Of a stretch of DNA of 64,000 nucleotides, positions 1 to 64,000 are shown piece by piece; position 1 is the stretch's first letter, and each line of letters starts with the position of its first letter. The position numbers were made by a program, and so were the translations under genes. Below the pieces are notes generated by a model. That model had not been told where the DNA came from. It searched no databases and worked only from the letters and a program-made list of their open reading frames with translations. Origin of the DNA: Hyphomonadaceae bacterium (GTDB lineage Bacteria; Pseudomonadota; Alphaproteobacteria; Caulobacterales; Maricaulaceae); assembly GCA_013001295.1 (NCBI GenBank), contig JABDMW010000050.1:62001-126000 (forward strand), in the 5' to 3' direction.

Positions 1-363
1 GACATCCAAGACCTCGATAATCATGAAATCGTTGCATTTGGCGGCTTAGCACCCGAGCAACTCAATTCGACGAATTGGGTTTTGACATTGGGTCGTTCCC
101 CCGATAATCCGCGTATCCCTAAACTTGCGGTCAACAATTTGCACGGCATTATGCGCGCAGCTGAGGCCGGAATCGGAATCGTCGGAATTCCCGACTATGT
201 TGTTTCAATGTCACGACGATTGGTACGTGTCTTGCCCCAGGTTTCTGGGGCACCGTTTGATATTTATTTCGTCTATCCAACGGAGCTTCGGGGATCTGTT
301 CGTGCCAAAGTATTCCGGGAGTTTTTAGTCCGGGCAGCAAAAGACTTGCAACCATCGAACTAG
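1..363 (+). CDS. LysR-family transcriptional regulator, C-terminal fragment
   Basis: The reading frame is open from base 1, so the N-terminal winged helix lies outside the window. The visible 120 residues match the effector-binding half of LysR regulators: AVNNLHGIMRAAEAGIGIVG is the usual segment between effector-pocket strands, followed by a PDYVV segment and the late strand FDIYFVYP, and the protein ends with the common K-V-F-REFL helix. The family binds DNA as tetramers and responds to a small ligand. The ligand and target cannot be told from this part, and the next gene on this strand is separated by a terminator. Confidence 0.8.
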   Translation, partial: DIQDLDNHEIVAFGGLAPEQLNSTNWVLTLGRSPDNPRIPKLAVNNLHGIMRAAEAGIGIVGIPDYVVSMSRRLVRVLPQVSGAPFDIYFVYPTELRGSVRAKVFREFLVRAAKDLQPSN

Positions 364-519
364 CCATGCATTTTTGCATAGCAGATGTGAGGATATGGGC
401 CTGCACAAATTCAATCTGAATCCCTATATTTAGTTCATATCAGTTGATTGACGCGATCCCCTTGCGTCTCAAATGGTAAACCGCTTACAGTTCCTCCCCG
501 AATAGTAATGCGAAGACTA

Positions 520-556
520 GGCCGGATTTCAAATTTGAAGTCCGGCCGTTTTTTTT
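520..556 (+). terminator. Intrinsic terminator
   Basis: The stem GGCCGGA (520-526) pairs with TCCGGCC (541-547), extended inward by TTTCAA/TTGAAG with one G-T pair, and is followed by an eight-base T run. It lies 157 bases after the LysR stop codon. The intervening 364-519 has no convincing reading frame. It may be a long 3' untranslated region or a small RNA ending here. Confidence 0.85.
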
Positions 557-606
557 ATTGAATATCTATTAACCTTACAACGCTAACGTGCCCGACATAT
601 AATAAT

Positions 607-3102
607 GTGTGGGTTACGCAGATATCGATTATGGAAACACCTAATTCGCGAGATGAAGTTTTTAATATGGTTCAAAACAAGGGGATAGATAAAGATCGGA
701 TGGTTAAGGGGATGGAAGTAGAATTCTTCCAACTTCTTGATAACGCGATGGATATTGGCGTCAGCATTATGGATGATGACTTCAACTATCTTTATATTAA
801 CAAAAGTGCAGCCAATACGCTGCAACTTGAACCGGGCGACTTCAAGGTCGGCGAACCATTGAGCAAAATGCACCAATTGATGGTGGAAAAAGGGCTCATT
901 GACTCCGATACACTGAAAGCAAATAAGCTTGATACCGATCATATGCAAAATTTGTTCGATGCGGGCGAAGCATCTTATAAAAATTTGACAAAGTTCAAAG
1001 ATGGAACGATTCAACGCCTCGTTCGAAAACACACAGAAGATGGTTACACAATATCGATCAATCACGATGTAACAACACTCTTGCAAAAAGAGGAAATGTT
1101 GCAACGCGCTCTGGAACTTGGAAATTCCGGATATTGGATTTTCGACTTTAAGACAAAAAAGATCGAGTTGAGCCGGTCTATGCAATCAATTCTTACAACC
1201 AGTGAGATAAAATCCATTTACGCCAAAGGGGTGATGTCGATTATTCATGCGGACGACCGAAGTGCCTTCGTCTCCGCGCTTGGCAAAATTAAATCGCACG
1301 ATGATACCATCGATTTTGTTCATCGTAACATTGAAGGCGATAAATGGTACCGGACGACCGGAAACACCGAACGTGATGCAAACGGAAAACTGTTGCGCAT
1401 CCGGGCTTTCATGAAAGACATCACACAAGATACTTTGCTGGCGCAAGAACTTGAACGAGCTAAAGATGAAGCCGTCGCAGCCAATATCGCGAAATCAGAA
1501 TTTCTGGCCAATATGAGCCACGAAATCCGCACACCAATGAATGGTGTATTGGGCATGGCTGAGCTTTTGGAAGAATCCAATATCGACGACAAGCAACGGG
1601 AATTCGTCAAAGTCATCAACAAGTCTTCAACGGCACTTCTCACGATTATCAATGATATTCTCGATTTTTCAAAAATCGAGGCAGGCGCTTTTGAATTGGA
1701 TCCCATCTCGTTTAATTTACGCGACGCCGTCAATGACGTAGCTTCACTTCTATCGTCGAAGGCCAAGGAAAGGCAGCTCGAGCTTATTATCAACTATCCC
1801 CCTGACATGGAGTCAATGTTCATTGCGGATGCAGGACGTTTACGCCAAATAATAACAAATTTGGTCGGTAACTCAGTCAAATTTACAGACGCAGGTCATA
1901 TTATTATCGCCGTGGATGTAAAACCATTTTCCGAAACAAGGGCTCAACTCAACATTTCTGTCACAGATACCGGAATCGGAATTGAAGAAGATAAACTCCA
2001 GAATATTTTCGAAAAATTCACGCAAGCGGACAACAGTACGACACGTGTTTACGGCGGAACCGGTCTCGGCCTTAGTATTTCCAAGCGCATCGTCGAACTC
2101 ATGGGCGGGACAATGACGGTGCAATCTACTGTTGGTGTTGGATCGAAGTTTAGCTTTTCCGTCGCAGTCCCGATCGATACAAATGCCAAACGCATCAAGC
2201 CTGACATTTCAACGCTGCAAGGGATTAGAGCCCTGATCGTTGATGATATTGCAATCAATCGCAACATTTTGAGCGAACGGTTACAGGCCTGGTCAATGGA
2301 AAGCGTCGCCGTTAAAAACGGCGTTGACGCCCTCAATGCGATAAAAAAAGCGCAAGAAGCAAACAATCCGTTCAATTTAATCCTGGTCGACTATTTAATG
2401 CCGGGCATGAATGGACAGGAACTGGCTACTTTATTGACCGTTAATCCGGCTACAAGTGGAACTCCCATCATAATGCTATCATCATGTGATCAGCCGATTT
2501 CGACACAGGAAATGAAATCGATTGGAATAAATAGCTATTTGATTAAACCAGTTCGAGAATCGCAGCTTCATAAATCTTTGGTGCACGTCCTTTCAGAAAA
2601 GAAACAAGCGGCTCTCAATGCCCCATTGCCTATCCCTCCGGTCCAACAAAACAATGCAAAACCTCCCAAACAGCCTGAAGCAGGCTCGCCAATTTCCAAA
2701 ATAAAAATTCTTGTCGCCGAGGACTTCCCCCTTAATCAAGACGTGGTTCGACTTATGCTGCAGGATACTCACTATGTGCCCATTTTCGCAAACAATGGGT
2801 TAGAAGCTGTGACGATGTTCAAAGAGGATCCGAGCAGCTATGCAGCGGTCCTGATGGATATTTCCATGCCTGTTATGGACGGGTATGAGGCAACAGAGAA
2901 AATTCATGCGCACATCGATGACCATCAACTCAAGCGAATACCGATCATTGCATTGACCGGTCATGCGCTCAAACATGATCGCGAAAACTGCCTTGAAGCC
3001 GGCATGGACGACTATTTGACGAAACCCGTGAAATACGAATCTATCATGGCGGCACTCAATAAATGGGTTATGGGCGGGGTCGACCAGGTCAAAATCGCCT
3101 AA
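607..3102 (+). CDS. Soluble hybrid sensor histidine kinase with two receiver domains
   Basis: About 831 residues with no membrane segment. A PAS-like domain (about 40-160) and a second PAS fold (about 165-280) lead into the dimerisation helix with phospho-acceptor His305 in [11 protein letters not shown] HATPase domain with an [24 protein letters not shown] lid region split by its G boxes follows. Two receiver domains come last: the first has the acidic pair near 546-547 and phospho-acceptor Asp595, the second has Glu705/Asp706, Asp751 and a TKP lysine motif. It should autophosphorylate in the cytoplasm and pass phosphate to its own receivers. No Hpt domain is present, so an external phosphotransferase is expected. 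It is not CckA, which has membrane helices and one receiver. The start is uncertain: GTG at 607 has no clear ribosome site, and ATG at 631 is an alternative. Confidence 0.9.
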
Positions 3103-3249
3103 TAAATCAGATTTCAGACGCAATCCTGACTTAAAGTGCAGCTTCTGGCCCGTATAGAGGCGTGTCGTCACACAATCACCTTATCCCCGTCATGCTTGTT
3201 GCAAATTCACATTCTAAATTCGAACCCTGGAATAATCCAAGAGGCGAAT

Positions 3250-3333
3250 ATGAGACATTTAGCGTTTGAAAAATTTATTGGAGCAGCCGCAATCGCGATG
3301 CTGTTTATCATGACAGCCACGAAATTTATCTGA
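3250..3333 (+). CDS. Small membrane ORF, 27 aa, possible N-terminal piece of the broken sortase
   Basis: ATG at 3250 follows AAGAGGCG with a suitable spacing. The 27-residue product has a charged start (MRHLAFEKF) and one hydrophobic helix (IGAAAIAMLFIM). Class GN sortases begin with just such a helix, and a sortase C-terminal remnant lies 60 bases downstream in another frame, so this is probably the stranded N-terminus. A free-standing small membrane protein is the alternative. There is no other evidence that it is translated. Confidence 0.35.
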   Translation: MRHLAFEKFIGAAAIAMLFIMTATKFI

Positions 3334-3392
3334 AATCTCACCTGTTATCTGTTGTTGTCACGTACCAAACCTCAGTTTCGATCGAGCAATTA

Positions 3393-3674
3393 ATGCCAAA
3401 TGAATATCCATCCGCCATTTGTTCATTTCTTAAGGATCTAAGAACCGGTGACCTTATTACCGTTTCAGACGCTAATGACCGCACTCACTCGTTCCAAATG
3501 ACCAGTGCTGAGATTGTCCACAAAAACCAATCTGGTTTTCTCCTTCAACAAGCCGGGCGGCAATTGTCCCAGATCGCTCTGGTGACATATTATCCGTTTG
3601 ATTCAATGGATTTTGGTGGCCCTATGCGTTATATCGTCCATGCACAGCTCCTGAATTCTAAGACCGGCGTTTAA
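3393..3674 (+). pseudogene. Class GN-like sortase remnant, catalytic Cys replaced by Tyr
   Basis: The 93-residue frame matches the C-terminal half of class GN sortases of Gram-negative bacteria: FLKDLRTGDLITV follows the place where the GHRDTHF histidine motif should be, and LVTYYPFD then GGPMRYIVHA match the usual LVTCYPFD and GGPLRYVVHA. The catalytic Cys position holds Tyr (codon TAT, one G-to-A change from TGT). The catalytic His motif and the whole first half are absent. Only the Arg of the triad remains. The ATG at 3393 has no ribosome site. This is a decayed sortase or, less likely, a repurposed non-catalytic fragment. No VIT/VWA-type sortase substrate is present in the window. Confidence 0.7.
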
Positions 3675-3769
3675 GCACTCCCCATTTCCCTTAACTTTAT
3701 TTAAGTCACATATCTTTTGAGACCTGCTTATTGTGCGAGTAATTCTCGACAAGAGCGGCAGAAGGCTTA

Positions 3770-5533
3770 ATGTTTCCTTTCCCGCAGGCAAACGGCGCTC
3801 TGCGCAGTAAACAAGTGAGCATGGTGCTGATTCCGGATAAATTTTCTCCCTATTTAGATCCGGAACCCATCGCCGAATTTTTCGACGATATCGGTCAAAG
3901 GTCAGCGACAGCTTTTGCCCTGACATTCGCCGTTCACATCGGTATATTCTTGATGTTTCAATCTCAAATTCTTGTGCCAGAACTTGAGGAGGAACCAGAG
4001 ACGATTAAGATTGAAATAGTCAGTTTTGAGCCGGTACAAGAGACGGAACCCGAACCTGAGCCAGAACCGATCCTTCGACCCGCAGTTCCTGCACCTGCCC
4101 AAGCGCCGCGGCCAAAACCAAAGCCACAACCAACACCCCCGCCACCACCACCGCCTCCACCTCCTCCACCACCTCCGGAACCTGTTCCAGAGCCTGAACC
4201 GGTTTTTTTTCCGCCCCCACCGCCGGAAATCATTCAGTCGCCCGATCCCGAACCAAATTTGGTACCCGAGCCTATACCTGAACCGGTTATTCGAGCTGAA
4301 CCCGAGCCACAGCCGCAAATCGAAATCTTTGAACCAGCTCCGGTCATCCAGCCTGAGCCAGACCCGGTGCCGCAACCGCGGATCGAAATTTTTGAACCTC
4401 AACCTGTGCAGCAGCCCGAACAATTGCCCGAGCCGATAATCCAGCCCGAACCAGACCCATTACCCGAACCGATCATCGAACCGGAGCCCGTAATTGAACC
4501 CGAACCCGTGATCGATCCGGACCCTGAGCCGATCGTTGAGCCTGAACCGGAACCCTTGCCGGAACTCCCCGAAGTTCCGACAATTAATGAAGAAGAAGCC
4601 GTCTCGGGAGCAATAACAGAGGAGGCTATCGAGGACCCATTACCGCCGGACCCTGTCGTCGAAGAAATTAGTCCAGAACCGGATATTGAGCCAGAAACAC
4701 CGACCGCACCGACACCCGATCCAACACCAGAAGTTGTTGAGCCTGATGAACCCGCAATTGTGACAACCGCGCCTAAAATTATTGCGTCACCTGAAGCGCC
4801 GACAACTCAAGCAGAACAAGAAAATGCAATCCCTGAATCGCAAGCGTCGCCGCTCGATTTCATCTTGAAAGATCGTGGCAATTCCAGACCGCCGTCCGGT
4901 GGGGGTGCCCAACAACCGGCAGGACGTCCCGGTTCTGGCGGCGGCGGAAACTCAGGTCAAATCCCGATTGCCGGTGGGACACGAGCTCCGGCGCCGGGTG
5001 CCGGCGGATGGCAATTAGATCCGGGGTCTTACGGAAACGATCCAGGCGCAGGTTACAAAGGTCTTGTCCTTGATATTCGATGCCGCGAGGCCAAACGCTC
5101 CCATGCGGATTGCCCGGAATATTTGCGCAAATATGAGGGACGCAAACAAAACGGTTTTGAGAATTTTGGTCCTCACGCCCCACAGGGTACGACTGTGACC
5201 AACAGGCCAAGCCGGGCGCCGGGTACGTCTTCAATTTTCGACGGTAGTACAACCTACGGCGGTCCAAGCGCCCGACCGGGTGCCCGTAGCCTGGGAGGCC
5301 CGACAGATGATAACTCTGGGGGTCCGTCAACGAGCGTACTCGATGATGTATACCTGCCGCAATACGGCGCTGGAACGACCGTGCCTGATGGCTCCAGCCA
5401 GGGGGGCCGGGTTCGGGATGTTTTCGGAAACACGGATCCGGCACCCTGGACACTTCCGCAAGAATTACCAGAAACACCGACTGAGGATGATGACGGCCTG
5501 GAGACGATTATATTGCGTAAAGATCCGAATTAG
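3770..5533 (+). CDS. TonB-like inner-membrane protein with long Pro/Glu region, function unknown
   Basis: 587 residues; AGAAGG precedes the ATG by 8 bases. After a cytoplasmic start, a single helix (about 46-66) contains a His in TFAVHIGIF, as in TonB-type proteins, followed by the acidic [16 protein letters not shown] seen after TonB anchors. Residues about 75-370 are Pro/Glu/Asp repeats with an uninterrupted poly-proline run near 121-136, enough to span the periplasm. A Gly-rich linker leads to a Cys-containing block near 428-458 ([18 protein letters not shown]) and an acidic tail. The usual TonB C-terminal domain is not recognisable. It may tether or energise an envelope complex, which is inference. 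The FMN protein gene follows 36 bases later. Confidence 0.7.
4037..4569 (+). repeat. Low-complexity Pro-Glu coding repeat with poly-proline run
   Basis: Degenerate EP, PEPEP, EPVI and PDP units fill this stretch, and 4132-4180 encodes about 15 consecutive prolines. Such a run normally stalls ribosomes unless EF-P is present. The repeat also creates long antisense frames rich in Gly or Arg/Trp, which I regard as artefacts. Confidence 0.85.
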
Positions 5534-5569
5534 CATTTAATCGCGGAGTAGACAGTCCGGAGAATTAGA

Positions 5570-7087
5570 ATGAAAGAAAAAAACGAGAGCATGATGGAAC
5601 TGATCAGCCAATTGGCTATGTCCGGTTTGACTGTCTTTGCCGTTCTTTTCCTGATGCTCTTGGGCGTATTGGTCCTTACGGCGATCTTTTTCTTTTTCAT
5701 CGATATCGCGCAATCTAAAGACTCAATCCGACGAAACTACCCCGTCCTTGGCCGATTTCGTCATTTCTTCTCAGAACTTGGCGAATTTTTTCGACAGTAT
5801 TTCTTTGCCATGGACCGGGAAGAAATGCCGTTTAATCGCGCTCAGCGTGACTGGATCGACATTGTCAGTAAAACCGGTTCCAGGACGGTCCCGTTTGGGT
5901 CGACGCGTAATCTCGTACCCGGATCCGTGATATTTGCGAATGGCATGTTTCCTAAACTAGACGAAGAACATACCATACATGTACCAAAACTCATCGGAGA
6001 AGAAGGGTCTTACAGCTACCAACCCAAGAGTTATTTTAATATCTCGGCGATGAGTTATGGATCTCTATCTCGACCCGCTATCAAAGCTCTTTCCTATGGT
6101 GCCGCTATGGGCCAATGCTGGCTCAATACTGGTGAGGGTGGTGTTTCGCCTTATCATCTCGAAGGAAAGTGTGACCTAGTATATCAGTTGGGCACAGCGA
6201 AATTCGGAGCGCGAAATGATGATGGGACATTAAACGAAGAAAAACTCAAAAAAGTTTGTGAAAATGAGCAAATAAAAATGATCGAACTCAAACTGAGTCA
6301 GGGTGCCAAACCCGGCAAAGGCGGAATTTTGCCTGCTGCTAAAGTGACGGATGAAATCGCAGAGATTCGAGGCATTCCGAAAGGCGAGCCGGCGATTTCG
6401 CCAAACCGACATGTCGACGCAAAAAACCACGAAGAGTTATTAGATTTAATCGCGAAAACGCGCCAATCCGCGCAAAGACCCGTCGGAATTAAAATGGTAT
6501 TAGGTGAATTGGAATCACTTGATAGTTTCCTCGCTGCGATCAAGAAGCGGGGTTTGGCTTCTGCACCGGATTTCATCACGCTGGACAGCGGCGATGGCGG
6601 CACAGGCGCCGCCCCCATGCCATTGATTGACACCATGGGACTGACAATCCGTGAAAGTCTGCCCTATACAATTGATGCTCTAGAAAAAGCTGGGCTGCGC
6701 GATCGAATTCGCGTTATTGCAACTGGTAAATTGATTACGTCGGCCGAGGCTGCATGGGCGTTTTGCGCTGGCGCCGACTTTGTCAGTTCTGCTCGCGGGT
6801 TTATGTTCGCGCTTGGCTGCATTCAGGCCATGAAATGTAACGAGAACACCTGTCCCACCGGCGTTACGACTCACAACCGACGACTGCAGCGCGGGTTAGA
6901 TCCACAAAACAAAGCTGTGCGCGTGATGAATTATGCGAAGACAATGCGAAAGGAATTGCGGATGATTTCCCATTCATGCGGCGTTGACCACCCCAATCAA
7001 TTGACTCGGGACCATGCCATGATCATCCAGCTTGCGGGACGCTCAAAGAAACTTTCGGAGATTTGGCCGCCCACACTCCCGTCTTAA
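5570..7087 (+). CDS. Membrane-anchored FMN-binding glutamate-synthase-family protein
   Basis: 505 residues; GGAG lies 9 bases before the ATG. One or two hydrophobic segments (about 15-45) anchor the N-terminus. The rest matches the central TIM-barrel domain of glutamate synthase large subunits: NISAMSYGSLS, NTGEGG, the KPGKGG loop, LDSGDGGTGAAP and an FMN-site GADFVSSARG. The cysteines C417, C423 and C428 (CIQAMKC, NTCPTG) are placed as in the 3Fe-4S binding loop. There is no amidotransferase domain, so it is not a complete glutamate synthase. Stand-alone members of this family are widespread but their substrates are poorly known. It follows the TonB-like gene closely and may share its transcript. 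Confidence 0.85.
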   Translation: MKEKNESMMELISQLAMSGLTVFAVLFLMLLGVLVLTAIFFFFIDIAQSKDSIRRNYPVLGRFRHFFSELGEFFRQYFFAMDREEMPFNRAQRDWIDIVSKTGSRTVPFGSTRNLVPGSVIFANGMFPKLDEEHTIHVPKLIGEEGSYSYQPKSYFNISAMSYGSLSRPAIKALSYGAAMGQCWLNTGEGGVSPYHLEGKCDLVYQLGTAKFGARNDDGTLNEEKLKKVCENEQIKMIELKLSQGAKPGKGGILPAAKVTDEIAEIRGIPKGEPAISPNRHVDAKNHEELLDLIAKTRQSAQRPVGIKMVLGELESLDSFLAAIKKRGLASAPDFITLDSGDGGTGAAPMPLIDTMGLTIRESLPYTIDALEKAGLRDRIRVIATGKLITSAEAAWAFCAGADFVSSARGFMFALGCIQAMKCNENTCPTGVTTHNRRLQRGLDPQNKAVRVMNYAKTMRKELRMISHSCGVDHPNQLTRDHAMIIQLAGRSKKLSEIWPPTLPS

Positions 7088-7091
7088 AATC

Positions 7092-8000
7092 CTAGAGCGT
7101 GCCTAAAAAATCAATAATGGTTTTTGAAAGTTCGTCTGGTAGATCTTCTTGCAAAAAATGCCCACCGCCTTTGAGCGTTTGATGAGGCTGTCCATTACAC
7201 CCCGGAATACGTTTGTGAAATTCTTTGTCTAATCCACCCGTTACAGGGTCTTGGTCAGAGAAACAGGTCAAAAACGGTTTTTCAAATTTAGAAAATACCT
7301 GCCAGGCTTTGATATTTTCCGCAACGCCGTTCATATCTTCAGAAACAGGTACGAGGGCGGGAAAAATGCGCGCACCGGCTTTATAACTTTCATCAGGATA
7401 TGGCGCGTCATAGGCGGCTTCAACGCCTTCGCCCAAATCCTTGACTGTGGCTCCGCGGATAATCCCGCCGGTCGGAAATTCCGGCACAGTTTGTGAAAAA
7501 ATTTTCCATTGCTCAAATGCTTTCGAGGGTTTGCCTTTCCCGGTCGATAAAAACGTATTTGCCGCAATGACGCCATCAAAGCGATCATCATTTTCCGCAA
7601 CCAGTCGCAGCCCAATGAGACCGCCCCAATCCTGACAGAACAGGACAGCACCTGAAACATCGACCGCGTCCAACCATTGCTGCATCCAATCCACGTGGCC
7701 GTTATACGTGTAATGACCCGTTTCCGTCGGCTTGTCTGATTTCCCAAATCCGACCAAATCCGGTGCTAATACCCGACACCCCGCATCTGCGACCTGTTTA
7801 ATCATTTTTCGGTAAAGATAAGACCAGCTTGGCTCACCGTGCATCATGATCACGACTTGTCCGTCGCGTGGCCCCTCATCAACATAATGCACGCGCATCA
7901 CGCCCAAATTTTCGTCAGTTATGTTCACATAATGAGGTGCAAAGGGAAAATCGGGGAGATTTTTAAATCTCTCATCCGGGGTGCGCAGGACTTTTGTCAT
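7092..8000 (-). CDS. dhmA: Haloalkane dehalogenase (alpha/beta hydrolase)
   Basis: 302 residues, the usual length. The nucleophile is Asp124 followed by halide-binding Trp125 in CQDWGG. HGEPSWSY (Glu56) is the oxyanion/acid motif of subfamily I. A cap-domain Trp165 and the catalytic base His281 in GGGHFLQED are present, with the acid in FSDQDP (249-251). These residues separate it from ordinary esterases and epoxide hydrolases. The family cleaves carbon-halogen bonds with water in the cytoplasm. The small ParB-like gene lies 36 bases upstream on the same strand and probably shares its transcript. It converges with the FMN protein gene with 4 bases between stop codons. The symbol follows the subfamily I pattern and is tentative. 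Confidence 0.85.
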   Translation of the reverse strand: MTKVLRTPDERFKNLPDFPFAPHYVNITDENLGVMRVHYVDEGPRDGQVVIMMHGEPSWSYLYRKMIKQVADAGCRVLAPDLVGFGKSDKPTETGHYTYNGHVDWMQQWLDAVDVSGAVLFCQDWGGLIGLRLVAENDDRFDGVIAANTFLSTGKGKPSKAFEQWKIFSQTVPEFPTGGIIRGATVKDLGEGVEAAYDAPYPDESYKAGARIFPALVPVSEDMNGVAENIKAWQVFSKFEKPFLTCFSDQDPVTGGLDKEFHKRIPGCNGQPHQTLKGGGHFLQEDLPDELSKTIIDFLGTL

Positions 8001-8036
8001 AATTAGACTTTCTGGTTTTGAAGTTTACTTTCGCCG

Positions 8037-8288
8037 TTAAGCTTTTTTTGCCTGAACGATTTTTGCTTCAATCGTATCTTCACCGAGTAATTTAACGGCT
8101 TCAAGCCGGTGCAAGCCCTCTTGCAGCACATATCGATCTTTGCCTACGCGCACATAAATCGGGTTTTGCAGACCGTTTTCCAAAATGTCTTCTGCGAGCG
8201 GTTCCAATTTTTCACTCTCGAGTGTTTTGGCCTTCGCTGCCGGCACATAGACTTTGCTCACCGGAATATCGACAATTCGCATCACCAT
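8037..8288 (-). CDS. Stand-alone ParB/Srx-fold domain protein
   Basis: 83 residues. The whole protein is a ParB-like N-terminal domain: a strand that opens with IPVSKVYVP, then ESEKLEPLAEDILENGLQNPIYVR, and the signature GLHRLEAVKLLG, corresponding to the G-x-HR-x-AA motif of ParB/sulfiredoxin-fold proteins. There is no helix-turn-helix and no dimerisation domain, so it is not a partition protein. Family members bind nucleotides (CTP in true ParB), but whether this one does is unknown. GGGG lies 9 bases upstream of the ATG. It precedes the dehalogenase gene and is divergent from the FAH-family gene. Confidence 0.75.
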   Translation of the reverse strand: MVMRIVDIPVSKVYVPAAKAKTLESEKLEPLAEDILENGLQNPIYVRVGKDRYVLQEGLHRLEAVKLLGEDTIEAKIVQAKKA

Positions 8289-8369
8289 GATAACAACCCC
8301 ATTCTATTTTCTATGAAGTCACGATAATGTAAATGTTGACCGGGGCCAAGAAGCCTTTAGAAAATCCGT

Positions 8370-9029
8370 ATGAACAATTTTGTTATTGCACCTGCTCCAA
8401 TCATTGGACTTCCGGTTCAAGGGATAGGCGATATTTTTCCTGTTCGTCGCATTTATTGCGTCGGCAAAAATTATGAAAAACATGTAGCTGAAATGGGCGG
8501 TAACCCGGCCAAATCTACACCCGTGTTTTTCACAAAAAGCCGCGAGGCTGTGGTTCAAAACGGATCGAAAATTCCCTACCCACCGCAAACTAAAAATCTG
8601 CATTTCGAAGTCGAGCTCGTCATTGCCATGAAAAGTGCTGCGGCGATATTTGGATATGGCGTTGGCATTGATATGACACGGCGTGACCTGCAAGCGGCCG
8701 CCAAAAAAAATGGCGCGCCCTGGGATATGGCGAAAAATTTTGATTGCAGCGCCCCGTGCTCAGCGTTGGTTCAGGCAGACGATATTGTAAACCTAGACAA
8801 TGCCTCCATACAATTGTCAAAAAACGGCGACGTGATGCAAAGCTCGTCATTGGATAAGATGATTTATTCGGTGCCCGACATTATCGGTCATCTTAATAAG
8901 ACAGTTAGCCTGAGGGGTGGAGATTTGATCATGACAGGAACTCCCGAAGGGGTCGGACCTGTCAACAAAGGCGATACGATTACAGGCTCGATCCAAGGAC
9001 TTCCTGAAATCACCGTTCAGTATATCTAG
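8370..9029 (+). CDS. Fumarylacetoacetate hydrolase family protein
   Basis: 219 residues, typical of the single-domain YcgM/fumarylpyruvate-hydrolase group. YCVGKNYEKHVAEMG opens the domain, the metal ligands appear as EVELV (Glu-x-Glu) and an Asp in GIDMTRRDLQ, and GDLIMTGTPEGVGP is the C-terminal signature. These enzymes hydrolyse C-C bonds of acylpyruvates or decarboxylate oxaloacetate with Mg2+. The substrate cannot be read from the sequence. The next gene starts 10 bases after the stop, so the two are probably co-transcribed. Confidence 0.88.
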   Translation: MNNFVIAPAPIIGLPVQGIGDIFPVRRIYCVGKNYEKHVAEMGGNPAKSTPVFFTKSREAVVQNGSKIPYPPQTKNLHFEVELVIAMKSAAAIFGYGVGIDMTRRDLQAAAKKNGAPWDMAKNFDCSAPCSALVQADDIVNLDNASIQLSKNGDVMQSSSLDKMIYSVPDIIGHLNKTVSLRGGDLIMTGTPEGVGPVNKGDTITGSIQGLPEITVQYI

Positions 9030-9038
9030 GGTCGACAC

Positions 9039-10157
9039 ATGCAAAAAAAAATTTTGTTTATCTTCGTCATCCTTTTGTTAGCGCTAATCGGATATTTTAG
9101 CTTCTGGCCAATCCAAATCGACCCGCAGCCTTGGGATGCGCCGAAAGACAATGGGTATACGGGTGTCTTCGCTCCTAACATGGCGTTGGCCGGGCTGAAC
9201 AGTTTGTCAATTGGCGAACATCACGGGCCAGAAGACGTCGCCGCCCGGCTTGAAAACGGGCGTATGATTGCATATACCTCCACGCAATCAGGTGACATTA
9301 TCCGGATAGACACTGTAACAAATACGCACAAGGTAATCGCGAATACCGGCGGCGTCGCATTGGGCATCCAGTTTGATTCACGAGGCAACCTCATCATTGC
9401 AGACGCCAATAAAGGATTGCTGAGCCTTGATGAAAGCCGGGAAATTGAACTCCTCACAAACAGAGCTGAAAACGACAGCCCTATCCTTTATGCCGATGAA
9501 TTGGATATTTCGGAAGACGGGAAGATTTTCTTCTCGGACGCCTCGACAAAATTTGGAGCCGAGGAAGCCGGTTCTTCTCTGTCGGCGAGTTTATTGGAGA
9601 TTTCTGAACACGGTAAAACCGGACGGGTTCTTGTGTATGATCCAAGTGATGGTTCAACAAAAACGATCATGAAGAATCTGAGTTTCCCCAACGGGATTGC
9701 CATGTGCCCGGATTACGCCTGCATCCTCGTTGCTGAAACCGGTGAATACCGCGTTCATAAATTCTGGCTAACGGGCGAAAAGGCCGGAACATCTGAAATC
9801 ATTATTGATAATTTGCCAGGTTTTCCGGACAATATAAATCGCGGGCAGGATGGACGTTATTGGATCGGATTGACCAGTCCACGTCTCCCGGCGCTCGATG
9901 CATCTGCTCAAAAACCTTTTTTGCGTGCGATAGGGCAACGCTTGCCAAAATTAATGCAACCCGCTCCCAAGCATTACGGGTTTGTGTTAGCGATCGATGT
10001 GGACGGAAATGTGATTGCGCAATATCAAGATCCCTCAGCGCAATATCCGCTTACGACAGGAGCGACGGAACCTGGTGACGGTTGGCTCTATATCGGCAGC
10101 TTGAGCGCGAGCTATTTGGGCCGAAAGAATATTGAACACGAAAGATTTGGACAATAA
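9039..10157 (+). CDS. SMP-30/strictosidine-synthase-like beta-propeller protein, membrane-anchored
   Basis: 372 residues. An N-terminal hydrophobic helix (about 5-24, ILFIFVILLLALIGYFSFW) serves as signal anchor. The remainder is a six-bladed propeller with FDSRGNLIIADA, YADELDISEDGKIFFSDAS, LSFPNGIAMCPD and FPDNINRGQDGRYWIG, the pattern of strictosidine-synthase-like and APMAP-like lactonases. It is probably a periplasmic hydrolase or lactonase. The immediately upstream FAH-family gene suggests a shared catabolic role, which is inference. Confidence 0.82.
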   Translation: MQKKILFIFVILLLALIGYFSFWPIQIDPQPWDAPKDNGYTGVFAPNMALAGLNSLSIGEHHGPEDVAARLENGRMIAYTSTQSGDIIRIDTVTNTHKVIANTGGVALGIQFDSRGNLIIADANKGLLSLDESREIELLTNRAENDSPILYADELDISEDGKIFFSDASTKFGAEEAGSSLSASLLEISEHGKTGRVLVYDPSDGSTKTIMKNLSFPNGIAMCPDYACILVAETGEYRVHKFWLTGEKAGTSEIIIDNLPGFPDNINRGQDGRYWIGLTSPRLPALDASAQKPFLRAIGQRLPKLMQPAPKHYGFVLAIDVDGNVIAQYQDPSAQYPLTTGATEPGDGWLYIGSLSASYLGRKNIEHERFGQ

Positions 10158-10188
10158 AGAACGGCATCACGCTGTAGCGAGATGCCGT
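10151..10188 (-). terminator. Probable intrinsic terminator of the first UrcA gene
   Basis: ACGGCATC (10161-10168) pairs with GATGCCGT (10181-10188), with inner CGCT/AGCG pairs. Read leftward the hairpin is followed by TTCTTTATTGT. It lies 28 bases after the UrcA stop codon on the minus strand and just past the stop of the converging propeller gene. Confidence 0.6.
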
Positions 10189-10216
10189 CAATAAGAGAGG
10201 GTTCAAAGAAAAAATG

Positions 10217-10540
10217 TTAGCCTTGAGCAGTTGCCATTTTTTGTTTGTGATACGCAATCAAAATCTCATTGCGCGTGGCAGTGACGACTTTTGTCAGCAA
10301 TTCATTTTGACAATTTAGTTCAAGCCGAGATTTGGTGGACAGAGCCTGCCGACCAATGTTGTCGACTTCGGTTTCACAGGCTTCTTTAGCCGTACGCTCG
10401 AAATTGCTGTAGTTTTCCGCCATTGAAGCTGACTTACTATATGTGAATTTTGTCTCGAATGTCGCATCTGCTGCAAATGCGTTTCCGGCTAAAACAGCAC
10501 ATAATGTGCCAACTACAAGCGCCCCGTTTAGTTTTCTCAT
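10217..10540 (-). CDS. UrcA family protein, exported
   Basis: About 107 residues. The start was placed at 10540 because AGGAGA lies 7 bases upstream, and the product then begins with a clean signal peptide (RKLNGALVVGTLCAVLAGNAFA). The mature part has FTYSKSASMAENYSNFERTAKEACE, two spaced cysteines and LTKVVTATRNEILIAYH, the pattern of the UrcA family found in Caulobacterales, Sphingomonadales and relatives. The function of the family is not known. A second, diverged copy lies at 11419, with a regulator gene between them. Confidence 0.8.
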   Translation of the reverse strand: MRKLNGALVVGTLCAVLAGNAFAADATFETKFTYSKSASMAENYSNFERTAKEACETEVDNIGRQALSTKSRLELNCQNELLTKVVTATRNEILIAYHKQKMATAQG

Positions 10541-10687
10541 CATCAATTCTCCTATTAAACAGTCGAAAACTGCAGTGCCAATCACTGCCCGCGGATATTG
10601 GTCGCTAACCCACGGAATGTCCTGACGAAATCATCGGGATTTTCAGAATTTTTAACGATAAAAATATGATGAAAAGCTTAGATGTGG

Positions 10688-10713
10688 ACTTTAGCATGTA
10701 TTTATGCTAAAGT
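10688..10713. promoter_or_regulatory. Perfect 10-bp inverted repeat, likely operator
   Basis: ACTTTAGCAT (10688-10697) and ATGCTAAAGT (10704-10713) are exact inverted copies with a 6-base spacer. The site lies 50 bases before the start of the winged-helix regulator and about 150 bases before the divergent UrcA gene, which suits binding by a dimeric regulator. No T run follows, so it is not a terminator. Confidence 0.55.
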
Positions 10714-10762
10714 GCAGGTGAAGGGTTAGTTTAGAATATCCGCGATACGCGGGAGGACGGCC

Positions 10763-11245
10763 ATGGGAATGCCCTTCGATTTCAAAAGAGATGTACAAAG
10801 AGACAATTTCCAAATTGGAAATATCATTGTCGTGCCAACACGCGACATTATCCTAAAAAACCGGCATGAATATGTGCTGGAACCTCTAGCCATGGATCTG
10901 CTCTGTATTTTAGCAGAACAGCCTGGCGAAGTTATGATGCGCGAAGAATTGATCAATCGTCTTTGGGATTTAGACAATGGCGGCGATGAGAATCTGACGC
11001 GGGCTGTATCGGTACTTCGAAAAGCGTTAAAGCAGGCGTCAACCGATGAAAATTATATTGAAACTATTCCCAAACGCGGATATCGACTGACCCATCCTGT
11101 ATCGGAAGCGGATATAAACGACGTCCATAACGGGACCGACTTTGCAATTGACCAATGGCGTCAAAAAGGGTCTTTATTACCGACGGCTTTGATTATTCTC
11201 CTGATATCAATTCCCGTTGTCATTGTCACGGCGATGGGAAATTGA
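10763..11245 (+). CDS. Membrane-anchored winged-helix (OmpR/CadC-type) transcriptional regulator
   Basis: 160 residues; GGGAGG precedes the ATG. Residues about 15-112 form an OmpR/PhoB-type winged helix: a leading strand, LEPLAMDLLCILAEQPGEVMMREELINRLW, the recognition helix region DENLTRAVSVLRKALKQ and the wing IETIPKRGYRL. A single hydrophobic helix (about 138-157) ends the protein, leaving almost nothing in the periplasm. ToxR/CadC-type regulators have the same order but usually carry a periplasmic sensor domain. It may sense the membrane itself or a partner, and the flanking UrcA genes are the obvious targets, both of which are inference. Confidence 0.85.
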   Translation: MGMPFDFKRDVQRDNFQIGNIIVVPTRDIILKNRHEYVLEPLAMDLLCILAEQPGEVMMREELINRLWDLDNGGDENLTRAVSVLRKALKQASTDENYIETIPKRGYRLTHPVSEADINDVHNGTDFAIDQWRQKGSLLPTALIILLISIPVVIVTAMGN

Positions 11246-11301
11246 CTAGGCTTCACATTTGATTGGTGCCCCAACACAATATTACCCGCCCTTCCTTCCC
11301 T

Positions 11302-11328
11302 AAATTTGAGTTACCAATTCAAATTTTT
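11302..11328 (+). terminator. Weak AT-rich hairpin after the winged-helix gene
   Basis: AAATTTGA (11302-11309) pairs with TCAAATTT (11319-11326), followed by only two further T bases. The stem is AT-rich and the site is a weak terminator candidate, 57 bases after the regulator stop. Confidence 0.3.
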
Positions 11329-11418
11329 GGCTAAGCCAGCCGGAAAAGAAAAAGCGGGTATCCACGCCCTTAGGTCGCGGTTCACCGGGTAGAGGGTTTC
11401 CCGATGAATGAGTTGAAC

Positions 11419-11763
11419 TTATTTTGCGCTCGCAAGTTTCGTCGGAGCAGCATCCGGATTTAGTTTTTCATTGTGATAAGCGATAAGCACAATATTTTTG
11501 GTTGCTGCGACAGCTTTCGTGACAAGTTCCTGTTGACAGGCCCGTTTTAGCGGCTCCGTATGCCCGAGAGAACGGTGTGTCGTTTTTCTGGCCTGGTCTC
11601 TGCAGACTTTCTTCGCTTTAGTTTCGAAATTTGCATAATTCGTTTCAATTGACGCCTTGCCATCGAAATTAAATGAAACTCTGTAAGTGTCTCCGGCATG
11701 TGCGTTACTCGCCAAGCCAATAAATGCAATTGCAGTGGTCAGTGTTTTGGTAAAACGTGTCAT
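11419..11763 (-). CDS. UrcA family protein, second copy, exported
   Basis: 114 residues from the ATG at 11763, which has AAAGGA 7 bases upstream and gives a signal peptide (TRFTKTLTTAIAFIGLASNAHA). The mature part repeats the plan of the other UrcA protein: a Y-x-VSF strand, TNYANFETKAKKVCRDQA, a second Cys in LKRACQQELVTKAVAATKN and IVLIAYH. The C-terminus is a longer Ala/Pro-rich tail. It shares only moderate identity with the copy at 10217, so the duplication is old. Function unknown. Confidence 0.8.
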   Translation of the reverse strand: MTRFTKTLTTAIAFIGLASNAHAGDTYRVSFNFDGKASIETNYANFETKAKKVCRDQARKTTHRSLGHTEPLKRACQQELVTKAVAATKNIVLIAYHNEKLNPDAAPTKLASAK

Positions 11764-12301
11764 TATAGTTCCTTTCAAGTTTAATATCGAACGGCATATC
11801 CCGCCGCCCAATCAACAAACGACATTGCGCTTCGAAAATCCTGATGCGAGCGAAATGGATATCTTATAAAAACCTGATGGAATTATGATGTCTTTGAAAA
11901 TGTTGAGTTTTTTAACTTATTTGTGATTTTTTGTTCAAGACCTTGAAATTGTTTTCACTTCCGAAATAAAATTTTGTGACGAGTGGCAATAAAGGTGAAG
12001 GATTCAGTTTTGAGTTCAGTGAATGCATTAACCGCCCGAAATTGGATTGGAACAGCATTTCAAAAGCGTCAACGAAATATCGAGGTCGGCCCAAATGCGG
12101 GCGCAAATCACACAAAATCTGTTCGGATCGGCAACTTTTACGTAATACTGAGCTTGTTCCTCTTTTCGACTTCTTCAGTGATACGACCGAATTCGGAGAA
12201 CATTGGAATCGCATGGAAGAAAACACCGCCAAATACAGCGACGCAATCGATGCACAACTCGTCCAGGCAAGCCCTACACTAATTCAAGCTAGGAAAGTCG
12301 A
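11764..12301. other. Gene-poor stretch of 538 bases
   Basis: Between the UrcA gene and the dienelactone hydrolase. The first part must hold the UrcA promoter. No strong gene is visible: two overlapping plus-strand frames (11976-12305 and 11983-12282) and one minus-strand frame are open but none matches a family I know. No tRNA, repeat or clear terminator was seen. Confidence 0.5.
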
Positions 12302-12305
12302 TTAG
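11976..12305 (+). CDS. Doubtful ORF, 109 aa, no recognised family
   Basis: The frame begins with GTG two codons after a stop and has no ribosome site. Its second half (FSDTTEFGEHWNRMEENT, DAIDAQLVQASPTL) has a protein-like composition, while the first half is less convincing. The stop overlaps the converging dienelactone hydrolase stop by 4 bases. It could be a short orphan gene, the remnant of a longer one, or chance. Confidence 0.25.
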   Translation: MTSGNKGEGFSFEFSECINRPKLDWNSISKASTKYRGRPKCGRKSHKICSDRQLLRNTELVPLFDFFSDTTEFGEHWNRMEENTAKYSDAIDAQLVQASPTLIQARKVD

Positions 12306-13033
12306 CCAACGCCGTGGCCAGCAAAAACTTCACTGAGCAAGTCGAGCGTGGATGCCCACGAACGCCGGTCTGAATCTGCATTATATTGAAGTCCCATATC
12401 CGGCATGTTGGCGTCCGGTACCGTGAACGCATGTGTCGTCTGTCCGTAGGCATGCAATTGCCAATCGCAACCGGCTTCCGCCATTTCTTTGCCAATGTCG
12501 GTCACATGTTCCGGCGGGGCCATCGGGTCATCCCATCCATGGCAAATCAAAACCTTGGCCTTGATTTTCTTCTTCGGTAAATCAGGCGCGTCTAGCAAAC
12601 CGTGAAAACTGATTGCAGCTTTGAGATCAACGCCGGAGCGGGCGAGGTCAAGCGTGCATAAGCCGCCAAAGCAAAAACCCATCATGGCCATGTTTTTCTC
12701 ATCAACCTCAGGCAATTTTGAAGCTGCTTTAACGCCGGCCTTGATCCGCTTTAAAAGTGCTGCCCGGTCGTCTTTTAACGGCCCCATCATTGCCATTTTA
12801 TCATCGACACTTTCAGGCAGAGCACCATTTCCGTAATTATCCAGAGCAAAGCCGACATATCCCAAGGCCGCCATCTGAATGGCTTTATCCTCAGCAAAAG
12901 CGTCACGCCCACCCCAAGCATGGCTGACGATTACACAGGGTTTTGGATCTGCATAGCTTTCATCCCAGGCCAAGTAGCCAATACATTTGGTTTTGCCGTC
13001 CATATATTCGACAGGTTTCGTTGTAATGCTCAT
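12302..13033 (-). CDS. Dienelactone hydrolase family protein
   Basis: 243 residues, the family length. The nucleophile is Cys in GFCFGG, the acid is in CHGWDDPMAP and the base is His in QTTHAFT, giving the Cys-Asp-His triad that marks dienelactone hydrolases among alpha/beta hydrolases. No signal peptide. Its start lies 11 bases downstream of the CoA-transferase B gene stop, so it belongs to the same transcript. True dienelactone hydrolases act in chlorocatechol breakdown, but many family members act on other esters. The substrate is unknown here. Confidence 0.87.
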   Translation of the reverse strand: MSITTKPVEYMDGKTKCIGYLAWDESYADPKPCVIVSHAWGGRDAFAEDKAIQMAALGYVGFALDNYGNGALPESVDDKMAMMGPLKDDRAALLKRIKAGVKAASKLPEVDEKNMAMMGFCFGGLCTLDLARSGVDLKAAISFHGLLDAPDLPKKKIKAKVLICHGWDDPMAPPEHVTDIGKEMAEAGCDWQLHAYGQTTHAFTVPDANMPDMGLQYNADSDRRSWASTLDLLSEVFAGHGVG

Positions 13034-13044
13034 CGTGTTCTCCT

Positions 13045-13683
13045 CTATTCGTAAGAAATATCAGCTTCGGTTTTTTCCCGAACTTCATCAACAGTCACGC
13101 CCGGCGCCAATTCGCGGACGCGAAAGCGTCTCTGTTCGCCTTCTCTTGCAAAAACGCCGAGATTGGTAATCACCATGTCGATGCAGTTTTGACCGGTTAG
13201 CGGCAAAGTACATTTCTTTAAAAACTTTGGCGCACCGGCTCGATTGGTATGGTCCATAATCACGACGCACCGCTTAACGCCGGCCACCAGATCCATAGCC
13301 CCGCCCATGCCTTTGACCATTTTCCCGGGAATCATCCAGTTGGCTAGATCGCCGTTTTCTGAAACCTGCATGGCACCCAAGATGGAAATATCGATATGCC
13401 CGCCGCGTATCATGGCAAAACTATCCGCCGAATTGAAATAGGAAGAGCGTCGCAGCTCGGTAATGGTCTGCTTGCCCGCATTGATCAGATCCGCATCAAC
13501 TTCGTCTTCATATGGAAATGGTCCCATGCCCAACATGCCGTTTTCGCTTTGCAAAGTAACATCAATGCCTTCGCCGATATGATTGGCCACCAAGGTTGGG
13601 ATACCAATGCCGAGATTAGCATAAAACCCGTCTTCTATTTCCTGTGCGGCCCGCGCTGCCATTTCATCACGTGTCCAGCTCAT
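13045..13683 (-). CDS. scoB: 3-oxoacid CoA-transferase subunit B
   Basis: 212 residues. The catalytic glutamate is Glu47 in [11 protein letters not shown], to which the CoA thioester is formed. [23 protein letters not shown] and [11 protein letters not shown] are signature segments of the B subunit. It pairs with the A subunit gene upstream (4-base ATGA-type overlap) to move CoA between succinyl-CoA and a 3-oxoacid, usually acetoacetate. PcaJ (3-oxoadipate) is the close alternative and cannot be excluded by reading alone. Confidence 0.88.
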
Positions 13684-14393
13684 GACGGTGCCCCTTCTCT
13701 TGTTCTCGTGGTTCGTTGTTCAATCCGTTTTTCACATTTCGCCTCAACGATGCGTTGCACAAATATGCCGGGCGTATGGATGAAATTAGCATCGAGCGCG
13801 CCGGGCTCTACGAGCTCGTCAACTTCGACAATTGTCACCTTACCGGCCATGGCCATCATCGGATTAAAATTGCGGGCCGTTTTGGAAAATTGCAAATTCC
13901 CGTAAGGATCGCCCCGCCAGGCTTTTACCAAAGCAACATCGGCAACCAGCCCAGTTTCCATTATAAAGGATTCGCCGTTAAATTCACGGGTGGGTTTTCC
14001 TTCCGCAATCACCGTGCCAAAGCCTGTCTTGGTATAAAATCCGGGAATTCCGGCTCCACCCGCTCGAATGCGCTCGGCTAAGGTTCCTTGGGGATTAAAC
14101 TCAATTTCAAGCTCACCCGCCAGATACTGGCGTTCAAATTCGTCATTTTCACCGACATAGGAGCTGATCATTTTCTTGATCTGGCGGGTTTCGAGCAATA
14201 GCCCCAATCCGAACCCGTCAACGCCGGCATTATTGGAAATCGCTGTGATGTCCTTCGCGCCGCTATCTCGCAGGGCAACGATCAGGTTTTCCGGCAAGCC
14301 GCACAAACCGAACCCGCCTGACATCACCGTCATGCCGTCAAACGCAAATCCGTCCAATGCAGCCTTTGCTGTTTTAAAGACTTTGTTTCCCAT
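13680..14393 (-). CDS. scoA: 3-oxoacid CoA-transferase subunit A
   Basis: 237 residues. The opening [32 protein letters not shown] contains the CoA-binding GGFGLCG loop; the run is split here by Asp-Gly. [30 protein letters not shown] and [10 protein letters not shown] follow in the normal order. It is the partner of the overlapping B subunit. The order scoA-scoB-dienelactone hydrolase suggests a catabolic operon for ketone bodies or an aromatic-ring product. Confidence 0.88.
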
Positions 14394-14477
14394 GAAATTC
14401 CTCTCTGTGTTGCAATCTTTTAGCCTGCGAAACCCGGCCTGCCAATGGTTGAAGCCGCTAAGAAGGGATAAACTAGC

Positions 14478-14780
14478 TCAAACAATGATATCTATTTTGA
14501 CTTCGGCAAATGAACCGTCATTTAGAGCATTATTCTTTCGGATTTCGGCTTTGATCGGCAAAATATACGCACCTGTCGATTTGGACGGAAAGATCGAGGT
14601 CTTCCAAACCGTTTCACCGACGCTTGCGGTAACGCGAACGGATCCAAATCCCCGTTTTGAATCCGGGGCGAAAAACCGGATTTCATCGGCATATTCTTTC
14701 GGTACGGTCATAAAGAACCAGGTGCCCTTGCCGGTCCATTTCCAAAGTTTTGCTGAAAACGTGAAGCTCAAATCGTGCAT
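14478..14780 (-). CDS. DUF1905 domain protein
   Basis: 100 residues. The ATG at 14780 was preferred to an upstream TTG because AGGA then lies 7 bases away. The protein is a small beta-barrel-like domain: FSAKLWKWTGKGTWFFMTVP, FGSVRVTASVGETVWKTSIFP, and GAYILPIKAEIRK, all typical of DUF1905. In many bacteria DUF1905 is fused to a YdeI-type domain. Here a YdeI-family gene lies divergently 52 bases away. Function unknown. Confidence 0.75.
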   Translation of the reverse strand: MHDLSFTFSAKLWKWTGKGTWFFMTVPKEYADEIRFFAPDSKRGFGSVRVTASVGETVWKTSIFPSKSTGAYILPIKAEIRKNNALNDGSFAEVKIDIIV

Positions 14781-14832
14781 GGTCAAATCCTAGGGATTTG
14801 CCAAATTCTTGTCACCACGCTAATTTCAAAAC

Positions 14833-15423
14833 ATGCAAAAAACAAAATCAGTAGATAGTTACGTCAATGACCACCAGAAATGGAAAAATGAACTGACGAC
14901 TTTACGTGCCTTACTCAATGAAACAGAACTTACGGAATGTATAAAATGGGGGGCGCCCTGCTATACATTTAACGGTGAGAACATCGTTGGGATGATGGGG
15001 TTTAAAAACTATGTCGGGATTTGGTTTCATCAAGGCGTATTCTTAGAAGACAAGGCCGGTGTCTTGGTCAATGCCCAGGAAGGAAAAACCAAAGCGCTTC
15101 GGCAATGGCGGTTTTCGTCAGCGCAAGACATCAAAGCCGATCTTATCCGCAATTATATTGCCGAGGCGATTGAAAACGCGAAGGCCGGCAAGAAGGTTTC
15201 ACCAGCGAAACCCAAGCCGTTGAGTATACCACCGGAACTCACCCAGGCTCTAGATCAGGACACTGTTGCACGCGAAAAGTTTGAAGCCCTGAAACCCGGT
15301 CAGAAAAAAGAGTTCGCCGCATATATTAAAGATGCCAAGCGGATGGATACGAAAATCCGTCGTATTAAAAAAATTATTCCGATGATCAATTCCGGCATCG
15401 GCTTAAACGATAAATATAAGTAA
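14833..15423 (+). CDS. YdeI/DUF1801 family protein
   Basis: 196 residues. Residues about 15-115 form the DUF1801 fold (LTECIKWGAPCYTFNGENIVGMM, then YVGIWFHQG), and about 130-196 is the YdeI C-terminal segment (PPELTQALDQDTVAREKFEAL, then PGQKKEFAAYI and AKRMDTKIRRIKKII). No membrane segment and no catalytic motif that I can see. It is divergent from the DUF1905 gene, with which it is often fused elsewhere, so the two probably act together. Confidence 0.8.
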   Translation: MQKTKSVDSYVNDHQKWKNELTTLRALLNETELTECIKWGAPCYTFNGENIVGMMGFKNYVGIWFHQGVFLEDKAGVLVNAQEGKTKALRQWRFSSAQDIKADLIRNYIAEAIENAKAGKKVSPAKPKPLSIPPELTQALDQDTVAREKFEALKPGQKKEFAAYIKDAKRMDTKIRRIKKIIPMINSGIGLNDKYK

Positions 15424-15477
15424 TATTGTCTGCTCGTTTTTCTTTGGCACGGTCTCGACTTGTGCTAGCGTTTTACC

Positions 15478-16413
15478 ATGAACAATCCACAATTTCCTGA
15501 CATCCTCATCTGGGCCATTCCTGTTTTTTTACTCGGGATCGCGATTGAACTTTTTTGGCTACGACGTCGTCCGATCGAAAACGCCTACACGTTCAAGGAT
15601 GCTATAACGTCTCTGGTAATGGGAAGCGGCATGAGCCTCACTGATCTTTTGTTTAAAGGGATCAATTTGGCTTTTTTGATGTGGATTTGGCTGACATTTC
15701 CGCACTTTGATTTGGGTTACACGCTCCCGATCATTCTCTTAGCGCTATTCGTCGATGATTTTTTCTATTATTGGAAACATTGGCTGTATCATAAATCGCG
15801 ATGGTTCTGGGCCACCCATGTCGTACATCATTCCTCAGAGCATTACAATTTAACGACAGCGCTGCGGCAACCCTGGTCAAATTATATATCCGGTACAGTG
15901 TTGTTGAAAATACCCATGGTGTTTTTGGGCTTCCATCCGGTCTTACTGGCCTTTGTCGGCGGTCTCAATCTATTGTATCAATTCTGGATCCATACCGAGA
16001 CGATTAACAAAATGCCACGTTGGTTTGAGTATATTTTCAATACGCCCAGCCATCACCGCGTGCATCATGGCCGCAATCCGCGCTATCTGGATGCAAATTT
16101 CGGCGGGATTTTCATTATCTGGGATCGATTATTCGGCACATTCGTCCCCGAACAGGAAAACGAAAAACCCGATTACGGGATCGTTGTGCCGTTGAAGACT
16201 TACAATCCGATCAAAGTTGCGTTTCATGAGTATGTCGCGATGATCAAAGACGCGTTTCAGCCGGGGCTCAATCTGAAACAACGGTTCTTGTATGTATTTG
16301 CACCGCCGGGCACATGCCATGATGGCTCAAAGCAACCAATCGCCGAGATCAAGGCGGATTTTATCGCGCGCCATCCCGATCAGGCAGGAACACCGGGATT
16401 GCCCATAAAATAA
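15478..16413 (+). CDS. Sterol desaturase / fatty-acid hydroxylase family membrane enzyme
   Basis: 311 residues with several membrane helices in the first half. The di-iron histidine boxes are clear: HWLYH, then THVVHHSSEHYN, then a lone His in the fourth helix region (IHTETINKMP), then PSHHRVHHGRN. The enzyme should hydroxylate or desaturate a lipid in the inner membrane using O2. Bacterial members act on sterols, hopanoids, carotenoids or lipid acyl chains. The substrate cannot be inferred from the neighbours. Confidence 0.88.
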   Translation: MNNPQFPDILIWAIPVFLLGIAIELFWLRRRPIENAYTFKDAITSLVMGSGMSLTDLLFKGINLAFLMWIWLTFPHFDLGYTLPIILLALFVDDFFYYWKHWLYHKSRWFWATHVVHHSSEHYNLTTALRQPWSNYISGTVLLKIPMVFLGFHPVLLAFVGGLNLLYQFWIHTETINKMPRWFEYIFNTPSHHRVHHGRNPRYLDANFGGIFIIWDRLFGTFVPEQENEKPDYGIVVPLKTYNPIKVAFHEYVAMIKDAFQPGLNLKQRFLYVFAPPGTCHDGSKQPIAEIKADFIARHPDQAGTPGLPIK

Positions 16414-16500
16414 GGGTTTCGTACCAATCTTAAGACATTATTAGCCATATTTCCGCACACTTCCGGGCAGAATTTTGAATATGCGACCTTGGAGGTTTTT

Positions 16501-17421
16501 ATGCGTATGTCTGCACTTGTTTTCGTTTCCGGCCTGGTTCTAACCCTGTCTGCCTGCGCCGCATCTCCTGATATTAACCCGATTTATGGTCAAACAACCC
16601 AGTATAAAGGCACCGCGCCGCAATCCGTAAGCACACCAAGTCCGGTACAACAGGCCACCTACCGTTCGGACATACAAAATCAAAGTGCAACCAATTCCAA
16701 TGTCCATCCCGCCGCGCACGCAACGCAGTCAGCGGCGCCGGTGAATTACACTGGTCAAACGGCAAGTTATACACAAATCAATCAGGAATGCCTCGCTAAA
16801 GAAGGTGACCGCAAGCTCGTCGGAACCTTAGCAGGGGGTGTTGCCGGCGGCATTGCCGGAAGGGCCGTTGCGGGTGACAATAAAACCTTAGGCACAGTAG
16901 CCGGTGCCGCAATCGGCGGTGCGGCGGGTTTCGGCATAGCGGATAAATCAATCAACTGTGATCCGGTCAGCGTCCCGGCACCGCAAACGGCTACAATTTC
17001 TCCGGCATACCAACCTGCACCCACCACGACCTATGCAACGACCACATCTTTACCGACAACGCCCTCGTATAGAAGCCAAACGACAACGGCACCCGCTATT
17101 GAAGAAACAACTGAAAGTCTCGGCGATGCGGGGACGCCTGGCTATTATGCCGTGAATGGAGCGCCTGATTATACGCCCGCCCCTATTCCACCAACGCCTG
17201 TGTATCAAGCACCAACCTATGCCAGCCAATCGACCATGATAACCGCGCCCGGCGCTAGTACACGAAACCATACGCTGGTAGATGGTGATACCGTTTATAG
17301 CCTGGCAAAGTCCGCATGCGTGAGTGTGAGCGAGTTTAAACAGCTCAACAATATTGATGACAAATATTATATTCGAGCGGGTGATCAAATTTTGATCCCC
17401 GCATCACGCTGCACACCTTAA
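16501..17421 (+). CDS. Outer-membrane lipoprotein with glycine zipper and LysM domain
   Basis: 306 residues from the ATG at 16501, set by GGAGG five bases upstream. A lipoprotein signal ends at LTLSAC. A Ser/Thr/Gln-rich linker leads to a glycine-zipper segment (about 107-140: GTLAGGVAGGIAG, then TVAGAAIGGAAGFGIADK) of the kind that inserts in membranes. After another low-complexity stretch, a LysM module (about 258-303: HTLVDGDTVYSLAKSA, YYIRAGDQILIP) should bind peptidoglycan. The combination suggests a protein that links the outer membrane to the wall. Confidence 0.85.
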   Translation: MRMSALVFVSGLVLTLSACAASPDINPIYGQTTQYKGTAPQSVSTPSPVQQATYRSDIQNQSATNSNVHPAAHATQSAAPVNYTGQTASYTQINQECLAKEGDRKLVGTLAGGVAGGIAGRAVAGDNKTLGTVAGAAIGGAAGFGIADKSINCDPVSVPAPQTATISPAYQPAPTTTYATTTSLPTTPSYRSQTTTAPAIEETTESLGDAGTPGYYAVNGAPDYTPAPIPPTPVYQAPTYASQSTMITAPGASTRNHTLVDGDTVYSLAKSACVSVSEFKQLNNIDDKYYIRAGDQILIPASRCTP

Positions 17422-17486
17422 TTTTCATCGAATAAAGGATTTTACTTTCGATCTGCTTAGAGTATGCAGACTGCAAAGGAGATCCT

Positions 17487-18899
17487 ATGCGTAATCGTTT
17501 TGCCAAAATTGTCGCCACCATTGGCCCTGCGACTGCCTCACCGGATAATATCAAGCTCATCCATGAAGTTGGTGTTGATGCTTTTCGCTTGAATTTTTCC
17601 CATGGCTCGCATGAGGATCATGCCCGTTCCGTTAAAGCGATCAGAGAAATCGAAAAAACTTCGGGTAACGCGATTGCAATTATAGCCGATATGCAAGGCC
17701 CAAAACTTCGAGTTGGACCGTTCAAAGATGGTGGTATCGATCTCCGGTATGGCGATATCGTTGAGTTGGAAGCTGGTGACGAATTGGGTAAAGACGGATT
17801 AATCCGTCTCCCTCACCCCGAACTGATCTCGGCCTTGACACCAGACTGTATTTTGAAATTCGATGACGGAAAGCTGATGGTCACCATCACGGAGGCCAAT
17901 GGCAAACGGTTAAAAGCGCGCGTTGATGTTCCGGGCCGCCTGAAAGACAAGAAAGGCGTCAACGTGATTGGCGCCGTTCTCCCGATGTCGGCCATGACCG
18001 AAAAAGACCGGGTGGACATGGAATTCGCGCTGTCGCAGAAGGTCGACTTTATTGCACTTTCATTCGTCCAAACAACACAAGACGTGCTGGATGCCCGCGA
18101 TATCATTCAGGACCAGGCGGGGCTGATCGTTAAGTTTGAGAAACCGTCTGCGGTCGAGGACATTTCAGCCATATTGGATCTGGCTGATGCAGCCATGGTG
18201 GCGCGCGGTGATTTGGGCGTTGAACTTCCTCTCGAACAGGTTCCCGTCGTCCAACGAACCATTATTCGTGCCGCCCGTGCTGTCGGGAAGCCCGTAATCG
18301 TTGCGACCCATATGTTGGAAAGTATGATTGATGCGCCAACACCAACACGGGCTGAAGCTTCCGATGTTGCCACCGCTATATATCAAGGCGCAGATGCCGT
18401 TATGCTGAGCGCCGAAACGGCGGTCGGGCGACATCCGGCAACCGCCGTGGCGATTATGGATAGAATTATTGCAGCTGCGGAGAGTGATCCATCCTACCCT
18501 GATTTCTATTTTCGGGAAAATTTGCGTCCTCAGGCAACCGTAAATGATGCCATAAGCCAATCCGTTCGCGGCATCGCTCAGGTCTTAAATTGCAAAGCCG
18601 TTCTTGGATATACAAATACCGGATCAACTGTTAAGCGGATTGCCCGCGAACGACCACCTTGCAGAATAATCGGGCTCACGCCGAGAAAGAACGTTGCCAG
18701 CCGTATGGCTTTGACCTGGGGTGTGCGTCCAGTCGTCATGAAAGATCCGACCAGTTTTGACGAAATGCTGGCCGTTACCCAGGATGTCGCCAAAGAACAG
18801 GCGGGGGCCGTTCCCGGGGATCGCATCATCATTTCCGCAGGCATACCCTTTGGACGCCCGGGAACGACAGATACGCTAAAAATCGCAACAATCGACTAA
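17487..18899 (+). CDS. pyk: Pyruvate kinase
   Basis: 470 residues, a normal length; AGGAG precedes the ATG. KIVATIGPATASPDNI, FRLNFSHGSHEDH, ADMQGPKLRVG, the catalytic-lysine segment IVKFEKPSAVEDI, MVARGDLGVELP and THMLESMIDAPTPTRAEASDVA all match. It converts phosphoenolpyruvate and ADP to pyruvate and ATP in the cytoplasm. The stop overlaps the stop of the converging aminotransferase by 4 bases. Confidence 0.96.
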   Translation: MRNRFAKIVATIGPATASPDNIKLIHEVGVDAFRLNFSHGSHEDHARSVKAIREIEKTSGNAIAIIADMQGPKLRVGPFKDGGIDLRYGDIVELEAGDELGKDGLIRLPHPELISALTPDCILKFDDGKLMVTITEANGKRLKARVDVPGRLKDKKGVNVIGAVLPMSAMTEKDRVDMEFALSQKVDFIALSFVQTTQDVLDARDIIQDQAGLIVKFEKPSAVEDISAILDLADAAMVARGDLGVELPLEQVPVVQRTIIRAARAVGKPVIVATHMLESMIDAPTPTRAEASDVATAIYQGADAVMLSAETAVGRHPATAVAIMDRIIAAAESDPSYPDFYFRENLRPQATVNDAISQSVRGIAQVLNCKAVLGYTNTGSTVKRIARERPPCRIIGLTPRKNVASRMALTWGVRPVVMKDPTSFDEMLAVTQDVAKEQAGAVPGDRIIISAGIPFGRPGTTDTLKIATID

Positions 18900-20104
18900 A
18901 CAGAGTCTGCCAAAAAAGTTTTCACATTACGCGCCGCTTGCCGGATACGTTGTTCATTTTCAACGACCGCGATCCGAACATAGCCTTCGCCATTTTCACC
19001 AAACCCGACCCCCGGGGAAACAGCGACGCCCGCGCCTATCATGAGCTGTTTAGAAAATTCAAGTGACCCTAAATGGGCATGGCTTGGTGGCAACGGTGCC
19101 CAGGCAAACATAGAGGCATCTGGCGGTGGGATGTCCCAACCTGCCCGCGCGAAACTTTCAACCAAAACATCCCGGCGTTGCTTATAGGTGGAACGCGCCA
19201 GCTCGACGCAATCTTGAGGCCCGTCAAGGGCGGCACAAGCTGCGACTTGGATTGGCGTGAATGCGCCGTAATCAAGATAGGACTTCACCCTCGCCAGCGC
19301 TGCAATCAGGCGCTTATTGCCAACTGCAAACCCCATACGCCACCCCGCCATGGAATAGGTTTTGGACAGTGAAATTGTTTCAACGATCGAACAGTCTTTG
19401 GCACCCTCTACTTGGAAGATAGACTGCGGCGGATCGCCAAAATAGATTTCAGAATAGGCCAGGTCGGAAAGTACGATGATATCATGAGCCTTGGCGATGG
19501 CGACGATTTCCTCGTAGAAAGCGAGATCCGTCACCTGCCCGGTTGGATTGGAAGGGAAGCAAACGACGATGGCCAACGGTGGTTTATCAGCAGTCGCCAG
19601 CGCATCTTTTACGCCCTGCAGATAATCGTCTGCAGTTATTGCGGGAATGGGTTGAATTTTCGCCCCGGCAATAACGAAACCATAGGCATGTAAAGGATAA
19701 GACGGATCGGGTGCATATATGATATCGCCGGGTGCTGTGATCGCTTGCGCCAGATTAGCAAAGCCTTCTTTCGAGCCAATCGTGGCAATAATCTCATCTT
19801 CTGGATTTAGTTCAACATCAAATCGGCGTTGGTAATACCGTGCGCAAGCCCGGCGTAAACCTAAAATTCCGCGCGAGACCGAATATCCGGTCGTACGGGG
19901 TTTTTGTACGGTTTCGATCAGTTTATCGATCACATGCTGAGGTGTCGGCAGATCCGGGTTTCCGAACCCGAAATCAATTATATCCATGCCGCCTGCTCTA
20001 AGCTCGGCTTTCAATTTGTTGACTTCCGCAAACACATAGGGCGGCAAGCGCTTGATGCGGTAGAATTCTTCTCGGTCGGCTGATATTTCCGGCATATTCG
20101 TCAC
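18896..20104 (-). CDS. alaC: Class I/II PLP-dependent aminotransferase, AlaC-like
   Basis: 402 residues from a GTG; an ATG three codons in (20095) is an equal candidate because neither has a clear ribosome site. The PLP lysine is Lys248 in SLSKTYSMAGWRMGF; FGFGNPDLPTP, CFPSNPTGQ and DLAYSEIYF complete the fold-type I set. It resembles the AlaC/LL-diaminopimelate-aminotransferase-like group that often makes alanine from pyruvate, and pyruvate kinase is the adjacent gene. It may be co-transcribed with the antiporter gene upstream (90 bases apart). Confidence 0.88.
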   Translation of the reverse strand: MTNMPEISADREEFYRIKRLPPYVFAEVNKLKAELRAGGMDIIDFGFGNPDLPTPQHVIDKLIETVQKPRTTGYSVSRGILGLRRACARYYQRRFDVELNPEDEIIATIGSKEGFANLAQAITAPGDIIYAPDPSYPLHAYGFVIAGAKIQPIPAITADDYLQGVKDALATADKPPLAIVVCFPSNPTGQVTDLAFYEEIVAIAKAHDIIVLSDLAYSEIYFGDPPQSIFQVEGAKDCSIVETISLSKTYSMAGWRMGFAVGNKRLIAALARVKSYLDYGAFTPIQVAACAALDGPQDCVELARSTYKQRRDVLVESFARAGWDIPPPDASMFAWAPLPPSHAHLGSLEFSKQLMIGAGVAVSPGVGFGENGEGYVRIAVVENEQRIRQAARNVKTFLADSV

Positions 20105-20194
20105 ACTGTTTGGGAAACTACATTTTCCTGGGCCCTGTTGTTCTTAAGAGACTTGCCTCAAAATCAGAAACTGATCAATTCAAAAAACGTTCTC

Positions 20195-21469
20195 TTACAG
20201 AAGTTCCGGGCTAACTGTGCGTTGTACCACTTTCTTGACCGTCAATCCTTGAACCACGATTGAGAAAATCACGACGCCGTAAGTTGCAATCAAAATCAGC
20301 GGTTTTTCCGGTACGTCAGGGAGCGACAAAGCCAACGCCACCGAAATACCGCCCCGGACACCGCCCCATGTCAAAACGGGGATCGCACCTTTGGTAAAAT
20401 TTTTGAACAGACCTAAAAACCGGATGGGAATTGACACGGCAATAAAACGGGCAATCAAGACCAGTGGAATTGCCAGCAGAACAACGATTGCAAATTTCGG
20501 ATCCATAGAACTGCTCAAAATCAAGATCTCCAGTCCAATCAACAAGAACAATACTGAATTGAGGATTTCATCAATCATTTCCCAAAACCCGAAAAGATAA
20601 GTCCGGGTGTGATCGCTCATTGCAAATTCGGCACCTTTATTGCCGATCAACAGACCTGCTACGACAACGGCGATTGGGCCGGACAAATGCAGGCGTTGCG
20701 CCACAGCATATGTGCCAGCGACAATGCCCAAAGTGATCAATATCTCGATGGCATGCTCATCAATCATCGCCATCGCATGATACGCCAACCACCCCGTGGC
20801 AAACCCGAGGACGGCGCCCCCGCCCGCTTCAACAAAGAACAGTTCGGCGATCTGTGCCGGTCCGACATGATCGCCACCATGTCCACCGCTGCCATATGCA
20901 ATCGCCAGAATGATTGTAAAAACGACGACGCCGACACCGTCATTGAACAGACTTTCACCCGCGATTTTAGCTTCCAGCTCCGCTGGCATATCGACAGTCT
21001 TAAGAATACTCAGTACGGCCACCGGGTCTGTGGGACTGATTAAAGAGCCGAACACCAGCGCCCAAATAAACGGTAGATTCAATCCCAGAATTTGAGCGAC
21101 GACGTAAAATCCAGATCCTACGATAAACGTGGAAACCAGCACGCCAATAGTTGCCATCAACCCAATGGCCCATCGACGCGACTTCAGGAAATTCATATCG
21201 ACGTGTAGAGCCCCGGCAAATAGGAGGAAAGCGAGCATGCCGTTCATTACCGTTTCATTGAAATCGATCTGACCGATCGCAGATTGGAACGTGTCGGTCA
21301 GCCCTATCGACGGAAAAATGATTTCCAACGCCAGCAGAACCAATGAAGCCACAAGGGCCATAACCAAAAGCCCGATCGTATGCGGTAATTTTACAAAGGC
21401 ATGGTTCATCCAGCCAAAAAGTGCCGATAAAACCAACATCATCGCGGCTATTTCAAATAAAGACAGCAT
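20195..21469 (-). CDS. Na+/H+ antiporter, CPA1 family
   Basis: 424 residues with about 12 membrane helices. The ion-binding signatures [13 protein letters not shown] and [14 protein letters not shown] are intact, and [18 protein letters not shown] is the late conserved helix. No long cytoplasmic C-terminal domain is present, as in short bacterial NhaP-type proteins. It should exchange Na+ (or K+) for H+ across the inner membrane, fitting a marine organism. Confidence 0.92.
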
Positions 21470-21651
21470 GATTCCCCTCCAAGTTTCGCCGAATCTACCC
21501 TATCGCTCAAAAAAATGACAATGCTTTATATGCCCATGCATTTGGTCGAAATTCCGGTTCGTGCTATTCGAATACCCATCGCTCTTTCGTATCTGCACAA
21601 CGAATGAGCCCACCATACCGGGTGTGGCCATCAAATTTTAAAGGGGTACAA

Positions 21652-22038
21652 ATGACCGCAACCAATAAAGATAAATATTTGAGATTCGCGCTGATCGCTT
21701 TTGGAGTCATCTTTTTCCTGATCTGGCCTCTGGGAAAACTGTGGCCATCGGGATGGATCTGGCACGGCGGAGAAGGGACATACTATTTGCAAATGATTTG
21801 CGGTATTTATGCTGTTCTCGGATTTTATCTTATTCATGCATCGCGCAACCCGTCAAAACATAAAAGCCTGATCTCGTTCACGATCTGGTCCAGCGTCGTT
21901 CACGCGCTTATCATGGCCGCGCAAGCCATAAACGATGATCATGAAAAAGGGCATCTGGTCGGTGACGTGCCCGCATTGCTCTTGGTCGCGGCCGCATTAT
22001 GGTTTTTATCGCCGCACGGCAGCAGCGTCGAATCTTAG
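21652..22038 (+). CDS. Small four-helix membrane protein, DUF6632-like
   Basis: 128 residues from the ATG at 21652, which has GGGG 7 bases upstream. Four hydrophobic helices are visible (about 8-28, 45-62, 73-90 and 103-120), with conserved-looking GGEGTYYLQMICGIYAVLG and SVVHALIMAAQA. The pattern resembles the DUF6632 family. No catalytic motif was found. Its stop lies 4 bases from the stop of the converging lipoprotein gene. Confidence 0.65.
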   Translation: MTATNKDKYLRFALIAFGVIFFLIWPLGKLWPSGWIWHGGEGTYYLQMICGIYAVLGFYLIHASRNPSKHKSLISFTIWSSVVHALIMAAQAINDDHEKGHLVGDVPALLLVAAALWFLSPHGSSVES

Positions 22039-22041
22039 CTG

Positions 22042-22542
22042 TTAAGGCGTATATACGGGTGGCTGGATTGAGTTCACAATCGCACGGGCGTCATAAATGT
22101 CCGGGCTTGTACCGCCCCCATTTTGGGCGATAACTTCCATACTGGCCGTGACCCGGTCACCCGACATAGCCTGCGCTAAATCATGCACGCCAATGCCCAA
22201 TCCAACATTGGTTCTGGTGCGGCCGTGATACCCGCCGGACCCGATCCCAACACCGACACTTGATGAGATAGGTGCACGCGGGCCGCCGCCATAGGTATCG
22301 CTGCCCACGACTTTAAAATGATCATACTGGTGGTTTAGCGTCAGTTCAGCGGCACGGCGCAAAACATATCTTTGCGCTTCTTCCGGTGTTTTACCTGTGA
22401 AAGACACGCGAAAGCGATCGTTTTGAATCTTATAATCACTGAATCCCAGCCCATTATTAACCGCTGGGCCATAGGACGTCGGTGTCGCCGCACATCCTGC
22501 CATAACTATCGCCAATACCAGCGAACTAATTGCTGTTTTCAT
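22042..22542 (-). CDS. CC0125/CC1285-family lipoprotein
   Basis: 166 residues. The signal peptide ends at the lipobox VMAGC. The mature part starts with TSYGP, then FSDYKIQNDRFRVSFTG and PEEAQRYVLRRAAELTLNHQYDHFKVV, the hallmark of the CC0125/CC1285 family first named from Caulobacter. A Gly-rich stretch and a conserved C-terminal strand follow. The family is exported; its function is unknown. The gene is a single cistron between convergent and divergent neighbours. Confidence 0.82.
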   Translation of the reverse strand: MKTAISSLVLAIVMAGCAATPTSYGPAVNNGLGFSDYKIQNDRFRVSFTGKTPEEAQRYVLRRAAELTLNHQYDHFKVVGSDTYGGGPRAPISSSVGVGIGSGGYHGRTRTNVGLGIGVHDLAQAMSGDRVTASMEVIAQNGGGTSPDIYDARAIVNSIQPPVYTP

Positions 22543-22660
22543 GATCAGCCTCCATTCTCAGATGCTTGATGTTATTATATATTACGTGAATTGAAAAATC
22601 GCTTGTACAGTTGAATTTCAGTCCGCTATTCAAGCCAATAATCCCAAACGGAACAACACC

Positions 22661-23608
22661 ATGAAAAAAATAATCACTCTAGCCGCTCTTCTCACTTTGA
22701 GCGCCTGTAATTCGCAATCCAATGCCCCGGTCAATATGAGCTGCGTCACATCTCTGCATGTTCTCGGTAATGGCCAGGATGCCGGGAAGCCACAAATCGG
22801 TGTTCATAGTGATCCTGCCTGGTCGGACCCGGATTTACGCGCGCTTGCAACTTCTGTAGCGGTCGTTGATCAGGAAAGTGGTGCCCGCTATCTAATCGAT
22901 GCCACACCGGACATTAAAGCACAGCTCTATATTCTCGATCAGCAGGTAGGCTCGACCGGGTTTCAGCTTGATGGCGTCTTCCTCACCCATGCTCATATCG
23001 GACACTATCTGGGACTGGCACAATTGGGTCGTGAGGCTATGGGCGCAAAATCTATTCCCGTCTATGCCATGCCAAGAATGGAAGCTTTTTTGCGCAATAA
23101 CGGGCCGTGGGATCAATTGGTTGAACTCAACAATATCGACCTTAAATCGCTAAAAGTTGATCAACCCATATCCTTAAATGGCGCGATTAAAATCGAGCCT
23201 TTCTTGGTGCCGCACCGCGGCGAATATAGCGAGACGGTTGGCTATAAAATTCAAGGCGCAAACAAGTCGGCGATTTTCCTCCCGGATATCGATTCGTGGG
23301 AGGAGTTTGAACAGCAAGGCGTTCAATTGAGTGACGTTATCAAAACCGCAGATTATATTTTCATTGATGGCAGTTTTTTCAGCGGTGATGAATTACCGGG
23401 GCGCGACATGTCAAAAATCCCGCATCCAACCATCACACGCACTATGGATTATCTCAGAGAATTAGATGCTACTGAACGAAAGAAAGTCAAATTTATTCAC
23501 CTTAACCACTCAAACCCAGTTCATGACGAGCATACCAACGCCTTTGAGGATATTGAAAAGGCAGGCTACAGTATTGCTCAAATGGGGGAGCAATACTGTC
23601 TGGATTAA
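22661..23608 (+). CDS. PqqB-like metallo-beta-lactamase-fold lipoprotein
   Basis: 315 residues. A lipoprotein signal ends at LTLSAC (Cys16). The body resembles PqqB: VLGNGQDAGKPQIG at the start of the fold and the metal motif LTHAHIGHYLGL (His110, His112, His115) in which Gly replaces the usual Asp, as in PqqB. Later ligands may be VPHRGEYS, LPDID and HLNHSNP. True PqqB is cytoplasmic and sits in a pqq cluster, which is absent here, so this is probably an exported hydrolase or oxygenase of the same family with another substrate. Confidence 0.8.
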   Translation: MKKIITLAALLTLSACNSQSNAPVNMSCVTSLHVLGNGQDAGKPQIGVHSDPAWSDPDLRALATSVAVVDQESGARYLIDATPDIKAQLYILDQQVGSTGFQLDGVFLTHAHIGHYLGLAQLGREAMGAKSIPVYAMPRMEAFLRNNGPWDQLVELNNIDLKSLKVDQPISLNGAIKIEPFLVPHRGEYSETVGYKIQGANKSAIFLPDIDSWEEFEQQGVQLSDVIKTADYIFIDGSFFSGDELPGRDMSKIPHPTITRTMDYLRELDATERKKVKFIHLNHSNPVHDEHTNAFEDIEKAGYSIAQMGEQYCLD

Positions 23609-23609
23609 T

Positions 23610-23987
23610 TTAGCTGCCACCCATACAGAAAAAATTGAATTTATTACCGTCCAGGTCCCGGCAATACCCGGCGTAAAAACTGCTCCCGCGTGGACCTGCG
23701 GGACCTTCATCTGTCGCACCCAATTCAATGGCTTTGGCATATAATTTGTCGACCTGCGCAGGCGTTTCGACCGCAAAAGCCGTCATACTGCCATTGCCGA
23801 TACTGGCATTATTGCCGTCTTGGGGCTTACAAACACTGAAAGCAGGTTGTTTAGGATCGCGGGCCCAGGCGACAAAACTGCCTTCTTCTTCCATCATACG
23901 TTGTGCGCCCATTTCACCCATAAGAGCGTCGTAAAATTTCACGGCCTTGTCTAAGTTGTTGGTTCCCACCATTTGGTATCCAATCAT
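23610..23987 (-). CDS. VOC-family (glyoxalase/bleomycin resistance-like) protein
   Basis: 125 residues; AAAGGAG lies 9 bases upstream of the ATG. It begins MIGYQMVGTNNLDKAVKFYDALMGEMGA and ends GYCRDLDGNKFNFF, the two beta-alpha-beta halves of a single VOC module. One metal-ligand His normally expected near the N-terminus is replaced in this subgroup, so activity cannot be predicted. It converges with the PqqB-like gene with one base between stop codons. Confidence 0.83.
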   Translation of the reverse strand: MIGYQMVGTNNLDKAVKFYDALMGEMGAQRMMEEEGSFVAWARDPKQPAFSVCKPQDGNNASIGNGSMTAFAVETPAQVDKLYAKAIELGATDEGPAGPRGSSFYAGYCRDLDGNKFNFFCMGGS

Positions 23988-24089
23988 AGCGTTCTCCTTT
24001 ATCTGAATACCAAAATAGTATAGCTTGATTTATGAACCCGGTCACAATTATAAGTGCATTGGGGATATACGTTTTTTAATGGACATCAT

Positions 24090-24503
24090 ATGCAAACAGA
24101 ACACAGCATAGATGACATTCTTTCACCGTTGGCGCTTACGGTTATAATTGACAATAAAGTTCGCGACCCGGAAATGAATGAATTCGTCGAGCAGGCACAT
24201 GGCTTACTCGATATGTTGGGCTATGGCGATCAAATGAATCCGGAAAAAATCAGGGCTTGGTTCCAACACCAGGAACCCAAACTCAACGCAGCCATTAAAG
24301 GCAAAAAGAAAAACACGGTTGTTCTTAAAGCTCTGACAAGGTTCAAGGATGACGAAGCGATTATCGAAGCCATGTATGACGCTATGCTTGCCATTTCAAT
24401 CAGCGATAAAGAATACCACGCGTCTGAATCCGATCTGGTAAAATCGGCCGCCAGCCTGTGGGGGTATACGCGGCCACCATTTAAGGTCATTGGCCGCAAA
24501 TAA
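24090..24503 (+). CDS. TerB-like protein
   Basis: 137 residues from the ATG at 24090; a GTG at 24054 is possible but weaker. The helical body has DPEMNEFVEQAHGLLDMLG, LKALTRFKDDEAIIEAMYDAMLAISISDKEYHASESDLVKSAA split over two helices, and a final WG. The acidic ISISDKEYHASESD segment is like the metal-binding centre of TerB domains. The family occurs in tellurite and stress loci, but no other ter gene is here. The stop overlaps the start of the LysE gene (TAATG). Confidence 0.6.
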   Translation: MQTEHSIDDILSPLALTVIIDNKVRDPEMNEFVEQAHGLLDMLGYGDQMNPEKIRAWFQHQEPKLNAAIKGKKKNTVVLKALTRFKDDEAIIEAMYDAMLAISISDKEYHASESDLVKSAASLWGYTRPPFKVIGRK

Positions 24504-25132
24504 TGGACGGAGCTATTTTTGGCTCGCTTTTGGGTTTCGCCGCCATAACCAGCATCACACCCGGTCCCAATAATTTCATGCAAATGTCATCCGGCGCCTT
24601 GTTCGGGTTTCGACGGACTATTCCCCATATTGCCGGCATCCAGATCGGGTTTGCGTCATTGATGGCAGCCTGTGTTTTCGGACTGGGCGCTGTGGTTGAT
24701 CAATTTCCTTGGCTGGTCACTATTGTTAAGGTCATTGGCGCAGTGTGGCTGGTGTGGTTGGCTTTGAAATTTTTCAAAGCCGCTTTGGAAACCAGTGAAA
24801 ATCTAAGTCTTGCTGAAGAAGATACAAGCGCACGTCCGCTGAAATTTTATGAAGCCGCATTCTTTCAATGGGCAAACCCGAAAGCCTTGATTATGGGCCT
24901 TGTGGCTGCGGGACTTTATGTCGAAATCGCCCAATCGACAGTGCTAAGGGCTCTGATCATTTGTTCAACTTTTATGGCGGTCGGAATCATTTCATCAACG
25001 ACCTGGACACTCGCCGGACATACGCTCAATCGCTATATGTCGTCGGGTCGATCTGCAGTTTTTCTAAACGCGATTATGGGATTGCTGCTGGTCGCGACCG
25101 CCGCGATCATTTTGATAGCAAAAGCCCAATAA
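24503..25132 (+). CDS. LysE-family amino-acid or metabolite exporter
   Basis: 209 residues with six hydrophobic helices. The family signature is at the start: AAITSITPGPNNFMQMSSGALFGF, with IPHIAGIQIGF following, then FFQWANPKALIMGL and a final small helix. LysE/RhtB proteins export amino acids or homoserine lactones. The substrate is not readable. It is translationally coupled to the TerB-like gene by a one-base overlap and converges with typA. Confidence 0.88.
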   Translation: MDGAIFGSLLGFAAITSITPGPNNFMQMSSGALFGFRRTIPHIAGIQIGFASLMAACVFGLGAVVDQFPWLVTIVKVIGAVWLVWLALKFFKAALETSENLSLAEEDTSARPLKFYEAAFFQWANPKALIMGLVAAGLYVEIAQSTVLRALIICSTFMAVGIISSTTWTLAGHTLNRYMSSGRSAVFLNAIMGLLLVATAAIILIAKAQ

Positions 25133-25137
25133 TCTGG

Positions 25138-26991
25138 CTATTCAATCAGTCCGGCTTTTCGCGATTCTTTCTTTCGCTCATGCTCAAGAAGAAACCTTTT
25201 GCGAATGCGAATATTTTCCGGTGTGACTTCTACCAACTCATCGTCATTGATAAATTCAAGTGCATATTCGAGCGTGGTTTTGATCGGTGTGCTCAAAACA
25301 ACCGCTTCATCCGTACCCGCCGCGCGAATATTTGTGAGCTGTTTTCCTTTAAGAGGATTGACAACAAGATCGTTATCGCGGGCATGTATCCCGATGATCA
25401 TACCTTCATAGACTTCAGTCGCATGTCCGATAAACAATTTGCCGCGCTCCTGCAGATTCCAGAGTGCGAATGCAAGTGCCTTACCGGTGTCCTTTGAGAC
25501 CAGTACGCCTTTTTGACGACGACCAATCCCAGCGGCGACACGCGGCGCATAACGGTCAAACACATGATACATCAATCCCGTACCCGACGTGGTGGTCAAA
25601 AACTCATTTCTAAATCCGATTAAGCCGCGTGTCGGAATTTCATAATCCAAACGAACACGTCCTTGCCCATCGGGTACCATGTCTTTGAGATTACCTTTGC
25701 GTGAGCCGAGTTTCTCCATCACAGAACCCTGATGATCGGTTTCGACGTCAACGGTCAGGACTTCCCATGGTTCGCACAGAACGCCATCGATTTCTTTGTT
25801 GATCACCTGGGGACGGGAAATCGCTAATTCATACCCTTCGCGGCGCATATTTTCGATCAAGATCGATAAGTGTAATTCACCGCGCCCGGAAACCCGGAAT
25901 TTATCAGGATCATCGAGTTGTTCCACTCGTAAAGCCACATTGTGGATGAGCTCTTTTTCAAGTCGTTCATTTATATTTCGCGACGTAACAAATTTACCTT
26001 CGCGGCCTGCAAACGGGCTATCGTTGACCTGAAAGGTCATGGATATGGTCGGTTCATCAACACTCAATGCCGGCAGTATATCAATATGTTCCGGATCACA
26101 GATCATGTCCGAAATGCCAAGTTTATCGATGCCAGTAAAACAGGCGATATCTCCGGCGTCCACCGCATCCATCTCGACCCGATCAAGACCTAAAAACCCG
26201 AAGGGTTGCAATACTTTTGCCTTGCGGGTGTTGCCATCCGGTGAGGCCACAACCACCTGTTGATTGCGCTTTAACGATCCGCGCACAACCCGGCCTATAC
26301 CAATAACGCCGGTGTAAGAAGAATAGTCAAGGGCACTGACCTGCAATTGCAATGGGCCGTTCGGATCAACATTAGGCACAGGCGCATGATCGACAATCGT
26401 TTGGAACAAAGGTGCCATATCTGTGCCGTCTGTTGCTTCGCTATCCATGCTGGCCCAGCCATTGATCGCCGAGGCAAACACGACAGGAAAATCAAGCTGA
26501 TCATCGGTAGCGCCCAATCGGTCAAACAAATCAAATGTCTGGTCAACAACCCAATCTGGGCGCGATCCGGTACGGTCAACTTTATTGATCACAACAATGG
26601 GCTTGAGACCCTGCGCCAGGGCTTTCTTCGTGACAAATGAAGTTTGGGGCATCGGGCCTTCAACCGCATCCACGAGTAGGACAACACTATCGACCATCGA
26701 CAGCACACGTTCGACTTCACCGCCAAAGTCCGCGTGACCCGGTGTATCGACAATATTGATGCGCCATTCAGTGTCTTTATTGTCGGTCCATTTGATCGCC
26801 GTGTTTTTGGCCAGGATCGTAATTCCGCGTTCTTTTTCGATATCACCGCTATCCATAACGCGTTCCTGCATTTCGCCACGCTCGGAGAGTGTGCCGGATT
26901 GGCGAAGCAGTTTGTCAACCAGGGTCGTCTTGCCATGGTCCACGTGGGCGACAATCGCTACATTACGCAGCGTTTCTATTGATTTACTCAT
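25138..26991 (-). CDS. typA: Ribosome-associated GTPase BipA/TypA
   Basis: 617 residues, the expected length. The G1 motif AHVDHGKTTL, G2 region RGITI, G3 DTPGHADFGGEVER and G4 NKVDR open the protein. Domain II and the EF-G-like domains III and V follow, with GRGELHLSILIENMRREG and the BipA-specific C-terminal domain near 480-617 (ATEVYEGMIIG, LEYALEFINDDELVEVTP). It assists late 50S assembly and growth under cold or stress. No nearby gene is clearly linked. Confidence 0.96.
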   Translation of the reverse strand: MSKSIETLRNVAIVAHVDHGKTTLVDKLLRQSGTLSERGEMQERVMDSGDIEKERGITILAKNTAIKWTDNKDTEWRINIVDTPGHADFGGEVERVLSMVDSVVLLVDAVEGPMPQTSFVTKKALAQGLKPIVVINKVDRTGSRPDWVVDQTFDLFDRLGATDDQLDFPVVFASAINGWASMDSEATDGTDMAPLFQTIVDHAPVPNVDPNGPLQLQVSALDYSSYTGVIGIGRVVRGSLKRNQQVVVASPDGNTRKAKVLQPFGFLGLDRVEMDAVDAGDIACFTGIDKLGISDMICDPEHIDILPALSVDEPTISMTFQVNDSPFAGREGKFVTSRNINERLEKELIHNVALRVEQLDDPDKFRVSGRGELHLSILIENMRREGYELAISRPQVINKEIDGVLCEPWEVLTVDVETDHQGSVMEKLGSRKGNLKDMVPDGQGRVRLDYEIPTRGLIGFRNEFLTTTSGTGLMYHVFDRYAPRVAAGIGRRQKGVLVSKDTGKALAFALWNLQERGKLFIGHATEVYEGMIIGIHARDNDLVVNPLKGKQLTNIRAAGTDEAVVLSTPIKTTLEYALEFINDDELVEVTPENIRIRKRFLLEHERKKESRKAGLIE

Positions 26992-27091
26992 CTCGGGAAT
27001 ACCGTTACAATTATTGTTGCGCCTCCTTTAAGGGCAAAGATGCGCAAGGGCTAGCTCTAAATTCAGCTTTTAATCGGCCTGTCCACCAAAA

Positions 27092-28843
27092 TCATTCAAT
27101 CGCATTCAATTCGTCGAGAATGCCGGCAACTTCGCCCATAAACTCACGGTAGCGTTCCCCCCGGCCAGAATAGGCTTTTGTTACTTTTGAACGAACCTGC
27201 AAAGCACTAAAGGTTCGTACCGTAGACTTTCGCTTTTCAGGGTCCAAATAAGATGCTTGCCAAGGTAACTCCAACGACTGAAACAATTTTTCGCCGTTAA
27301 CCTCAGGGGCGTCCAGAAATTGATTGTGATCGTGAATAAGGATTTCCATCCCGGCCTTTTGCCAGGACTGGATAGCTTCGCGTTGAAATACCAGATAATC
27401 TGCTATGTCTGATATTGATCGACTATACCCGAATTTGTCCGTGAAATCGTGGAATAGGATAGACGTCGCCATATCATGAGCATTGCGTCGGACATCGACG
27501 AATTTTGATTTGGGATGGATTTTTGCAATCAATCCGGCAACATGGGAATGATGCGGCATTTTATCGACAAATATTTTCGCATCTTCATGACCGAGGCTAC
27601 GCACAATCCCGGCCGTATCTGCTTTTTGCAGATCTGCCGCAATTCGGTTGAATTCTGCCAAGGCCTGATCATTGGAACTGCTTTGCTCAAGCAAAGGCAA
27701 AAGCCAGGCCATCAAGGCCCCGCGCTCACCCACTGAAAATGTGTCCGGAGCTGCAGCAATGATCGTCTGTAAAAGCGAGCCTCCTGACCGGGGCGGCCCA
27801 ATCACATAAATGTGCTCCTGATCATTCTCGGATTTTTGCTCCTCGATTTGCGGAAACATATTCAGACCCATTTCAATTTGTTTGCGGTATAGGTCTATTT
27901 GCGATACCGCTCCGTCATCGTAAAGACCGTTCGCTTTCAGAGAGAATTGCCAGGCCTCGTCGTAATTGCCACTTTTGTCAGCCCGGCGTGCGACGACAAA
28001 GGCCAATCCCCGCCGCATTGGAATTGGCAGAGAGGCATTCTCAGCAAAAGTCTTCGCGGCGTCTAACTTCCCGTTGTCTTCAACGCGATTGAGATCCAGC
28101 AGTGCCAAAAGGAGACGCGGATCTCCACTGTTCTTCTGGACAGCAGAAGACAGGAATTCATGAGCATCATCAAGCTCACCGCGCCACCTCTTAAGGTTGG
28201 CGGCTAAAAAAATCGTCTCCGGCTCATTGTTATCATACGCCAACAGATCATCGACATATTTCTGGCTCTGATCATATTGTCCAAGTAGAACATGTTGATT
28301 GGCAATACTAAGTTTTTCCGGGATGGGCATTTCGTGTCCGGAATACGCTTTTTCGCGCGCAGCTACCGACCCAATTAAATCATCATTGGCACTTAAAATA
28401 TTTGAAAGATGCATCCAAAGGGCTGACGACCCATTCTTGTTTGCTGCATCGCGGAGCGCTGTTGTCGCTTGATCCAGTTTGCCCAGTTTAAGCAAGCTGT
28501 TACTCCACGGGATAAGCGCTTCATCAGCGCCATTCGTAAGTTCGACGGAATCGAGCAGCACCTGCTCGGCCTCAACATCTCTTTGAATTTTCCCAAGCCC
28601 GACACCCAAATGTATGCGCCACCTCGGTTCTTGTGGCTCTAATTGGATAGCGCGTTGCAACGCCTGGACGGCTTTGTCAGGTTCAAATTGCAGGCCTGCC
28701 AGACCATAAATAGACCAAGCCTCGGCGTCATTCATATTTGCCTCTAGAACGGCCTGACACAGAGATAATACGTCGTTAGCCCGTCCTTCATTGAGTGCAA
28801 CAAGCGCTCGATCAATATGGTCTTCTCTTTGAGTAGAATTCAT
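27092..28843 (-). CDS. TPR-repeat sulfotransferase
   Basis: 583 residues. The first about 340 are helical TPR-type repeats (ALVALNEGRANDVLSLCQAVLE, AWSIYGLAGLQFEPDKAVQALQRAI). The rest is a sulfotransferase: YVIGPPRSGGSLLQTIIA is the PAPS phosphate-binding loop, in which Gly replaces the usual Thr of PRSGTS, and KFVDVRRNAHDMATSILFHDFTD holds the 3'-phosphate Arg. Such TPR-sulfotransferases are common in marine alphaproteobacteria and may modify glycans or proteins. No glycan locus is near. No signal peptide. Confidence 0.87.
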   Translation of the reverse strand: MNSTQREDHIDRALVALNEGRANDVLSLCQAVLEANMNDAEAWSIYGLAGLQFEPDKAVQALQRAIQLEPQEPRWRIHLGVGLGKIQRDVEAEQVLLDSVELTNGADEALIPWSNSLLKLGKLDQATTALRDAANKNGSSALWMHLSNILSANDDLIGSVAAREKAYSGHEMPIPEKLSIANQHVLLGQYDQSQKYVDDLLAYDNNEPETIFLAANLKRWRGELDDAHEFLSSAVQKNSGDPRLLLALLDLNRVEDNGKLDAAKTFAENASLPIPMRRGLAFVVARRADKSGNYDEAWQFSLKANGLYDDGAVSQIDLYRKQIEMGLNMFPQIEEQKSENDQEHIYVIGPPRSGGSLLQTIIAAAPDTFSVGERGALMAWLLPLLEQSSSNDQALAEFNRIAADLQKADTAGIVRSLGHEDAKIFVDKMPHHSHVAGLIAKIHPKSKFVDVRRNAHDMATSILFHDFTDKFGYSRSISDIADYLVFQREAIQSWQKAGMEILIHDHNQFLDAPEVNGEKLFQSLELPWQASYLDPEKRKSTVRTFSALQVRSKVTKAYSGRGERYREFMGEVAGILDELNAIE

Positions 28844-28886
28844 GCGGCCTTATCCCCAATTAAGCCAGGGAGGTCAATTCGGATTA

Positions 28887-29897
28887 TTATTCGTATTGAT
28901 CGAGTAAGCGAGACGCGTTTCCACCGACATACCAGCCGCGATCAGATGGTTCGAGATAAACAACATTATTTTTGAAATCGAGTACAAAATCGCGTCCGCC
29001 CATGAGGTCAACTCCTGCAATGACCAACGGGTATTGGCCCTTCCCATTGACCTGAAGTTCCTCGAAATCCATCAAGAGCAATTCATGTTTAAAGAGCTGG
29101 ACGCCACCAATAATGATTTTATCAAGTTTTACCACTATTCGCGGTTTAAATTCTCCGACCGCACCCTGGACGACCCATTGTTCGCGCAGCCGCTTTTTTT
29201 CTTTTTCCAGACGTGTGCCGTCGACACTGTTCCAACTGAGCGTTGTAAAATTCGCACCCGTATCAATAAGTGCAGGAATCACGTTCCGGCCAATTTTTGC
29301 GCCGGTAAATTTAAGACCGTAATCTTCCACCGGATATGGATTGGAAATCAGATTTATTTTGTTCCAACCGCTGTATTTGATAGCACGTGGATTGAACTTG
29401 TCACGGATGCGAAGTCGGTTGTTTCCATGGGAAAACGAGATCGCGAACTTTTTGAGAATTTCCAAACCCAGTATGCCATCAAGTGGCTCCAACATATCGT
29501 CCCAGTCTTCAAGTACGATAACTGAGTGATTTTCGAAAATCGACTTTCCAAATGAAATTGATTTTAACGTTGTGGTCGGTCTTAACCGCGTACCCGTCAT
29601 TCCGCTGATCAACGCTTCTTTCGCCGAATGTTCTTGAACAGGTAGTTTGGCCAGTGTCTTTTCAAAAATACTTGATCGGGTAGCCGCCGTATCGATCATA
29701 AACACGTAGGGGCCTTCGCCATTTAACAGGACTTCGACGGTATATTGGCCGGACTCAAGTCTTGAAAAGTCCATATTATTACGAGGCACAAACGCGTTTT
29801 TACTTTTTGCAAATGCAGGTGTCGAAAAGCATATACTGATTAAAAGCGCCAAGCTTGTAAGTAAAATTAGTATTATCTTATGGGCACGCATTCCCAT
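28887..29897 (-). CDS. Exported retropepsin-like aspartyl protease with two DT(G/A) motifs
   Basis: 336 residues. AAAGGAG precedes the ATG; a signal peptide ends at TPAFA. Two homologous halves each carry a retropepsin active-site motif: Asp69 in VFMIDTAATRSS (DTA rather than DTG) and Asp212 in PALIDTGANFTTLS. Each is followed by the ILGLEIL or AGVDLMGGRDFVLDF pattern. It is therefore like a covalently joined retropepsin dimer acting in the periplasm. DTA retains the aspartate and can be active. The downstream neighbour on this strand is the TPR-sulfotransferase (43 bases). Confidence 0.83.
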   Translation of the reverse strand: MGMRAHKIILILLTSLALLISICFSTPAFAKSKNAFVPRNNMDFSRLESGQYTVEVLLNGEGPYVFMIDTAATRSSIFEKTLAKLPVQEHSAKEALISGMTGTRLRPTTTLKSISFGKSIFENHSVIVLEDWDDMLEPLDGILGLEILKKFAISFSHGNNRLRIRDKFNPRAIKYSGWNKINLISNPYPVEDYGLKFTGAKIGRNVIPALIDTGANFTTLSWNSVDGTRLEKEKKRLREQWVVQGAVGEFKPRIVVKLDKIIIGGVQLFKHELLLMDFEELQVNGKGQYPLVIAGVDLMGGRDFVLDFKNNVVYLEPSDRGWYVGGNASRLLDQYE

Positions 29898-29970
29898 ACT
29901 TTCTCCTTTGAGGGGTCAGTATAGCATGAAAACAGCGGTTTAAGCTAGCGCGCGGTACACATCAGATTCA

Positions 29971-30849
29971 TTAGGGTGTGTAGACTGTATAGGTGACCGT
30001 GGCACCCAACTCCCCTGTCCCCATTGAGAAGTCATAATTATTGATAATACCGCCTGCGCCGCGAAGATTATATCTTGACTGAAACCCGACCGCGTGTTGC
30101 AGCAGTGTCCCTCGTATACGCGCCGTTTTACGCCCGCCATCAAATACTTTTGTAGGACCCGCAGAAATATTACTTAATCTATTAATTCCACCGACAATCC
30201 CACCGCCACCATTTGCAGGCGATTGTGCACGTTGTCCCCACCGCCAAACACCAGAGCCGCCGGTTACCTGCATACGAAATCTGTAGCGTATATTAGAATA
30301 ATCCAGCGTGGAAAAATCGCCAGTTGCGACAAGGTCTGTCGCTTGAGCATAGATATCAAATGGCGCATTGGAAGCCACCAAAAACCGCGAAGATCTCCCG
30401 CCGCCAACGAGTTCTATATCTGTCGTGTCGTCAAGTCCAAATGCCGTGTATGAATCGTTTTCATCCAGAGTCTGATGCGGTCCGGCACTGTTGAAAACTC
30501 CGCCAGAAGTTGGATTTAGGATATTGAACTCAAAACCTCCACCGGAGCCATCTGAACTGGCATTGTATTGCCCGCTATTAAAATTCACAGTCGCGCCGTC
30601 AATACCAATGATGTCTTCGGCAGGCGTTGCCGGAGCAACATTGTCCAAAAGATTGAAGTCGACAGCAACCGGCGCGACACCGCCATTTTCGGAGAAATCA
30701 TTGGCCCCGATCACAATGACAATTGATTGAGCGCGAAAAAACGGGCGGTCGAGCGTTGCCGCGACCGCGTTTGAGCCAATGAGGCCAGCTGCACCTAATA
30801 CTCCCCCACACAGCGAGCGACACAGGAATTTTCCCAAATTCCGGTTCAT
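29971..30849 (-). CDS. Exported protein of unknown function, Gly/Asn-rich
   Basis: About 292 residues from the ATG at 30849, chosen because it gives a signal peptide (KFLCRSLCGGVLGAAGLIGSNAVAA). The mature protein is beta-rich: FRAQSIVIVIGANDFSENGG, a Ser/Gly stretch (SSDGSGGGFEFNI), GSGVWRWGQRAQSPANGGGGIVGG, and a final SMGTGELGATVTYTVYT. No transmembrane helix, no sorting tail and no family that I recognise. It resembles secreted or surface proteins of unknown role. It is 73 bases upstream of the protease gene on the same strand, so that protease may process it, which is speculation. Confidence 0.6.
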   Translation of the reverse strand: MNRNLGKFLCRSLCGGVLGAAGLIGSNAVAATLDRPFFRAQSIVIVIGANDFSENGGVAPVAVDFNLLDNVAPATPAEDIIGIDGATVNFNSGQYNASSDGSGGGFEFNILNPTSGGVFNSAGPHQTLDENDSYTAFGLDDTTDIELVGGGRSSRFLVASNAPFDIYAQATDLVATGDFSTLDYSNIRYRFRMQVTGGSGVWRWGQRAQSPANGGGGIVGGINRLSNISAGPTKVFDGGRKTARIRGTLLQHAVGFQSRYNLRGAGGIINNYDFSMGTGELGATVTYTVYTP

Positions 30850-30985
30850 CAGATGATTTTTCCCAGTTCTGGACACAATGTGTAAATTAAAACGATGAAC
30901 AGCCCACGAATTTTTATAGTAAACAAGCAATTAAGTGCTGTGTCTGTAAGATTGCAATTTCTGCATTCATGACTATCTTTCCCCC

Positions 30986-33118
30986 ATGACAACTTCCTCG
31001 GAAATACGCGAAGCACAATCGACCTTCTCGGCTGTTCAAAAAGCATGGACACCGCATCGCCCTGCCCGTCCTGACAAGAAAGAAGGCGGCAAATCTTTTC
31101 GACTGGTGAGCGAGTTCAATCCGAAAGGTGACCAACCCGCGGCCATCAAAGAATTGTGCGCCAATATCAATATCGGAGAACGTGATCAGGTCCTTCTCGG
31201 CGTGACAGGTTCAGGTAAGACGTTCACAATGGCCAAGGTCATTGAAGAAACCCAACGCCCCGCATTGATTCTAGCGCCCAATAAAACGCTAGCGGCCCAG
31301 TTGTATGGTGAGTTTAAATCCTTCTTTCCGGACAATGCGGTTGAGTATTTTGTGTCATATTATGATTATTATCAACCGGAAGCCTATGTGCCGCGAACGG
31401 ATACGTTCATTGAGAAAGATTCGAGCGTTAACGAGCAAATAGACCGAATGCGCCATGCGGCGACCCGGGCGATATTGGAGCGCGACGATGTAATCATCGT
31501 GGCCTCAGTTTCCTGTATTTACGGAATCGGATCTGTTGAAACCTATACGGAAATGACGGTCGACATTACCAAAGGTCAGTCGCTGGACCCCCGCGAGTTG
31601 ATGGCCAAACTCGTGGCTATGCAATATACGCGCAATGACATCGCGTTTTCCCGCGGGACGTTCCGTGTTCGAGGAGATACGGTCGAAGTCTTTCCTGCCC
31701 ACTTTGATGATCAAGCCTGGCGAATAGACTTCTTTGGCGATGAGGTCGATAGCTTGACGGAATTTGACCCATTGACCGGGAAAACCCAGGGGCAGTTGGA
31801 CAATGTCCGGATTTACGCCAACTCCCACTATGTTACGCCGCGACCAACATTACAGACCGCAGCCAAGCACATCAAAAAAGATCTGCACACCCGGCTAGCT
31901 GAATTTGATAAAGAGGGAAAATTACTCGAAGCCCAACGACTTGCACAGCGAACAGAGTTTGATCTCGAAATGATCGCTGCCGCCGGGCATTGTTCCGGCA
32001 TCGAAAATTACAGCCGGTATTTAACCGGCCGTGCGCCGGGTGAACCGCCGCCCACTCTTTTCGAATATCTCCCGGATAATTGTCTATTGTTTTGTGATGA
32101 AAGCCATGTCGGCGTCCCGCAAATCGGCGGCATGTCGCGCGGAGATATGAACCGGAAAACCACCTTGTCAGAGCACGGTTTTCGCCTGCCATCCTGCATT
32201 GATAACCGTCCGTTGAAATTTGAAGAATGGGACGCGATGCGTCCGCAATCGGTCTATGTGTCCGCAACGCCTGGATCTTGGGAAATGAACAGAACCGGCG
32301 GCGTATTTGTTGAGCAAGTCATTCGCCCAACCGGATTAATAGACCCGCCCGTTGAAGTCCGGCCGGTCGCAAAGGACGGCGCAAGCCAGGTCGATGATGT
32401 TATAGACGAGGTTCGCCAAACCGCTGCGCGGGGATATCGCTCGCTCGTTACAACTTTGACCAAAAAAATGGCAGAGGATTTGACCGAATACATGCATGAT
32501 CAAGGCATACGCGTGCGATATATGCATTCGGACATCGATACATTGGAACGCATAGACATCATTCGAGATTTACGACTCGGCGAATTCGATGTTCTGATCG
32601 GGATAAACTTGCTGCGAGAGGGCTTGGACATTCCTGAATGCGCCTTTGTCGGTATTCTCGACGCGGACAAGGAAGGATTTTTACGCTCCGAGACCTCGCT
32701 CATTCAAACCATCGGGCGGGCTGCACGAAATGCAGAGGCGAAGGTTGTCCTTTATGCCGACAAGATTACCGGTTCGATGGACCGGGCCATGAAGGAAACA
32801 GATCGTCGGAGGGAACGACAAACTGCTCATAATCTTAAACATGGGATTGTGCCAAAATCTGTTGCCCATACGGTGATGGATGTTGTCGGGGATACAGAAG
32901 CAGCCGAGAAGATTAAATTTGAGGCCAACCGATATACACCGACGGGGCAGCTCAAGAAAAAATTCGAATTGGCCGAAGACGGGGATGCTTATATCGGTGA
33001 GAATTTGCAAGCTGTGCTCGCCGATCTGGAAAAACAAATGTTCGTTGCGGCGGAGAACTTAGAGTTTGAAGAGGCCGCTCGGCTCCGCGATCAAATTAAG
33101 GTACTTTCTGATTCTTAA
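30986..33118 (+). CDS. uvrB: Excinuclease ABC subunit B
   Basis: 710 residues. An extra N-terminal extension of about 40 residues precedes the usual [11 protein letters not shown] start. Walker [14 protein letters not shown], the beta-hairpin [18 protein letters not shown], the helicase motifs [16 protein letters not shown] and QTIGRAARN and the UvrC-binding C-terminal helix pair ([15 protein letters not shown]) are all present. It verifies damaged DNA in nucleotide excision repair with UvrA and UvrC. No SOS box was recognised upstream by eye. Confidence 0.97.
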
Positions 33119-33148
33119 GCCCGCAATTTCGAGAAACGAAATTTGGGC
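33119..33148. terminator. Strong hairpin without T run after uvrB
   Basis: GCCC plus AATTTCG (33119-33131) pairs with CGAAATT plus GGGC (33137-33148) around an AGAAA loop, directly after the uvrB stop. No T run follows, so it may stabilise the mRNA 3' end rather than terminate transcription. Confidence 0.35.
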
Positions 33149-33320
33149 AAAATTGAGGCGACGGAAAGAGTTTCAAACGATTTTCGCGAACTAATTTATT
33201 TTATCCGGTGGTTTCAAAGCCTTAAGCAAAAGGTTACCGTATTGTCATATTTTGAAAAGGATTGTTTCTCGAAATTCACTAGTCTCAACTGTTCTGGGAG
33301 GGCGTTTCTAGGAGTTGACA

Positions 33321-33782
33321 ATGTCACCGAATATGACGTCGTACAAATCATCAAACATTTTCACATCTTATTTCTGGCCGGCTTTAATGGCATTGATTAT
33401 GGCCGTTTTTCTAAGCCAGTGGGCTGTTGCAGATCCGCCATCACAAACTGAAACTAACGAGATCGCCAACACTGAATCAACCCTGCCCGTCGATACAGAA
33501 GAACCAGCGGACATTCCTAAGTCGCTTGCAGAGGACGGCGCGACTAAAAGCGATAGCCCTCTTGATACAATACAAGCGCAAAAGTCACGTGTGCTGAGCG
33601 TGACTTCTGTTCCCGCCGAGAAACTTCCTAAAAAATGTTATGAACAAACTGATGGGAGTTTTGAATGTGTGTGTGAGGGCGAAGAGGAATGCAAATTATT
33701 AGCAACCGCGAAATATTGTGAACCCGGCACGCACTGGGGTAAAGATGGCTACGGCGGATGCACGAGAACCTCAGACAAATAA
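33321..33782 (+). CDS. Exported or anchored Cys-rich protein of unknown function
   Basis: 153 residues from the ATG at 33321, with GGAG 6 bases upstream. A hydrophobic segment (about 16-36, YFWPALMALIMAVFLSQWAVA) is a signal peptide or anchor. It is followed by an acidic Thr/Glu/Pro linker (about 38-85) and a compact C-terminal domain (about 100-150) with five or six cysteines: KKCYEQTDGSFECVCEGEEECK and KYCEPGTHWGKDGYGGC, split between two loops. The Cys spacing suggests disulfides in the periplasm. No family is recognised. Confidence 0.7.
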   Translation: MSPNMTSYKSSNIFTSYFWPALMALIMAVFLSQWAVADPPSQTETNEIANTESTLPVDTEEPADIPKSLAEDGATKSDSPLDTIQAQKSRVLSVTSVPAEKLPKKCYEQTDGSFECVCEGEEECKLLATAKYCEPGTHWGKDGYGGCTRTSDK

Positions 33783-33853
33783 CGCTATACAAACAGTGCA
33801 ATGAAATGCAAAAGTCAGATACGTCTCATGATGTACCCGACGTTTTAATCACC

Positions 33854-33889
33854 AAAAAAACCCTGCCAATATGCAAACAACTGGCAGGG
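33854..33889 (-). terminator. Leftward intrinsic terminator without an obvious gene
   Basis: CCCTGCCA (33861-33868) pairs with TGGCAGGG (33882-33889). Read on the minus strand it is followed by seven T bases. The nearest leftward gene, fliJ, already has its own terminator, so this one may end a small RNA from 33890-34045. Confidence 0.75.
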
Positions 33890-34031
33890 TATAGTAGGGG
33901 ATAAATGTTGGTGGGGATGTGAGGAAAACAGATTATTTATTTTCTGATACATCCTTATCAACACCATAAACATACATACCGACAGAATATGTGAGTGTGA
34001 CTGAGGTCACGGAAATCTGGGTTAATGTAAT

Positions 34032-34065
34032 AAAACGAGAACGAACCCCGGTCTTTCGACCGGGG
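34032..34065 (-). terminator. Intrinsic terminator of fliJ
   Basis: An eight-base stem CCCCGGTC/GACCGGGG closes a GAAA tetraloop (34046-34065). On the minus strand it is followed by TTCGTTCTCGTTTTATT. It lies 30 bases after the fliJ stop codon. Confidence 0.85.
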
Positions 34066-34094
34066 CGCCTCCCCCAACTCCCTCACGGGAAACC

Positions 34095-34463
34095 TTATGC
34101 GCGTTTTGCCATCTTCTCGGCTTTCGCCGCCAATTGACGGGCACGAACCCGTTCAAAACTGTCGAGCGCATCAAGCGCGATCCGTAGATCAGCACTGAGA
34201 TCTTTATTCTGGCGATCAATATCCTCAAGCGTTTGAATAAGGTTTTCTTTGCGCTTGATCACAGAACTCGCGTACGAGCCATAACTCACATAGCCCTCTT
34301 TTTGAGCATTCGGATCGACTTCGGCCTCCGGAACACTTTCATTGAGCTTGCGCATCTGACGCTGTAAATCTTCCCGCGTCGCATCAAGCACAGCGATGCG
34401 CTTTTGTAAGTCCGCGATCGCAAAACGCGTCGAGCGGACACTCTTATCCATTGAATGCTTCAT
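34095..34463 (-). CDS. fliJ: Flagellar export protein FliJ-like coiled coil
   Basis: 122 residues from the ATG at 34463, which has GGTGGA 7 bases upstream; frames starting further out lack this. The protein is almost all helix with heptad character (STRFAIADLQKRIAVLDAT, then IKRKENLIQTLEDIDRQNK), and ends in a basic coil (RVRARQLAAKAEKMAKRA). The central YVSYGSYASSVIKRKENL segment is typical of alphaproteobacterial FliJ. FliJ sits in the FliI ATPase ring and helps flagellar export. It is divergent from ctrA, which controls flagellar genes, and the shared 247-base region probably carries both promoters. Confidence 0.75.
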   Translation of the reverse strand: MKHSMDKSVRSTRFAIADLQKRIAVLDATREDLQRQMRKLNESVPEAEVDPNAQKEGYVSYGSYASSVIKRKENLIQTLEDIDRQNKDLSADLRIALDALDSFERVRARQLAAKAEKMAKRA

Positions 34464-34618
34464 TTTTTTCCACCTATACCCTAACAAATGGCGTTTTCGC
34501 CTTGGGGGTTTGGTACACATTTAAGATTACATTCTGGTAAACGAATGTGAAAAAAAATTCAGCTGTCCTGTGGTGAACCAAAAATAAGCTGATTTTATAC
34601 TCAATTTGATAAACATCA

Positions 34619-34633
34619 TTAACATTTGATTTA
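34619..34633. promoter_or_regulatory. Candidate CtrA box in the fliJ-ctrA intergenic region
   Basis: TTAA, seven bases, TTTA: one mismatch from the consensus TTAA-N7-TTAA. It lies 78 bases upstream of the ctrA start, suggesting autoregulation and control of the divergent fliJ. Confidence 0.5.
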
Positions 34634-34636
34634 CGG

Positions 34637-34694
34637 GATTCACCTAAGACTTACTTTCAGTTAACTTATCTAAGGATAATGTCGTAAGTGATTC
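34637..34694. promoter_or_regulatory. Two GAnTC (CcrM-type) methylation sites before ctrA
   Basis: GATTC occurs at 34637-34641 and again at 34690-34694, the first 3 bases after the candidate CtrA box. In Caulobacter the ctrA P1 promoter is gated by methylation at a GAnTC site; the same arrangement is suggested here. The second site lies just before the GGGAGG ribosome site. Confidence 0.5.
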
Positions 34695-34710
34695 GCCTGG
34701 GAGGGAAAAT

Positions 34711-35406
34711 ATGCGTGTACTTCTAATTGAAGATGATACCGCCACAGCACAAAGTATCGAGTTGATGCTCAAGTCTGAAGGATTTAATGTCTACACCACC
34801 GATCTGGGGGAAGAAGGCGTAGATCTCGGAAAATTGTATGATTACGATATTATTCTATTGGATCTCAATTTGCCGGATATGCCCGGATTTGACGTCTTAA
34901 AGACACTGAGACTGGCAAAAATCAATACGCCGATCTTCATTCTTTCAGGAACGTCCGACATTGAGACAAAAGTTAGAGGTCTGGGCACTGGCGCAGACGA
35001 CTATATGACCAAGCCATTCCACAAAGATGAGCTTGTCGCGCGCATTCACGCCGTTGTCCGCCGCTCTAAAGGCCACGCCCAATCCATTATCCGCACTGGC
35101 GAAATCGGTGTTAATCTCGACGCCAAAACCGTTGAAGTCGCAGATCACCGCGTTCACTTGACCGGCAAAGAATACCAAATGCTTGAGCTTCTCTCATTGC
35201 GTAAAGGCACAACCCTGACCAAAGAAATGTTCCTAAACCACCTTTATGGCGGCATGGATGAGCCCGAATTGAAGATTATTGATGTCTTTATATGTAAGCT
35301 TCGCAAGAAATTGGCGGCGGCAACAGGCGGCGAACATTATATTGAAACGGTATGGGGTCGCGGTTACGTGCTACGCGAACCAAACCGCGAAAAGATCAGC
35401 GCATAA
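34711..35406 (+). CDS. ctrA: Cell-cycle master response regulator CtrA
   Basis: 231 residues, the same length as Caulobacter CtrA. The receiver domain (1-120) has Asp8/Asp9, phospho-acceptor Asp51 in [11 protein letters not shown] and the KPFHKDEL lysine. The OmpR-type winged helix (about 125-225) has [32 protein letters not shown], split by the turn, and [15 protein letters not shown] with [16 protein letters not shown] lies 7 bases before the ATG. CtrA-P activates or represses cell-cycle, pilus and flagellar genes and receives phosphate from ChpT, encoded 3 kb away on the opposite strand. Confidence 0.95.
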
Positions 35407-35424
35407 CTAACTCCCATCCATGTT

Positions 35425-35462
35425 ATGTAAAAAAAGCCCCGATATTGGGGCTTTTTTTACGA
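35425..35462. terminator. Bidirectional terminator between ctrA and the CheR-like gene
   Basis: AAAAAGCCCC (35431-35440) pairs with GGGGCTTTTT (35447-35456) around GATATT, flanked by A bases on the left and T bases on the right. It serves rightward ctrA and the converging leftward gene. Confidence 0.9.
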
Positions 35463-35483
35463 TCACAGTAAAATTCTTTTGAG

Positions 35484-36476
35484 TTACGCGGCGGGTTTCC
35501 CTTTTTGTTTCGGCGCTTCCACTGGCTCTTTTCGAGCGCCTGAGGTAATTTCTTTTAAGGATTTTTTGACCACTTTTTCCTGTAACAACATTTTTTCGTA
35601 CGGATTTGCAAGATCCATTTCATCTTCAACCTCTGACGGCCTCACTTTATCCGACAGCTTTAAAAAACACCCAGGCGCAACAGGGACAGAATTAAATCCG
35701 TAATTGACTTTGCCAATACCTTCATTTGTACCCAAAAGCAGGTAACCGTGAGGCGATACCATTGAGCTTAAACTGCGCAAGACGCGGACAATTGCCGGCG
35801 GCGAAAATTGACGCATACGGCCCCTGAACATCACGATCTGGTAGGTGCCTAAATGATCCGTATTTGAGAGGAGGTTGTGATCAGTGAAATTAACGCAGTC
35901 CCGAATGGTTTTTTTAACAACCCAGTCCTCGCCGTCGCGGTCGAAATATTCGATCAAGTGACGAATTGGCAGACCGCGCTGAACTTCAAAATGCGTGAAC
36001 CGGCCAGATTTAGCCTGTTCCAACGCCCATGACGGGTAATCAACGCCTGTTATCTCAATCTCCATCTCCGGAAAGACGTGTGCCATCCGATCAACAAGAA
36101 AAGCTGTACTATAAACCTCCTGCCCGCTTGAACACCCATAGGACAAGATTTTGATTTTTTTACCACGGTAGCGTCGATGAAGCGCGGGCAGCAATTGATC
36201 ACCCAGCAGTTCAAATCCCTTACGATCATCAAAAAACCGGTTCGCCCGCTCAAGCAATGCAGAAACAACATGAATTGCCAAGCGGGTCTGTCCACGTGAG
36301 AACAGTTCATGAATCATATCGCCGAGGTTTTCAAACCCTTCCTTGCGTGCCAAAGCAGACAATCGGGTTTCGATCAGAAAAGTGTGATCCTTGCCCAAAT
36401 TTACACCCGCGAGCTCCAAAGTCAGGCGTTTTAAAGCCATATAATAGCTGGGGCGTAATGAGAGAGCACCGCTCAT
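35484..36476 (-). CDS. Divergent CheR-like SAM methyltransferase
   Basis: 330 residues from the ATG at 36476; an upstream TTG would run into the preceding gene. The CheR plan is visible: an N-terminal helical part (AGVNLGKDHTFLIETRLSALA), then a SAM fold with ILSYGCSSGQEVYSTAFLVDR (about 110-130) and ITGVDYPSWALEQAKSGRF. Key CheR sites differ: FFRD is FFDD, the SAM-site Glu of GEE-PYS is Gln (GQEVYS), and RNVLIYF is RGRMRQF. A charged C-terminal tail ends in EAPKQKGKPAA. With no receptors nearby, methylation of chemoreceptors is doubtful. Last gene of the chpT train. Confidence 0.75.
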   Translation of the reverse strand: MSGALSLRPSYYMALKRLTLELAGVNLGKDHTFLIETRLSALARKEGFENLGDMIHELFSRGQTRLAIHVVSALLERANRFFDDRKGFELLGDQLLPALHRRYRGKKIKILSYGCSSGQEVYSTAFLVDRMAHVFPEMEIEITGVDYPSWALEQAKSGRFTHFEVQRGLPIRHLIEYFDRDGEDWVVKKTIRDCVNFTDHNLLSNTDHLGTYQIVMFRGRMRQFSPPAIVRVLRSLSSMVSPHGYLLLGTNEGIGKVNYGFNSVPVAPGCFLKLSDKVRPSEVEDEMDLANPYEKMLLQEKVVKKSLKEITSGARKEPVEAPKQKGKPAA

Positions 36477-36480
36477 CGGG

Positions 36481-36858
36481 TTAAACCAATCCTGCTTCCA
36501 TAAATTTGGACTCAATGATGTCGCTATCGAAAGGTTTCATGACATATTCATCCGCACCGGCTTCCAGAGCCTCAGCGATTTTTGTTACGTCTCTTTCAGC
36601 GGTACAGAACACAACAACCGGATCATCGCCGCCCGGCTCTTTGCGCAATGCCTTTAAAAACGATAAACCGTCCATGACGGGCATATTCCAATCAAGCAAG
36701 ATAGCGTCCGGCATAGATGAACGACACAGGCTGATTGCCTCTCGTCCATCCCCTGCCTCACTCGGTTCAAATTTAAGATCGCGCAAAATACGTGTCGCTA
36801 CACGGCGGATCATTTTTGAATCGTCCACGATTAAACAAGTTTTTAAAGCTTCAAGCAT
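36481..36858 (-). CDS. Single-domain CheY-like response regulator
   Basis: 125 residues from the ATG at 36858, with GGAGG 9 bases upstream. The acidic pair is Asp12/Asp13 in LIVDDSKMIRRVATRIL, the phospho-acceptor is Asp56 in LLDWNMPVMDG, and Lys108 lies in YVMKPFDSDII. All receiver residues needed for phosphorylation are present, and there is no output domain. Its start overlaps the end of the CheA-like gene by 8 bases (ATGCTTGA), so the two are translationally coupled. It may be another target of ChpT, or a partner of the CheA-like or CheR-like proteins. Both are inference. Confidence 0.88.
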   Translation of the reverse strand: MLEALKTCLIVDDSKMIRRVATRILRDLKFEPSEAGDGREAISLCRSSMPDAILLDWNMPVMDGLSFLKALRKEPGGDDPVVVFCTAERDVTKIAEALEAGADEYVMKPFDSDIIESKFMEAGLV

Positions 36859-37870
36859 AGCCAGACACCTCCACATCTCCAGTCGTATTTCTAGGAGATA
36901 ATGGCGCTTTTGCGATTGTTCCGCCTTTCATTGGCATTTTGATATACAAGGTATGTCTCGAGTTCAAATTATCAGACAAAGCCAAATTATTTATCGAAAA
37001 TGTGCCGCCCTTTTGCTTGAGTTTTAACAGTTGAGTTCGGAATTCAAGCTGGGAATTTCCGGTTAATTTAATTTCCGCCCCCATCCAACTTATCGAAAAG
37101 AGCAATTGCCCTGCCCGCATTTGTCCGGTTAGAGAAATCTGTGGTGTCACGCCAATCAAATTTTTCGATGGACGTGGAATACCGTGTCGAAGAATGGCAA
37201 GACATGAAATTTCCAGTGACTCTTGCATAAATTCGGCGAAATGAAATTCGAGGGCGTCAAAGTCGGCCGCATATGAAACAGTTACAATCTTCCCGCAATG
37301 ACGCGCTTCGCTTAAAACTGCATTACTGACAGGCTGAATCAGTGCATCCAATGACATGGTCTGTTGATTTACCGTTTCTGGCTCCTCGACCAAAACCGGC
37401 TGCATAAGCGTTTTCAAGGCGGTCCGTAGATTATCATTTTGGACCTTGTGAACGAGCGGTTGTAACGTTTGGGCTGCTTTTGCGTGCGCCTCTGAAAGAC
37501 CCAAATTAGCCTTGGCCGTGTCCGGTACCGTGATGTCAGGGTTATGAATAATTTCTGCAAACTCTGGATCTATTTCAAACAGACCATCGGCATATAGGTT
37601 TATTAGACGTTTTAATTCGACCAATGGCGCGATCATGCGCGGTTCATTGTCGTCCGCCAGACGAGATAATACATCTTCACACAGAATGGCGGCCCGATAT
37701 ACACCTCTGGCCTGAACGCTAATCGCAGTAGATTTGATAGCGTCTAAAGTTTGTGCCGACTTTTCGATACGATTTAGTCTATCGTCCGTACGCGGCGCAC
37801 CCCAAATCTGTTCCAAAAAACTCATTTCCTGGGTGGCTGTTTTTACAAAATGGCGTTCGTCAATATACAT
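36851..37870 (-). CDS. Degenerate CheA-like protein, probable pseudokinase
   Basis: 339 residues. The N-terminus (about 15-110) is helical like an Hpt/P1 domain, but at the place of the phospho-His motif HTLKGS stands DAIKST, with Asp43 for His. Residues about 173-312 resemble a CheA-type ATPase fold: LDALIQPVSNAVLSEARHCG, HFAEFMQESLEISCLAILRHGI in place of the vNAidHGI N-box with its Asn missing, no DxGxG motif, and a final LKQKGGTFSIN, HTLYIKMPM. There is no CheW-like domain. It probably does not bind ATP and may act as a scaffold. It lies between chpT and the response regulator. The similarity is by eye and remote. Confidence 0.55.
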   Translation of the reverse strand: MYIDERHFVKTATQEMSFLEQIWGAPRTDDRLNRIEKSAQTLDAIKSTAISVQARGVYRAAILCEDVLSRLADDNEPRMIAPLVELKRLINLYADGLFEIDPEFAEIIHNPDITVPDTAKANLGLSEAHAKAAQTLQPLVHKVQNDNLRTALKTLMQPVLVEEPETVNQQTMSLDALIQPVSNAVLSEARHCGKIVTVSYAADFDALEFHFAEFMQESLEISCLAILRHGIPRPSKNLIGVTPQISLTGQMRAGQLLFSISWMGAEIKLTGNSQLEFRTQLLKLKQKGGTFSINNLALSDNLNSRHTLYIKMPMKGGTIAKAPLSPRNTTGDVEVSGYA

Positions 37871-37879
37871 CGGTTATCC

Positions 37880-37922
37880 GGGGGCAATGCAACCGTCAGC
37901 ATCTCATAGGCTGACGTCCCCC
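37880..37922 (-). promoter_or_regulatory. Two-part stem-loop in the leader of the CheA-like gene
   Basis: An outer GGGGG/CCCCC stem (37880-37884 with 37918-37922) encloses an exact seven-base stem CGTCAGC/GCTGACG (37894-37900 with 37910-37916). It ends 9 bases before the ATG. No T run follows, so it may control translation or RNA stability. Confidence 0.45.
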
Positions 37923-37999
37923 AAATGTGACCGGAATTGGTTAAAGCCAAATAAATAAATAGCGGTCAATAGAGCGAAAATAGTATGAAATACGGGTTT

Positions 38000-38650
38000 T
38001 TAGTTGGACAAGTGCGCAGACAAAGTCACAGTTTCATCCTCAATCGACGCTGAAACTTTGCCATTATTTTCGCGTGCAATAATTCCCGTATAAAAAGGTT
38101 GGACACTTCGCCCGTCAAACCCGTCTTCGGGGGCTCCCCCGGCCAATGTTTTGACAATGTTTGGATCCAAACGCGCTTTTGGCCCCGTGCAGACCAATTT
38201 AATCGTGGACAGATCATCGCTATTCGTGGCTTGAACATCCATAACTCCTCCGCGCGGAATGACCTGCATTCCCAACATAACAAGGTTTAAAAGAACGCGC
38301 GCAGCGGGCTTATCCAGACCGTCTACCTCGACATTCCACTTAATATCGACCTTTCCGCCATCGAATACGTTCAGGCTTAATTTTTTGAGCTCATCGCAAG
38401 AAATAACGCCGGGAGCTGATCCGCCTGCCCCAAACGCAAGGCGCAAAAATTGCAGCTTTGCGCTCGCTTGCCCAGCACTGAGTTTAATCAGTTCCATAGC
38501 ATCATCGCGCATGTCCAAATTGCTATCGTCTTCGAAAACTTCTAAAGCCGCAGTTAAAGCCCCGACCGGACTGACCAGATCATGGCAGATACGTGCGCAC
38601 AAGAGTGCCGCCAGATTAGCGGCGGTGAGTTTTACTTTAACATCGGACAT
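38000..38650 (-). CDS. chpT: Histidine phosphotransferase ChpT
   Basis: 216 residues, the usual length. The phospho-acceptor His23 lies in LLCARICHDLVSPVGAL, the start of the first helix of the dimerisation hairpin. The second part is a degenerate histidine-kinase-like fold without ATP-binding motifs (AARVLLNLVMLGMQVIPRGG, GPKARLDPNIVKTLAGG), as in ChpT, and ends in VQPFYTGIIARENNG. GAGGGG lies just before the ATG. ChpT moves phosphate from CckA to CtrA and CpdR. CtrA is encoded nearby. CckA is not in this window. Confidence 0.93.
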   Translation of the reverse strand: MSDVKVKLTAANLAALLCARICHDLVSPVGALTAALEVFEDDSNLDMRDDAMELIKLSAGQASAKLQFLRLAFGAGGSAPGVISCDELKKLSLNVFDGGKVDIKWNVEVDGLDKPAARVLLNLVMLGMQVIPRGGVMDVQATNSDDLSTIKLVCTGPKARLDPNIVKTLAGGAPEDGFDGRSVQPFYTGIIARENNGKVSASIEDETVTLSAHLSN

Positions 38651-38655
38651 GGTGG

Positions 38656-38679
38656 CCCCTCATTGATTCGCAATTGAGG
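38656..38679 (-). promoter_or_regulatory. Hairpin over the chpT ribosome-binding site, with a GAnTC site
   Basis: On the minus strand CCTCA-ATTG pairs with CAAT-GAGG, and the GAGGGG ribosome site of chpT is part of the stem. The loop contains GATTC (38665-38669). The hairpin could limit translation of chpT. It is short and the evidence is only base pairing. Confidence 0.3.
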
Positions 38680-38723
38680 ATACCTTAAACCCGAAAATCA
38701 GGTTGTGTTGAGCAAAAAATGAA

Positions 38724-39110
38724 TTATTTGACGGTTTGCCATTCGCCGTTCGACAATCGGACTTTCTCGCCCCGCCTGGCTTTGGCGACGAGCTTTTCTC
38801 CGCTCACGCCAGCAACGTTTTCAGGCGATGTTCCTGTCTCACGAGCAAGCGACGTGTAAACCGACTTACGGCGAATATTGATCTCGTTCATTGCGGCTTC
38901 TATTTCCGCAGACGCACTTCCGCTCACCAGTGCCAAATACCCGTCAATGGTTTCACCTACGATGCCTTGCTCTTTCGCAGCGTCAACAATTTTCTTTGCT
39001 GCTCCAACCTGAGCTGTTGCCGTCGGTGCGGTGACACCAAGCATTGCCATACCACCTAACAAGACAGTGGCGCTAAATGCAGCAGTAATAATTTTTGTGC
39101 CAAAAGTCAT
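38724..39110 (-). CDS. ydbL: YdbL-family periplasmic protein (DUF1318)
   Basis: 128 residues from the ATG at 39110, with AGGAGG 8 bases upstream; the first 34 residues are a signal peptide (TFGTKIITAAFSATVLLGG, then APTATA). The mature part matches YdbL: AKEQGIVGETIDGYLALV, MNEINIRRKSVYTSLARETG, VAGVSGEKLVAKARRGE and a final W. In E. coli YdbL works with YdbH and YnbE, keeping the YnbE lipoprotein from faulty assembly. The order here, ydbH-ynbE-ydbL, is the same. Confidence 0.85.
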   Translation of the reverse strand: MTFGTKIITAAFSATVLLGGMAMLGVTAPTATAQVGAAKKIVDAAKEQGIVGETIDGYLALVSGSASAEIEAAMNEINIRRKSVYTSLARETGTSPENVAGVSGEKLVAKARRGEKVRLSNGEWQTVK

Positions 39111-39120
39111 AATGGCCTCC

Positions 39121-39309
39121 TTAGAAAATATCCGGGTTATCGGCGAGCAAATCTTCGACGTCCTTATCCAGTCTGACCCTGACTTCTTGATCAATTTTTA
39201 CATTTAAATTGATCACGATTGGGTCTTTTGGCGCGACGATTTGCACCTTGGGAGCACACGCGCCCAAGACCAACAAACCAAGTAAAGTTATCGAAACAGT
39301 TTGTCTCAT
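39121..39309 (-). CDS. ynbE: YnbE-family outer-membrane lipoprotein
   Basis: 62 residues. The lipobox is VLGAC (Cys18). The mature part has VQIVAPKDPIVINLNVKIDQEVRVRLDKDVEDLL, split about the middle, the signature of YnbE. It is known in E. coli to pair with the C-terminus of YdbH and to continue its groove to the outer membrane. Its stop lies 11 bases before the ydbL start. Confidence 0.88.
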   Translation of the reverse strand: MRQTVSITLLGLLVLGACAPKVQIVAPKDPIVINLNVKIDQEVRVRLDKDVEDLLADNPDIF

Positions 39310-39426
39310 GTCATTACCCTATAAAATTCCACCTGAACTTGCCATTAACAGATCATTTAGGCAATGCTCATCTCACGGGAGATAATTCTATAAATACAGT
39401 GCGTTAGGGCATTACTTCATTTATTC

Positions 39427-42400
39427 TTATTCTACGTCAACAGCTTCCCGACGTCGATCAACTATTGTCTTCAAATGCTTCTGGGAATCAAACGCGCCTA
39501 CTGACTCCCTCACGATATTCCCTAACTCACCAGATACCGACACATCAAATTCAAATGCCGTGCCCGCCAGGAGGTCCGGGTTTCGGCCGCCGAATACCAT
39601 TCTGAGGGTCATTTCACCGTCCAGCGGCCCATTGATAATCGCTTCAAGTTCTTTGTATTCAAAATTTTCCAGGGCTTTGAACGCAAATCCGGTTTCAGAC
39701 CCTGCAAATTGATCTCCAAGATAAAAAGGTTGTTTGGTATCCTTTGCGAACGTATCGATACCTTGATTTCGGTATCGAATCACACCGCCGTCCTTGATCG
39801 CCAAAATACCGTTATCAATCTGAACATCCACTCCATTGATAACCGCAGGGAGTTGTCCGGAAATTTGGCCTGTTCCAGACAGACTTCCATTGCCAATATT
39901 TTTTAGAATTTTTCCCAGCGACAAATTCTCAACATTAACAATCGCCCGATTTTCGACGTTTCCAAATTTCCATATTAATGGTGAGAGATATATTTTCCCC
40001 TCCCCTTGTTCCTCAGATAATACTGGCCATAACGCTTGATCAATTCGAGCGCCATCTGGGATCAATTCAAATTTTATGATTCCATTTTCAAGCGGAAACC
40101 CCGCATCAAACCCGGCCATTGTCGCCGTTTGCACACCGTCCGTTTCCAGGGGAAACATCGACTTAAACGTCAGTTCCGCAGAAACACCTGAAGCCGGCCC
40201 GACGAGGGTACCAATATCCATATTTTTCAGCGTTGTTTTCCCGTATGACCGCACAGGGCCGCCATTACCGAATTCGAATTGGAATTCGGCTGACGCTTCG
40301 CCACTGACTCCCGCCAATTTCCCGCGCAAGGTCGGTATTAAATATTGAGGCTGCAAACCGCGCGGTGTGAAAACGACTTTCGGAATTGAGACTTGTGCTG
40401 TCCCAATACCTTCTTCTGACCGATAGGTGATATTGATCGGCGTGTTTCTGGTCCTGGGCATTGGCGCAACTGCAGTTCCGGTTAAAGTACCATTTGCCAA
40501 TCTCGCGGTTCCCTCCATAGGCACTTCCGGAATTTCGCCACCCTTCAGTTGAACTGCGCCTGCTTTATAATTGGCTGAAAAATCTTCCGGACGTCCATTC
40601 ATTTCGATGAATAAGTTCGAGACCTGAACATTATCCGTGGCAATTTCGGTTTTTGGACTCGTGATTAAAAACTCTATGCTGCCGTCCTTATATTGCGTGA
40701 CTTTGGCTTGCCCGCCCGGTGTCGTGACATGGGTACCCGGCGACGGGAAATCTTCGGACTTCAGATCGATACCCCCAATGTCCATATTCCATATTTGCGG
40801 ATTCGTTTTAAAATCTGATCTCACATTCAGCGCCTCAAACATCGCGCGTAAATGCCGGTCATCGTCGGGGCTTGAGATATCGGCCCGAACATTTCTAAGA
40901 TTCGCTGTTAAGGGCTGGTCAACGCGGGAACGTCTCAAGACATCTAACCCGTCAACAAGATCAAATGATATATTCTCGGCGCGCCATCCGGTCAGGCTGA
41001 TGAACTCATCCATCTTAATCGTTTGCGCCGGTTCAAATAACATTGAAAACCGATCACCATTGGTTGCGACGACGATATCGCCACCGGCAACGAGATTTTT
41101 TGTCCGCCCTCCCGGTAATTGCCCGTCATATTTTATAGCTCCATTTATCGCGACACGGCTGCCTCTGGAGGAATTGTCGAGTTTCAACTTAATGTCGATA
41201 GGTGCCAAACGGATATCGTCTCCTTTAAAACTACGGGACCAAGTATTTTTACTTTTGACCTGAGCTGAAACGTGCTCAACACCGGATAAAACAAATCCGT
41301 TTTCGCTTCGTCCCTGAACTCTCAAATTCTCTAGATCAAGCCCGCGCGAACTTCGCCAATCAACATGCATATTCATGTCGACGGTTTGTGCAAAGGCATC
41401 AAAGACAACGTCGGGCCCAGCCACGGGCTCGATCACCGCTGATTGGCCATTTGATGTCAGATTGAGCGGCGCATTCAGCTTAACCTCATAGCCTGATCGA
41501 TTTTGGATAAATTGACCTGCTCCATTGGCAGCGAACTGCTCTAAAAATCGATTTCCATTTCTGCGAATTTCGCCGACAAAATGTGTTGCAATTGGCGTTT
41601 TACTCAACGCATTATAGGCAATGGTCCGATCAACCAGTTGAGTGCGCAATCCCGCATCAGTTAGAGAAAAATCGCTTCCGTCCATAACCCAATCGGTTCT
41701 GATAAGATCAAAACTGTTCTGCTCCAAATCGAATTCTGCACTGATTTGGGTATCAAGTTTCGTATGACCTGCGGCGAAAACGGGAAAAACAATGCCGTTT
41801 AACGTTACGTCAAGGTCAGAAATCAATTCGATTTTTTCAGAATCTTCAAAACCGGTTAGTTGCAGATCAACATCTGCCGTCATTGGCCCAAACAAGGCTT
41901 CACGAATACGTGCAGATTGCCAGCTTGTTTGCCCTTTTACGTCCAATTCCCGTTCAGAGTGACGGTCGATATTTCCGATAAATCCGAAATCTATCTCTAT
42001 ATCGTCCTGTGCCATTCGCGCTGATTGCATAAAGATCTGGCTTTGCCATTCAGTTTCAGACTGAATTTGCGCATTTATCCCCGTCACCCCAGCGCCCCAC
42101 GGAGCTGCCCAATTGACGACGCCGTCCTCGATCTCAATGCCGTCTATAGGGACCGAAACAGGTTCAGATTCTTCATTTGTCTCTGGCACCCACCGATCAA
42201 TCACATTCCCATTACTATCGAGAGTCAGACGCAGAATTGGTTTTTTTAGAATGACCTGGTCAACAATACCGGCGCGCAACTTCTCAATCCGATATTTGAC
42301 TATTAATTGGTCTGCAGAAAAAAACTGACCATCCGCATCAGAAAACCGCATGTTTTCAAAAACGGCTTCAGTCCTGGTAATTTCCTTAATATCGAATTTG

Positions 42401-42606
42401 GATTCAATTCCAACTTTGGAAAATTCATTGCGGGCTTGACGTTCAAACAAGCTATATCGATTGAGCCAAAACACCGCAGCAAGAACGATCAACGCAACCG
42501 CGATAAGGAGCAAAGCCCACAAAAATCGTCGGAGCCAGCGACGACGTCTCGGGCCTTCACGCCTTGATTTATCAGTTTTTGTTATAATATCGACCTGATC
42601 TGACAT
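39427..42606 (-). CDS. ydbH: YdbH, AsmA-like inter-membrane phospholipid transport protein
   Basis: 1059 residues, a normal YdbH size. A basic N-terminus (SRREGPRRRRWLRRF) precedes a single anchor helix (about 28-48). The long rest is a repetitive beta-structure expected to form a lipid-conducting groove across the periplasm, with the C-terminal YdbH block near 880-1030 (LENGIIKFELIPDG, YLSPLIWKFGNVE, FKALENFEYKELEAIINGPLDGEMTLRMVFGGRNPDLL split over strands). YdbH, TamB and YhdP jointly carry phospholipids to the outer membrane in E. coli. First gene of the ydbH-ynbE-ydbL operon, followed by chpT. Confidence 0.9.
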   Translation of the reverse strand: MSDQVDIITKTDKSRREGPRRRRWLRRFLWALLLIAVALIVLAAVFWLNRYSLFERQARNEFSKVGIESKFDIKEITRTEAVFENMRFSDADGQFFSADQLIVKYRIEKLRAGIVDQVILKKPILRLTLDSNGNVIDRWVPETNEESEPVSVPIDGIEIEDGVVNWAAPWGAGVTGINAQIQSETEWQSQIFMQSARMAQDDIEIDFGFIGNIDRHSERELDVKGQTSWQSARIREALFGPMTADVDLQLTGFEDSEKIELISDLDVTLNGIVFPVFAAGHTKLDTQISAEFDLEQNSFDLIRTDWVMDGSDFSLTDAGLRTQLVDRTIAYNALSKTPIATHFVGEIRRNGNRFLEQFAANGAGQFIQNRSGYEVKLNAPLNLTSNGQSAVIEPVAGPDVVFDAFAQTVDMNMHVDWRSSRGLDLENLRVQGRSENGFVLSGVEHVSAQVKSKNTWSRSFKGDDIRLAPIDIKLKLDNSSRGSRVAINGAIKYDGQLPGGRTKNLVAGGDIVVATNGDRFSMLFEPAQTIKMDEFISLTGWRAENISFDLVDGLDVLRRSRVDQPLTANLRNVRADISSPDDDRHLRAMFEALNVRSDFKTNPQIWNMDIGGIDLKSEDFPSPGTHVTTPGGQAKVTQYKDGSIEFLITSPKTEIATDNVQVSNLFIEMNGRPEDFSANYKAGAVQLKGGEIPEVPMEGTARLANGTLTGTAVAPMPRTRNTPINITYRSEEGIGTAQVSIPKVVFTPRGLQPQYLIPTLRGKLAGVSGEASAEFQFEFGNGGPVRSYGKTTLKNMDIGTLVGPASGVSAELTFKSMFPLETDGVQTATMAGFDAGFPLENGIIKFELIPDGARIDQALWPVLSEEQGEGKIYLSPLIWKFGNVENRAIVNVENLSLGKILKNIGNGSLSGTGQISGQLPAVINGVDVQIDNGILAIKDGGVIRYRNQGIDTFAKDTKQPFYLGDQFAGSETGFAFKALENFEYKELEAIINGPLDGEMTLRMVFGGRNPDLLAGTAFEFDVSVSGELGNIVRESVGAFDSQKHLKTIVDRRREAVDVE

Positions 42607-42833
42607 AAATAATTGCTGAAAACTCCAAGCTCAACTATAAGCATTTTCTCTGACAATCAGGGGAAATAAGTCCGGTAAAGCATTTTCGTTAACCAAACAT
42701 AAGCCATAATTGTGCAAAGAGAAGCTGTTGGCGCAGTTTTTGCCTGTCAATAAAGCATTGATTTAAGGATTATGAACAAAAGATAATTCAGATTGGCGTG
42801 CATGCTGACCAGAGGTGGGATAAAGAAACAGCG

Positions 42834-44264
42834 ATGGGAAAATCAGATCATAATTGGGACCTGATCAAAAAGGGTATTTTCGCCGACAGCAAAACGCTGT
42901 GGCGCAATACAGATGGTCAGGCAACCACAAGCCCGAAAACCATGCTGGTGCTTGCCGGGGCCGTAATTTTCGGCGTTATCGGCATTTCTGCGATGACCAC
43001 TTCTCCTCATACCAATTCAGACATTGTTGAAACATTAGTCGAAGAACCCACAGATATTCTGGCGAATTTAACAGATTTCCGCGCCCTGGACGCTTCAGAT
43101 ATAAAAATGAGTACGGAACTGTCTTTAACGATAAAACCGGGGCAATCTTTAGGCCCGCTTCTACAAGCCAACGGTGTCGCACCGGATATCGCGTATGCAA
43201 CGACCAAGGCTTTTTCATTGACTCATGATCCTCGCCATGTTCGCGCCGGGCAAACCGTCAATTTGTTCTTTGACGGGGAAGAAAACACGTTTTCCGGTTT
43301 GAGCATGAAAACCGATCTTGAGAACACAGTTTTTGTCAATCGAACCCATGACGGCAATTTCAAAGCCCGCAAAGTTACCGCTGAGTTTGAAAAAGAATTG
43401 GTCCGCGTCAAAAGCGAAATTAAAAACAGCCTTTATCTCGATGCAGGCGCCCTGGGCGCTCCTGACAAGGTTATCGTCCAGTTTGCTCAAATTTACGCCC
43501 ACAGCGTAGACTTTCAGCGTGATATTCAACCAGGCGATGCATTTGAATTGTTCTTCGAGGTGTACCGCGATCATAAAGGCAACACCGTCAAAGCCGGAGA
43601 TCTTGTCTTCACGAGCTTCTCACCACGTGGGAAAACCGCAAATTATTATCTGTATAAATCGAGCGATGGCCGCGAGAGCTATTATGATGAAAATGGAAAA
43701 GGCGCAAAACGCATGTTGATGCGCACCCCTGTCAACGGGGCCCGTTTATCTTCCCGTTATGGCAACCGCAGACATCCCGTGCTTGGATATCGCCGCAAAC
43801 ATAAAGGTGTAGACTTTGCCGCGCCCAGGGGCACACCGATTATGGCCGCAGGAACGGGCACAGTTGTTCGATCATCGCGCTATGGCAGTTTTGGTAACTA
43901 TGTCCGGATCAAACATTCGGATGGATATTCGACAGCTTACGCCCATCTTTCTAAGTTTGGCCGCGGTATAAAATCTGGCCGGCGCGTGGTACAAGGCCAA
44001 ACAATTGGCTATGTTGGTACGACCGGACGTTCCACAGGGCCGCACCTACATTATGAAGTCTTAAAACACGGAAAACAGATCAATCCGATGACGTTGAGCG
44101 CGTTGTCTGGAAAACCGCTTAAGAAGTCAGAGATTCCGGCATTTAAGGTTCAAGCTGCCAAGATTGATACATTGCGCGACGCGGCACCCGATGCCATGAC
44201 CAGTGAACCTGAAATCGTCGCAGAAATAGTGACAAAACCAGGGCATTACGTCACTGCTCCATAA
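42834..44264 (+). CDS. M23-family (LytM) peptidoglycan endopeptidase, membrane-anchored
   Basis: 476 residues from the ATG at 42834; a GTG at 42798 is also possible and neither has a convincing ribosome site. One anchor helix (about 38-55) is followed by an OapA/LysM-like segment (LSLTIKPGQSLGPLLQANGV) and a linker. The peptidase domain (about 300-425) has the zinc ligands His323 and Asp327 in KHKGVDFAAPRG, the catalytic His in YAHLSKFG and the His404-x-His406 pair in GPHLHYEV. All are intact, so it should cut cell-wall cross-links in the periplasm. A cell-division or growth role is likely for the family. Confidence 0.9.
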   Translation: MGKSDHNWDLIKKGIFADSKTLWRNTDGQATTSPKTMLVLAGAVIFGVIGISAMTTSPHTNSDIVETLVEEPTDILANLTDFRALDASDIKMSTELSLTIKPGQSLGPLLQANGVAPDIAYATTKAFSLTHDPRHVRAGQTVNLFFDGEENTFSGLSMKTDLENTVFVNRTHDGNFKARKVTAEFEKELVRVKSEIKNSLYLDAGALGAPDKVIVQFAQIYAHSVDFQRDIQPGDAFELFFEVYRDHKGNTVKAGDLVFTSFSPRGKTANYYLYKSSDGRESYYDENGKGAKRMLMRTPVNGARLSSRYGNRRHPVLGYRRKHKGVDFAAPRGTPIMAAGTGTVVRSSRYGSFGNYVRIKHSDGYSTAYAHLSKFGRGIKSGRRVVQGQTIGYVGTTGRSTGPHLHYEVLKHGKQINPMTLSALSGKPLKKSEIPAFKVQAAKIDTLRDAAPDAMTSEPEIVAEIVTKPGHYVTAP

Positions 44265-44332
44265 ATATTAACGTAGCTTGCACTTTGATCGCGTTCTTGT
44301 ATTTTAGACCGACAACAACAAAGGGCGGTGAC

Positions 44333-45001
44333 ATGACGGATTTACTCAGACAGTTTTTTTCATTTGAAAAATTTATGAAGGACCGCTTGGTCGTTTTCTT
44401 TTTCTTTGTCGGCTTGATCGTCATTGTCCTGTCTTTTTTAGGCACGCTTTTAAATTCATTCGCCATTATGGGCGACGGGCATTTCATCAAGGGTTTGACG
44501 CTATTTTTGGGCGCTTTCATTCGCATTGTTCTCTTGTTTGTAGGGCTGCGCCTGATATGCGAGTTGATGATCGCAATATTCCATATCAACAACAATTTGT
44601 CGCCTGACGGTGGTAAATCAGACCTGGCCGAACTTGATCCCGTCGAAGCGGCCCGGGAAATTGCGCAAAAAGCGGCGAAAACGGCGAGCAGCACAACGAA
44701 AACAGTCGTTGAAAAAACGCGGTCCAGATTTTCCGATGATGATGATGAACCCGATGGAGAAGACGTTTACCCAGACTATGAAGATCCAACCCCACCAAAA
44801 CGGGCACGAAAGAAGCCGGCGGCCAAGAAGCCAGCGGCCCAAAAGGCACCGGCCAAGTCAACAACGACGAAAACTGCGGCTAAAAAAGCACCTGCTAAGA
44901 AAACGACAACGCGCAAAACAGCTGCAACAACGAAGAAAACCACAACGGCCAAAAAAACGGCAACAAAGAAGCCTGCGCGAAAAGTCACACCTAAAAAATA
45001 G
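44333..45001 (+). CDS. DUF4282 membrane protein with histone-H1-like Lys/Ala tail
   Basis: 222 residues from the ATG at 44333, with GGGCGG 6 bases upstream. Residues 1-95 form a DUF4282-type domain: EKFMKDR, then two hydrophobic helices (VVFFFFVGLIVIVLSFLG and LTLFLGAFIRIVLLFVGLRL). An acidic linker (DDDDEPDGEDVYPDYED) leads to about 75 residues of AKKPA, TKTAAKK and KKTTT repeats, very basic and like the C-terminal domain of histone H1. The tail would be cytoplasmic and could bind DNA or RNA next to the membrane. The two halves are known separately; their fusion is what stands out. Confidence 0.8.
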   Translation: MTDLLRQFFSFEKFMKDRLVVFFFFVGLIVIVLSFLGTLLNSFAIMGDGHFIKGLTLFLGAFIRIVLLFVGLRLICELMIAIFHINNNLSPDGGKSDLAELDPVEAAREIAQKAAKTASSTTKTVVEKTRSRFSDDDDEPDGEDVYPDYEDPTPPKRARKKPAAKKPAAQKAPAKSTTTKTAAKKAPAKKTTTRKTAATTKKTTTAKKTATKKPARKVTPKK

Positions 45002-45003
45002 TA

Positions 45004-45040
45004 ATAAAAAAACCCGGCCAATCGCCGGGTTTCTTTTTAT
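45004..45040. terminator. Bidirectional terminator
   Basis: AACCCGGC (45011-45018) pairs with GCCGGGTT (45024-45031), with A bases to the left and TCTTTTTATT to the right. It lies between the converging DUF4282 and DUF4167 genes and overlaps the last codon of the latter. Confidence 0.85.
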
Positions 45041-45597
45041 TCCGCTGCTGAACTCACATTTTCCGGTTCAGGAGCTTCGACCGGCTTTTTGCTTCTTGTC
45101 TTCTTAGGTTTTTCAGTAGCTTCAGCCGAGACAGTGCTTTCGGCCTTGCCATTTTGTTTCGGAGCCTCATTGGCATCCACATTATCAGGCGTATTTTCAG
45201 CGTGTGCTTGGGAGTCGTCTTTTCCTTGCTGGCGACGGCGTGGCGGATATCGGCGGGATTTTCCATTGTTGCGGTTTTGAGTATCCCCGTCCTGTTGCTC
45301 ACCGTCGGCGCCCTCATTTTGCTGTTGGCGGGCCTGTTCCTGAGCGGCTTTTTGCTCGGCTGCTTTGGCTTGTTGCGCCATGAGAAGGCGAAGATAGTGT
45401 TCCGCATGTTGCAGATAATTCTCTGCCTTAACACGGTGACCGGAAGATGCCGCATCGCGAGCCAGTGTGGTATATTTGTCGTATATCGTATTCGCAGATC
45501 CGCGAATTTTCACGTCCGGTCCATTGCTGTCCAAAGATCTGTTCGGATTATTATTATTGCTGTTCTTACGACCGCGGCCGCGTTGGCGCTTATTCAT
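45037..45597 (-). CDS. DUF4167 family protein
   Basis: 186 residues; AAGGA lies 9 bases before the ATG. A basic Asn-rich start (NKRQRGRGRKNSNNNN) is followed by the conserved core SLDSNGPDVKIRGSANTIYDKYTTLARDAASSGHRVKAENYLQHAEHYLRLL, here broken at the middle Thr, typical of DUF4167. The remaining 90 residues are low-complexity, rich in Gln, Arg, Glu and Lys. The family is conserved in alphaproteobacteria and usually sits by prmC-prfA as here. An RNA or ribosome link is inferred from context and charge only. Confidence 0.87.
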   Translation of the reverse strand: MNKRQRGRGRKNSNNNNPNRSLDSNGPDVKIRGSANTIYDKYTTLARDAASSGHRVKAENYLQHAEHYLRLLMAQQAKAAEQKAAQEQARQQQNEGADGEQQDGDTQNRNNGKSRRYPPRRRQQGKDDSQAHAENTPDNVDANEAPKQNGKAESTVSAEATEKPKKTRSKKPVEAPEPENVSSAAE

Positions 45598-45790
45598 AAA
45601 AGCATCCTTGTATTGAGATCATTTAGTCCAACGTGGGGCCTGATCCCGAAGGCAGCACGCAAATCACTATCTATTGTGTAATTGTTTCTCTCATTCCCGA
45701 GAGGGTATCGTTCAAAAATGTCTCTTCAAATTTTGGGGAGGCTGCGCCCCTGCGCGCCTTCTGACCACAACAACAAGCTACCCGTTTTAG

Positions 45791-45817
45791 AAAGCTTGTC
45801 CAAGCTTTTTTTAATTT
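45791..45817 (+). terminator. Rightward hairpin with T run, no obvious gene
   Basis: AAAGCTT (45791-45797) pairs with AAGCTTT (45802-45808) across a GTCC loop, followed by TTTTTAATTTTT. It faces right, just beyond the end of the leftward prmC. No rightward gene precedes it, so it may end a small RNA or be fortuitous. Confidence 0.4.
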
Positions 45818-46678
45818 TTATGCAGATATTTTTCCGCTGACCACTCGGTCATGGCCTGCCAGGTCCTGATCAATAAGGATTTGGGTAAAGCCTGCTGCGC
45901 GCAACAAGCCCGCAACCGCTTCGCCTTGATCATAACCAATCTCAAAGACGATCGATCCTTGAGGTTTCAATGCCTCAGTTAATTTTGCAATAATCGCCTC
46001 ATAGGCACTCAATCCATGCCGCACTCCCCGCAGCGCCATTTCCGGCTCGTAATCAACGACGGTTCGCGGTAAGTTTTTCATTGCTTTATCGGTAATATAG
46101 GGCGGATTAGAAACGATGATATCAGCGCGCTGATCAAATTCACTGAGGAAATCGGAGAGAACAAATTGCGCCCGATCGGCCATTTCGAGCTTATCAGCAT
46201 TGAGTTTCGCAATGTCCAGAGCGCTGGCTGAAACATCTAGTCCAACACCTGTCGCATCCTTACGCTCATGCAAAACGCTCAATAAAATCGCGCCGGAGCC
46301 TGTACCTACATCAACTATGAGAGGGTTTCCAATCTCCTTAAGGCAGCTTAAAGCGCGTTCGACAACGCCTTCAGTCTCCGGACGCGGGATAAGGACATCT
46401 GGTGTGACCAGAAACTCAAGTGACCAAAACGGTTGTTTGCCCAGGATATACGCAATCGGCTCATGTTTGATACGCCGCGCCAACATCTGGTTCAAGCATT
46501 CAATTCCTTCAAGTGGTGCAGGATTAGGGGCATATGCGATTAACTCAGACGAGGCCCACCCGAAAGCTTCACAAACAAGAATATTGCTTTCAATTTCCGA
46601 ACTTTCGATACCCGCCTGCTCTAAAGTAATCCGGGTTGAACGCCGTAAATCTTCAACGGTCACGGTTGATTTAGCCAT
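45818..46678 (-). CDS. prmC: Release-factor glutamine methyltransferase
   Basis: 286 residues. The helical N-terminal RF-binding part is followed by a SAM domain: [35 protein letters not shown] and the catalytic SNPPYIT. It methylates the Gln of the GGQ motif in RF1 and RF2. Its start overlaps the end of prfA by 8 bases, so the enzyme and its substrate are made from one message. Confidence 0.95.
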
Positions 46679-47738
46679 CCATTTCCAGCTCAGCCAACCG
46701 TTCTGCCTGATCTTCCGCGATCAAGCTGTCAACGACTTCACCCAGACCGTCGCCGGCAACAATCTTATCAAGTTTGTAAAGCGTCAAATTAATTCGGTGA
46801 TCGCTGACTCTGCCTTGCGGATAGTTGTAAGTGCGGATGCGTTCTGAGCGGTCGCCGGAACCCACTTGCGCTTTTCGTTCACCCGCGCGTTCCGCATCGA
46901 TACGCGCTCGTTCCATATCATATAGACGCATTTTCAAAATCCGTTCCGCATTAGCGCGGTTAACGTGCTGGGATTTGGCATCACACACCACCACAATCCC
47001 TGTAGGTTCGTGGGTCATGCGGACGGCGCTATCTGTTTTATTGACGTGCTGCCCGCCGGCACCGGAGGCGCGCATGGTATCAACCCGGACATCATTCATA
47101 TTGAAATCAATATCAATATCTTCAGGGGCCGGTAAAACGGCAACTGTCGCTGCCGACGTATGGATCCGGCCCTGGGTTTCTGTGACCGGCACGCGCTGGA
47201 CGCGATGAACGCCGCTTTCAAATTTCAATTTTCCGAAAACACCATTGCCGGTGATCGATGCGACAATTTCTTTATATCCGCCCATTTCCGCCTCGGACGC
47301 TGTTTCGACTTCAACTTTCCAGCCCTGCAGCTGCGCATATCGTTGATACATTCGAAACAAATCACCGGCAAAAATTGCCGCTTCGTCACCGCCTGTACCT
47401 GCGCGAACTTCAATGACAACCGAGGCATTGTCGTCCTTATCCTTTGGCAACAACAGAATACTAACTTCTTTTTCGAGCGCCGGAAGCTTCTCTTTTAAGG
47501 ATTGCAATTCATCCTTGGCCATTGCCCCCATTTCAGGATCACTCGCCATCTCTTCCAGGTCCTCCATTTCGGACAGGACTTCCTGAAGCTTGCGTACACC
47601 ATCGGCGACCGGTTTTAATTCGGCATGTTCTTTAGCGAGTTTAACGATCTCATCAGTCTCGCTCGCAACACTCATGCGGGCTTCGACGGCATCGAATCTC
47701 TCTAAAACTTGTTCCAGTTTTTGACGCGGTATTTTCAT
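46671..47738 (-). CDS. prfA: Peptide chain release factor 1
   Basis: 355 residues. [21 protein letters not shown] carries the GGQ of the peptidyl-transferase site, and the stop-codon recognition region lies earlier. [19 protein letters not shown] and [13 protein letters not shown] are typical. It frees the peptide at UAA and UAG codons. Preceded by ptsP with 75 bases between, and followed by an overlapping prmC. Confidence 0.97.
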
Positions 47739-47813
47739 GATCGTGTGCTAATCGGTTCGGCGTGCTTTGTCGAGTATTATCCGCGCCCAGATATGTTGGT
47801 ATCCGAATACGCT

Positions 47814-50105
47814 TTAAACCGGAATGCCTTCGGTTACACAGAAATCGGCGACCATATCGCGGACGCTCGATGCATCCGATTTTGTCGACAAGGCCGGTTT
47901 CAATTTCCTTGCCAATTTTCCAGCATCGAGTGCCAAGACGGCGCTTTTCACCGGGCCGATCCCGGTTACTGGCATAGACAAGTTATCAAATCCGATAGCG
48001 ATTAAACATATCGCCTCCAAGGGTCGCCCCGCCATTTCACCGCAGATAGAAACTTCAACTTTATTGGCTTTACATCGCTTTGCAATATACGACAGCATCG
48101 ATAGTGCCGCTGGATGTAAACCGTCATACCGACCGGCAACTCTGGGGTTGTCACGGTCAGATGCAAAAAAGAACTGCATCAAATCGTTGGCGCCGACCGA
48201 CACGAAATCGACATGTTTACACATAGCGTCAACCTGCCAGGCCAGTGACGGTGTTTCGAGCATGACGCCCGTTTCAATTTTTTGCGGAAGCAGCGAGCCC
48301 ATGCGCTCAAATCGTGCCCGTTCTTTGTCCAACATGGCTTTTGCATCGATAAATTCCTGCACGGTCGACACCATCGGAAACATCAACCTGAGCGTTTTGC
48401 CCGCAGCTGCCGTGAGCAGAGCCCGAAGTTGATACCGCAGCAGTCCCGGTCGATCGAGCCCGATCCGGATTGCCCGCCAGCCAATCGCCGGGTTTTCCTC
48501 CGGCAATGGGTCTGCATAAGGCAGGATTTTATCTCCCCCTAGATCTAGAGTTCTGAATGTCACGGGTTTTTCGCCGCTGGCATCCAAGGCTTTTGCATAT
48601 AATTCCACTTGTTCTGATAGCCGCGGCATCGCTTCCGCAATCATGAACTGAAACTCCGTGCGGAATAGACCGATCCCGTCAGCCCCCATCGCATCAATCT
48701 GCGGCAGATCTACCAATAGACCTGCGTTGAGCAGTAATTTGACATCAACATTGTCCTTGGTAACCGCTTTTAAATCCCGTTGCCGTTCAAAGGCTTTGCT
48801 CAGATCGGAACGAATCCGAAAGCGCATATCGAAATCGTCTACAACGGCTGGTATCGGACGGATAAAAATACTGCCGGTCTCGCCGTCAAGCAAAACCTTA
48901 TCACCTGTCTCAACCCGGTCGAGAATGCCTTCCGCTTGACCAACCAATGGGATGCCGAGCGTTCGGCAAATGATTGTGGCATGGGAAGAGGCAGCTCCCT
49001 CCTCAAGGACAATGCCTTTGAGCCGGGTATGGTCATAGTCAAGGACCTCGGCCGGCCCCAAATTACGCGCAAATACAATTGCGTCTTTTGGGAGTTTGCG
49101 CTGACCCGGGTCGAGGTCTTCACCGCCGAGGCTTCTGAGCATACGATTGGCCAAGTCTTCCAAATCATGCAGGCGTGCCCGCAAATATGGATCGCGCGCC
49201 TTTAACATGCGGGCACGATGCTGATTTCTAACCCGCTCGACAGCCGCTTCCGCAGACAATCCTGTATGCACGGCTTCGCGGAGTTGATCGACCCACTGCC
49301 GATCATAGGCGAACATGCGATAGCTTTCGAATATTTCCAAAGAGGCGCGGCTTAAACTCGCCGTTTCCCCGCTTACCATAGCATCGACTGATCTTCGCAT
49401 GTGCGCAATTGCATCTTCTAACCGCGCTTCCTCCTTAGTCGGGTCGTCAGCGATCATTTGACCGGCGGTCACGGGAGGAAAATGTAAAAACGCCTGTCCT
49501 TTCGCCAGGCCGCCAGCATAGGCGTTGGCGCTTCTAGTCTCCGGTTTGACTGGAGATAGATTGAAACCTTTAAGTCTGGATTTAGCGCCACCTGCTCGTT
49601 CGTCTTCGATCGCGATTTCGGCCAGTAGCGTCGCAACCGTCAGCAGGTTCTCAACCTCATTTTCGTCAAATGTGCGCGCTTTTCGGCTTTGCACGACCAA
49701 GACCCCGAGATTGCGTCCGCCGCGCAATAGGGGAACTCCCAGAAAAGAGTGGAACTTTTCTTCTCCCGTTTCCGGTCTGTACGCATAGTCAGGATGTTGC
49801 GGTGCTTCAGCCAGATTTAGAAGTTTGGCGGACGTGGCAACGCGGCCCACCAATCCTTCATTTAGCTTCATCCGCGTTTTATGCACGGCTTCTTTTTTCA
49901 GACCCTTGGTGGCACATAATTCCAATTCATCACCATCGCGGAGATAGATCGACGCAACATTGATGCGCATCGAGCTGGCGATTACATTGACGAATTGATC
50001 TAGGCGGGCCTGAACTCCCTCCTCATTCGCCATAAGAATTCGAATGCGTTTAAGAAGGCTGGCCCCCGGGTCCGATTTCCTTTGTATGGATCCGGGAAGT
50101 TTCAC
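47814..50105 (-). CDS. ptsP: PEP-protein phosphotransferase of the nitrogen PTS (GAF plus enzyme I)
   Basis: 763 residues. A GAF domain (about 15-175, with LVGRVATSAKLLNLAEA) precedes the enzyme I part. The phospho-His is His375 in EEGAASSHATIICRTLGIPLVG. GADGIGLFRTEFQFM, FRTLDLGGDKILPY and SICGEMAGRP are the PEP-binding signatures. It starts the PTS-Ntr phosphate relay, which in alphaproteobacteria links nitrogen state to (p)ppGpp and other outputs. The start codon overlaps the stop of lysC by one base. Confidence 0.96.
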   Translation of the reverse strand: MKLPGSIQRKSDPGASLLKRIRILMANEEGVQARLDQFVNVIASSMRINVASIYLRDGDELELCATKGLKKEAVHKTRMKLNEGLVGRVATSAKLLNLAEAPQHPDYAYRPETGEEKFHSFLGVPLLRGGRNLGVLVVQSRKARTFDENEVENLLTVATLLAEIAIEDERAGGAKSRLKGFNLSPVKPETRSANAYAGGLAKGQAFLHFPPVTAGQMIADDPTKEEARLEDAIAHMRRSVDAMVSGETASLSRASLEIFESYRMFAYDRQWVDQLREAVHTGLSAEAAVERVRNQHRARMLKARDPYLRARLHDLEDLANRMLRSLGGEDLDPGQRKLPKDAIVFARNLGPAEVLDYDHTRLKGIVLEEGAASSHATIICRTLGIPLVGQAEGILDRVETGDKVLLDGETGSIFIRPIPAVVDDFDMRFRIRSDLSKAFERQRDLKAVTKDNVDVKLLLNAGLLVDLPQIDAMGADGIGLFRTEFQFMIAEAMPRLSEQVELYAKALDASGEKPVTFRTLDLGGDKILPYADPLPEENPAIGWRAIRIGLDRPGLLRYQLRALLTAAAGKTLRLMFPMVSTVQEFIDAKAMLDKERARFERMGSLLPQKIETGVMLETPSLAWQVDAMCKHVDFVSVGANDLMQFFFASDRDNPRVAGRYDGLHPAALSMLSYIAKRCKANKVEVSICGEMAGRPLEAICLIAIGFDNLSMPVTGIGPVKSAVLALDAGKLARKLKPALSTKSDASSVRDMVADFCVTEGIPV

Positions 50106-51358
50106 TATCCACGACTCGCTTCAAGTTCAAATGCGCCGTGCAGTGCCCGGACTGCCAATTCAGTGTATTCCGCGTCGATCAAGACGCTGATTTTGATTTC
50201 AGATGTCGCAATGACCTCAATGTTGATACCTCGTTCTGCCAGTGCTGAAAACATGGTGTGCGCAACACCAGTATGCGACCGCATACCTATACCCACGACA
50301 GATACTTTAGTGACTTTCTCATTGACCACAACATCTTCAAAACCAATGTCCTGTTTTGCCGTATCGAGAGCAGCCAATGCTTTTTTAACGTCGCGTTCGC
50401 CGACCGTGAAAACGAGGTTGGCAGAATTTTCAGTCTGACTGATGCCCTGGACGATCATATCTACGATGACGTCGGCCTCCGACATGACCCCGCATACTTG
50501 TGCGACCACGCCAGGCTTATCTTTCAGTCCTAATAGAGAAATTTGCGCTTCATCCCGGCTATATGCTACGCCACTTACAACACGTTCTTCCATAGTTTCA
50601 TCCTCTGCGCAGACGAGTGTGCCAGGGTTTTCCTGTCCCTCGTCCGCAAAACTTGTCAGCACCCGAATGGGCAAATTATTATTCATGGCGAGTTCTACAG
50701 ACCGGGTCTGTAGCACCTTTGCACCCTGTGACGCCAGCTCTAGCATTTCTTCAAACGCTATGCGGTTTAATCGCCTCGCTTCCGGTACAATTCTGGGATC
50801 GGTCGTATAAACGCCATCAACATCAGTATAGATGTCACATCTGTCTGCATTCAAGGCCACAGCCAATGCGACTGCGCTGGTATCCGAACCACCCCGCCCC
50901 AGCGTCGATACGCGTCCGTCTGGGCTAATCCCTTGAAACCCGGCGACGACACCGACGGTTCCTTTTGAAATTGAATCGGCAAATGCCAGTGTCTCTATTC
51001 CTTTAATCCGCGCCGAAGAATGTGCCCCATCGGTCTGCAGAGGAATTTGCCACCCTTGCCAGGACCGGGCTTTAACCCCCCGCCGGCGCAGAGCGATCGC
51101 TAATAATCCGCTGGTCACCTGTTCCCCGGACGCGACGATCGTATCATATTCATCGTCTATTGCACCGCCAATGTCTGAATCCGCAGACAGCTCATCAACA
51201 TAAGCAACCAACCGGTTGGTTTCGCCGGACATGGCAGACACAACAACGGCGACTTCATTGCCTTCGGCGGCCTCATCCTGCACAAGCGCAGCCACTTTGC
51301 GGATGCGGTCCGGATCCGCAACGGAAGTTCCGCCAAATTTCATAACAATGCGCGCCAT
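50105..51358 (-). CDS. lysC: Aspartate kinase
   Basis: 417 residues from the ATG at 51358; the frame extends to a TTG four codons earlier. MKFGGTSVADPDRIRKVA, VVVSAMSGETNRLV, GGSDTSAVALAVALNADRCDIYTDVDGVYTTDPR, split at Asn, mark the kinase. Two ACT domains (about 270-417) bind the feedback inhibitors lysine and threonine. First step from aspartate to lysine, threonine and methionine. It is divergent from ubiG and co-transcribed with ptsP. Confidence 0.96.
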   Translation of the reverse strand: MARIVMKFGGTSVADPDRIRKVAALVQDEAAEGNEVAVVVSAMSGETNRLVAYVDELSADSDIGGAIDDEYDTIVASGEQVTSGLLAIALRRRGVKARSWQGWQIPLQTDGAHSSARIKGIETLAFADSISKGTVGVVAGFQGISPDGRVSTLGRGGSDTSAVALAVALNADRCDIYTDVDGVYTTDPRIVPEARRLNRIAFEEMLELASQGAKVLQTRSVELAMNNNLPIRVLTSFADEGQENPGTLVCAEDETMEERVVSGVAYSRDEAQISLLGLKDKPGVVAQVCGVMSEADVIVDMIVQGISQTENSANLVFTVGERDVKKALAALDTAKQDIGFEDVVVNEKVTKVSVVGIGMRSHTGVAHTMFSALAERGINIEVIATSEIKISVLIDAEYTELAVRALHGAFELEASRG

Positions 51359-51438
51359 ATTGTCTCTCAATATCCGTTTGAGCTAGTCTTTAATCAAGCA
51401 CAACCGTATAAGCAATGGCCAGTTTAGGAAGAGCAAGC

Positions 51439-52209
51439 ATGAAAAATTATTCTGCCAATCCAAATCATGTTGAAAGCGTAAGCGTAGATCCCGCAGAAAT
51501 GGCCCATTTTGAAAAAATGGCCGAGGACTGGTGGGACCCAACCGGTAAATTCAAGCCGCTACATATTATGAATGGATGCCGGACGCGGTTTATCAAAGAA
51601 GACATTTGTGCGCATTTTTCACGTGATCCGGATGCGTTAGAACCCCTCAAAGGATTGCGCATTCTCGATATTGGTTGCGGCGGCGGACTATTGTGCGAAC
51701 CCATGGCCAGATTAGGTGCAACGGTAACCGGAATTGACGCGCTGGAAAAAAACGTCAAAACCGCAAAAACCCACGCGGAACAGTCGGGACTGGAAATCGA
51801 TTACCGGTATGGATCTATTGAAAAAATGACTAAAACGGAAGCACAGGCATTCGATGTTGTTTTAAATATGGAAGTTATTGAGCATGTAAACGATCCGGCC
51901 GGATTTATGAAAACCTGCGCCCAAATGGTGCGGCCCGGCGGGCTCTTATTCTGTTCGACAATCAACCGTACTGCCAAAGCCTTCACATTGGCGATTTTCG
52001 GCGCCGAATATGTGATGCGCTGGCTCCCCAAAGGTACACACCAATACGCAAAATTCCTTAAACCCGCAGAATTGGTGCGGATGCTCAAAGATGCAGGGTT
52101 GGAACCAGAAACGCCGCAAGGCATGGTCTTGAACCCGCTCACCAGCGTTTGGAAAATCAGCGATGATACCGGCGTGAATTACGTGGTCAAAGCCGCGAAG
52201 GCTCCTTAG
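51439..52209 (+). CDS. ubiG: Ubiquinone biosynthesis O-methyltransferase
   Basis: 256 residues from the ATG at 51439, with AGGAAGAG 8 bases upstream. EMAHFEKMAEDWWDPTGKFKPLHIMN, split at Asp-Trp, is the UbiG start, followed by SAM motif I ILDIGCGGGLLCEPMARLGATVTGID, with VVLNMEVIEHV and the C-terminal THQYAKFLKPAEL. It makes both O-methylations of ubiquinone. Its stop overlaps the converging reductase-like gene by 4 bases. Confidence 0.95.
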   Translation: MKNYSANPNHVESVSVDPAEMAHFEKMAEDWWDPTGKFKPLHIMNGCRTRFIKEDICAHFSRDPDALEPLKGLRILDIGCGGGLLCEPMARLGATVTGIDALEKNVKTAKTHAEQSGLEIDYRYGSIEKMTKTEAQAFDVVLNMEVIEHVNDPAGFMKTCAQMVRPGGLLFCSTINRTAKAFTLAIFGAEYVMRWLPKGTHQYAKFLKPAELVRMLKDAGLEPETPQGMVLNPLTSVWKISDDTGVNYVVKAAKAP

Positions 52210-53381
52210 CTCTCAAGCTCAAACGTCAAACCTGCGTTGGCTTCAAGGCGCTCAATTAAAGGTGCACCCATAGCTGGCGCACTCGTCATCACACCACCTT
52301 TTGTATCTGTGGAATCTTTTACCAGGCATATTGCAGCTTCGGCGATCATTTTTGACGTAGAACCATAGCCCGGGTCCTTATCGCCTGTCACACCAGCCCG
52401 AAGTTTTTCGCCGTCGGCATCATACCCGACGATCAATACGTCATAAAATCCGGCTTCGCGTTCTTCTTTAGAGGGACCTTCACCGGGTTTTGGCACATCC
52501 TTACCGAACATATTCATGCCTGCAACGGCTTCCGCCATGGCTTTGCCTTTGTCCCCCGGACCGGTGATCATCATCTCGCTATAGGTGAAATCTTCGCCGT
52601 AAGCGTGACCGAGCAAAGCGTTTGAACGGTGGACGTTTTTTGAATTGATCGATTCCATAATGAAGGGCGCAACCCACACGTCTAAGTCTTCGTCAAACGT
52701 CGGTTTATGAACAGGAGGTTGCTGAGGCCCTTTAAATCCCCCGGTCAGTGCAAATGGATTGATTTGTTTTTGAAACAACGCGGGGTCTTCTTTAATTGCG
52801 GCCATCGAGGCTGCAAAGCTTGCCGCGGTCCCGCCGGAAAACGTTCCTTGCATTTTACGGACACGACTTTTGACACGCGGCAGGGTTGAGCCATATTTTT
52901 TCTTCGCTTCTTCCTGCAAAAAGAAAACGCCGAGATCAAAAGGAATGGAATCAAAACCGCACGAAAAGACGATCCGCGCGCCGCTGGCTTTGGCTTTTTC
53001 ATGATGGGCGTCGATCATGTCGGCCATCCAGTTGGGCTCACCACACAAATCGACGTAATCCGTGCCCGCTTCCACACAGGTGGCGAGCAGCTTTTCACCA
53101 TATAATTGATACGGGCCGACGGTCGTCAGAATACATTTGGCCCGCGCTACCATGTCTTTTAGTGAATTTTCGTCATTGGCATCTGCAACGACAAATGGTG
53201 TATCTTTAGGCGCGCCAATTTCATCTCGAACACTTGCCAGCTTTTCTGCACTTCGGCCGGCTATTGCCCATTTAACATCGCCGCCAACACCGTATCGGTT
53301 CGATAAATATTCGGCGACCAAACGACCTGTAAAACCGGTCGCGCCATAAACGATGACGTCAAATTCTGCATTGGGATTCAT
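52206..53381 (-). CDS. Saccharopine-dehydrogenase-like / trans-acting enoyl reductase family protein
   Basis: 391 residues. A Rossmann fold opens the protein: DVIVYGATGFTGRLVAEYL, then AIAGRSAEKL, ILTTVGPYQLYGEKLLATCVEAGTDYVDLCGEP and ARIVFSCGFDSIPFDLG. This is the pattern of the membrane-linked reductases related to mycobacterial trans-acting enoyl reductase and to human SCCPDH. Substrate unknown; a lipid role is plausible. No signal peptide. Confidence 0.87.
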   Translation of the reverse strand: MNPNAEFDVIVYGATGFTGRLVAEYLSNRYGVGGDVKWAIAGRSAEKLASVRDEIGAPKDTPFVVADANDENSLKDMVARAKCILTTVGPYQLYGEKLLATCVEAGTDYVDLCGEPNWMADMIDAHHEKAKASGARIVFSCGFDSIPFDLGVFFLQEEAKKKYGSTLPRVKSRVRKMQGTFSGGTAASFAASMAAIKEDPALFQKQINPFALTGGFKGPQQPPVHKPTFDEDLDVWVAPFIMESINSKNVHRSNALLGHAYGEDFTYSEMMITGPGDKGKAMAEAVAGMNMFGKDVPKPGEGPSKEEREAGFYDVLIVGYDADGEKLRAGVTGDKDPGYGSTSKMIAEAAICLVKDSTDTKGGVMTSAPAMGAPLIERLEANAGLTFELES

Positions 53382-53446
53382 GATTTGCCTCTATAATGTT
53401 TGTGAAGGAGCAAGCTAAATCAAACCCGCCATATATGCAATTAGTT

Positions 53447-54031
53447 TCATAGATCGAGCGCCAATTTCACTTGCGCTCGTAAATGCGGCAGCAACTCCGT
53501 TTCAAACCATGGATTCTTCTTTTGCCATATATTGTTGCGCGGTGACGGGTGTACCAAGGGAAAGCGTCCTGGTTGAAACTCGGCGAATGCTCTTACGGTT
53601 TCAGTCAGGTTTCTTTTGCGTTCATTGCCCAGATAATAATTGTGAGCGTATTGGCCAATCAGCATGGTCAACTGAACTGATGGCATTTCAGCCAAAATCG
53701 GCTCATGCCATTTTTTGACAAACTCCGGTCTGGGCGGTAGATCGCCACGTTCTTTACTGCCCGGAAAATAGAAATCCATGGGCACCAGAGCGACCTTGGT
53801 TTCATCATAAAATACTTCGTCATCGACCCCCATCCATTTGCGTAGGTTTCGACCACTTGGATCATCCCACGGCACGCCGCTTTCCTGTGCAAGACGTCCG
53901 GGTGCTTGTCCGATGATCAGAATTTTGGCTTTTTCGTGCGCCGTATAAACGGGTCCCCAACCTTGTTGTTTCGCCCAAGCATTGTCGGCATGATCAGTAA
54001 TTTGTTGGCGGATACGGTCTAGCTTACTCAT
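53447..54031 (-). CDS. Uracil-DNA glycosylase superfamily protein
   Basis: 194 residues. AKILIIGQAPGRLAQESGVPWDDPSG carries the GQAPG motif and the following substrate-pocket segment, and the late motif is LVHPSPRNNIW. The four iron-sulfur cysteines of family 4 enzymes are absent. This is the small group often called UDG family or YqfB-like by name only. It may excise uracil or another base, but the activity is not certain. Its start overlaps the end of the nitrilase gene by 8 bases. Confidence 0.83.
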   Translation of the reverse strand: MSKLDRIRQQITDHADNAWAKQQGWGPVYTAHEKAKILIIGQAPGRLAQESGVPWDDPSGRNLRKWMGVDDEVFYDETKVALVPMDFYFPGSKERGDLPPRPEFVKKWHEPILAEMPSVQLTMLIGQYAHNYYLGNERKRNLTETVRAFAEFQPGRFPLVHPSPRNNIWQKKNPWFETELLPHLRAQVKLALDL

Positions 54032-54986
54032 CTTTGATGGTAAGGCAGGTCTGACGGGTTCGGTCTATGTTGAGAGAAAGGACCTCCGGTCTCGAATAAT
54101 GACCGGCAGGATCAAACAATTGCCGCTCACGCCGCACAAAAGCATGATCTATTTCTGCAAACCGTAAGTTTTCAACGCCAGTTTCAGGGGGTAACACCCA
54201 ACTGCCATCAGGCGCCGCCAAACAAGACCCGCCATCGGCCGGCATTTTGGAAAGCGCCGTCTTTATTTCTTTTGCATACGGGATATCATCCGGCACGTCA
54301 TCCCGGCGCATCAAACTGGAAACGCTCATAGTATATGAGCGACCTTCCTTGGCCAGAAACGGCGTGATGTCTTCTGTGTTGCGCAGGCTCCCGGGCCAAC
54401 CGGCAATGTGAAAATCTTCACCCTGTGCGTATAGAGCTGCGCGGGTCAACGGCATCCAGTTCTCCCAACAATTTAGCCCGCCCACAGTAAAAGCGCCCAG
54501 CGAATGTGTGCGAAGTCCATTTCCGTCTCCAATCGCCCACACAAGCCGCTCCTCATAGGTCGGTACTAATTTGCGATGTACAGATCCAATCTTGCCGTCG
54601 GGTCCAATATAGACGTAGGAGCAATAAAGGCTTTGGCCGCGATCACGCGGCGCTTCAATAATCCCAAGATAACACGCCATATTATTCTTCTTCAGAAGCG
54701 CACACAGGTTGTTGAGATCCCCGTCTTCGATACATACGGATTGGGATTGATAATAGGCGTGAATTTCTTTTTGCCGCTCATCATTAAATGTCGCGCCGCC
54801 GGTAACCTCGACCCAAAACGGATATCCAGGTACCAGGGCCTCGCCAAATGCAATTAATTGTGCGCCTTCCTTGGCCGCCCTCTCGATTTGCGCTTTGACT
54901 TTTTCCAATGTCGCAATTTTGTCTAACCAGACCGGCGCAATCTGCGGCAATGCGACTTTCAGTGTGTCATTTTTATTATTCTTCAT
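54024..54986 (-). CDS. Carbon-nitrogen hydrolase, nitrilase branch
   Basis: 320 residues, nitrilase-sized. The triad is Glu49 (AFGEALVPGYPFW), Lys139 (VHRKLVPTYEERLVWAIGDG) and Cys173 (GGLNCWENWMPL). CWENWMPL is the motif of true nitrilases and cyanide-type enzymes rather than amidases. It should turn a nitrile into an acid and ammonia. It is translationally coupled to the UDG-family gene, an unusual pairing whose meaning is unclear. Confidence 0.87.
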   Translation of the reverse strand: MKNNKNDTLKVALPQIAPVWLDKIATLEKVKAQIERAAKEGAQLIAFGEALVPGYPFWVEVTGGATFNDERQKEIHAYYQSQSVCIEDGDLNNLCALLKKNNMACYLGIIEAPRDRGQSLYCSYVYIGPDGKIGSVHRKLVPTYEERLVWAIGDGNGLRTHSLGAFTVGGLNCWENWMPLTRAALYAQGEDFHIAGWPGSLRNTEDITPFLAKEGRSYTMSVSSLMRRDDVPDDIPYAKEIKTALSKMPADGGSCLAAPDGSWVLPPETGVENLRFAEIDHAFVRRERQLFDPAGHYSRPEVLSLNIDRTRQTCLTIKDE

Positions 54987-55118
54987 GGCCGGATACTATA
55001 GTCAGCGACCGCTCAATATCTACAAAGAACATTTATAACATTAGTAAAATTGCTTTTGCTTGTATGGTTAAAATATTATAATGCTTTCCGCTGGCGGGGC
55101 TTAATTTGAGGGTAAACC

Positions 55119-55505
55119 ATGAAAACGAAACTATTATTATCAATCACAACAGCGGCATTTTTGGCGCTTGGTGGTTGCGGTGCTGCGGATGAAGCGGCGG
55201 AAAAAACCAAAGCAGCAGCAGAAAAAACAAAGGAAAAAGCAGCTGACGTTGCGGGCGACGCAGCTGATGCTGTAGACGCAGCGGCTGAAAAAACCGGCGA
55301 AATGGCTGGCGATGCCATGGACGCAACTAAAGAAAAAGCCGGTGAAATGGCCGAAGGTGCTAAAGATGCGATGGACGCAGCGGCTGAAAAAACCGGTGAA
55401 ATGGCAAAGGATGCTATGGAAGCGACCGGTGAAGCAGCGGACACCGTTGCTGACAAAGCTGAAGAGCTAAAAGAAGAAGTCAAAGAAGAAATGAAACCTG
55501 AATAA
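55119..55505 (+). CDS. Small lipoprotein of 11-residue helical repeats
   Basis: 128 residues. The lipobox is LALGGC (Cys20). The mature part is Ala, Glu, Lys and Asp in repeating units such as AAEKTGEMAGDAMDATKEKAG and AAEKTGEMAKDAMEATGEAA, without aromatic residues. The period is 33 residues, three 11-mers, as in LEA-like or coiled-coil lipoproteins. It would lie on the periplasmic face of the outer membrane and form a long helix. GAGGG precedes the ATG. A strong terminator follows, so it is a single-gene unit. Confidence 0.75.
   Translation: MKTKLLLSITTAAFLALGGCGAADEAAEKTKAAAEKTKEKAADVAGDAADAVDAAAEKTGEMAGDAMDATKEKAGEMAEGAKDAMDAAAEKTGEMAKDAMEATGEAADTVADKAEELKEEVKEEMKPE
55275..55421 (+). repeat. 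99-bp tandem coding repeat
   Basis: Two near-identical copies start at 55275 and 55374 (GACGCAGCGGCTGAAAAAAC in both) and are exactly 99 bases apart, encoding 33 residues. Copy-number change by slippage or recombination is possible. Confidence 0.75.
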
Positions 55506-55526
55506 GTCTAACTTTTTCAATAAAAG

Positions 55527-55559
55527 CGCGCCTTTGGGAAACCAAGGGCGCGTTTTTTT
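55527..55559 (+). terminator. Intrinsic terminator of the repeat lipoprotein
   Basis: An 11-base stem CGCGCCTTTGG/CCAAGGGCGCG closes a GAAA tetraloop (55538-55541) and is followed by seven T bases. Confidence 0.95.
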
Positions 55560-55651
55560 ATGCCAAATTTGCTTTCGAATATATTTGAACATGGCGCCAA
55601 TGGGGTCTACAGCTGGTTCATTCAATTATTTATATTTTGCAAAGGCCCACC

Positions 55652-56137
55652 ATGAAACAGTTTTTCTCTATTTTAATGGGTATCATTGCCCTCACCCTCG
55701 TCTCCGCCTGCGGCGGTAAAGCGACACCTGAACAATTGATCGTCGGCACATGGGTGACCGCGGCTCCCGTCGAGGAAACTGAAAACGGCATGACCATGAA
55801 ATTTGACGATATGCAAACCAGTTTCAACAAAGATAAAACGACAGCGTCTTCTGGAAAAATATCAATGTCAGGGGCTATGCTGCCACAAGCCATGGAAATG
55901 ACAATTGATACGACAGGCACCTGGTCAATTGACGGCATGGTGATTTCGCAAACCATTACAGACGCGGACGTAAAAATGACGACGAATATTCCCGGCATGC
56001 CCGACTTAGGCCCGGTCATTGCGCAAGGCATGATAGCGGAAGGCGCGACCACGTCGACGATCCTTTCAATTGATAAAAAATCATTGCTGGTTAAGATTGA
56101 TTCAACTGGGACCGAAATGGAAATGAAAAAGAAGTAA
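55652..56137 (+). CDS. Lipoprotein of unknown function
   Basis: 161 residues from the ATG at 55652, with AAAGG 8 bases upstream. The lipobox is TLVSAC. The mature part begins GKATPEQLIVGTWVTAAPVEE and has repeated beta strands (GMTMKFDDMQTSF, GTWSIDGMVISQTITDADV, TSTILSIDKKSLLVKI), like small lipocalin-type proteins that begin with a GTW motif. No ligand or partner is known. The methyltransferase gene follows 10 bases later. Confidence 0.7.
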   Translation: MKQFFSILMGIIALTLVSACGGKATPEQLIVGTWVTAAPVEETENGMTMKFDDMQTSFNKDKTTASSGKISMSGAMLPQAMEMTIDTTGTWSIDGMVISQTITDADVKMTTNIPGMPDLGPVIAQGMIAEGATTSTILSIDKKSLLVKIDSTGTEMEMKKK

Positions 56138-56147
56138 CGGACAGAAT

Positions 56148-56768
56148 ATGGCGTCATTTTATGAACGATATTTTCTTCCTTGCTTGCTGGATTGTGCCTG
56201 CGCAACCAAGCCGATCCGTAAGCAGCGTGAAAAAATCGTTCCCTTGGCGAAAGGCAACGTTGTCGAAATCGGGATTGGCTCGGGTCACAATCTGCCCTTC
56301 TATGATCAAAGCCAAGTCAACAAATTGATCGGCATTGATCCGGACGAACATGTCTGGAAAAAGTCCAAGAAACGACGGGAAGCATTTGACCCGCCGATAG
56401 AGCGTTTAGGCCTTTCGGGTGAATCCATTCCACTTGAAGACGACAGCGCGGATACGGTCGTGGTCACCTATTCTTTGTGCACAATCCCTGACCCTGTGAA
56501 AGCCTTGGGTGAAATGCGGCGGATATTAAAACCGGGCGGTGATCTTTTGTTCACTGAGCACGGCAAGGCGCCCGATGCCAAAGTCCACAAATGGCAAAAC
56601 CGGATTGATCCGGTTTGGAAGAAAATTTCTGGTGGATGTCATTCAGGCCGTCCGATTCCGGAATATTTCCCGCAAGCAGGCCTGAAAGTCGAAAAGCTCG
56701 ACGAGATGTATGTACCCGGGCCGAAGGTCTTGTCCTATAATTACTGGGGCATCGCCCGCAAAACTTAA
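56148..56768 (+). CDS. Class I SAM-dependent methyltransferase
   Basis: 206 residues. NVVEIGIGSGHNLPFYD is SAM motif I, ADTVVVTYSLCTIPDPVKALGEMRRILKPGGDLLFTEHG contains motifs II and III, split at the middle, and a Cys-containing stretch (LLDCACATKPIRKQREKIVP) opens the protein. This is like the METTL7/UbiE-like small methyltransferases. Substrate unknown. It may be co-transcribed with the lipoprotein gene upstream. Confidence 0.85.
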   Translation: MASFYERYFLPCLLDCACATKPIRKQREKIVPLAKGNVVEIGIGSGHNLPFYDQSQVNKLIGIDPDEHVWKKSKKRREAFDPPIERLGLSGESIPLEDDSADTVVVTYSLCTIPDPVKALGEMRRILKPGGDLLFTEHGKAPDAKVHKWQNRIDPVWKKISGGCHSGRPIPEYFPQAGLKVEKLDEMYVPGPKVLSYNYWGIARKT

Positions 56769-56774
56769 ACCCGC

Positions 56775-57611
56775 CTACTTTCCAGACTTGATTTTGGGTA
56801 GACCTTCGAAGTTTCCAGGGCGTTTTTGCGCGTTGGCCTGCATGGCCTCCATCATCTCGGTCGGGATGAGCATCGACATGTTCCACACGGCAATATTATC
56901 GAGGGCGTCTGCCGTTGAATGATCCCGTCCATAGGTGATCGCCCGTTTGCATCCAAACACGGCCAAAGGTGGCATGGTTGTTATTTCAGCCGCAATTTTC
57001 ATGACGCCCGCCATCATTTCCTCGTGGGTCTCATAAACTTGATTGTATAATCCTTGGGCCTTGGCTTCATCCGCGTGCATTTTACGGCCTGTATAGGCCA
57101 GTTCACGCACAAGGCCTTCGGGCAAATGATTGAGAATGCGCGGGAAGGTCCCGACATCTGCGGTCATGCCGACCTTGATTTCAAAAATAGTGATAAAGCT
57201 GTCAGCGGTGCCGTAGCGCATATCGCAGGCCGTGATCAAATCGACCCCGCCGCCGTAACACCCGCCTTGAATGGCGACCAGCACCGGAATGCGACATTCT
57301 TCCAAAGCCGTAAACGATCCTTGCAAGCGCTTTACAGTCGATAAAAAACCGGCGGCATAGGCGGGATGGTTTTTATCACCATTTCCGGTGACATCACTGC
57401 CGAGCATGGAAATGTCAATCCCAGCAGAAAACACCGGACCCGTTGAAGAAATAACAATCACCCGCGCTTTGGCATTTTCATCGATGTCCCGTACAATTTC
57501 CGGCAATTCCTTCCAGAATTCCACCGACATGGCATTGCGCTTTTCCGGCCGGTTTAAGACGATATGTGCAATATTGTCCGCAATCGAAACATCAAAACAA
57601 GTATAGGACAT
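56775..57611 (-). CDS. Enoyl-CoA hydratase/isomerase family, dienoyl-CoA isomerase-like
   Basis: 278 residues. The oxyanion-hole segments FSAGIDISML and IQGGCYGGGVDLITACD are intact. The active-site loop is FEIKVGMTADVGTFPRIL: the Asp in ADVGT is the mark of delta3,5-delta2,4-dienoyl-CoA isomerases, which use it besides the Glu. Last gene of a leftward set of four and followed by nothing on that strand. Its role would be in breaking down an unsaturated acyl-CoA. Confidence 0.85.
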   Translation of the reverse strand: MSYTCFDVSIADNIAHIVLNRPEKRNAMSVEFWKELPEIVRDIDENAKARVIVISSTGPVFSAGIDISMLGSDVTGNGDKNHPAYAAGFLSTVKRLQGSFTALEECRIPVLVAIQGGCYGGGVDLITACDMRYGTADSFITIFEIKVGMTADVGTFPRILNHLPEGLVRELAYTGRKMHADEAKAQGLYNQVYETHEEMMAGVMKIAAEITTMPPLAVFGCKRAITYGRDHSTADALDNIAVWNMSMLIPTEMMEAMQANAQKRPGNFEGLPKIKSGK

Positions 57612-57619
57612 AGGTGCTC

Positions 57620-58708
57620 CTAAAGAGTAAAAAGTTGGCCGAGCGACGGATCAGCTTTCCCGTCGAGCAATTCCTTATAGGTTCGCATGAGCGCCGCTTC
57701 ACCGGTGTGACTTTCCACACGCATCCAGGATTTTGCACTCACACAGAACGGAACCCATCGCGCACCGAGGTTTTTAGCGAACCCTTCCGGGCCCCAATCC
57801 GCAAATCGCTGCTTGGCCCGGTCCGGGGCAAAAAACATAGTTGGTGGCGCGCCTGCTGTAATCTTGGGCGGCGTACCGCCTTGCCAGTGGGATTTCCCGA
57901 CCATGCAATTATAAACAATATTGTTGCCAATATGGTCATAGACTTTGCCCATAATGTCCCCGTTACCGGCCATATCAATTAAAGCGGTTTTCTTGCTGGT
58001 ATCCAGTGAAGTAATGTCATCGTAACTTACGACCTGATTGTAAAACCCGGTTTTCTCGACGAAGTCTATATTGCCTTTAGATGTCAGACCCACGACAGTA
58101 GGACCATCACGTTCGTTCAAGCAATAGGCTGTCCCGAGCGCCGTTTTAGATGACGCGCTCAGAATAACAATTTGCTCAGCGCCATAAAAATCCGCATCAG
58201 CAAACATATCGTCGATCAGGAATGAGGTCGTGAACAAGGGCCGGAGGATCGGTTGCAATTCCTCAAAAGCTGCATTGAAGGACGGGTCCTTATCTACCAT
58301 TGTATAGCTATTATAAATACTATGAAGGTCGACCCGATGATCTGCGCCATCCTGAAACCCGACGGGCGTAAACTTCACTGGCTTCATATCAATCTGGTTC
58401 GCGATCGGAAAGAACCCGTAAATTTTAGATCCAACAGGGACACTTTCGCATTTCGACTCGACGACTTTTCCATATCCCCATACCGGCATCCGCCCGGCAT
58501 TTTCGCTTTCAATACCATATGCAGCAGGATCGAAAAATTTCCAGTATCCGATCATATCACCGGTCACCATATAGGTGATATTATTGGCGGTGAGCGCAAA
58601 GGGTCCGATATCGACGCGAATATTGCCATCAGCGAGATCACCGATCGGTGCATCTTTCAGGGTCGTATCTCTGAAATCGGTTTTGTTGACGATAAGCGTT
58701 GCATTCAT
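57620..58708 (-). CDS. DUF2855 family protein, medium-chain dehydrogenase-like
   Basis: 362 residues from the ATG at 58708, set by GGAGG 9 bases upstream and by an ATGA overlap with the preceding gene. The body is like a zinc-free medium-chain dehydrogenase/reductase: GRMPVWGYGKVVES, SKIYGFFPIA, IVILSASSKTALGTAYCL in the nucleotide-binding place, and VVGLTSKGNIDFVEKTG. DUF2855 proteins have no known reaction. Its position between a short-chain dehydrogenase and a crotonase suggests a CoA or lipid pathway. Confidence 0.85.
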   Translation of the reverse strand: MNATLIVNKTDFRDTTLKDAPIGDLADGNIRVDIGPFALTANNITYMVTGDMIGYWKFFDPAAYGIESENAGRMPVWGYGKVVESKCESVPVGSKIYGFFPIANQIDMKPVKFTPVGFQDGADHRVDLHSIYNSYTMVDKDPSFNAAFEELQPILRPLFTTSFLIDDMFADADFYGAEQIVILSASSKTALGTAYCLNERDGPTVVGLTSKGNIDFVEKTGFYNQVVSYDDITSLDTSKKTALIDMAGNGDIMGKVYDHIGNNIVYNCMVGKSHWQGGTPPKITAGAPPTMFFAPDRAKQRFADWGPEGFAKNLGARWVPFCVSAKSWMRVESHTGEAALMRTYKELLDGKADPSLGQLFTL

Positions 58709-59124
58709 TTTAAGCTTCCTCCGCGTGCGCATTCAATAAGGAGTTGACCCGCCAGCCCGGCTTCACGGTGCACATGGCCCGCCTGGTATTCCGGCATCCG
58801 CATCATATTGGCCATGGCATCCATATTCGGATATTCAACCAACGCGACTTGATCCCATAACTGATCAACCTGCCCTATCAACAAATTCCGGGCAGCACCG
58901 CCGAAAATAATTTGCCCTCCAAGCCCCTTGACAATTTTGGCCGTGTTTTCACCGTAAAGAGCATAGGCTTCTCGTCCAGTGAGATCGGTTTCTCGCCCAT
59001 CTTCATATTGTGCCTTGTCGCGAAACTTCAGCAAGTTCAGCATAAAGATTTTTTCACCGGTCGCATTGTCGCGAAAATTGCGAAACTGATCGGCGGTTGG
59101 CTGCAATATGTTTTCAAATTTCAT
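58705..59124 (-). CDS. DUF1330 family protein
   Basis: 139 residues. FMLNLLKFRDKAQYEDGRE and YALYGENTAKIVKGLGGQIIFGG, then WDQVALVEYPNMDAMANMMRMPEYQAG, match DUF1330, a dimeric alpha-beta barrel (ferredoxin-like) family. The fold is common among small oxygenases and isomerases, but no catalytic site is known. It lies one base after the SDR gene stop and overlaps the DUF2855 gene, so it is firmly within the operon. Confidence 0.85.
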   Translation of the reverse strand: MKFENILQPTADQFRNFRDNATGEKIFMLNLLKFRDKAQYEDGRETDLTGREAYALYGENTAKIVKGLGGQIIFGGAARNLLIGQVDQLWDQVALVEYPNMDAMANMMRMPEYQAGHVHREAGLAGQLLIECARGGSLK

Positions 59125-59125
59125 C

Positions 59126-60004
59126 TTAGTATCCCGTCACGACTTTGGTGGGAACACTGGCAAAAACATCATCAGGCACGAAGAAATCGCCCGCAAGCGG
59201 CCCGTCATATCCCGGCGCATATTTAGCAAAATCCGTCTCGCCTTCCGCACGCAGGAGAACTTCATCGACGATAAACTGTCCGGTAAATTCTCTGGGGTCT
59301 TTTGTCAGCATGATATGTGCCGCATCCGACAATATATCTGCGGTACGGCTCATTTTCGCCATTTGATCGCCGCCCAATACATTGCGGACCGCGGCCGTAT
59401 CAATGGCCGTGAGGGGCCACAGTGAATTGACGCCAATCCCCAATGATTTAAATTCGTCAGCCATACCCAATGTACACATGGACATGCCGTACTTCGCCAT
59501 CGTGTAGGCGGTATGATTTTTGAACCATTTTGACGACATATCCAGAGGTGGTGACAGGTTGAGAATATGCGCGTGACCGCTTTTTTTCAAATGAGGCAGG
59601 CAAAGCTTTGAAAGCAGGAATGTGCCCCGGGCATTGACCTGATTCATGAGATCATACTTTTTCATGGTCGTGGCTTCCGTCCCGGTTAGCGAAATGGCGC
59701 TGGCATTATTGACGCAGATATCGATGCCGCCAAATTTTTCGACGGTCGCGTCGATCCCCGCCTGCACATTCGCTTCATCGCGGATGTCGCAAACAACAGG
59801 CAGCGCCTGTCCGCCTGCCGCTTCGATTTCCTCCGCGGCCGTATAAACGGTGCCTGGCAATTTCGGATGCGGCTCGGCTGTTTTCGCGGCAATCGCGACA
59901 TTGGCACCGTCTTTGGCGGCCCGTAAAGCAATCGCCAATCCAATCCCGCGGGATCCACCGGACATAAATATCGTTTTTCCTTTTAGGGATTTTAAAGTCG
60001 CCAT
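59126..60004 (-). CDS. Short-chain dehydrogenase, HSDL2-like
   Basis: 292 residues. The cofactor loop is MSGGSRGIGLAIALRAAKDG, followed by the HSDL2-type insert AAKTAEPHPKLPGTVYTAAEEIE, NNASAISLTG, catalytic Ser in LNLSPPLDM and the YTMAK motif (Tyr-x3-Lys). HSDL2-type enzymes act in fatty-acid metabolism, with NADP. First gene of the four-gene leftward operon. Divergent from the PadR regulator, with 89 bases between them. Confidence 0.9.
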   Translation of the reverse strand: MATLKSLKGKTIFMSGGSRGIGLAIALRAAKDGANVAIAAKTAEPHPKLPGTVYTAAEEIEAAGGQALPVVCDIRDEANVQAGIDATVEKFGGIDICVNNASAISLTGTEATTMKKYDLMNQVNARGTFLLSKLCLPHLKKSGHAHILNLSPPLDMSSKWFKNHTAYTMAKYGMSMCTLGMADEFKSLGIGVNSLWPLTAIDTAAVRNVLGGDQMAKMSRTADILSDAAHIMLTKDPREFTGQFIVDEVLLRAEGETDFAKYAPGYDGPLAGDFFVPDDVFASVPTKVVTGY

Positions 60005-60055
60005 TTGCCTTGCTCTCTATTATGGTTTTAAAATTGGGAAAACTGATATAACCCA

Positions 60056-60073
60056 TATGCACATAATTGCATA
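60056..60073. promoter_or_regulatory. Inverted repeat between the SDR operon and padR, possible operator
   Basis: TATGCA (60056-60061) and TGCATA (60068-60073) are exact inverted copies with a 6-base spacer, in the shared promoter region and just before the padR start. PadR regulators bind such short palindromes. Confidence 0.45.
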
Positions 60074-60093
60074 GTTAAATAAACGGGGGATGG

Positions 60094-60633
60094 ATGGCAC
60101 TCGCCGAAGCAATACTGGTCTGTTTAACCGATCGCCCGATGAGCGGGTATGATCTTGCCAAGACTTTTGACGCAAGTATCGGGTTTTTCTGGCGCGCGTC
60201 GCACCAACAGGTTTACCGTGAACTCGCCAAACTCCGTGAACGAGGTTTAGTCAAAAGCAGCGAAATCGAACAGTCGGGAAAGCCAAACCGGATTGTGCAT
60301 ACGATTACGACGGCGGGAAAGAACGCACTCAAATCTTGGTCTCAAAAACCTAGCCGTGTCCCGTCTGTTAAAGATGAACTTCTGGTCAAATTATATGCAT
60401 TGGAACATGTCGACATTCCCGCCTTGCGAGAACAATTGGAGGTTCGGCTAGATCATCATCGTGCAATTTTGAACGCATACCACAAAATCAAGGAAAGGTT
60501 TTACGACGGCAAAGATTTGACGATTTCTGAACAAGGCAAACATATCGCCCTCACAATGGGCATTCGAAGTGAAAAAGAGATGATCAAAAGCTATGAAGAA
60601 GCCTTGGTCATGTTGGGTCAGGTTGGGAGTTAG
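60094..60633 (+). CDS. PadR-family transcriptional regulator
   Basis: 179 residues. The N-terminal winged helix (about 1-85) has ALAEAILVCLTDRPMSGYDLAKTFD, RASHQQVYRELAKLRERGLVKSSE and the wing NRIVHTITTAGKNALKSW. The helical C-terminal part (about 95-175) is of the long PadR type that forms the dimer. PadR proteins usually repress the divergent operon until a small ligand binds. The SDR-DUF1330-DUF2855-crotonase set is the likely target. Confidence 0.9.
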   Translation: MALAEAILVCLTDRPMSGYDLAKTFDASIGFFWRASHQQVYRELAKLRERGLVKSSEIEQSGKPNRIVHTITTAGKNALKSWSQKPSRVPSVKDELLVKLYALEHVDIPALREQLEVRLDHHRAILNAYHKIKERFYDGKDLTISEQGKHIALTMGIRSEKEMIKSYEEALVMLGQVGS

Positions 60634-60635
60634 GC

Positions 60636-61175
60636 ATGCAGATACTAAAATATTTTTCTATCGCTGTGTTGTCATTTTTTGCTGTTTATTTCCTTAGCGG
60701 GTGCGGCACTCAAGATCCGGGAACAACCGTATATATTGTTCGCCACGCTGAGAAAGTAACAACACCGAATATCGGCCGGGATCCAGATTTGACCGAGGCT
60801 GGTCATAAACGGGCAAAGCTGTTGGCAGAGATGTTGGCCGACAAAAATATTTCACATATTCATAGCTCGGATTACATCCGCAACCGGGACACGGCCAAAC
60901 CGTTAGCTGATAAAATCGGCGTCGAAATAGAAATCTATGATCCGTCGGATTTGAAGAGCCTCGCAACCAAGATTCAAAACGCGGGCGGATCGCATCTGGT
61001 CGTTGGCCATAGCAACACGATCGTAGAAACGGTTGAAGCTTTTCACAGCGAAGGTGGAACCAAAGTTTCGGACGATGAATATGACCGGCTTTACACGGTG
61101 CGTATTGGCAGTGACGCTAAAGTGAAAACAGAGCTGACCAGGTTTGGCCCAAAATACATCCCAGCTGACAATTAA
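60636..61175 (+). CDS. Histidine phosphatase family lipoprotein (SixA-like)
   Basis: 179 residues. A lipoprotein signal ends at FLSGC. The phosphatase motif is VYIVRHAEKV, with the second His in LVVGHSNTIVETV, and Arg in SSDYIRNRDTAKPLA. Both His residues and the Arg are present, so it should be active, on the periplasmic side. The substrate is unknown. It begins 2 bases after the padR stop, so it is probably in the same transcript, and the oxoprolinase gene follows 2 bases later. Confidence 0.85.
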   Translation: MQILKYFSIAVLSFFAVYFLSGCGTQDPGTTVYIVRHAEKVTTPNIGRDPDLTEAGHKRAKLLAEMLADKNISHIHSSDYIRNRDTAKPLADKIGVEIEIYDPSDLKSLATKIQNAGGSHLVVGHSNTIVETVEAFHSEGGTKVSDDEYDRLYTVRIGSDAKVKTELTRFGPKYIPADN

Positions 61176-61177
61176 GC

Positions 61178-64000
61178 ATGGCATCAATTTCGAACAAATG
61201 GCGGTTCTGGATCGACCGGGGCGGGACATTTACCGATGTGGTCGCTATCGATCCGCATGGCCAGATCGGCACCCAGAAATTACTTTCCAGCAATCCCGAA
61301 CAATATGCGGACGCCGCTATTGAAGGTATTCGGCGATTTCTTGACGTTGAGCGCGGTACACCTATTCCGTCCGAAAAAATCGAGCATGTCAAAATGGGTA
61401 CGACCGTTGCGACCAATGCCTTGCTTGAGCGCAAAGGCGAAAGGACCGTGCTGGCAATTACGGCGGGTCTTCGTGATACGCTCGAAATCGGATATCAGGC
61501 AAGGGAAGATATTTTTGCGCTGAAAATTGAAAAACAGGCACCTCTTTATGAGCGCGTAATTGAAATCGAGGAACGTCTGGATTCCAGGGGACAGATTTTA
61601 ACCGCGCCGGATCTCGGCAAGGCCAAAAGTGAATTGCAAACCCTGTATAAACAGGGATACTGCGCTCTGGCCATCGTTTTCGCCCATGCTTATCTAAATC
61701 CTGACCATGAGCTGAAAATCGCTCAATTGGCCCGGGAAATCGGGTTCACACAAGTCTCGACCAGCCATGAAGCCAGCCCGTTAATCCGCATGGTTTCACG
61801 CGGTGATACGGCCGTTGTTGACGCCTATCTCTCGCCTGTTCTCCATCATTATATTGATCAAGTACGCGGTGCGCTTAATGAAAACGGGCAGGCACCAGAT
61901 CTTCTCTTCATGCAGTCCTCAGGCGGGCTCGCAAATGCCAGCCATTTCCATGGCCGCAATGCCGTCCTCTCCGGGCCGGCCGGCGGCGTGATTGGCGCAG
62001 TTAAGACCTCGATAGCCGCCGGGTATGACAAAATCATCGGTTTTGACATGGGGGGCACGTCGACAGATGTGTGCCATTATGCCGGACAGTATGAACGCAA
62101 TTTCGAAACTCGTGTGGCAGGCGTGCGCATGCGCGCACCCATGTTAGAAATTCACACGGTTGCGGCCGGCGGTGGATCCATCCTGTCCTTTGACGGCGAA
62201 CGATATCGGGCCGGGCCCGAATCGGCCGGAGCCAACCCGGGCCCTGCCAGTTACCGGCGCGGCGGCCCGCTCACCGTTACCGACATCAATGTCGCTTTAG
62301 GTAAATTACCGCCAGATCATTTCCCGGCAATTTTCGGCCCCAGGCAAAATGAAAAACTGGACGTCGATATTGCCAAGTCCCGGTTTGAAGAGATCGCGAC
62401 TGAAAGCGGTAAACGGGTTGAACAGGCGGCGGAAGGATTTTTGGAAATCGCCGTTGACCATATGGCGCGCGCGATCAAGAAAATATCCATTGAGCGCGGA
62501 TACGATTTGGACGGCTATACATTGACCTGCTTTGGCGGCGCGGGCGGGCAACATGCCTGCCTTGTTGCTGAACAATTGGGCATTGACCGGATATTGGTTC
62601 ACCCGCTTGCCGGGGTTTTGTCGGCTTTCGGAATGGGCCTGGCAGATCTCTCTGCGCACCATCAAAAAACCATTGACCTTGCGCTATCCGCCGACAGCGA
62701 AAATCACATTAAACTAGTCGCGACTGAACTGGAAGCACAGGGCGTACAAGGCCTCGTCGCACAAGGTGTCGAACCGGCTGAGATCAACGCGACGCAGACA
62801 GTTTATCTGCGCTATAGCGGGTCGGATACGAGCTTGCCCATTGTGATGCGCGACGTGCAGGATTTGAAGTTTGATTTCGAATCCGCTCACCGGGAAAGGT
62901 TCAGTTTTATTCTGCCTGATACGGAAATTATTATTCAATCCATAGGTGTTGAAACTTATGGCGGTGGTGAGGCTTTGGCGGATCTGCCATTGGATCATAT
63001 TGTCTCCAACAAAAATGAAACAACTAAGTTCTATTCAAAGGGTGAATGGCATTGGGCGCAGGTTTTTCAACGGAACACTTTAAAACAAGACGTTGAGATA
63101 AACGGACCTGCCATCATCCTGGACGCTGGCGGCACCAATATTGTCGAACCCGGCTGGTCGGCGATATTAACGTCGCGCCAAGATCTGGTGATAACTCGCA
63201 AAAAGGCTGTGGTTTCCAAGGCCGCAGATACGGTTGAGCGCGATCCCGTCCGGCTTGAAATATTCAATAATTTATTCATGTCGATTGCCGAACAAATGGG
63301 CGCCGTTTTGCAAAACACGGCTGCGTCCGTAAACATCAAGGAACGTCTCGATTTTTCCTGTGCCATCTTTGACGGCGACGGCAGTTTGGTCGCTAACGCG
63401 CCGCACATGCCCGTGCACATCGGATCCATGGACGCCAGTATCAAAGCGTTGATTAAATCGAGGATTCCAATGGAGCCGGGTGATAGCTTTGTGCACAACA
63501 ACCCATATGATGGCGGCACACATCTCCCCGATATCAATGTCATCACACCGGTTTTTGAAAAAAATGGAGATGAACTTTTATTTTTCGTGGCCAGCCGCGG
63601 GCATCATGCCGATGTTGGCGGGCTCGCGCCGGGGTCCATGTCACCACTGGCGACAAAAATAAGCGAAGAAGGTGTGATTATCGATTACACCAAACTGGTC
63701 TCTAAAGGCGAATTTCAACATACCGCTATTCACGGCATATTGACGGGCGCTGAATACCCGGCCCGCAACCCCGCCCAAAACATTGCCGATCTGAAAGCCC
63801 AACTCGCGGCCAACGCCAAAGGCCTCCTTGAATTAGAAAAATTGTATTTAAACCAAGGTTTAAATACGGTTCAGGCCTATATGGCTTATTGCCAGGACAA
63901 TGGCGAAGAAAGCGTGCGCCGCGCCATCTCCAATCTCAAAGACTCAACATTCGAATATGAGCTCGATCAACATGCCGAGGACGGCGGCGCAAAAATCTGC
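61178..64000 (+). CDS. 5-oxoprolinase/hydantoinase-type protein (HyuA-HyuB fusion), truncated by window end
   Basis: 941 codons are open to the last base. The N-terminal HyuA half (about 1-690) has the ATPase loop WIDRGGTFTDVVAID, KMGTTVATNALLERKGERT and GFDMGGTSTDVCHY. The HyuB half begins near 688 (DPVRLEIFNNLFMSIAEQMGAVLQNTA) with HIGSMDASIKALI and VHNNPYDGGTHLPDINV. Eukaryotic-type 5-oxoprolinases of about 1200-1290 residues have the same fused order. It should open a cyclic amide (5-oxoproline or a hydantoin) using ATP. It follows the phosphatase gene by 2 bases. About the last fifth is missing. Confidence 0.92.
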   Translation, partial: MASISNKWRFWIDRGGTFTDVVAIDPHGQIGTQKLLSSNPEQYADAAIEGIRRFLDVERGTPIPSEKIEHVKMGTTVATNALLERKGERTVLAITAGLRDTLEIGYQAREDIFALKIEKQAPLYERVIEIEERLDSRGQILTAPDLGKAKSELQTLYKQGYCALAIVFAHAYLNPDHELKIAQLAREIGFTQVSTSHEASPLIRMVSRGDTAVVDAYLSPVLHHYIDQVRGALNENGQAPDLLFMQSSGGLANASHFHGRNAVLSGPAGGVIGAVKTSIAAGYDKIIGFDMGGTSTDVCHYAGQYERNFETRVAGVRMRAPMLEIHTVAAGGGSILSFDGERYRAGPESAGANPGPASYRRGGPLTVTDINVALGKLPPDHFPAIFGPRQNEKLDVDIAKSRFEEIATESGKRVEQAAEGFLEIAVDHMARAIKKISIERGYDLDGYTLTCFGGAGGQHACLVAEQLGIDRILVHPLAGVLSAFGMGLADLSAHHQKTIDLALSADSENHIKLVATELEAQGVQGLVAQGVEPAEINATQTVYLRYSGSDTSLPIVMRDVQDLKFDFESAHRERFSFILPDTEIIIQSIGVETYGGGEALADLPLDHIVSNKNETTKFYSKGEWHWAQVFQRNTLKQDVEINGPAIILDAGGTNIVEPGWSAILTSRQDLVITRKKAVVSKAADTVERDPVRLEIFNNLFMSIAEQMGAVLQNTAASVNIKERLDFSCAIFDGDGSLVANAPHMPVHIGSMDASIKALIKSRIPMEPGDSFVHNNPYDGGTHLPDINVITPVFEKNGDELLFFVASRGHHADVGGLAPGSMSPLATKISEEGVIIDYTKLVSKGEFQHTAIHGILTGAEYPARNPAQNIADLKAQLAANAKGLLELEKLYLNQGLNTVQAYMAYCQDNGEESVRRAISNLKDSTFEYELDQHAEDGGAKIC

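Follow-up and report, generated by a model that had tools for sequence, protein, structure and literature searches.

A reduced chemotaxis operon beside chpT in a Hyphomonadaceae bacterium and its relatives

Described relatives and layout of the ctrA–chpT locus

The closest described counterpart of the locus reported here lies in Caulobacter crescentus, where chpT is CC3470 according to PMC3433190 and where PMC2529317 lists CC3471 as CheYIV and CC3472 as a CheR. Like our locus, this gene order, with adjacency read from the gene numbers in these two sources, combines chpT with an intact CheY and a CheR; unlike our locus, it has no CheA-like gene, and Caulobacter, unlike the genome studied here, carries complete chemotaxis clusters elsewhere in its genome, along with receptors and CheYs that bind the motor. 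PMC7534056 describes deletion of CC3471 only in combination with that of the eleven remaining cheY genes, and PMC9648850 reports activation by RtrC of CCNA_03585, which judging from its number is probably CC3471. Among the matches listed in a literature search covering few subscription journals, none dealt separately with what our module or CC3471-CC3472 does. A second relative is the alphaproteobacterial F5-class system, whose CheA carries two CheW domains; the class label is that of PMC10782961 and not the outcome of a class test on the present sequences. By position, our locus descends from such an operon, which in relatives reads chpT-cheA-cheW-cheY-cheB-cheR, and differs from it in having no receptor, no CheW, no CheA predicted to be active and no CheB at the locus. 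Additionally, CheA3 of Rhodobacter (Cereibacter) sphaeroides resembles our CheA-like protein in its kinase domain, judged non-functional, and in Hpt domains without histidine, but according to the same source it retains one phosphorylated Hpt, whereas our protein has none (PMC10782961); CheA3 also acts in a receptor cluster, in partnership with the kinase CheA4 (PMC6829392), which our protein does not share.

The window, a 64,000-nucleotide stretch of a Hyphomonadaceae genome (the window genome, G000), comes from a marine-type bacterium and holds a shrunken che operon beside chpT. Specifically, ctrA, encoding the cell-cycle response regulator (34711-35406, plus strand; NCBIfam NF045991 CtrA, 423.4 bits, cut-off 350), and chpT, encoding the histidine phosphotransferase of the CckA-ChpT-CtrA relay (38000-38650, minus strand; NF046025 ChpT, 242.7 bits versus a cut-off of 225; Pfam PF10090, 2.7e-34), are convergent with 2.6 kb between them, and chpT is the one PF10090 match in a genome-wide profile search. 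Three genes occupy the gap, all on the minus strand. The CheA-like gene (36851-37870; 339 aa), assigned by an alignment match to CheA, is predicted to encode an Hpt-like bundle, a short helical hairpin and a P4-like fold. The cheY gene (36481-36858), encoding a single receiver domain (PF00072, 2.2e-27), has its best start at ATG 36858, which overlaps the end of the CheA-like gene by 8 bases. The CheR-like protein (35484-36476; 330 aa) has the SAM-binding domain (PF01739, 2.2e-34) and a C-terminal tail; its best start, ATG 36476, lies 4 bases past the cheY stop, and upstream of it the frame is open up to TTG 36515. Family and alignment matches confirm the first-pass annotation, in which ctrA and chpT face each other with CheA-, CheY- and CheR-like genes between.

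A bidirectional terminator-like hairpin without strand assignment (35427-35460) sits between ctrA and cheR; it consists of a 14-bp perfect stem with A/T runs around a G+C core, as seen in a check of its arms, and was missed by a simple terminator scan. Because of this hairpin, the ctrA unit and the convergent cheR-side unit may terminate there separately. The window as a whole contains 14 terminator-like sites against 6.8 expected, and 5 promoter-like sites against 7.3. The CtrA-site pattern TTAA-N7-TTAA, with one mismatch allowed, occurs 30 times, once upstream of ctrA at 34619, against a chance expectation of 31.6, and we make no claim of CtrA binding sites. The start of the first-pass span of 34095-38650 belongs to a separate gene, encoding a FliJ-related coiled-coil protein (34095-34466, minus strand). 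This protein is itself under every family cut-off and matches FliI-adjacent ORFs in loci L071 (6e-20) and L100 (7e-18), the former being FliJ by TIGR02473 and PF02050; fliI, the usual neighbour of fliJ, is absent from the locus.

Ancestry and maintenance of the reduced operon

In a class sample of 60 genomes, drawn mostly from the better-scoring of the 128 that match PF10090, and under strict gene-calling rules, a complete cheA-W-Y-B-R set follows chpT at 23 loci, and ctrA is convergent in 15 of those 23. The ctrA gene is still convergent in 10 of the 18 class loci with no recognised che gene. Within the order sample, chpT-cheY-cheR without cheA is found at 26/59 loci and at one further locus on a short contig, and no che gene is recognised after chpT at 12/59. 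Some sampled loci come from the same genome, such as L064 and L189, or L066 and L187. The survey does not support the idea that the proximity of ctrA and chpT is remarkable in itself: convergence around a full che set occurs in 15/60 class loci, and linkage, with or without che genes between, is a common alphaproteobacterial arrangement. The CheA-like, CheY and CheR genes descend from the standard che operon and are not newly recruited.

As a single sequence, the CheA-like protein gives no significant Pfam or NCBIfam match and retrieves only itself among 289 class genomes and nothing in plasmids; because of this divergence, relatives were sought via chpT gene order and then by alignment. At a cut-off of E <= 1e-20, with 48 weaker matches set apart, the CheA-like module is found in 56 of 137 family genomes, spanning 8 genera. 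Among named carriers with 9.9 kb of downstream sequence, ctrA is convergent in 4/14, while chpT stays. In each of the three genes dN/dS lies well below 1 in every computable case, with dS at 1.5-2.9 where defined, which is near saturation. Given this carriage and this dN/dS, the reduced che module is maintained in the family, which is a new point.

It is improbable that the three genes are decaying, functionless remains of a former chemotaxis operon. Such decay would fit the strong divergence of the CheA-like protein (27-42% identity to the window protein in the 17 carriers tabulated; L188, L194 and L202 were left out), the lost enzymatic motifs of CheA and CheR described below, the 12/59 loci without che genes, the altered acidic pair in 3/21 CheYs, and the in-frame stops that the CheA-like match crosses in 4/56 genomes (G380, G365, G457 and G419). 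Against it, open CheA-like frames of similar size are kept in 52/56 carrier genomes across 8 genera, purifying selection is seen in all three genes, and CheY remains 68-89% identical to the window CheY in 16/17 carriers, with 56% in Algimonas (L187).

Motif loss in the CheA-like and CheR-like proteins beside an intact CheY

The first-pass label "CheA-like", given by eye, was right: an alignment of 20 of 21 carriers (L182, with unknown residues, was left out) matches CheA with an hhalign E of 8.6e-8 and a probability of 94.4% over 98 columns, and PDB CheA chains with a best E of 4.3e-6. A relationship to ChpT, prompted by weak PF10090 contacts of two members, was considered and rejected, since its hhalign probability is 8.7% (E 0.0038, 47 columns of an ATPase-like fold) versus 94.4% for CheA. 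The protein shows homology to the P4 catalytic domain, yet the ATP-binding N and G1 boxes are gone from the window protein, with RNSCDHG replaced by LAILRHG and DDG by WMG in the CheA alignment. No G2 box was seen by eye, and the CheA alignment stops short of that stretch. In line with this, the predicted structure (full-model pTM 0.49) has a P4-like fold without an ATP lid. Its N-terminus is modelled as a four-helix Hpt-like bundle, a weak resemblance given a best Foldseek E of 0.06 and no sequence match to P1. The 20 sequences contain no invariant or nearly invariant histidine for accepting phosphate. P2 and receiver domains are absent, as is P5, the modelled protein stopping after the P4-like fold and no PF01584 match occurring genome-wide; CheA3 of R. 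sphaeroides, by comparison, keeps P5. From its sequence we infer that the CheA-like protein is a kinase-dead CheA. DivL, the pseudo-kinase regulator of CckA, differs in being related to sensor kinases and is not known as a relative of CheA.

The window CheY, by contrast with these losses, keeps its acidic pair, phospho-Asp, Thr and Lys, as do 18/21 carriers; the second acidic-pair residue is Asn in L185 and L186 and Arg in L187. By eye, its helix 1 is unlike that of CtrA. A Cle-type c-di-GMP-binding CheY was considered but seems unlikely: Cle proteins have an arginine-rich tail, which, by eye, this CheY lacks.

In the window CheR-like protein the Glu and Asp of the SAM pocket are retained, and both the FFR Arg and the Tyr of RNVLIYF (IYF) are gone. 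Across carriers the IYF Tyr is lost in 21/21 and the FFR Arg in 19/21, whereas both are retained in 15/15 full-operon CheRs (the CheY and CheR comparisons used 15 of the 23 full loci); the IYF Tyr is likewise lost in all 23 CheRs examined from the 26 chpT-cheY-cheR loci. We take the lost residues to be those numbered R98 and Y235, with a catalytic role. The CheR-like protein could in principle bind SAM as a cryptic sensor and relay the signal through CheY, the adjacency to chpT being historical only, and the pocket acidic residues, kept as Glu in 19/21 and Asp in the other 2, with the second Asp in 21/21, would suit this, as would the loss of the IYF Tyr in 21/21. We consider it a poor prospect, as the NLL Asn is replaced by His in 16/21 carriers, which may weaken binding, and adjacency to chpT persists where that to ctrA is gone.

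Receptor absence and a possible role beside ChpT

The first-pass annotation reported no receptor, CheW or CheB gene, and this is so at the locus, where alone cheB was looked for; genome-wide, the window genome also has 0 matches to chemoreceptors (MCP, PF00015) and to CheW (PF01584), the latter being equally absent from G304 and G314. No MCP match occurs in 49/56 carriers. In the family sample, which includes 71 MCP genomes (G443 among them below the family cut-off), MCP matches are rarer among carriers, with a Fisher p of 4.6e-15, and in high-quality genomes the counts are 6/30 versus 54/65 (p 4.6e-9); these values ignore kinship, and as the carriers are related, receptor loss may be one or few events rather than 49. 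Seven of the 56 do have an MCP, and G309 has 2 PF01584 matches; because a further match lies elsewhere in G462, G463, G469 and G309, in a CheA-sized ORF, and in G465, in a 399-aa ORF, these MCP-bearing carriers may have a second pathway. Additionally, 11 of the 17 named carriers checked (L188, L194 and L202 were again left out) have neither MCP nor FliM/FliN matches, and Hellea balneolensis is an example of a carrier without flagella. Since receptor matches are missing from 49/56 and FliM/FliN matches also from 11/17, chemotaxis cannot be what the module does in most carriers, which suggests that the old parts do another job. The claim of an undescribed module thus stands in so far as the genes look unlike ordinary chemotaxis, sitting by relay genes in a genome with no receptor to serve, but part of the set was already listed in C. 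crescentus. The three genes may, as that annotation proposed, form an input to or a branch of the CckA-ChpT-CtrA relay, to which adjacency links them.

One such job would be residual motor control, in which CheY receives phosphate from a different kinase and continues to tune the flagellar motor, with the other two proteins assisting. The window genome does have a flagellar cluster (FliF, FliP, FliG, MotA, MotB and FliM), PMC7534056 places the action of Caulobacter CheY homologues at the motor, and G294, which has the chpT-cheY-cheR layout and neither MCP nor CheW, retains the FliM N-terminal peptide, so receptor-free motor control may exist there. We nevertheless regard this as unlikely, though less so than decay or SAM sensing, because that peptide is missing in G000 and G304, the window genome has no CheW-bearing CheA, and FliM/FliN matches are lacking in the 11 carriers above.

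We favour, with a probability of about 0.5, a reduced che operon that is retained for something other than chemotaxis, receptor-independent, centred on CheY and tied to chpT, with the kinase-dead CheA and the altered CheR as partners. The ancestor would have been chpT-cheA-cheW-cheY-cheB-cheR converging on ctrA, its CheA bearing two CheW stretches and a receiver, and the Robiginitomaculum-Hellea-Litorimonas-Algimonas line would have lost receptors, cheW, the cheB of the locus and CheA kinase activity, while CheY stayed intact and turned into the working part. CheY would gain its phosphate independently of receptors, ChpT, encoded directly upstream, being the most likely donor, and would be a further ChpT receiver beside CtrA and CpdR. 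The CheA-like and methyltransferase-like CheR proteins would act not as the usual enzymes but as binding partners holding, localising or reading out CheY or ChpT, with an output in the cell cycle or polar development. Support at the sequence level comes from gene content, reduction, motif loss, the intact CheY, purifying selection, and the absence of receptor matches and often of FliM/FliN matches. Adjacency to chpT may be inherited, which counts against this reading, as do the kinship of the carriers, the difference in helix 1 between CheY and CtrA, near-saturated dS, the stops in 4/56, the changed acidic pairs in 3/21, MCP in 7/56, the weak Hpt resemblance and the pTM of 0.49.

More tentatively, the module may be a third output arm of ChpT. 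In cells that lack receptors and in many cases flagella, ChpT would phosphorylate CheY, and a pseudo-CheA and a pseudo-CheR, devoid of enzyme activity, would form its regulatory scaffold in a budding, stalk-forming cell cycle. If so, enzyme loss would have converted an entire chemotaxis operon into a branch of the cell cycle, an example of a receptor pathway rebuilt into an internal one, and the meaning of the chpT-cheY-cheR order, which Caulobacter also has, would become testable in organisms in which neither chemotaxis nor motility complicates the outcome. The full che set after chpT in 23/60 class loci, with ctrA on the far side in 15, is also relevant to the proposal, cited in PMC8116508, that motility was what CtrA originally controlled.

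Locus layout and ancestry of the gene order

In the window, ctrA (34711-35406, plus strand) and chpT (38000-38650, minus strand), both over their curated family cut-offs, face each other across 2.6 kb, and, just as the first-pass annotation had described, a CheA-like gene, cheY and cheR lie between them, all three on the minus strand downstream of chpT. Specifically, the CheA-like gene encodes 339 aa and is overlapped by cheY, which starts with the ATG at 36858, over 8 bases; the best ATG of cheR, at 36476, lies 4 bases past the cheY stop. This spacing suggests that all three are probably translated from a single message. Additionally, cheR and ctrA are separated by a hairpin at 35427-35460, perfect over 14 bp and containing A and T runs, which is predicted to terminate transcripts arriving from both sides. 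Upstream of chpT lie a DUF1318 gene (38724-39194) and a YdbH-like gene (39427-42606), a pair also seen at this position in several families of the order.

We surveyed chpT neighbourhoods in 59 genomes of the order and in 60 of the 128 genomes of the class with a ChpT-family match, counting che gene orders by strict rules. In the class sample, the complete set of CheA, CheW, CheY, CheB and CheR lies downstream of chpT in 23 of 60 loci, 15 of which have ctrA convergent from the far side, and 6 further loci are short of only a recognised CheW; no che gene was recognised in 18 loci, 10 of which nonetheless have a convergent ctrA. Within the order, all five che genes occur in 13 of 59 loci, cheY-cheR only in 26 (plus one on a short contig), CheA-like-cheY-cheR in 3, cheY only in 3 and no che gene in 12 (plus one on a short contig). 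In one full operon checked by Pfam, CheA comprises Hpt, dimerisation, ATPase, two CheW stretches and a receiver, and is followed by CheW, CheB and CheR; according to a CheA domain survey, those alphaproteobacterial CheAs that carry two CheW domains and have been studied fall into the F5 class (PMC10782961). In two loci (L071 and L100), fliI and fliJ continue the ctrA side, of which the window retains only a fliJ relative. Taken together, the gene order at ctrA and chpT that had drawn attention is ancestral and common. Among the named loci, 28 of 80 (plus four on short contigs) have no recognised che gene, 25 of the 28 with a convergent ctrA; this arrangement, chpT and ctrA converging without a recognised che gene between, is seen in Mesorhizobium and other rhizobial loci (L221-L257).

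Distribution, residues and selection of the module

In a ChpT scan of named genomes, the loci most similar to that of the window belong to Robiginitomaculum, Hellea, Litorimonas and Algimonas, which are Robiginitomaculaceae in the NCBI taxonomy, and to further Caulobacterales. Twenty of the 80 named loci retained carry the CheA-like-cheY-cheR module. Of 137 genomes searched in the window's family, 56, spread over eight genera, match the CheA-like protein at E 1e-20 or better, and 48 more have weak matches only, mostly in ORFs sized like true CheA.

Of the three proteins, CheY shows the strongest conservation, with 68-89% identity to that of the window in 16 of 17 carriers tabulated and 56% in the remaining one (L187). 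The phospho-Asp, Thr and Lys are present in all 21 carrier CheYs; 18 of these have an intact acidic pair, whose second residue is altered in L185, L186 and L187. The CheR positions compared below correspond to R98, E129, D154, N212 and Y235, residues with roles in the enzyme. The SAM pocket of the carrier CheRs retains its first acidic residue (Glu in 19 of 21, Asp in the other two) and its second Asp (21/21), yet the IYF Tyr is absent in 21/21 and the Arg of FFR in 19/21, whereas both are present in all 15 full-operon CheRs given; the Asn of NLL is replaced by His in 16/21. At chpT-cheY-cheR loci without CheA, the Tyr is absent from all 23 CheRs examined and the Arg present in 19. The domain survey reports P1, P3, P4 and P5 in all CheA sequences examined (PMC10782961), a rule that the CheA-like protein would fail.

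Across eight close pairs of carriers, dN/dS, a rough ratio here because dS is high, is 0.11-0.16 in six pairs and 0.25 in one for the CheA-like gene (saturated in one), 0.02, 0.03, 0.05 and 0.14 for CheR (saturated in four), and 0.03 and 0.04 for CheY (saturated in six). In three pairs (among L189, L196 and L198), both genomes lack MCP and FliM/FliN matches. Such low ratios are unlike those of a neutral gene and indicate, at the level of sequence, that the three genes are maintained rather than decaying.

Receptors and motor genes in carrier genomes

Genome-wide searches of the window genome (99.84% complete) for MCP and CheW gave zero matches, and its only CheR is that of the module. MCP occurs in 7 of 56 carriers versus 64 of 81 other family genomes, although some absences may be gaps because many of these carriers are draft genomes; with high-quality genomes only, the counts are 6 of 30 versus 54 of 65. 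In the window genome, the three genes have no receptor to serve. In one Algimonas-type genome (G309), MCP lies, as judged by eye, in a cluster of its own that includes another CheA-sized gene. This cluster (L261, 3381-13003) also holds CheR- and CheB-like genes, the latter by eye, and a 1057-aa receptor. Among the 17 of 20 named carriers tested, with flagella judged from FliM/FliN alone, MCP is absent in 14 and neither MCP nor FliM/FliN was found in 11. Hellea balneolensis DSM 19091 (L181) and Litorimonas cladophorae KCTC 23968 (L189), both isolates, are among these 11.

A flagellar cluster is nonetheless present in the window genome (L258, 4331-19356), possibly of a different flagellar type. 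The FliM of this cluster has diverged strongly, scoring 26.6 bits where the cut-off is 219.6 and matching the family over the C-terminal part only, and the N-terminal NQDEID peptide, read from the sequences, is missing from it and from FliM of a second genome (G304) and present in 8/8 relatives. One of these eight (G294) carries chpT-cheY-cheR and no MCP or CheW; the CheY of this genome may still reach the motor.

The FliJ-related coiled-coil gene (34095-34466) adjoins ctrA, with fliI missing beside it. Its product shares 66-74% identity with counterparts in four carriers versus 37-42% with FliJ-position ORFs of five relatives, and is kept in two genomes without a FliM/FliN match (L183 and L205); possibly this is a second flagellar component retained for other use.

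Caulobacter counterparts and a possible role

In Caulobacter crescentus, chpT is CC3470 (PMC3433190), and a published table gives CC3471 as CheYIV and CC3472 as CheR (PMC2529317). CC3471 was deleted together with the other cheY genes in a strain lacking all twelve (PMC7534056). CCNA_03585 of strain NA1000, which RtrC activates and which is termed a cheY receiver protein (PMC9648850), is probably the same gene, judging by its number. A strain without all three CheRs, described as "chemoreceptor-dependent methyltransferases", shows reduced reversals (PMC5677366), a design that does not isolate the role of CC3472. Among the papers listed by our literature searches, none dealt with the CheA-like protein or the module.

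The module lies downstream of chpT, within 255 bases in the window and in 19 of 20 named carriers (3.2 kb in the exception, L192), whereas ctrA is convergent in 4 of the 14 named carriers whose downstream sequence extends for 9.9 kb. Both CtrA and CpdR receive phosphate from ChpT (PMC2877005), and the simplest proposal is that CheY would be an additional receiver of ChpT. The two probably disabled enzymes, CheA-like and CheR, might then bind CheY or ChpT. As precedents in the CckA-ChpT-CtrA relay, DivL is a degenerate kinase and the protein of PMC9430884 a receiver-like regulator.

Overall, three proteins of chemotactic origin, two of which have lost their enzyme motifs, are maintained by selection in bacteria that lack receptors, and it is this retention, rather than the ctrA-chpT order, that deserves attention.
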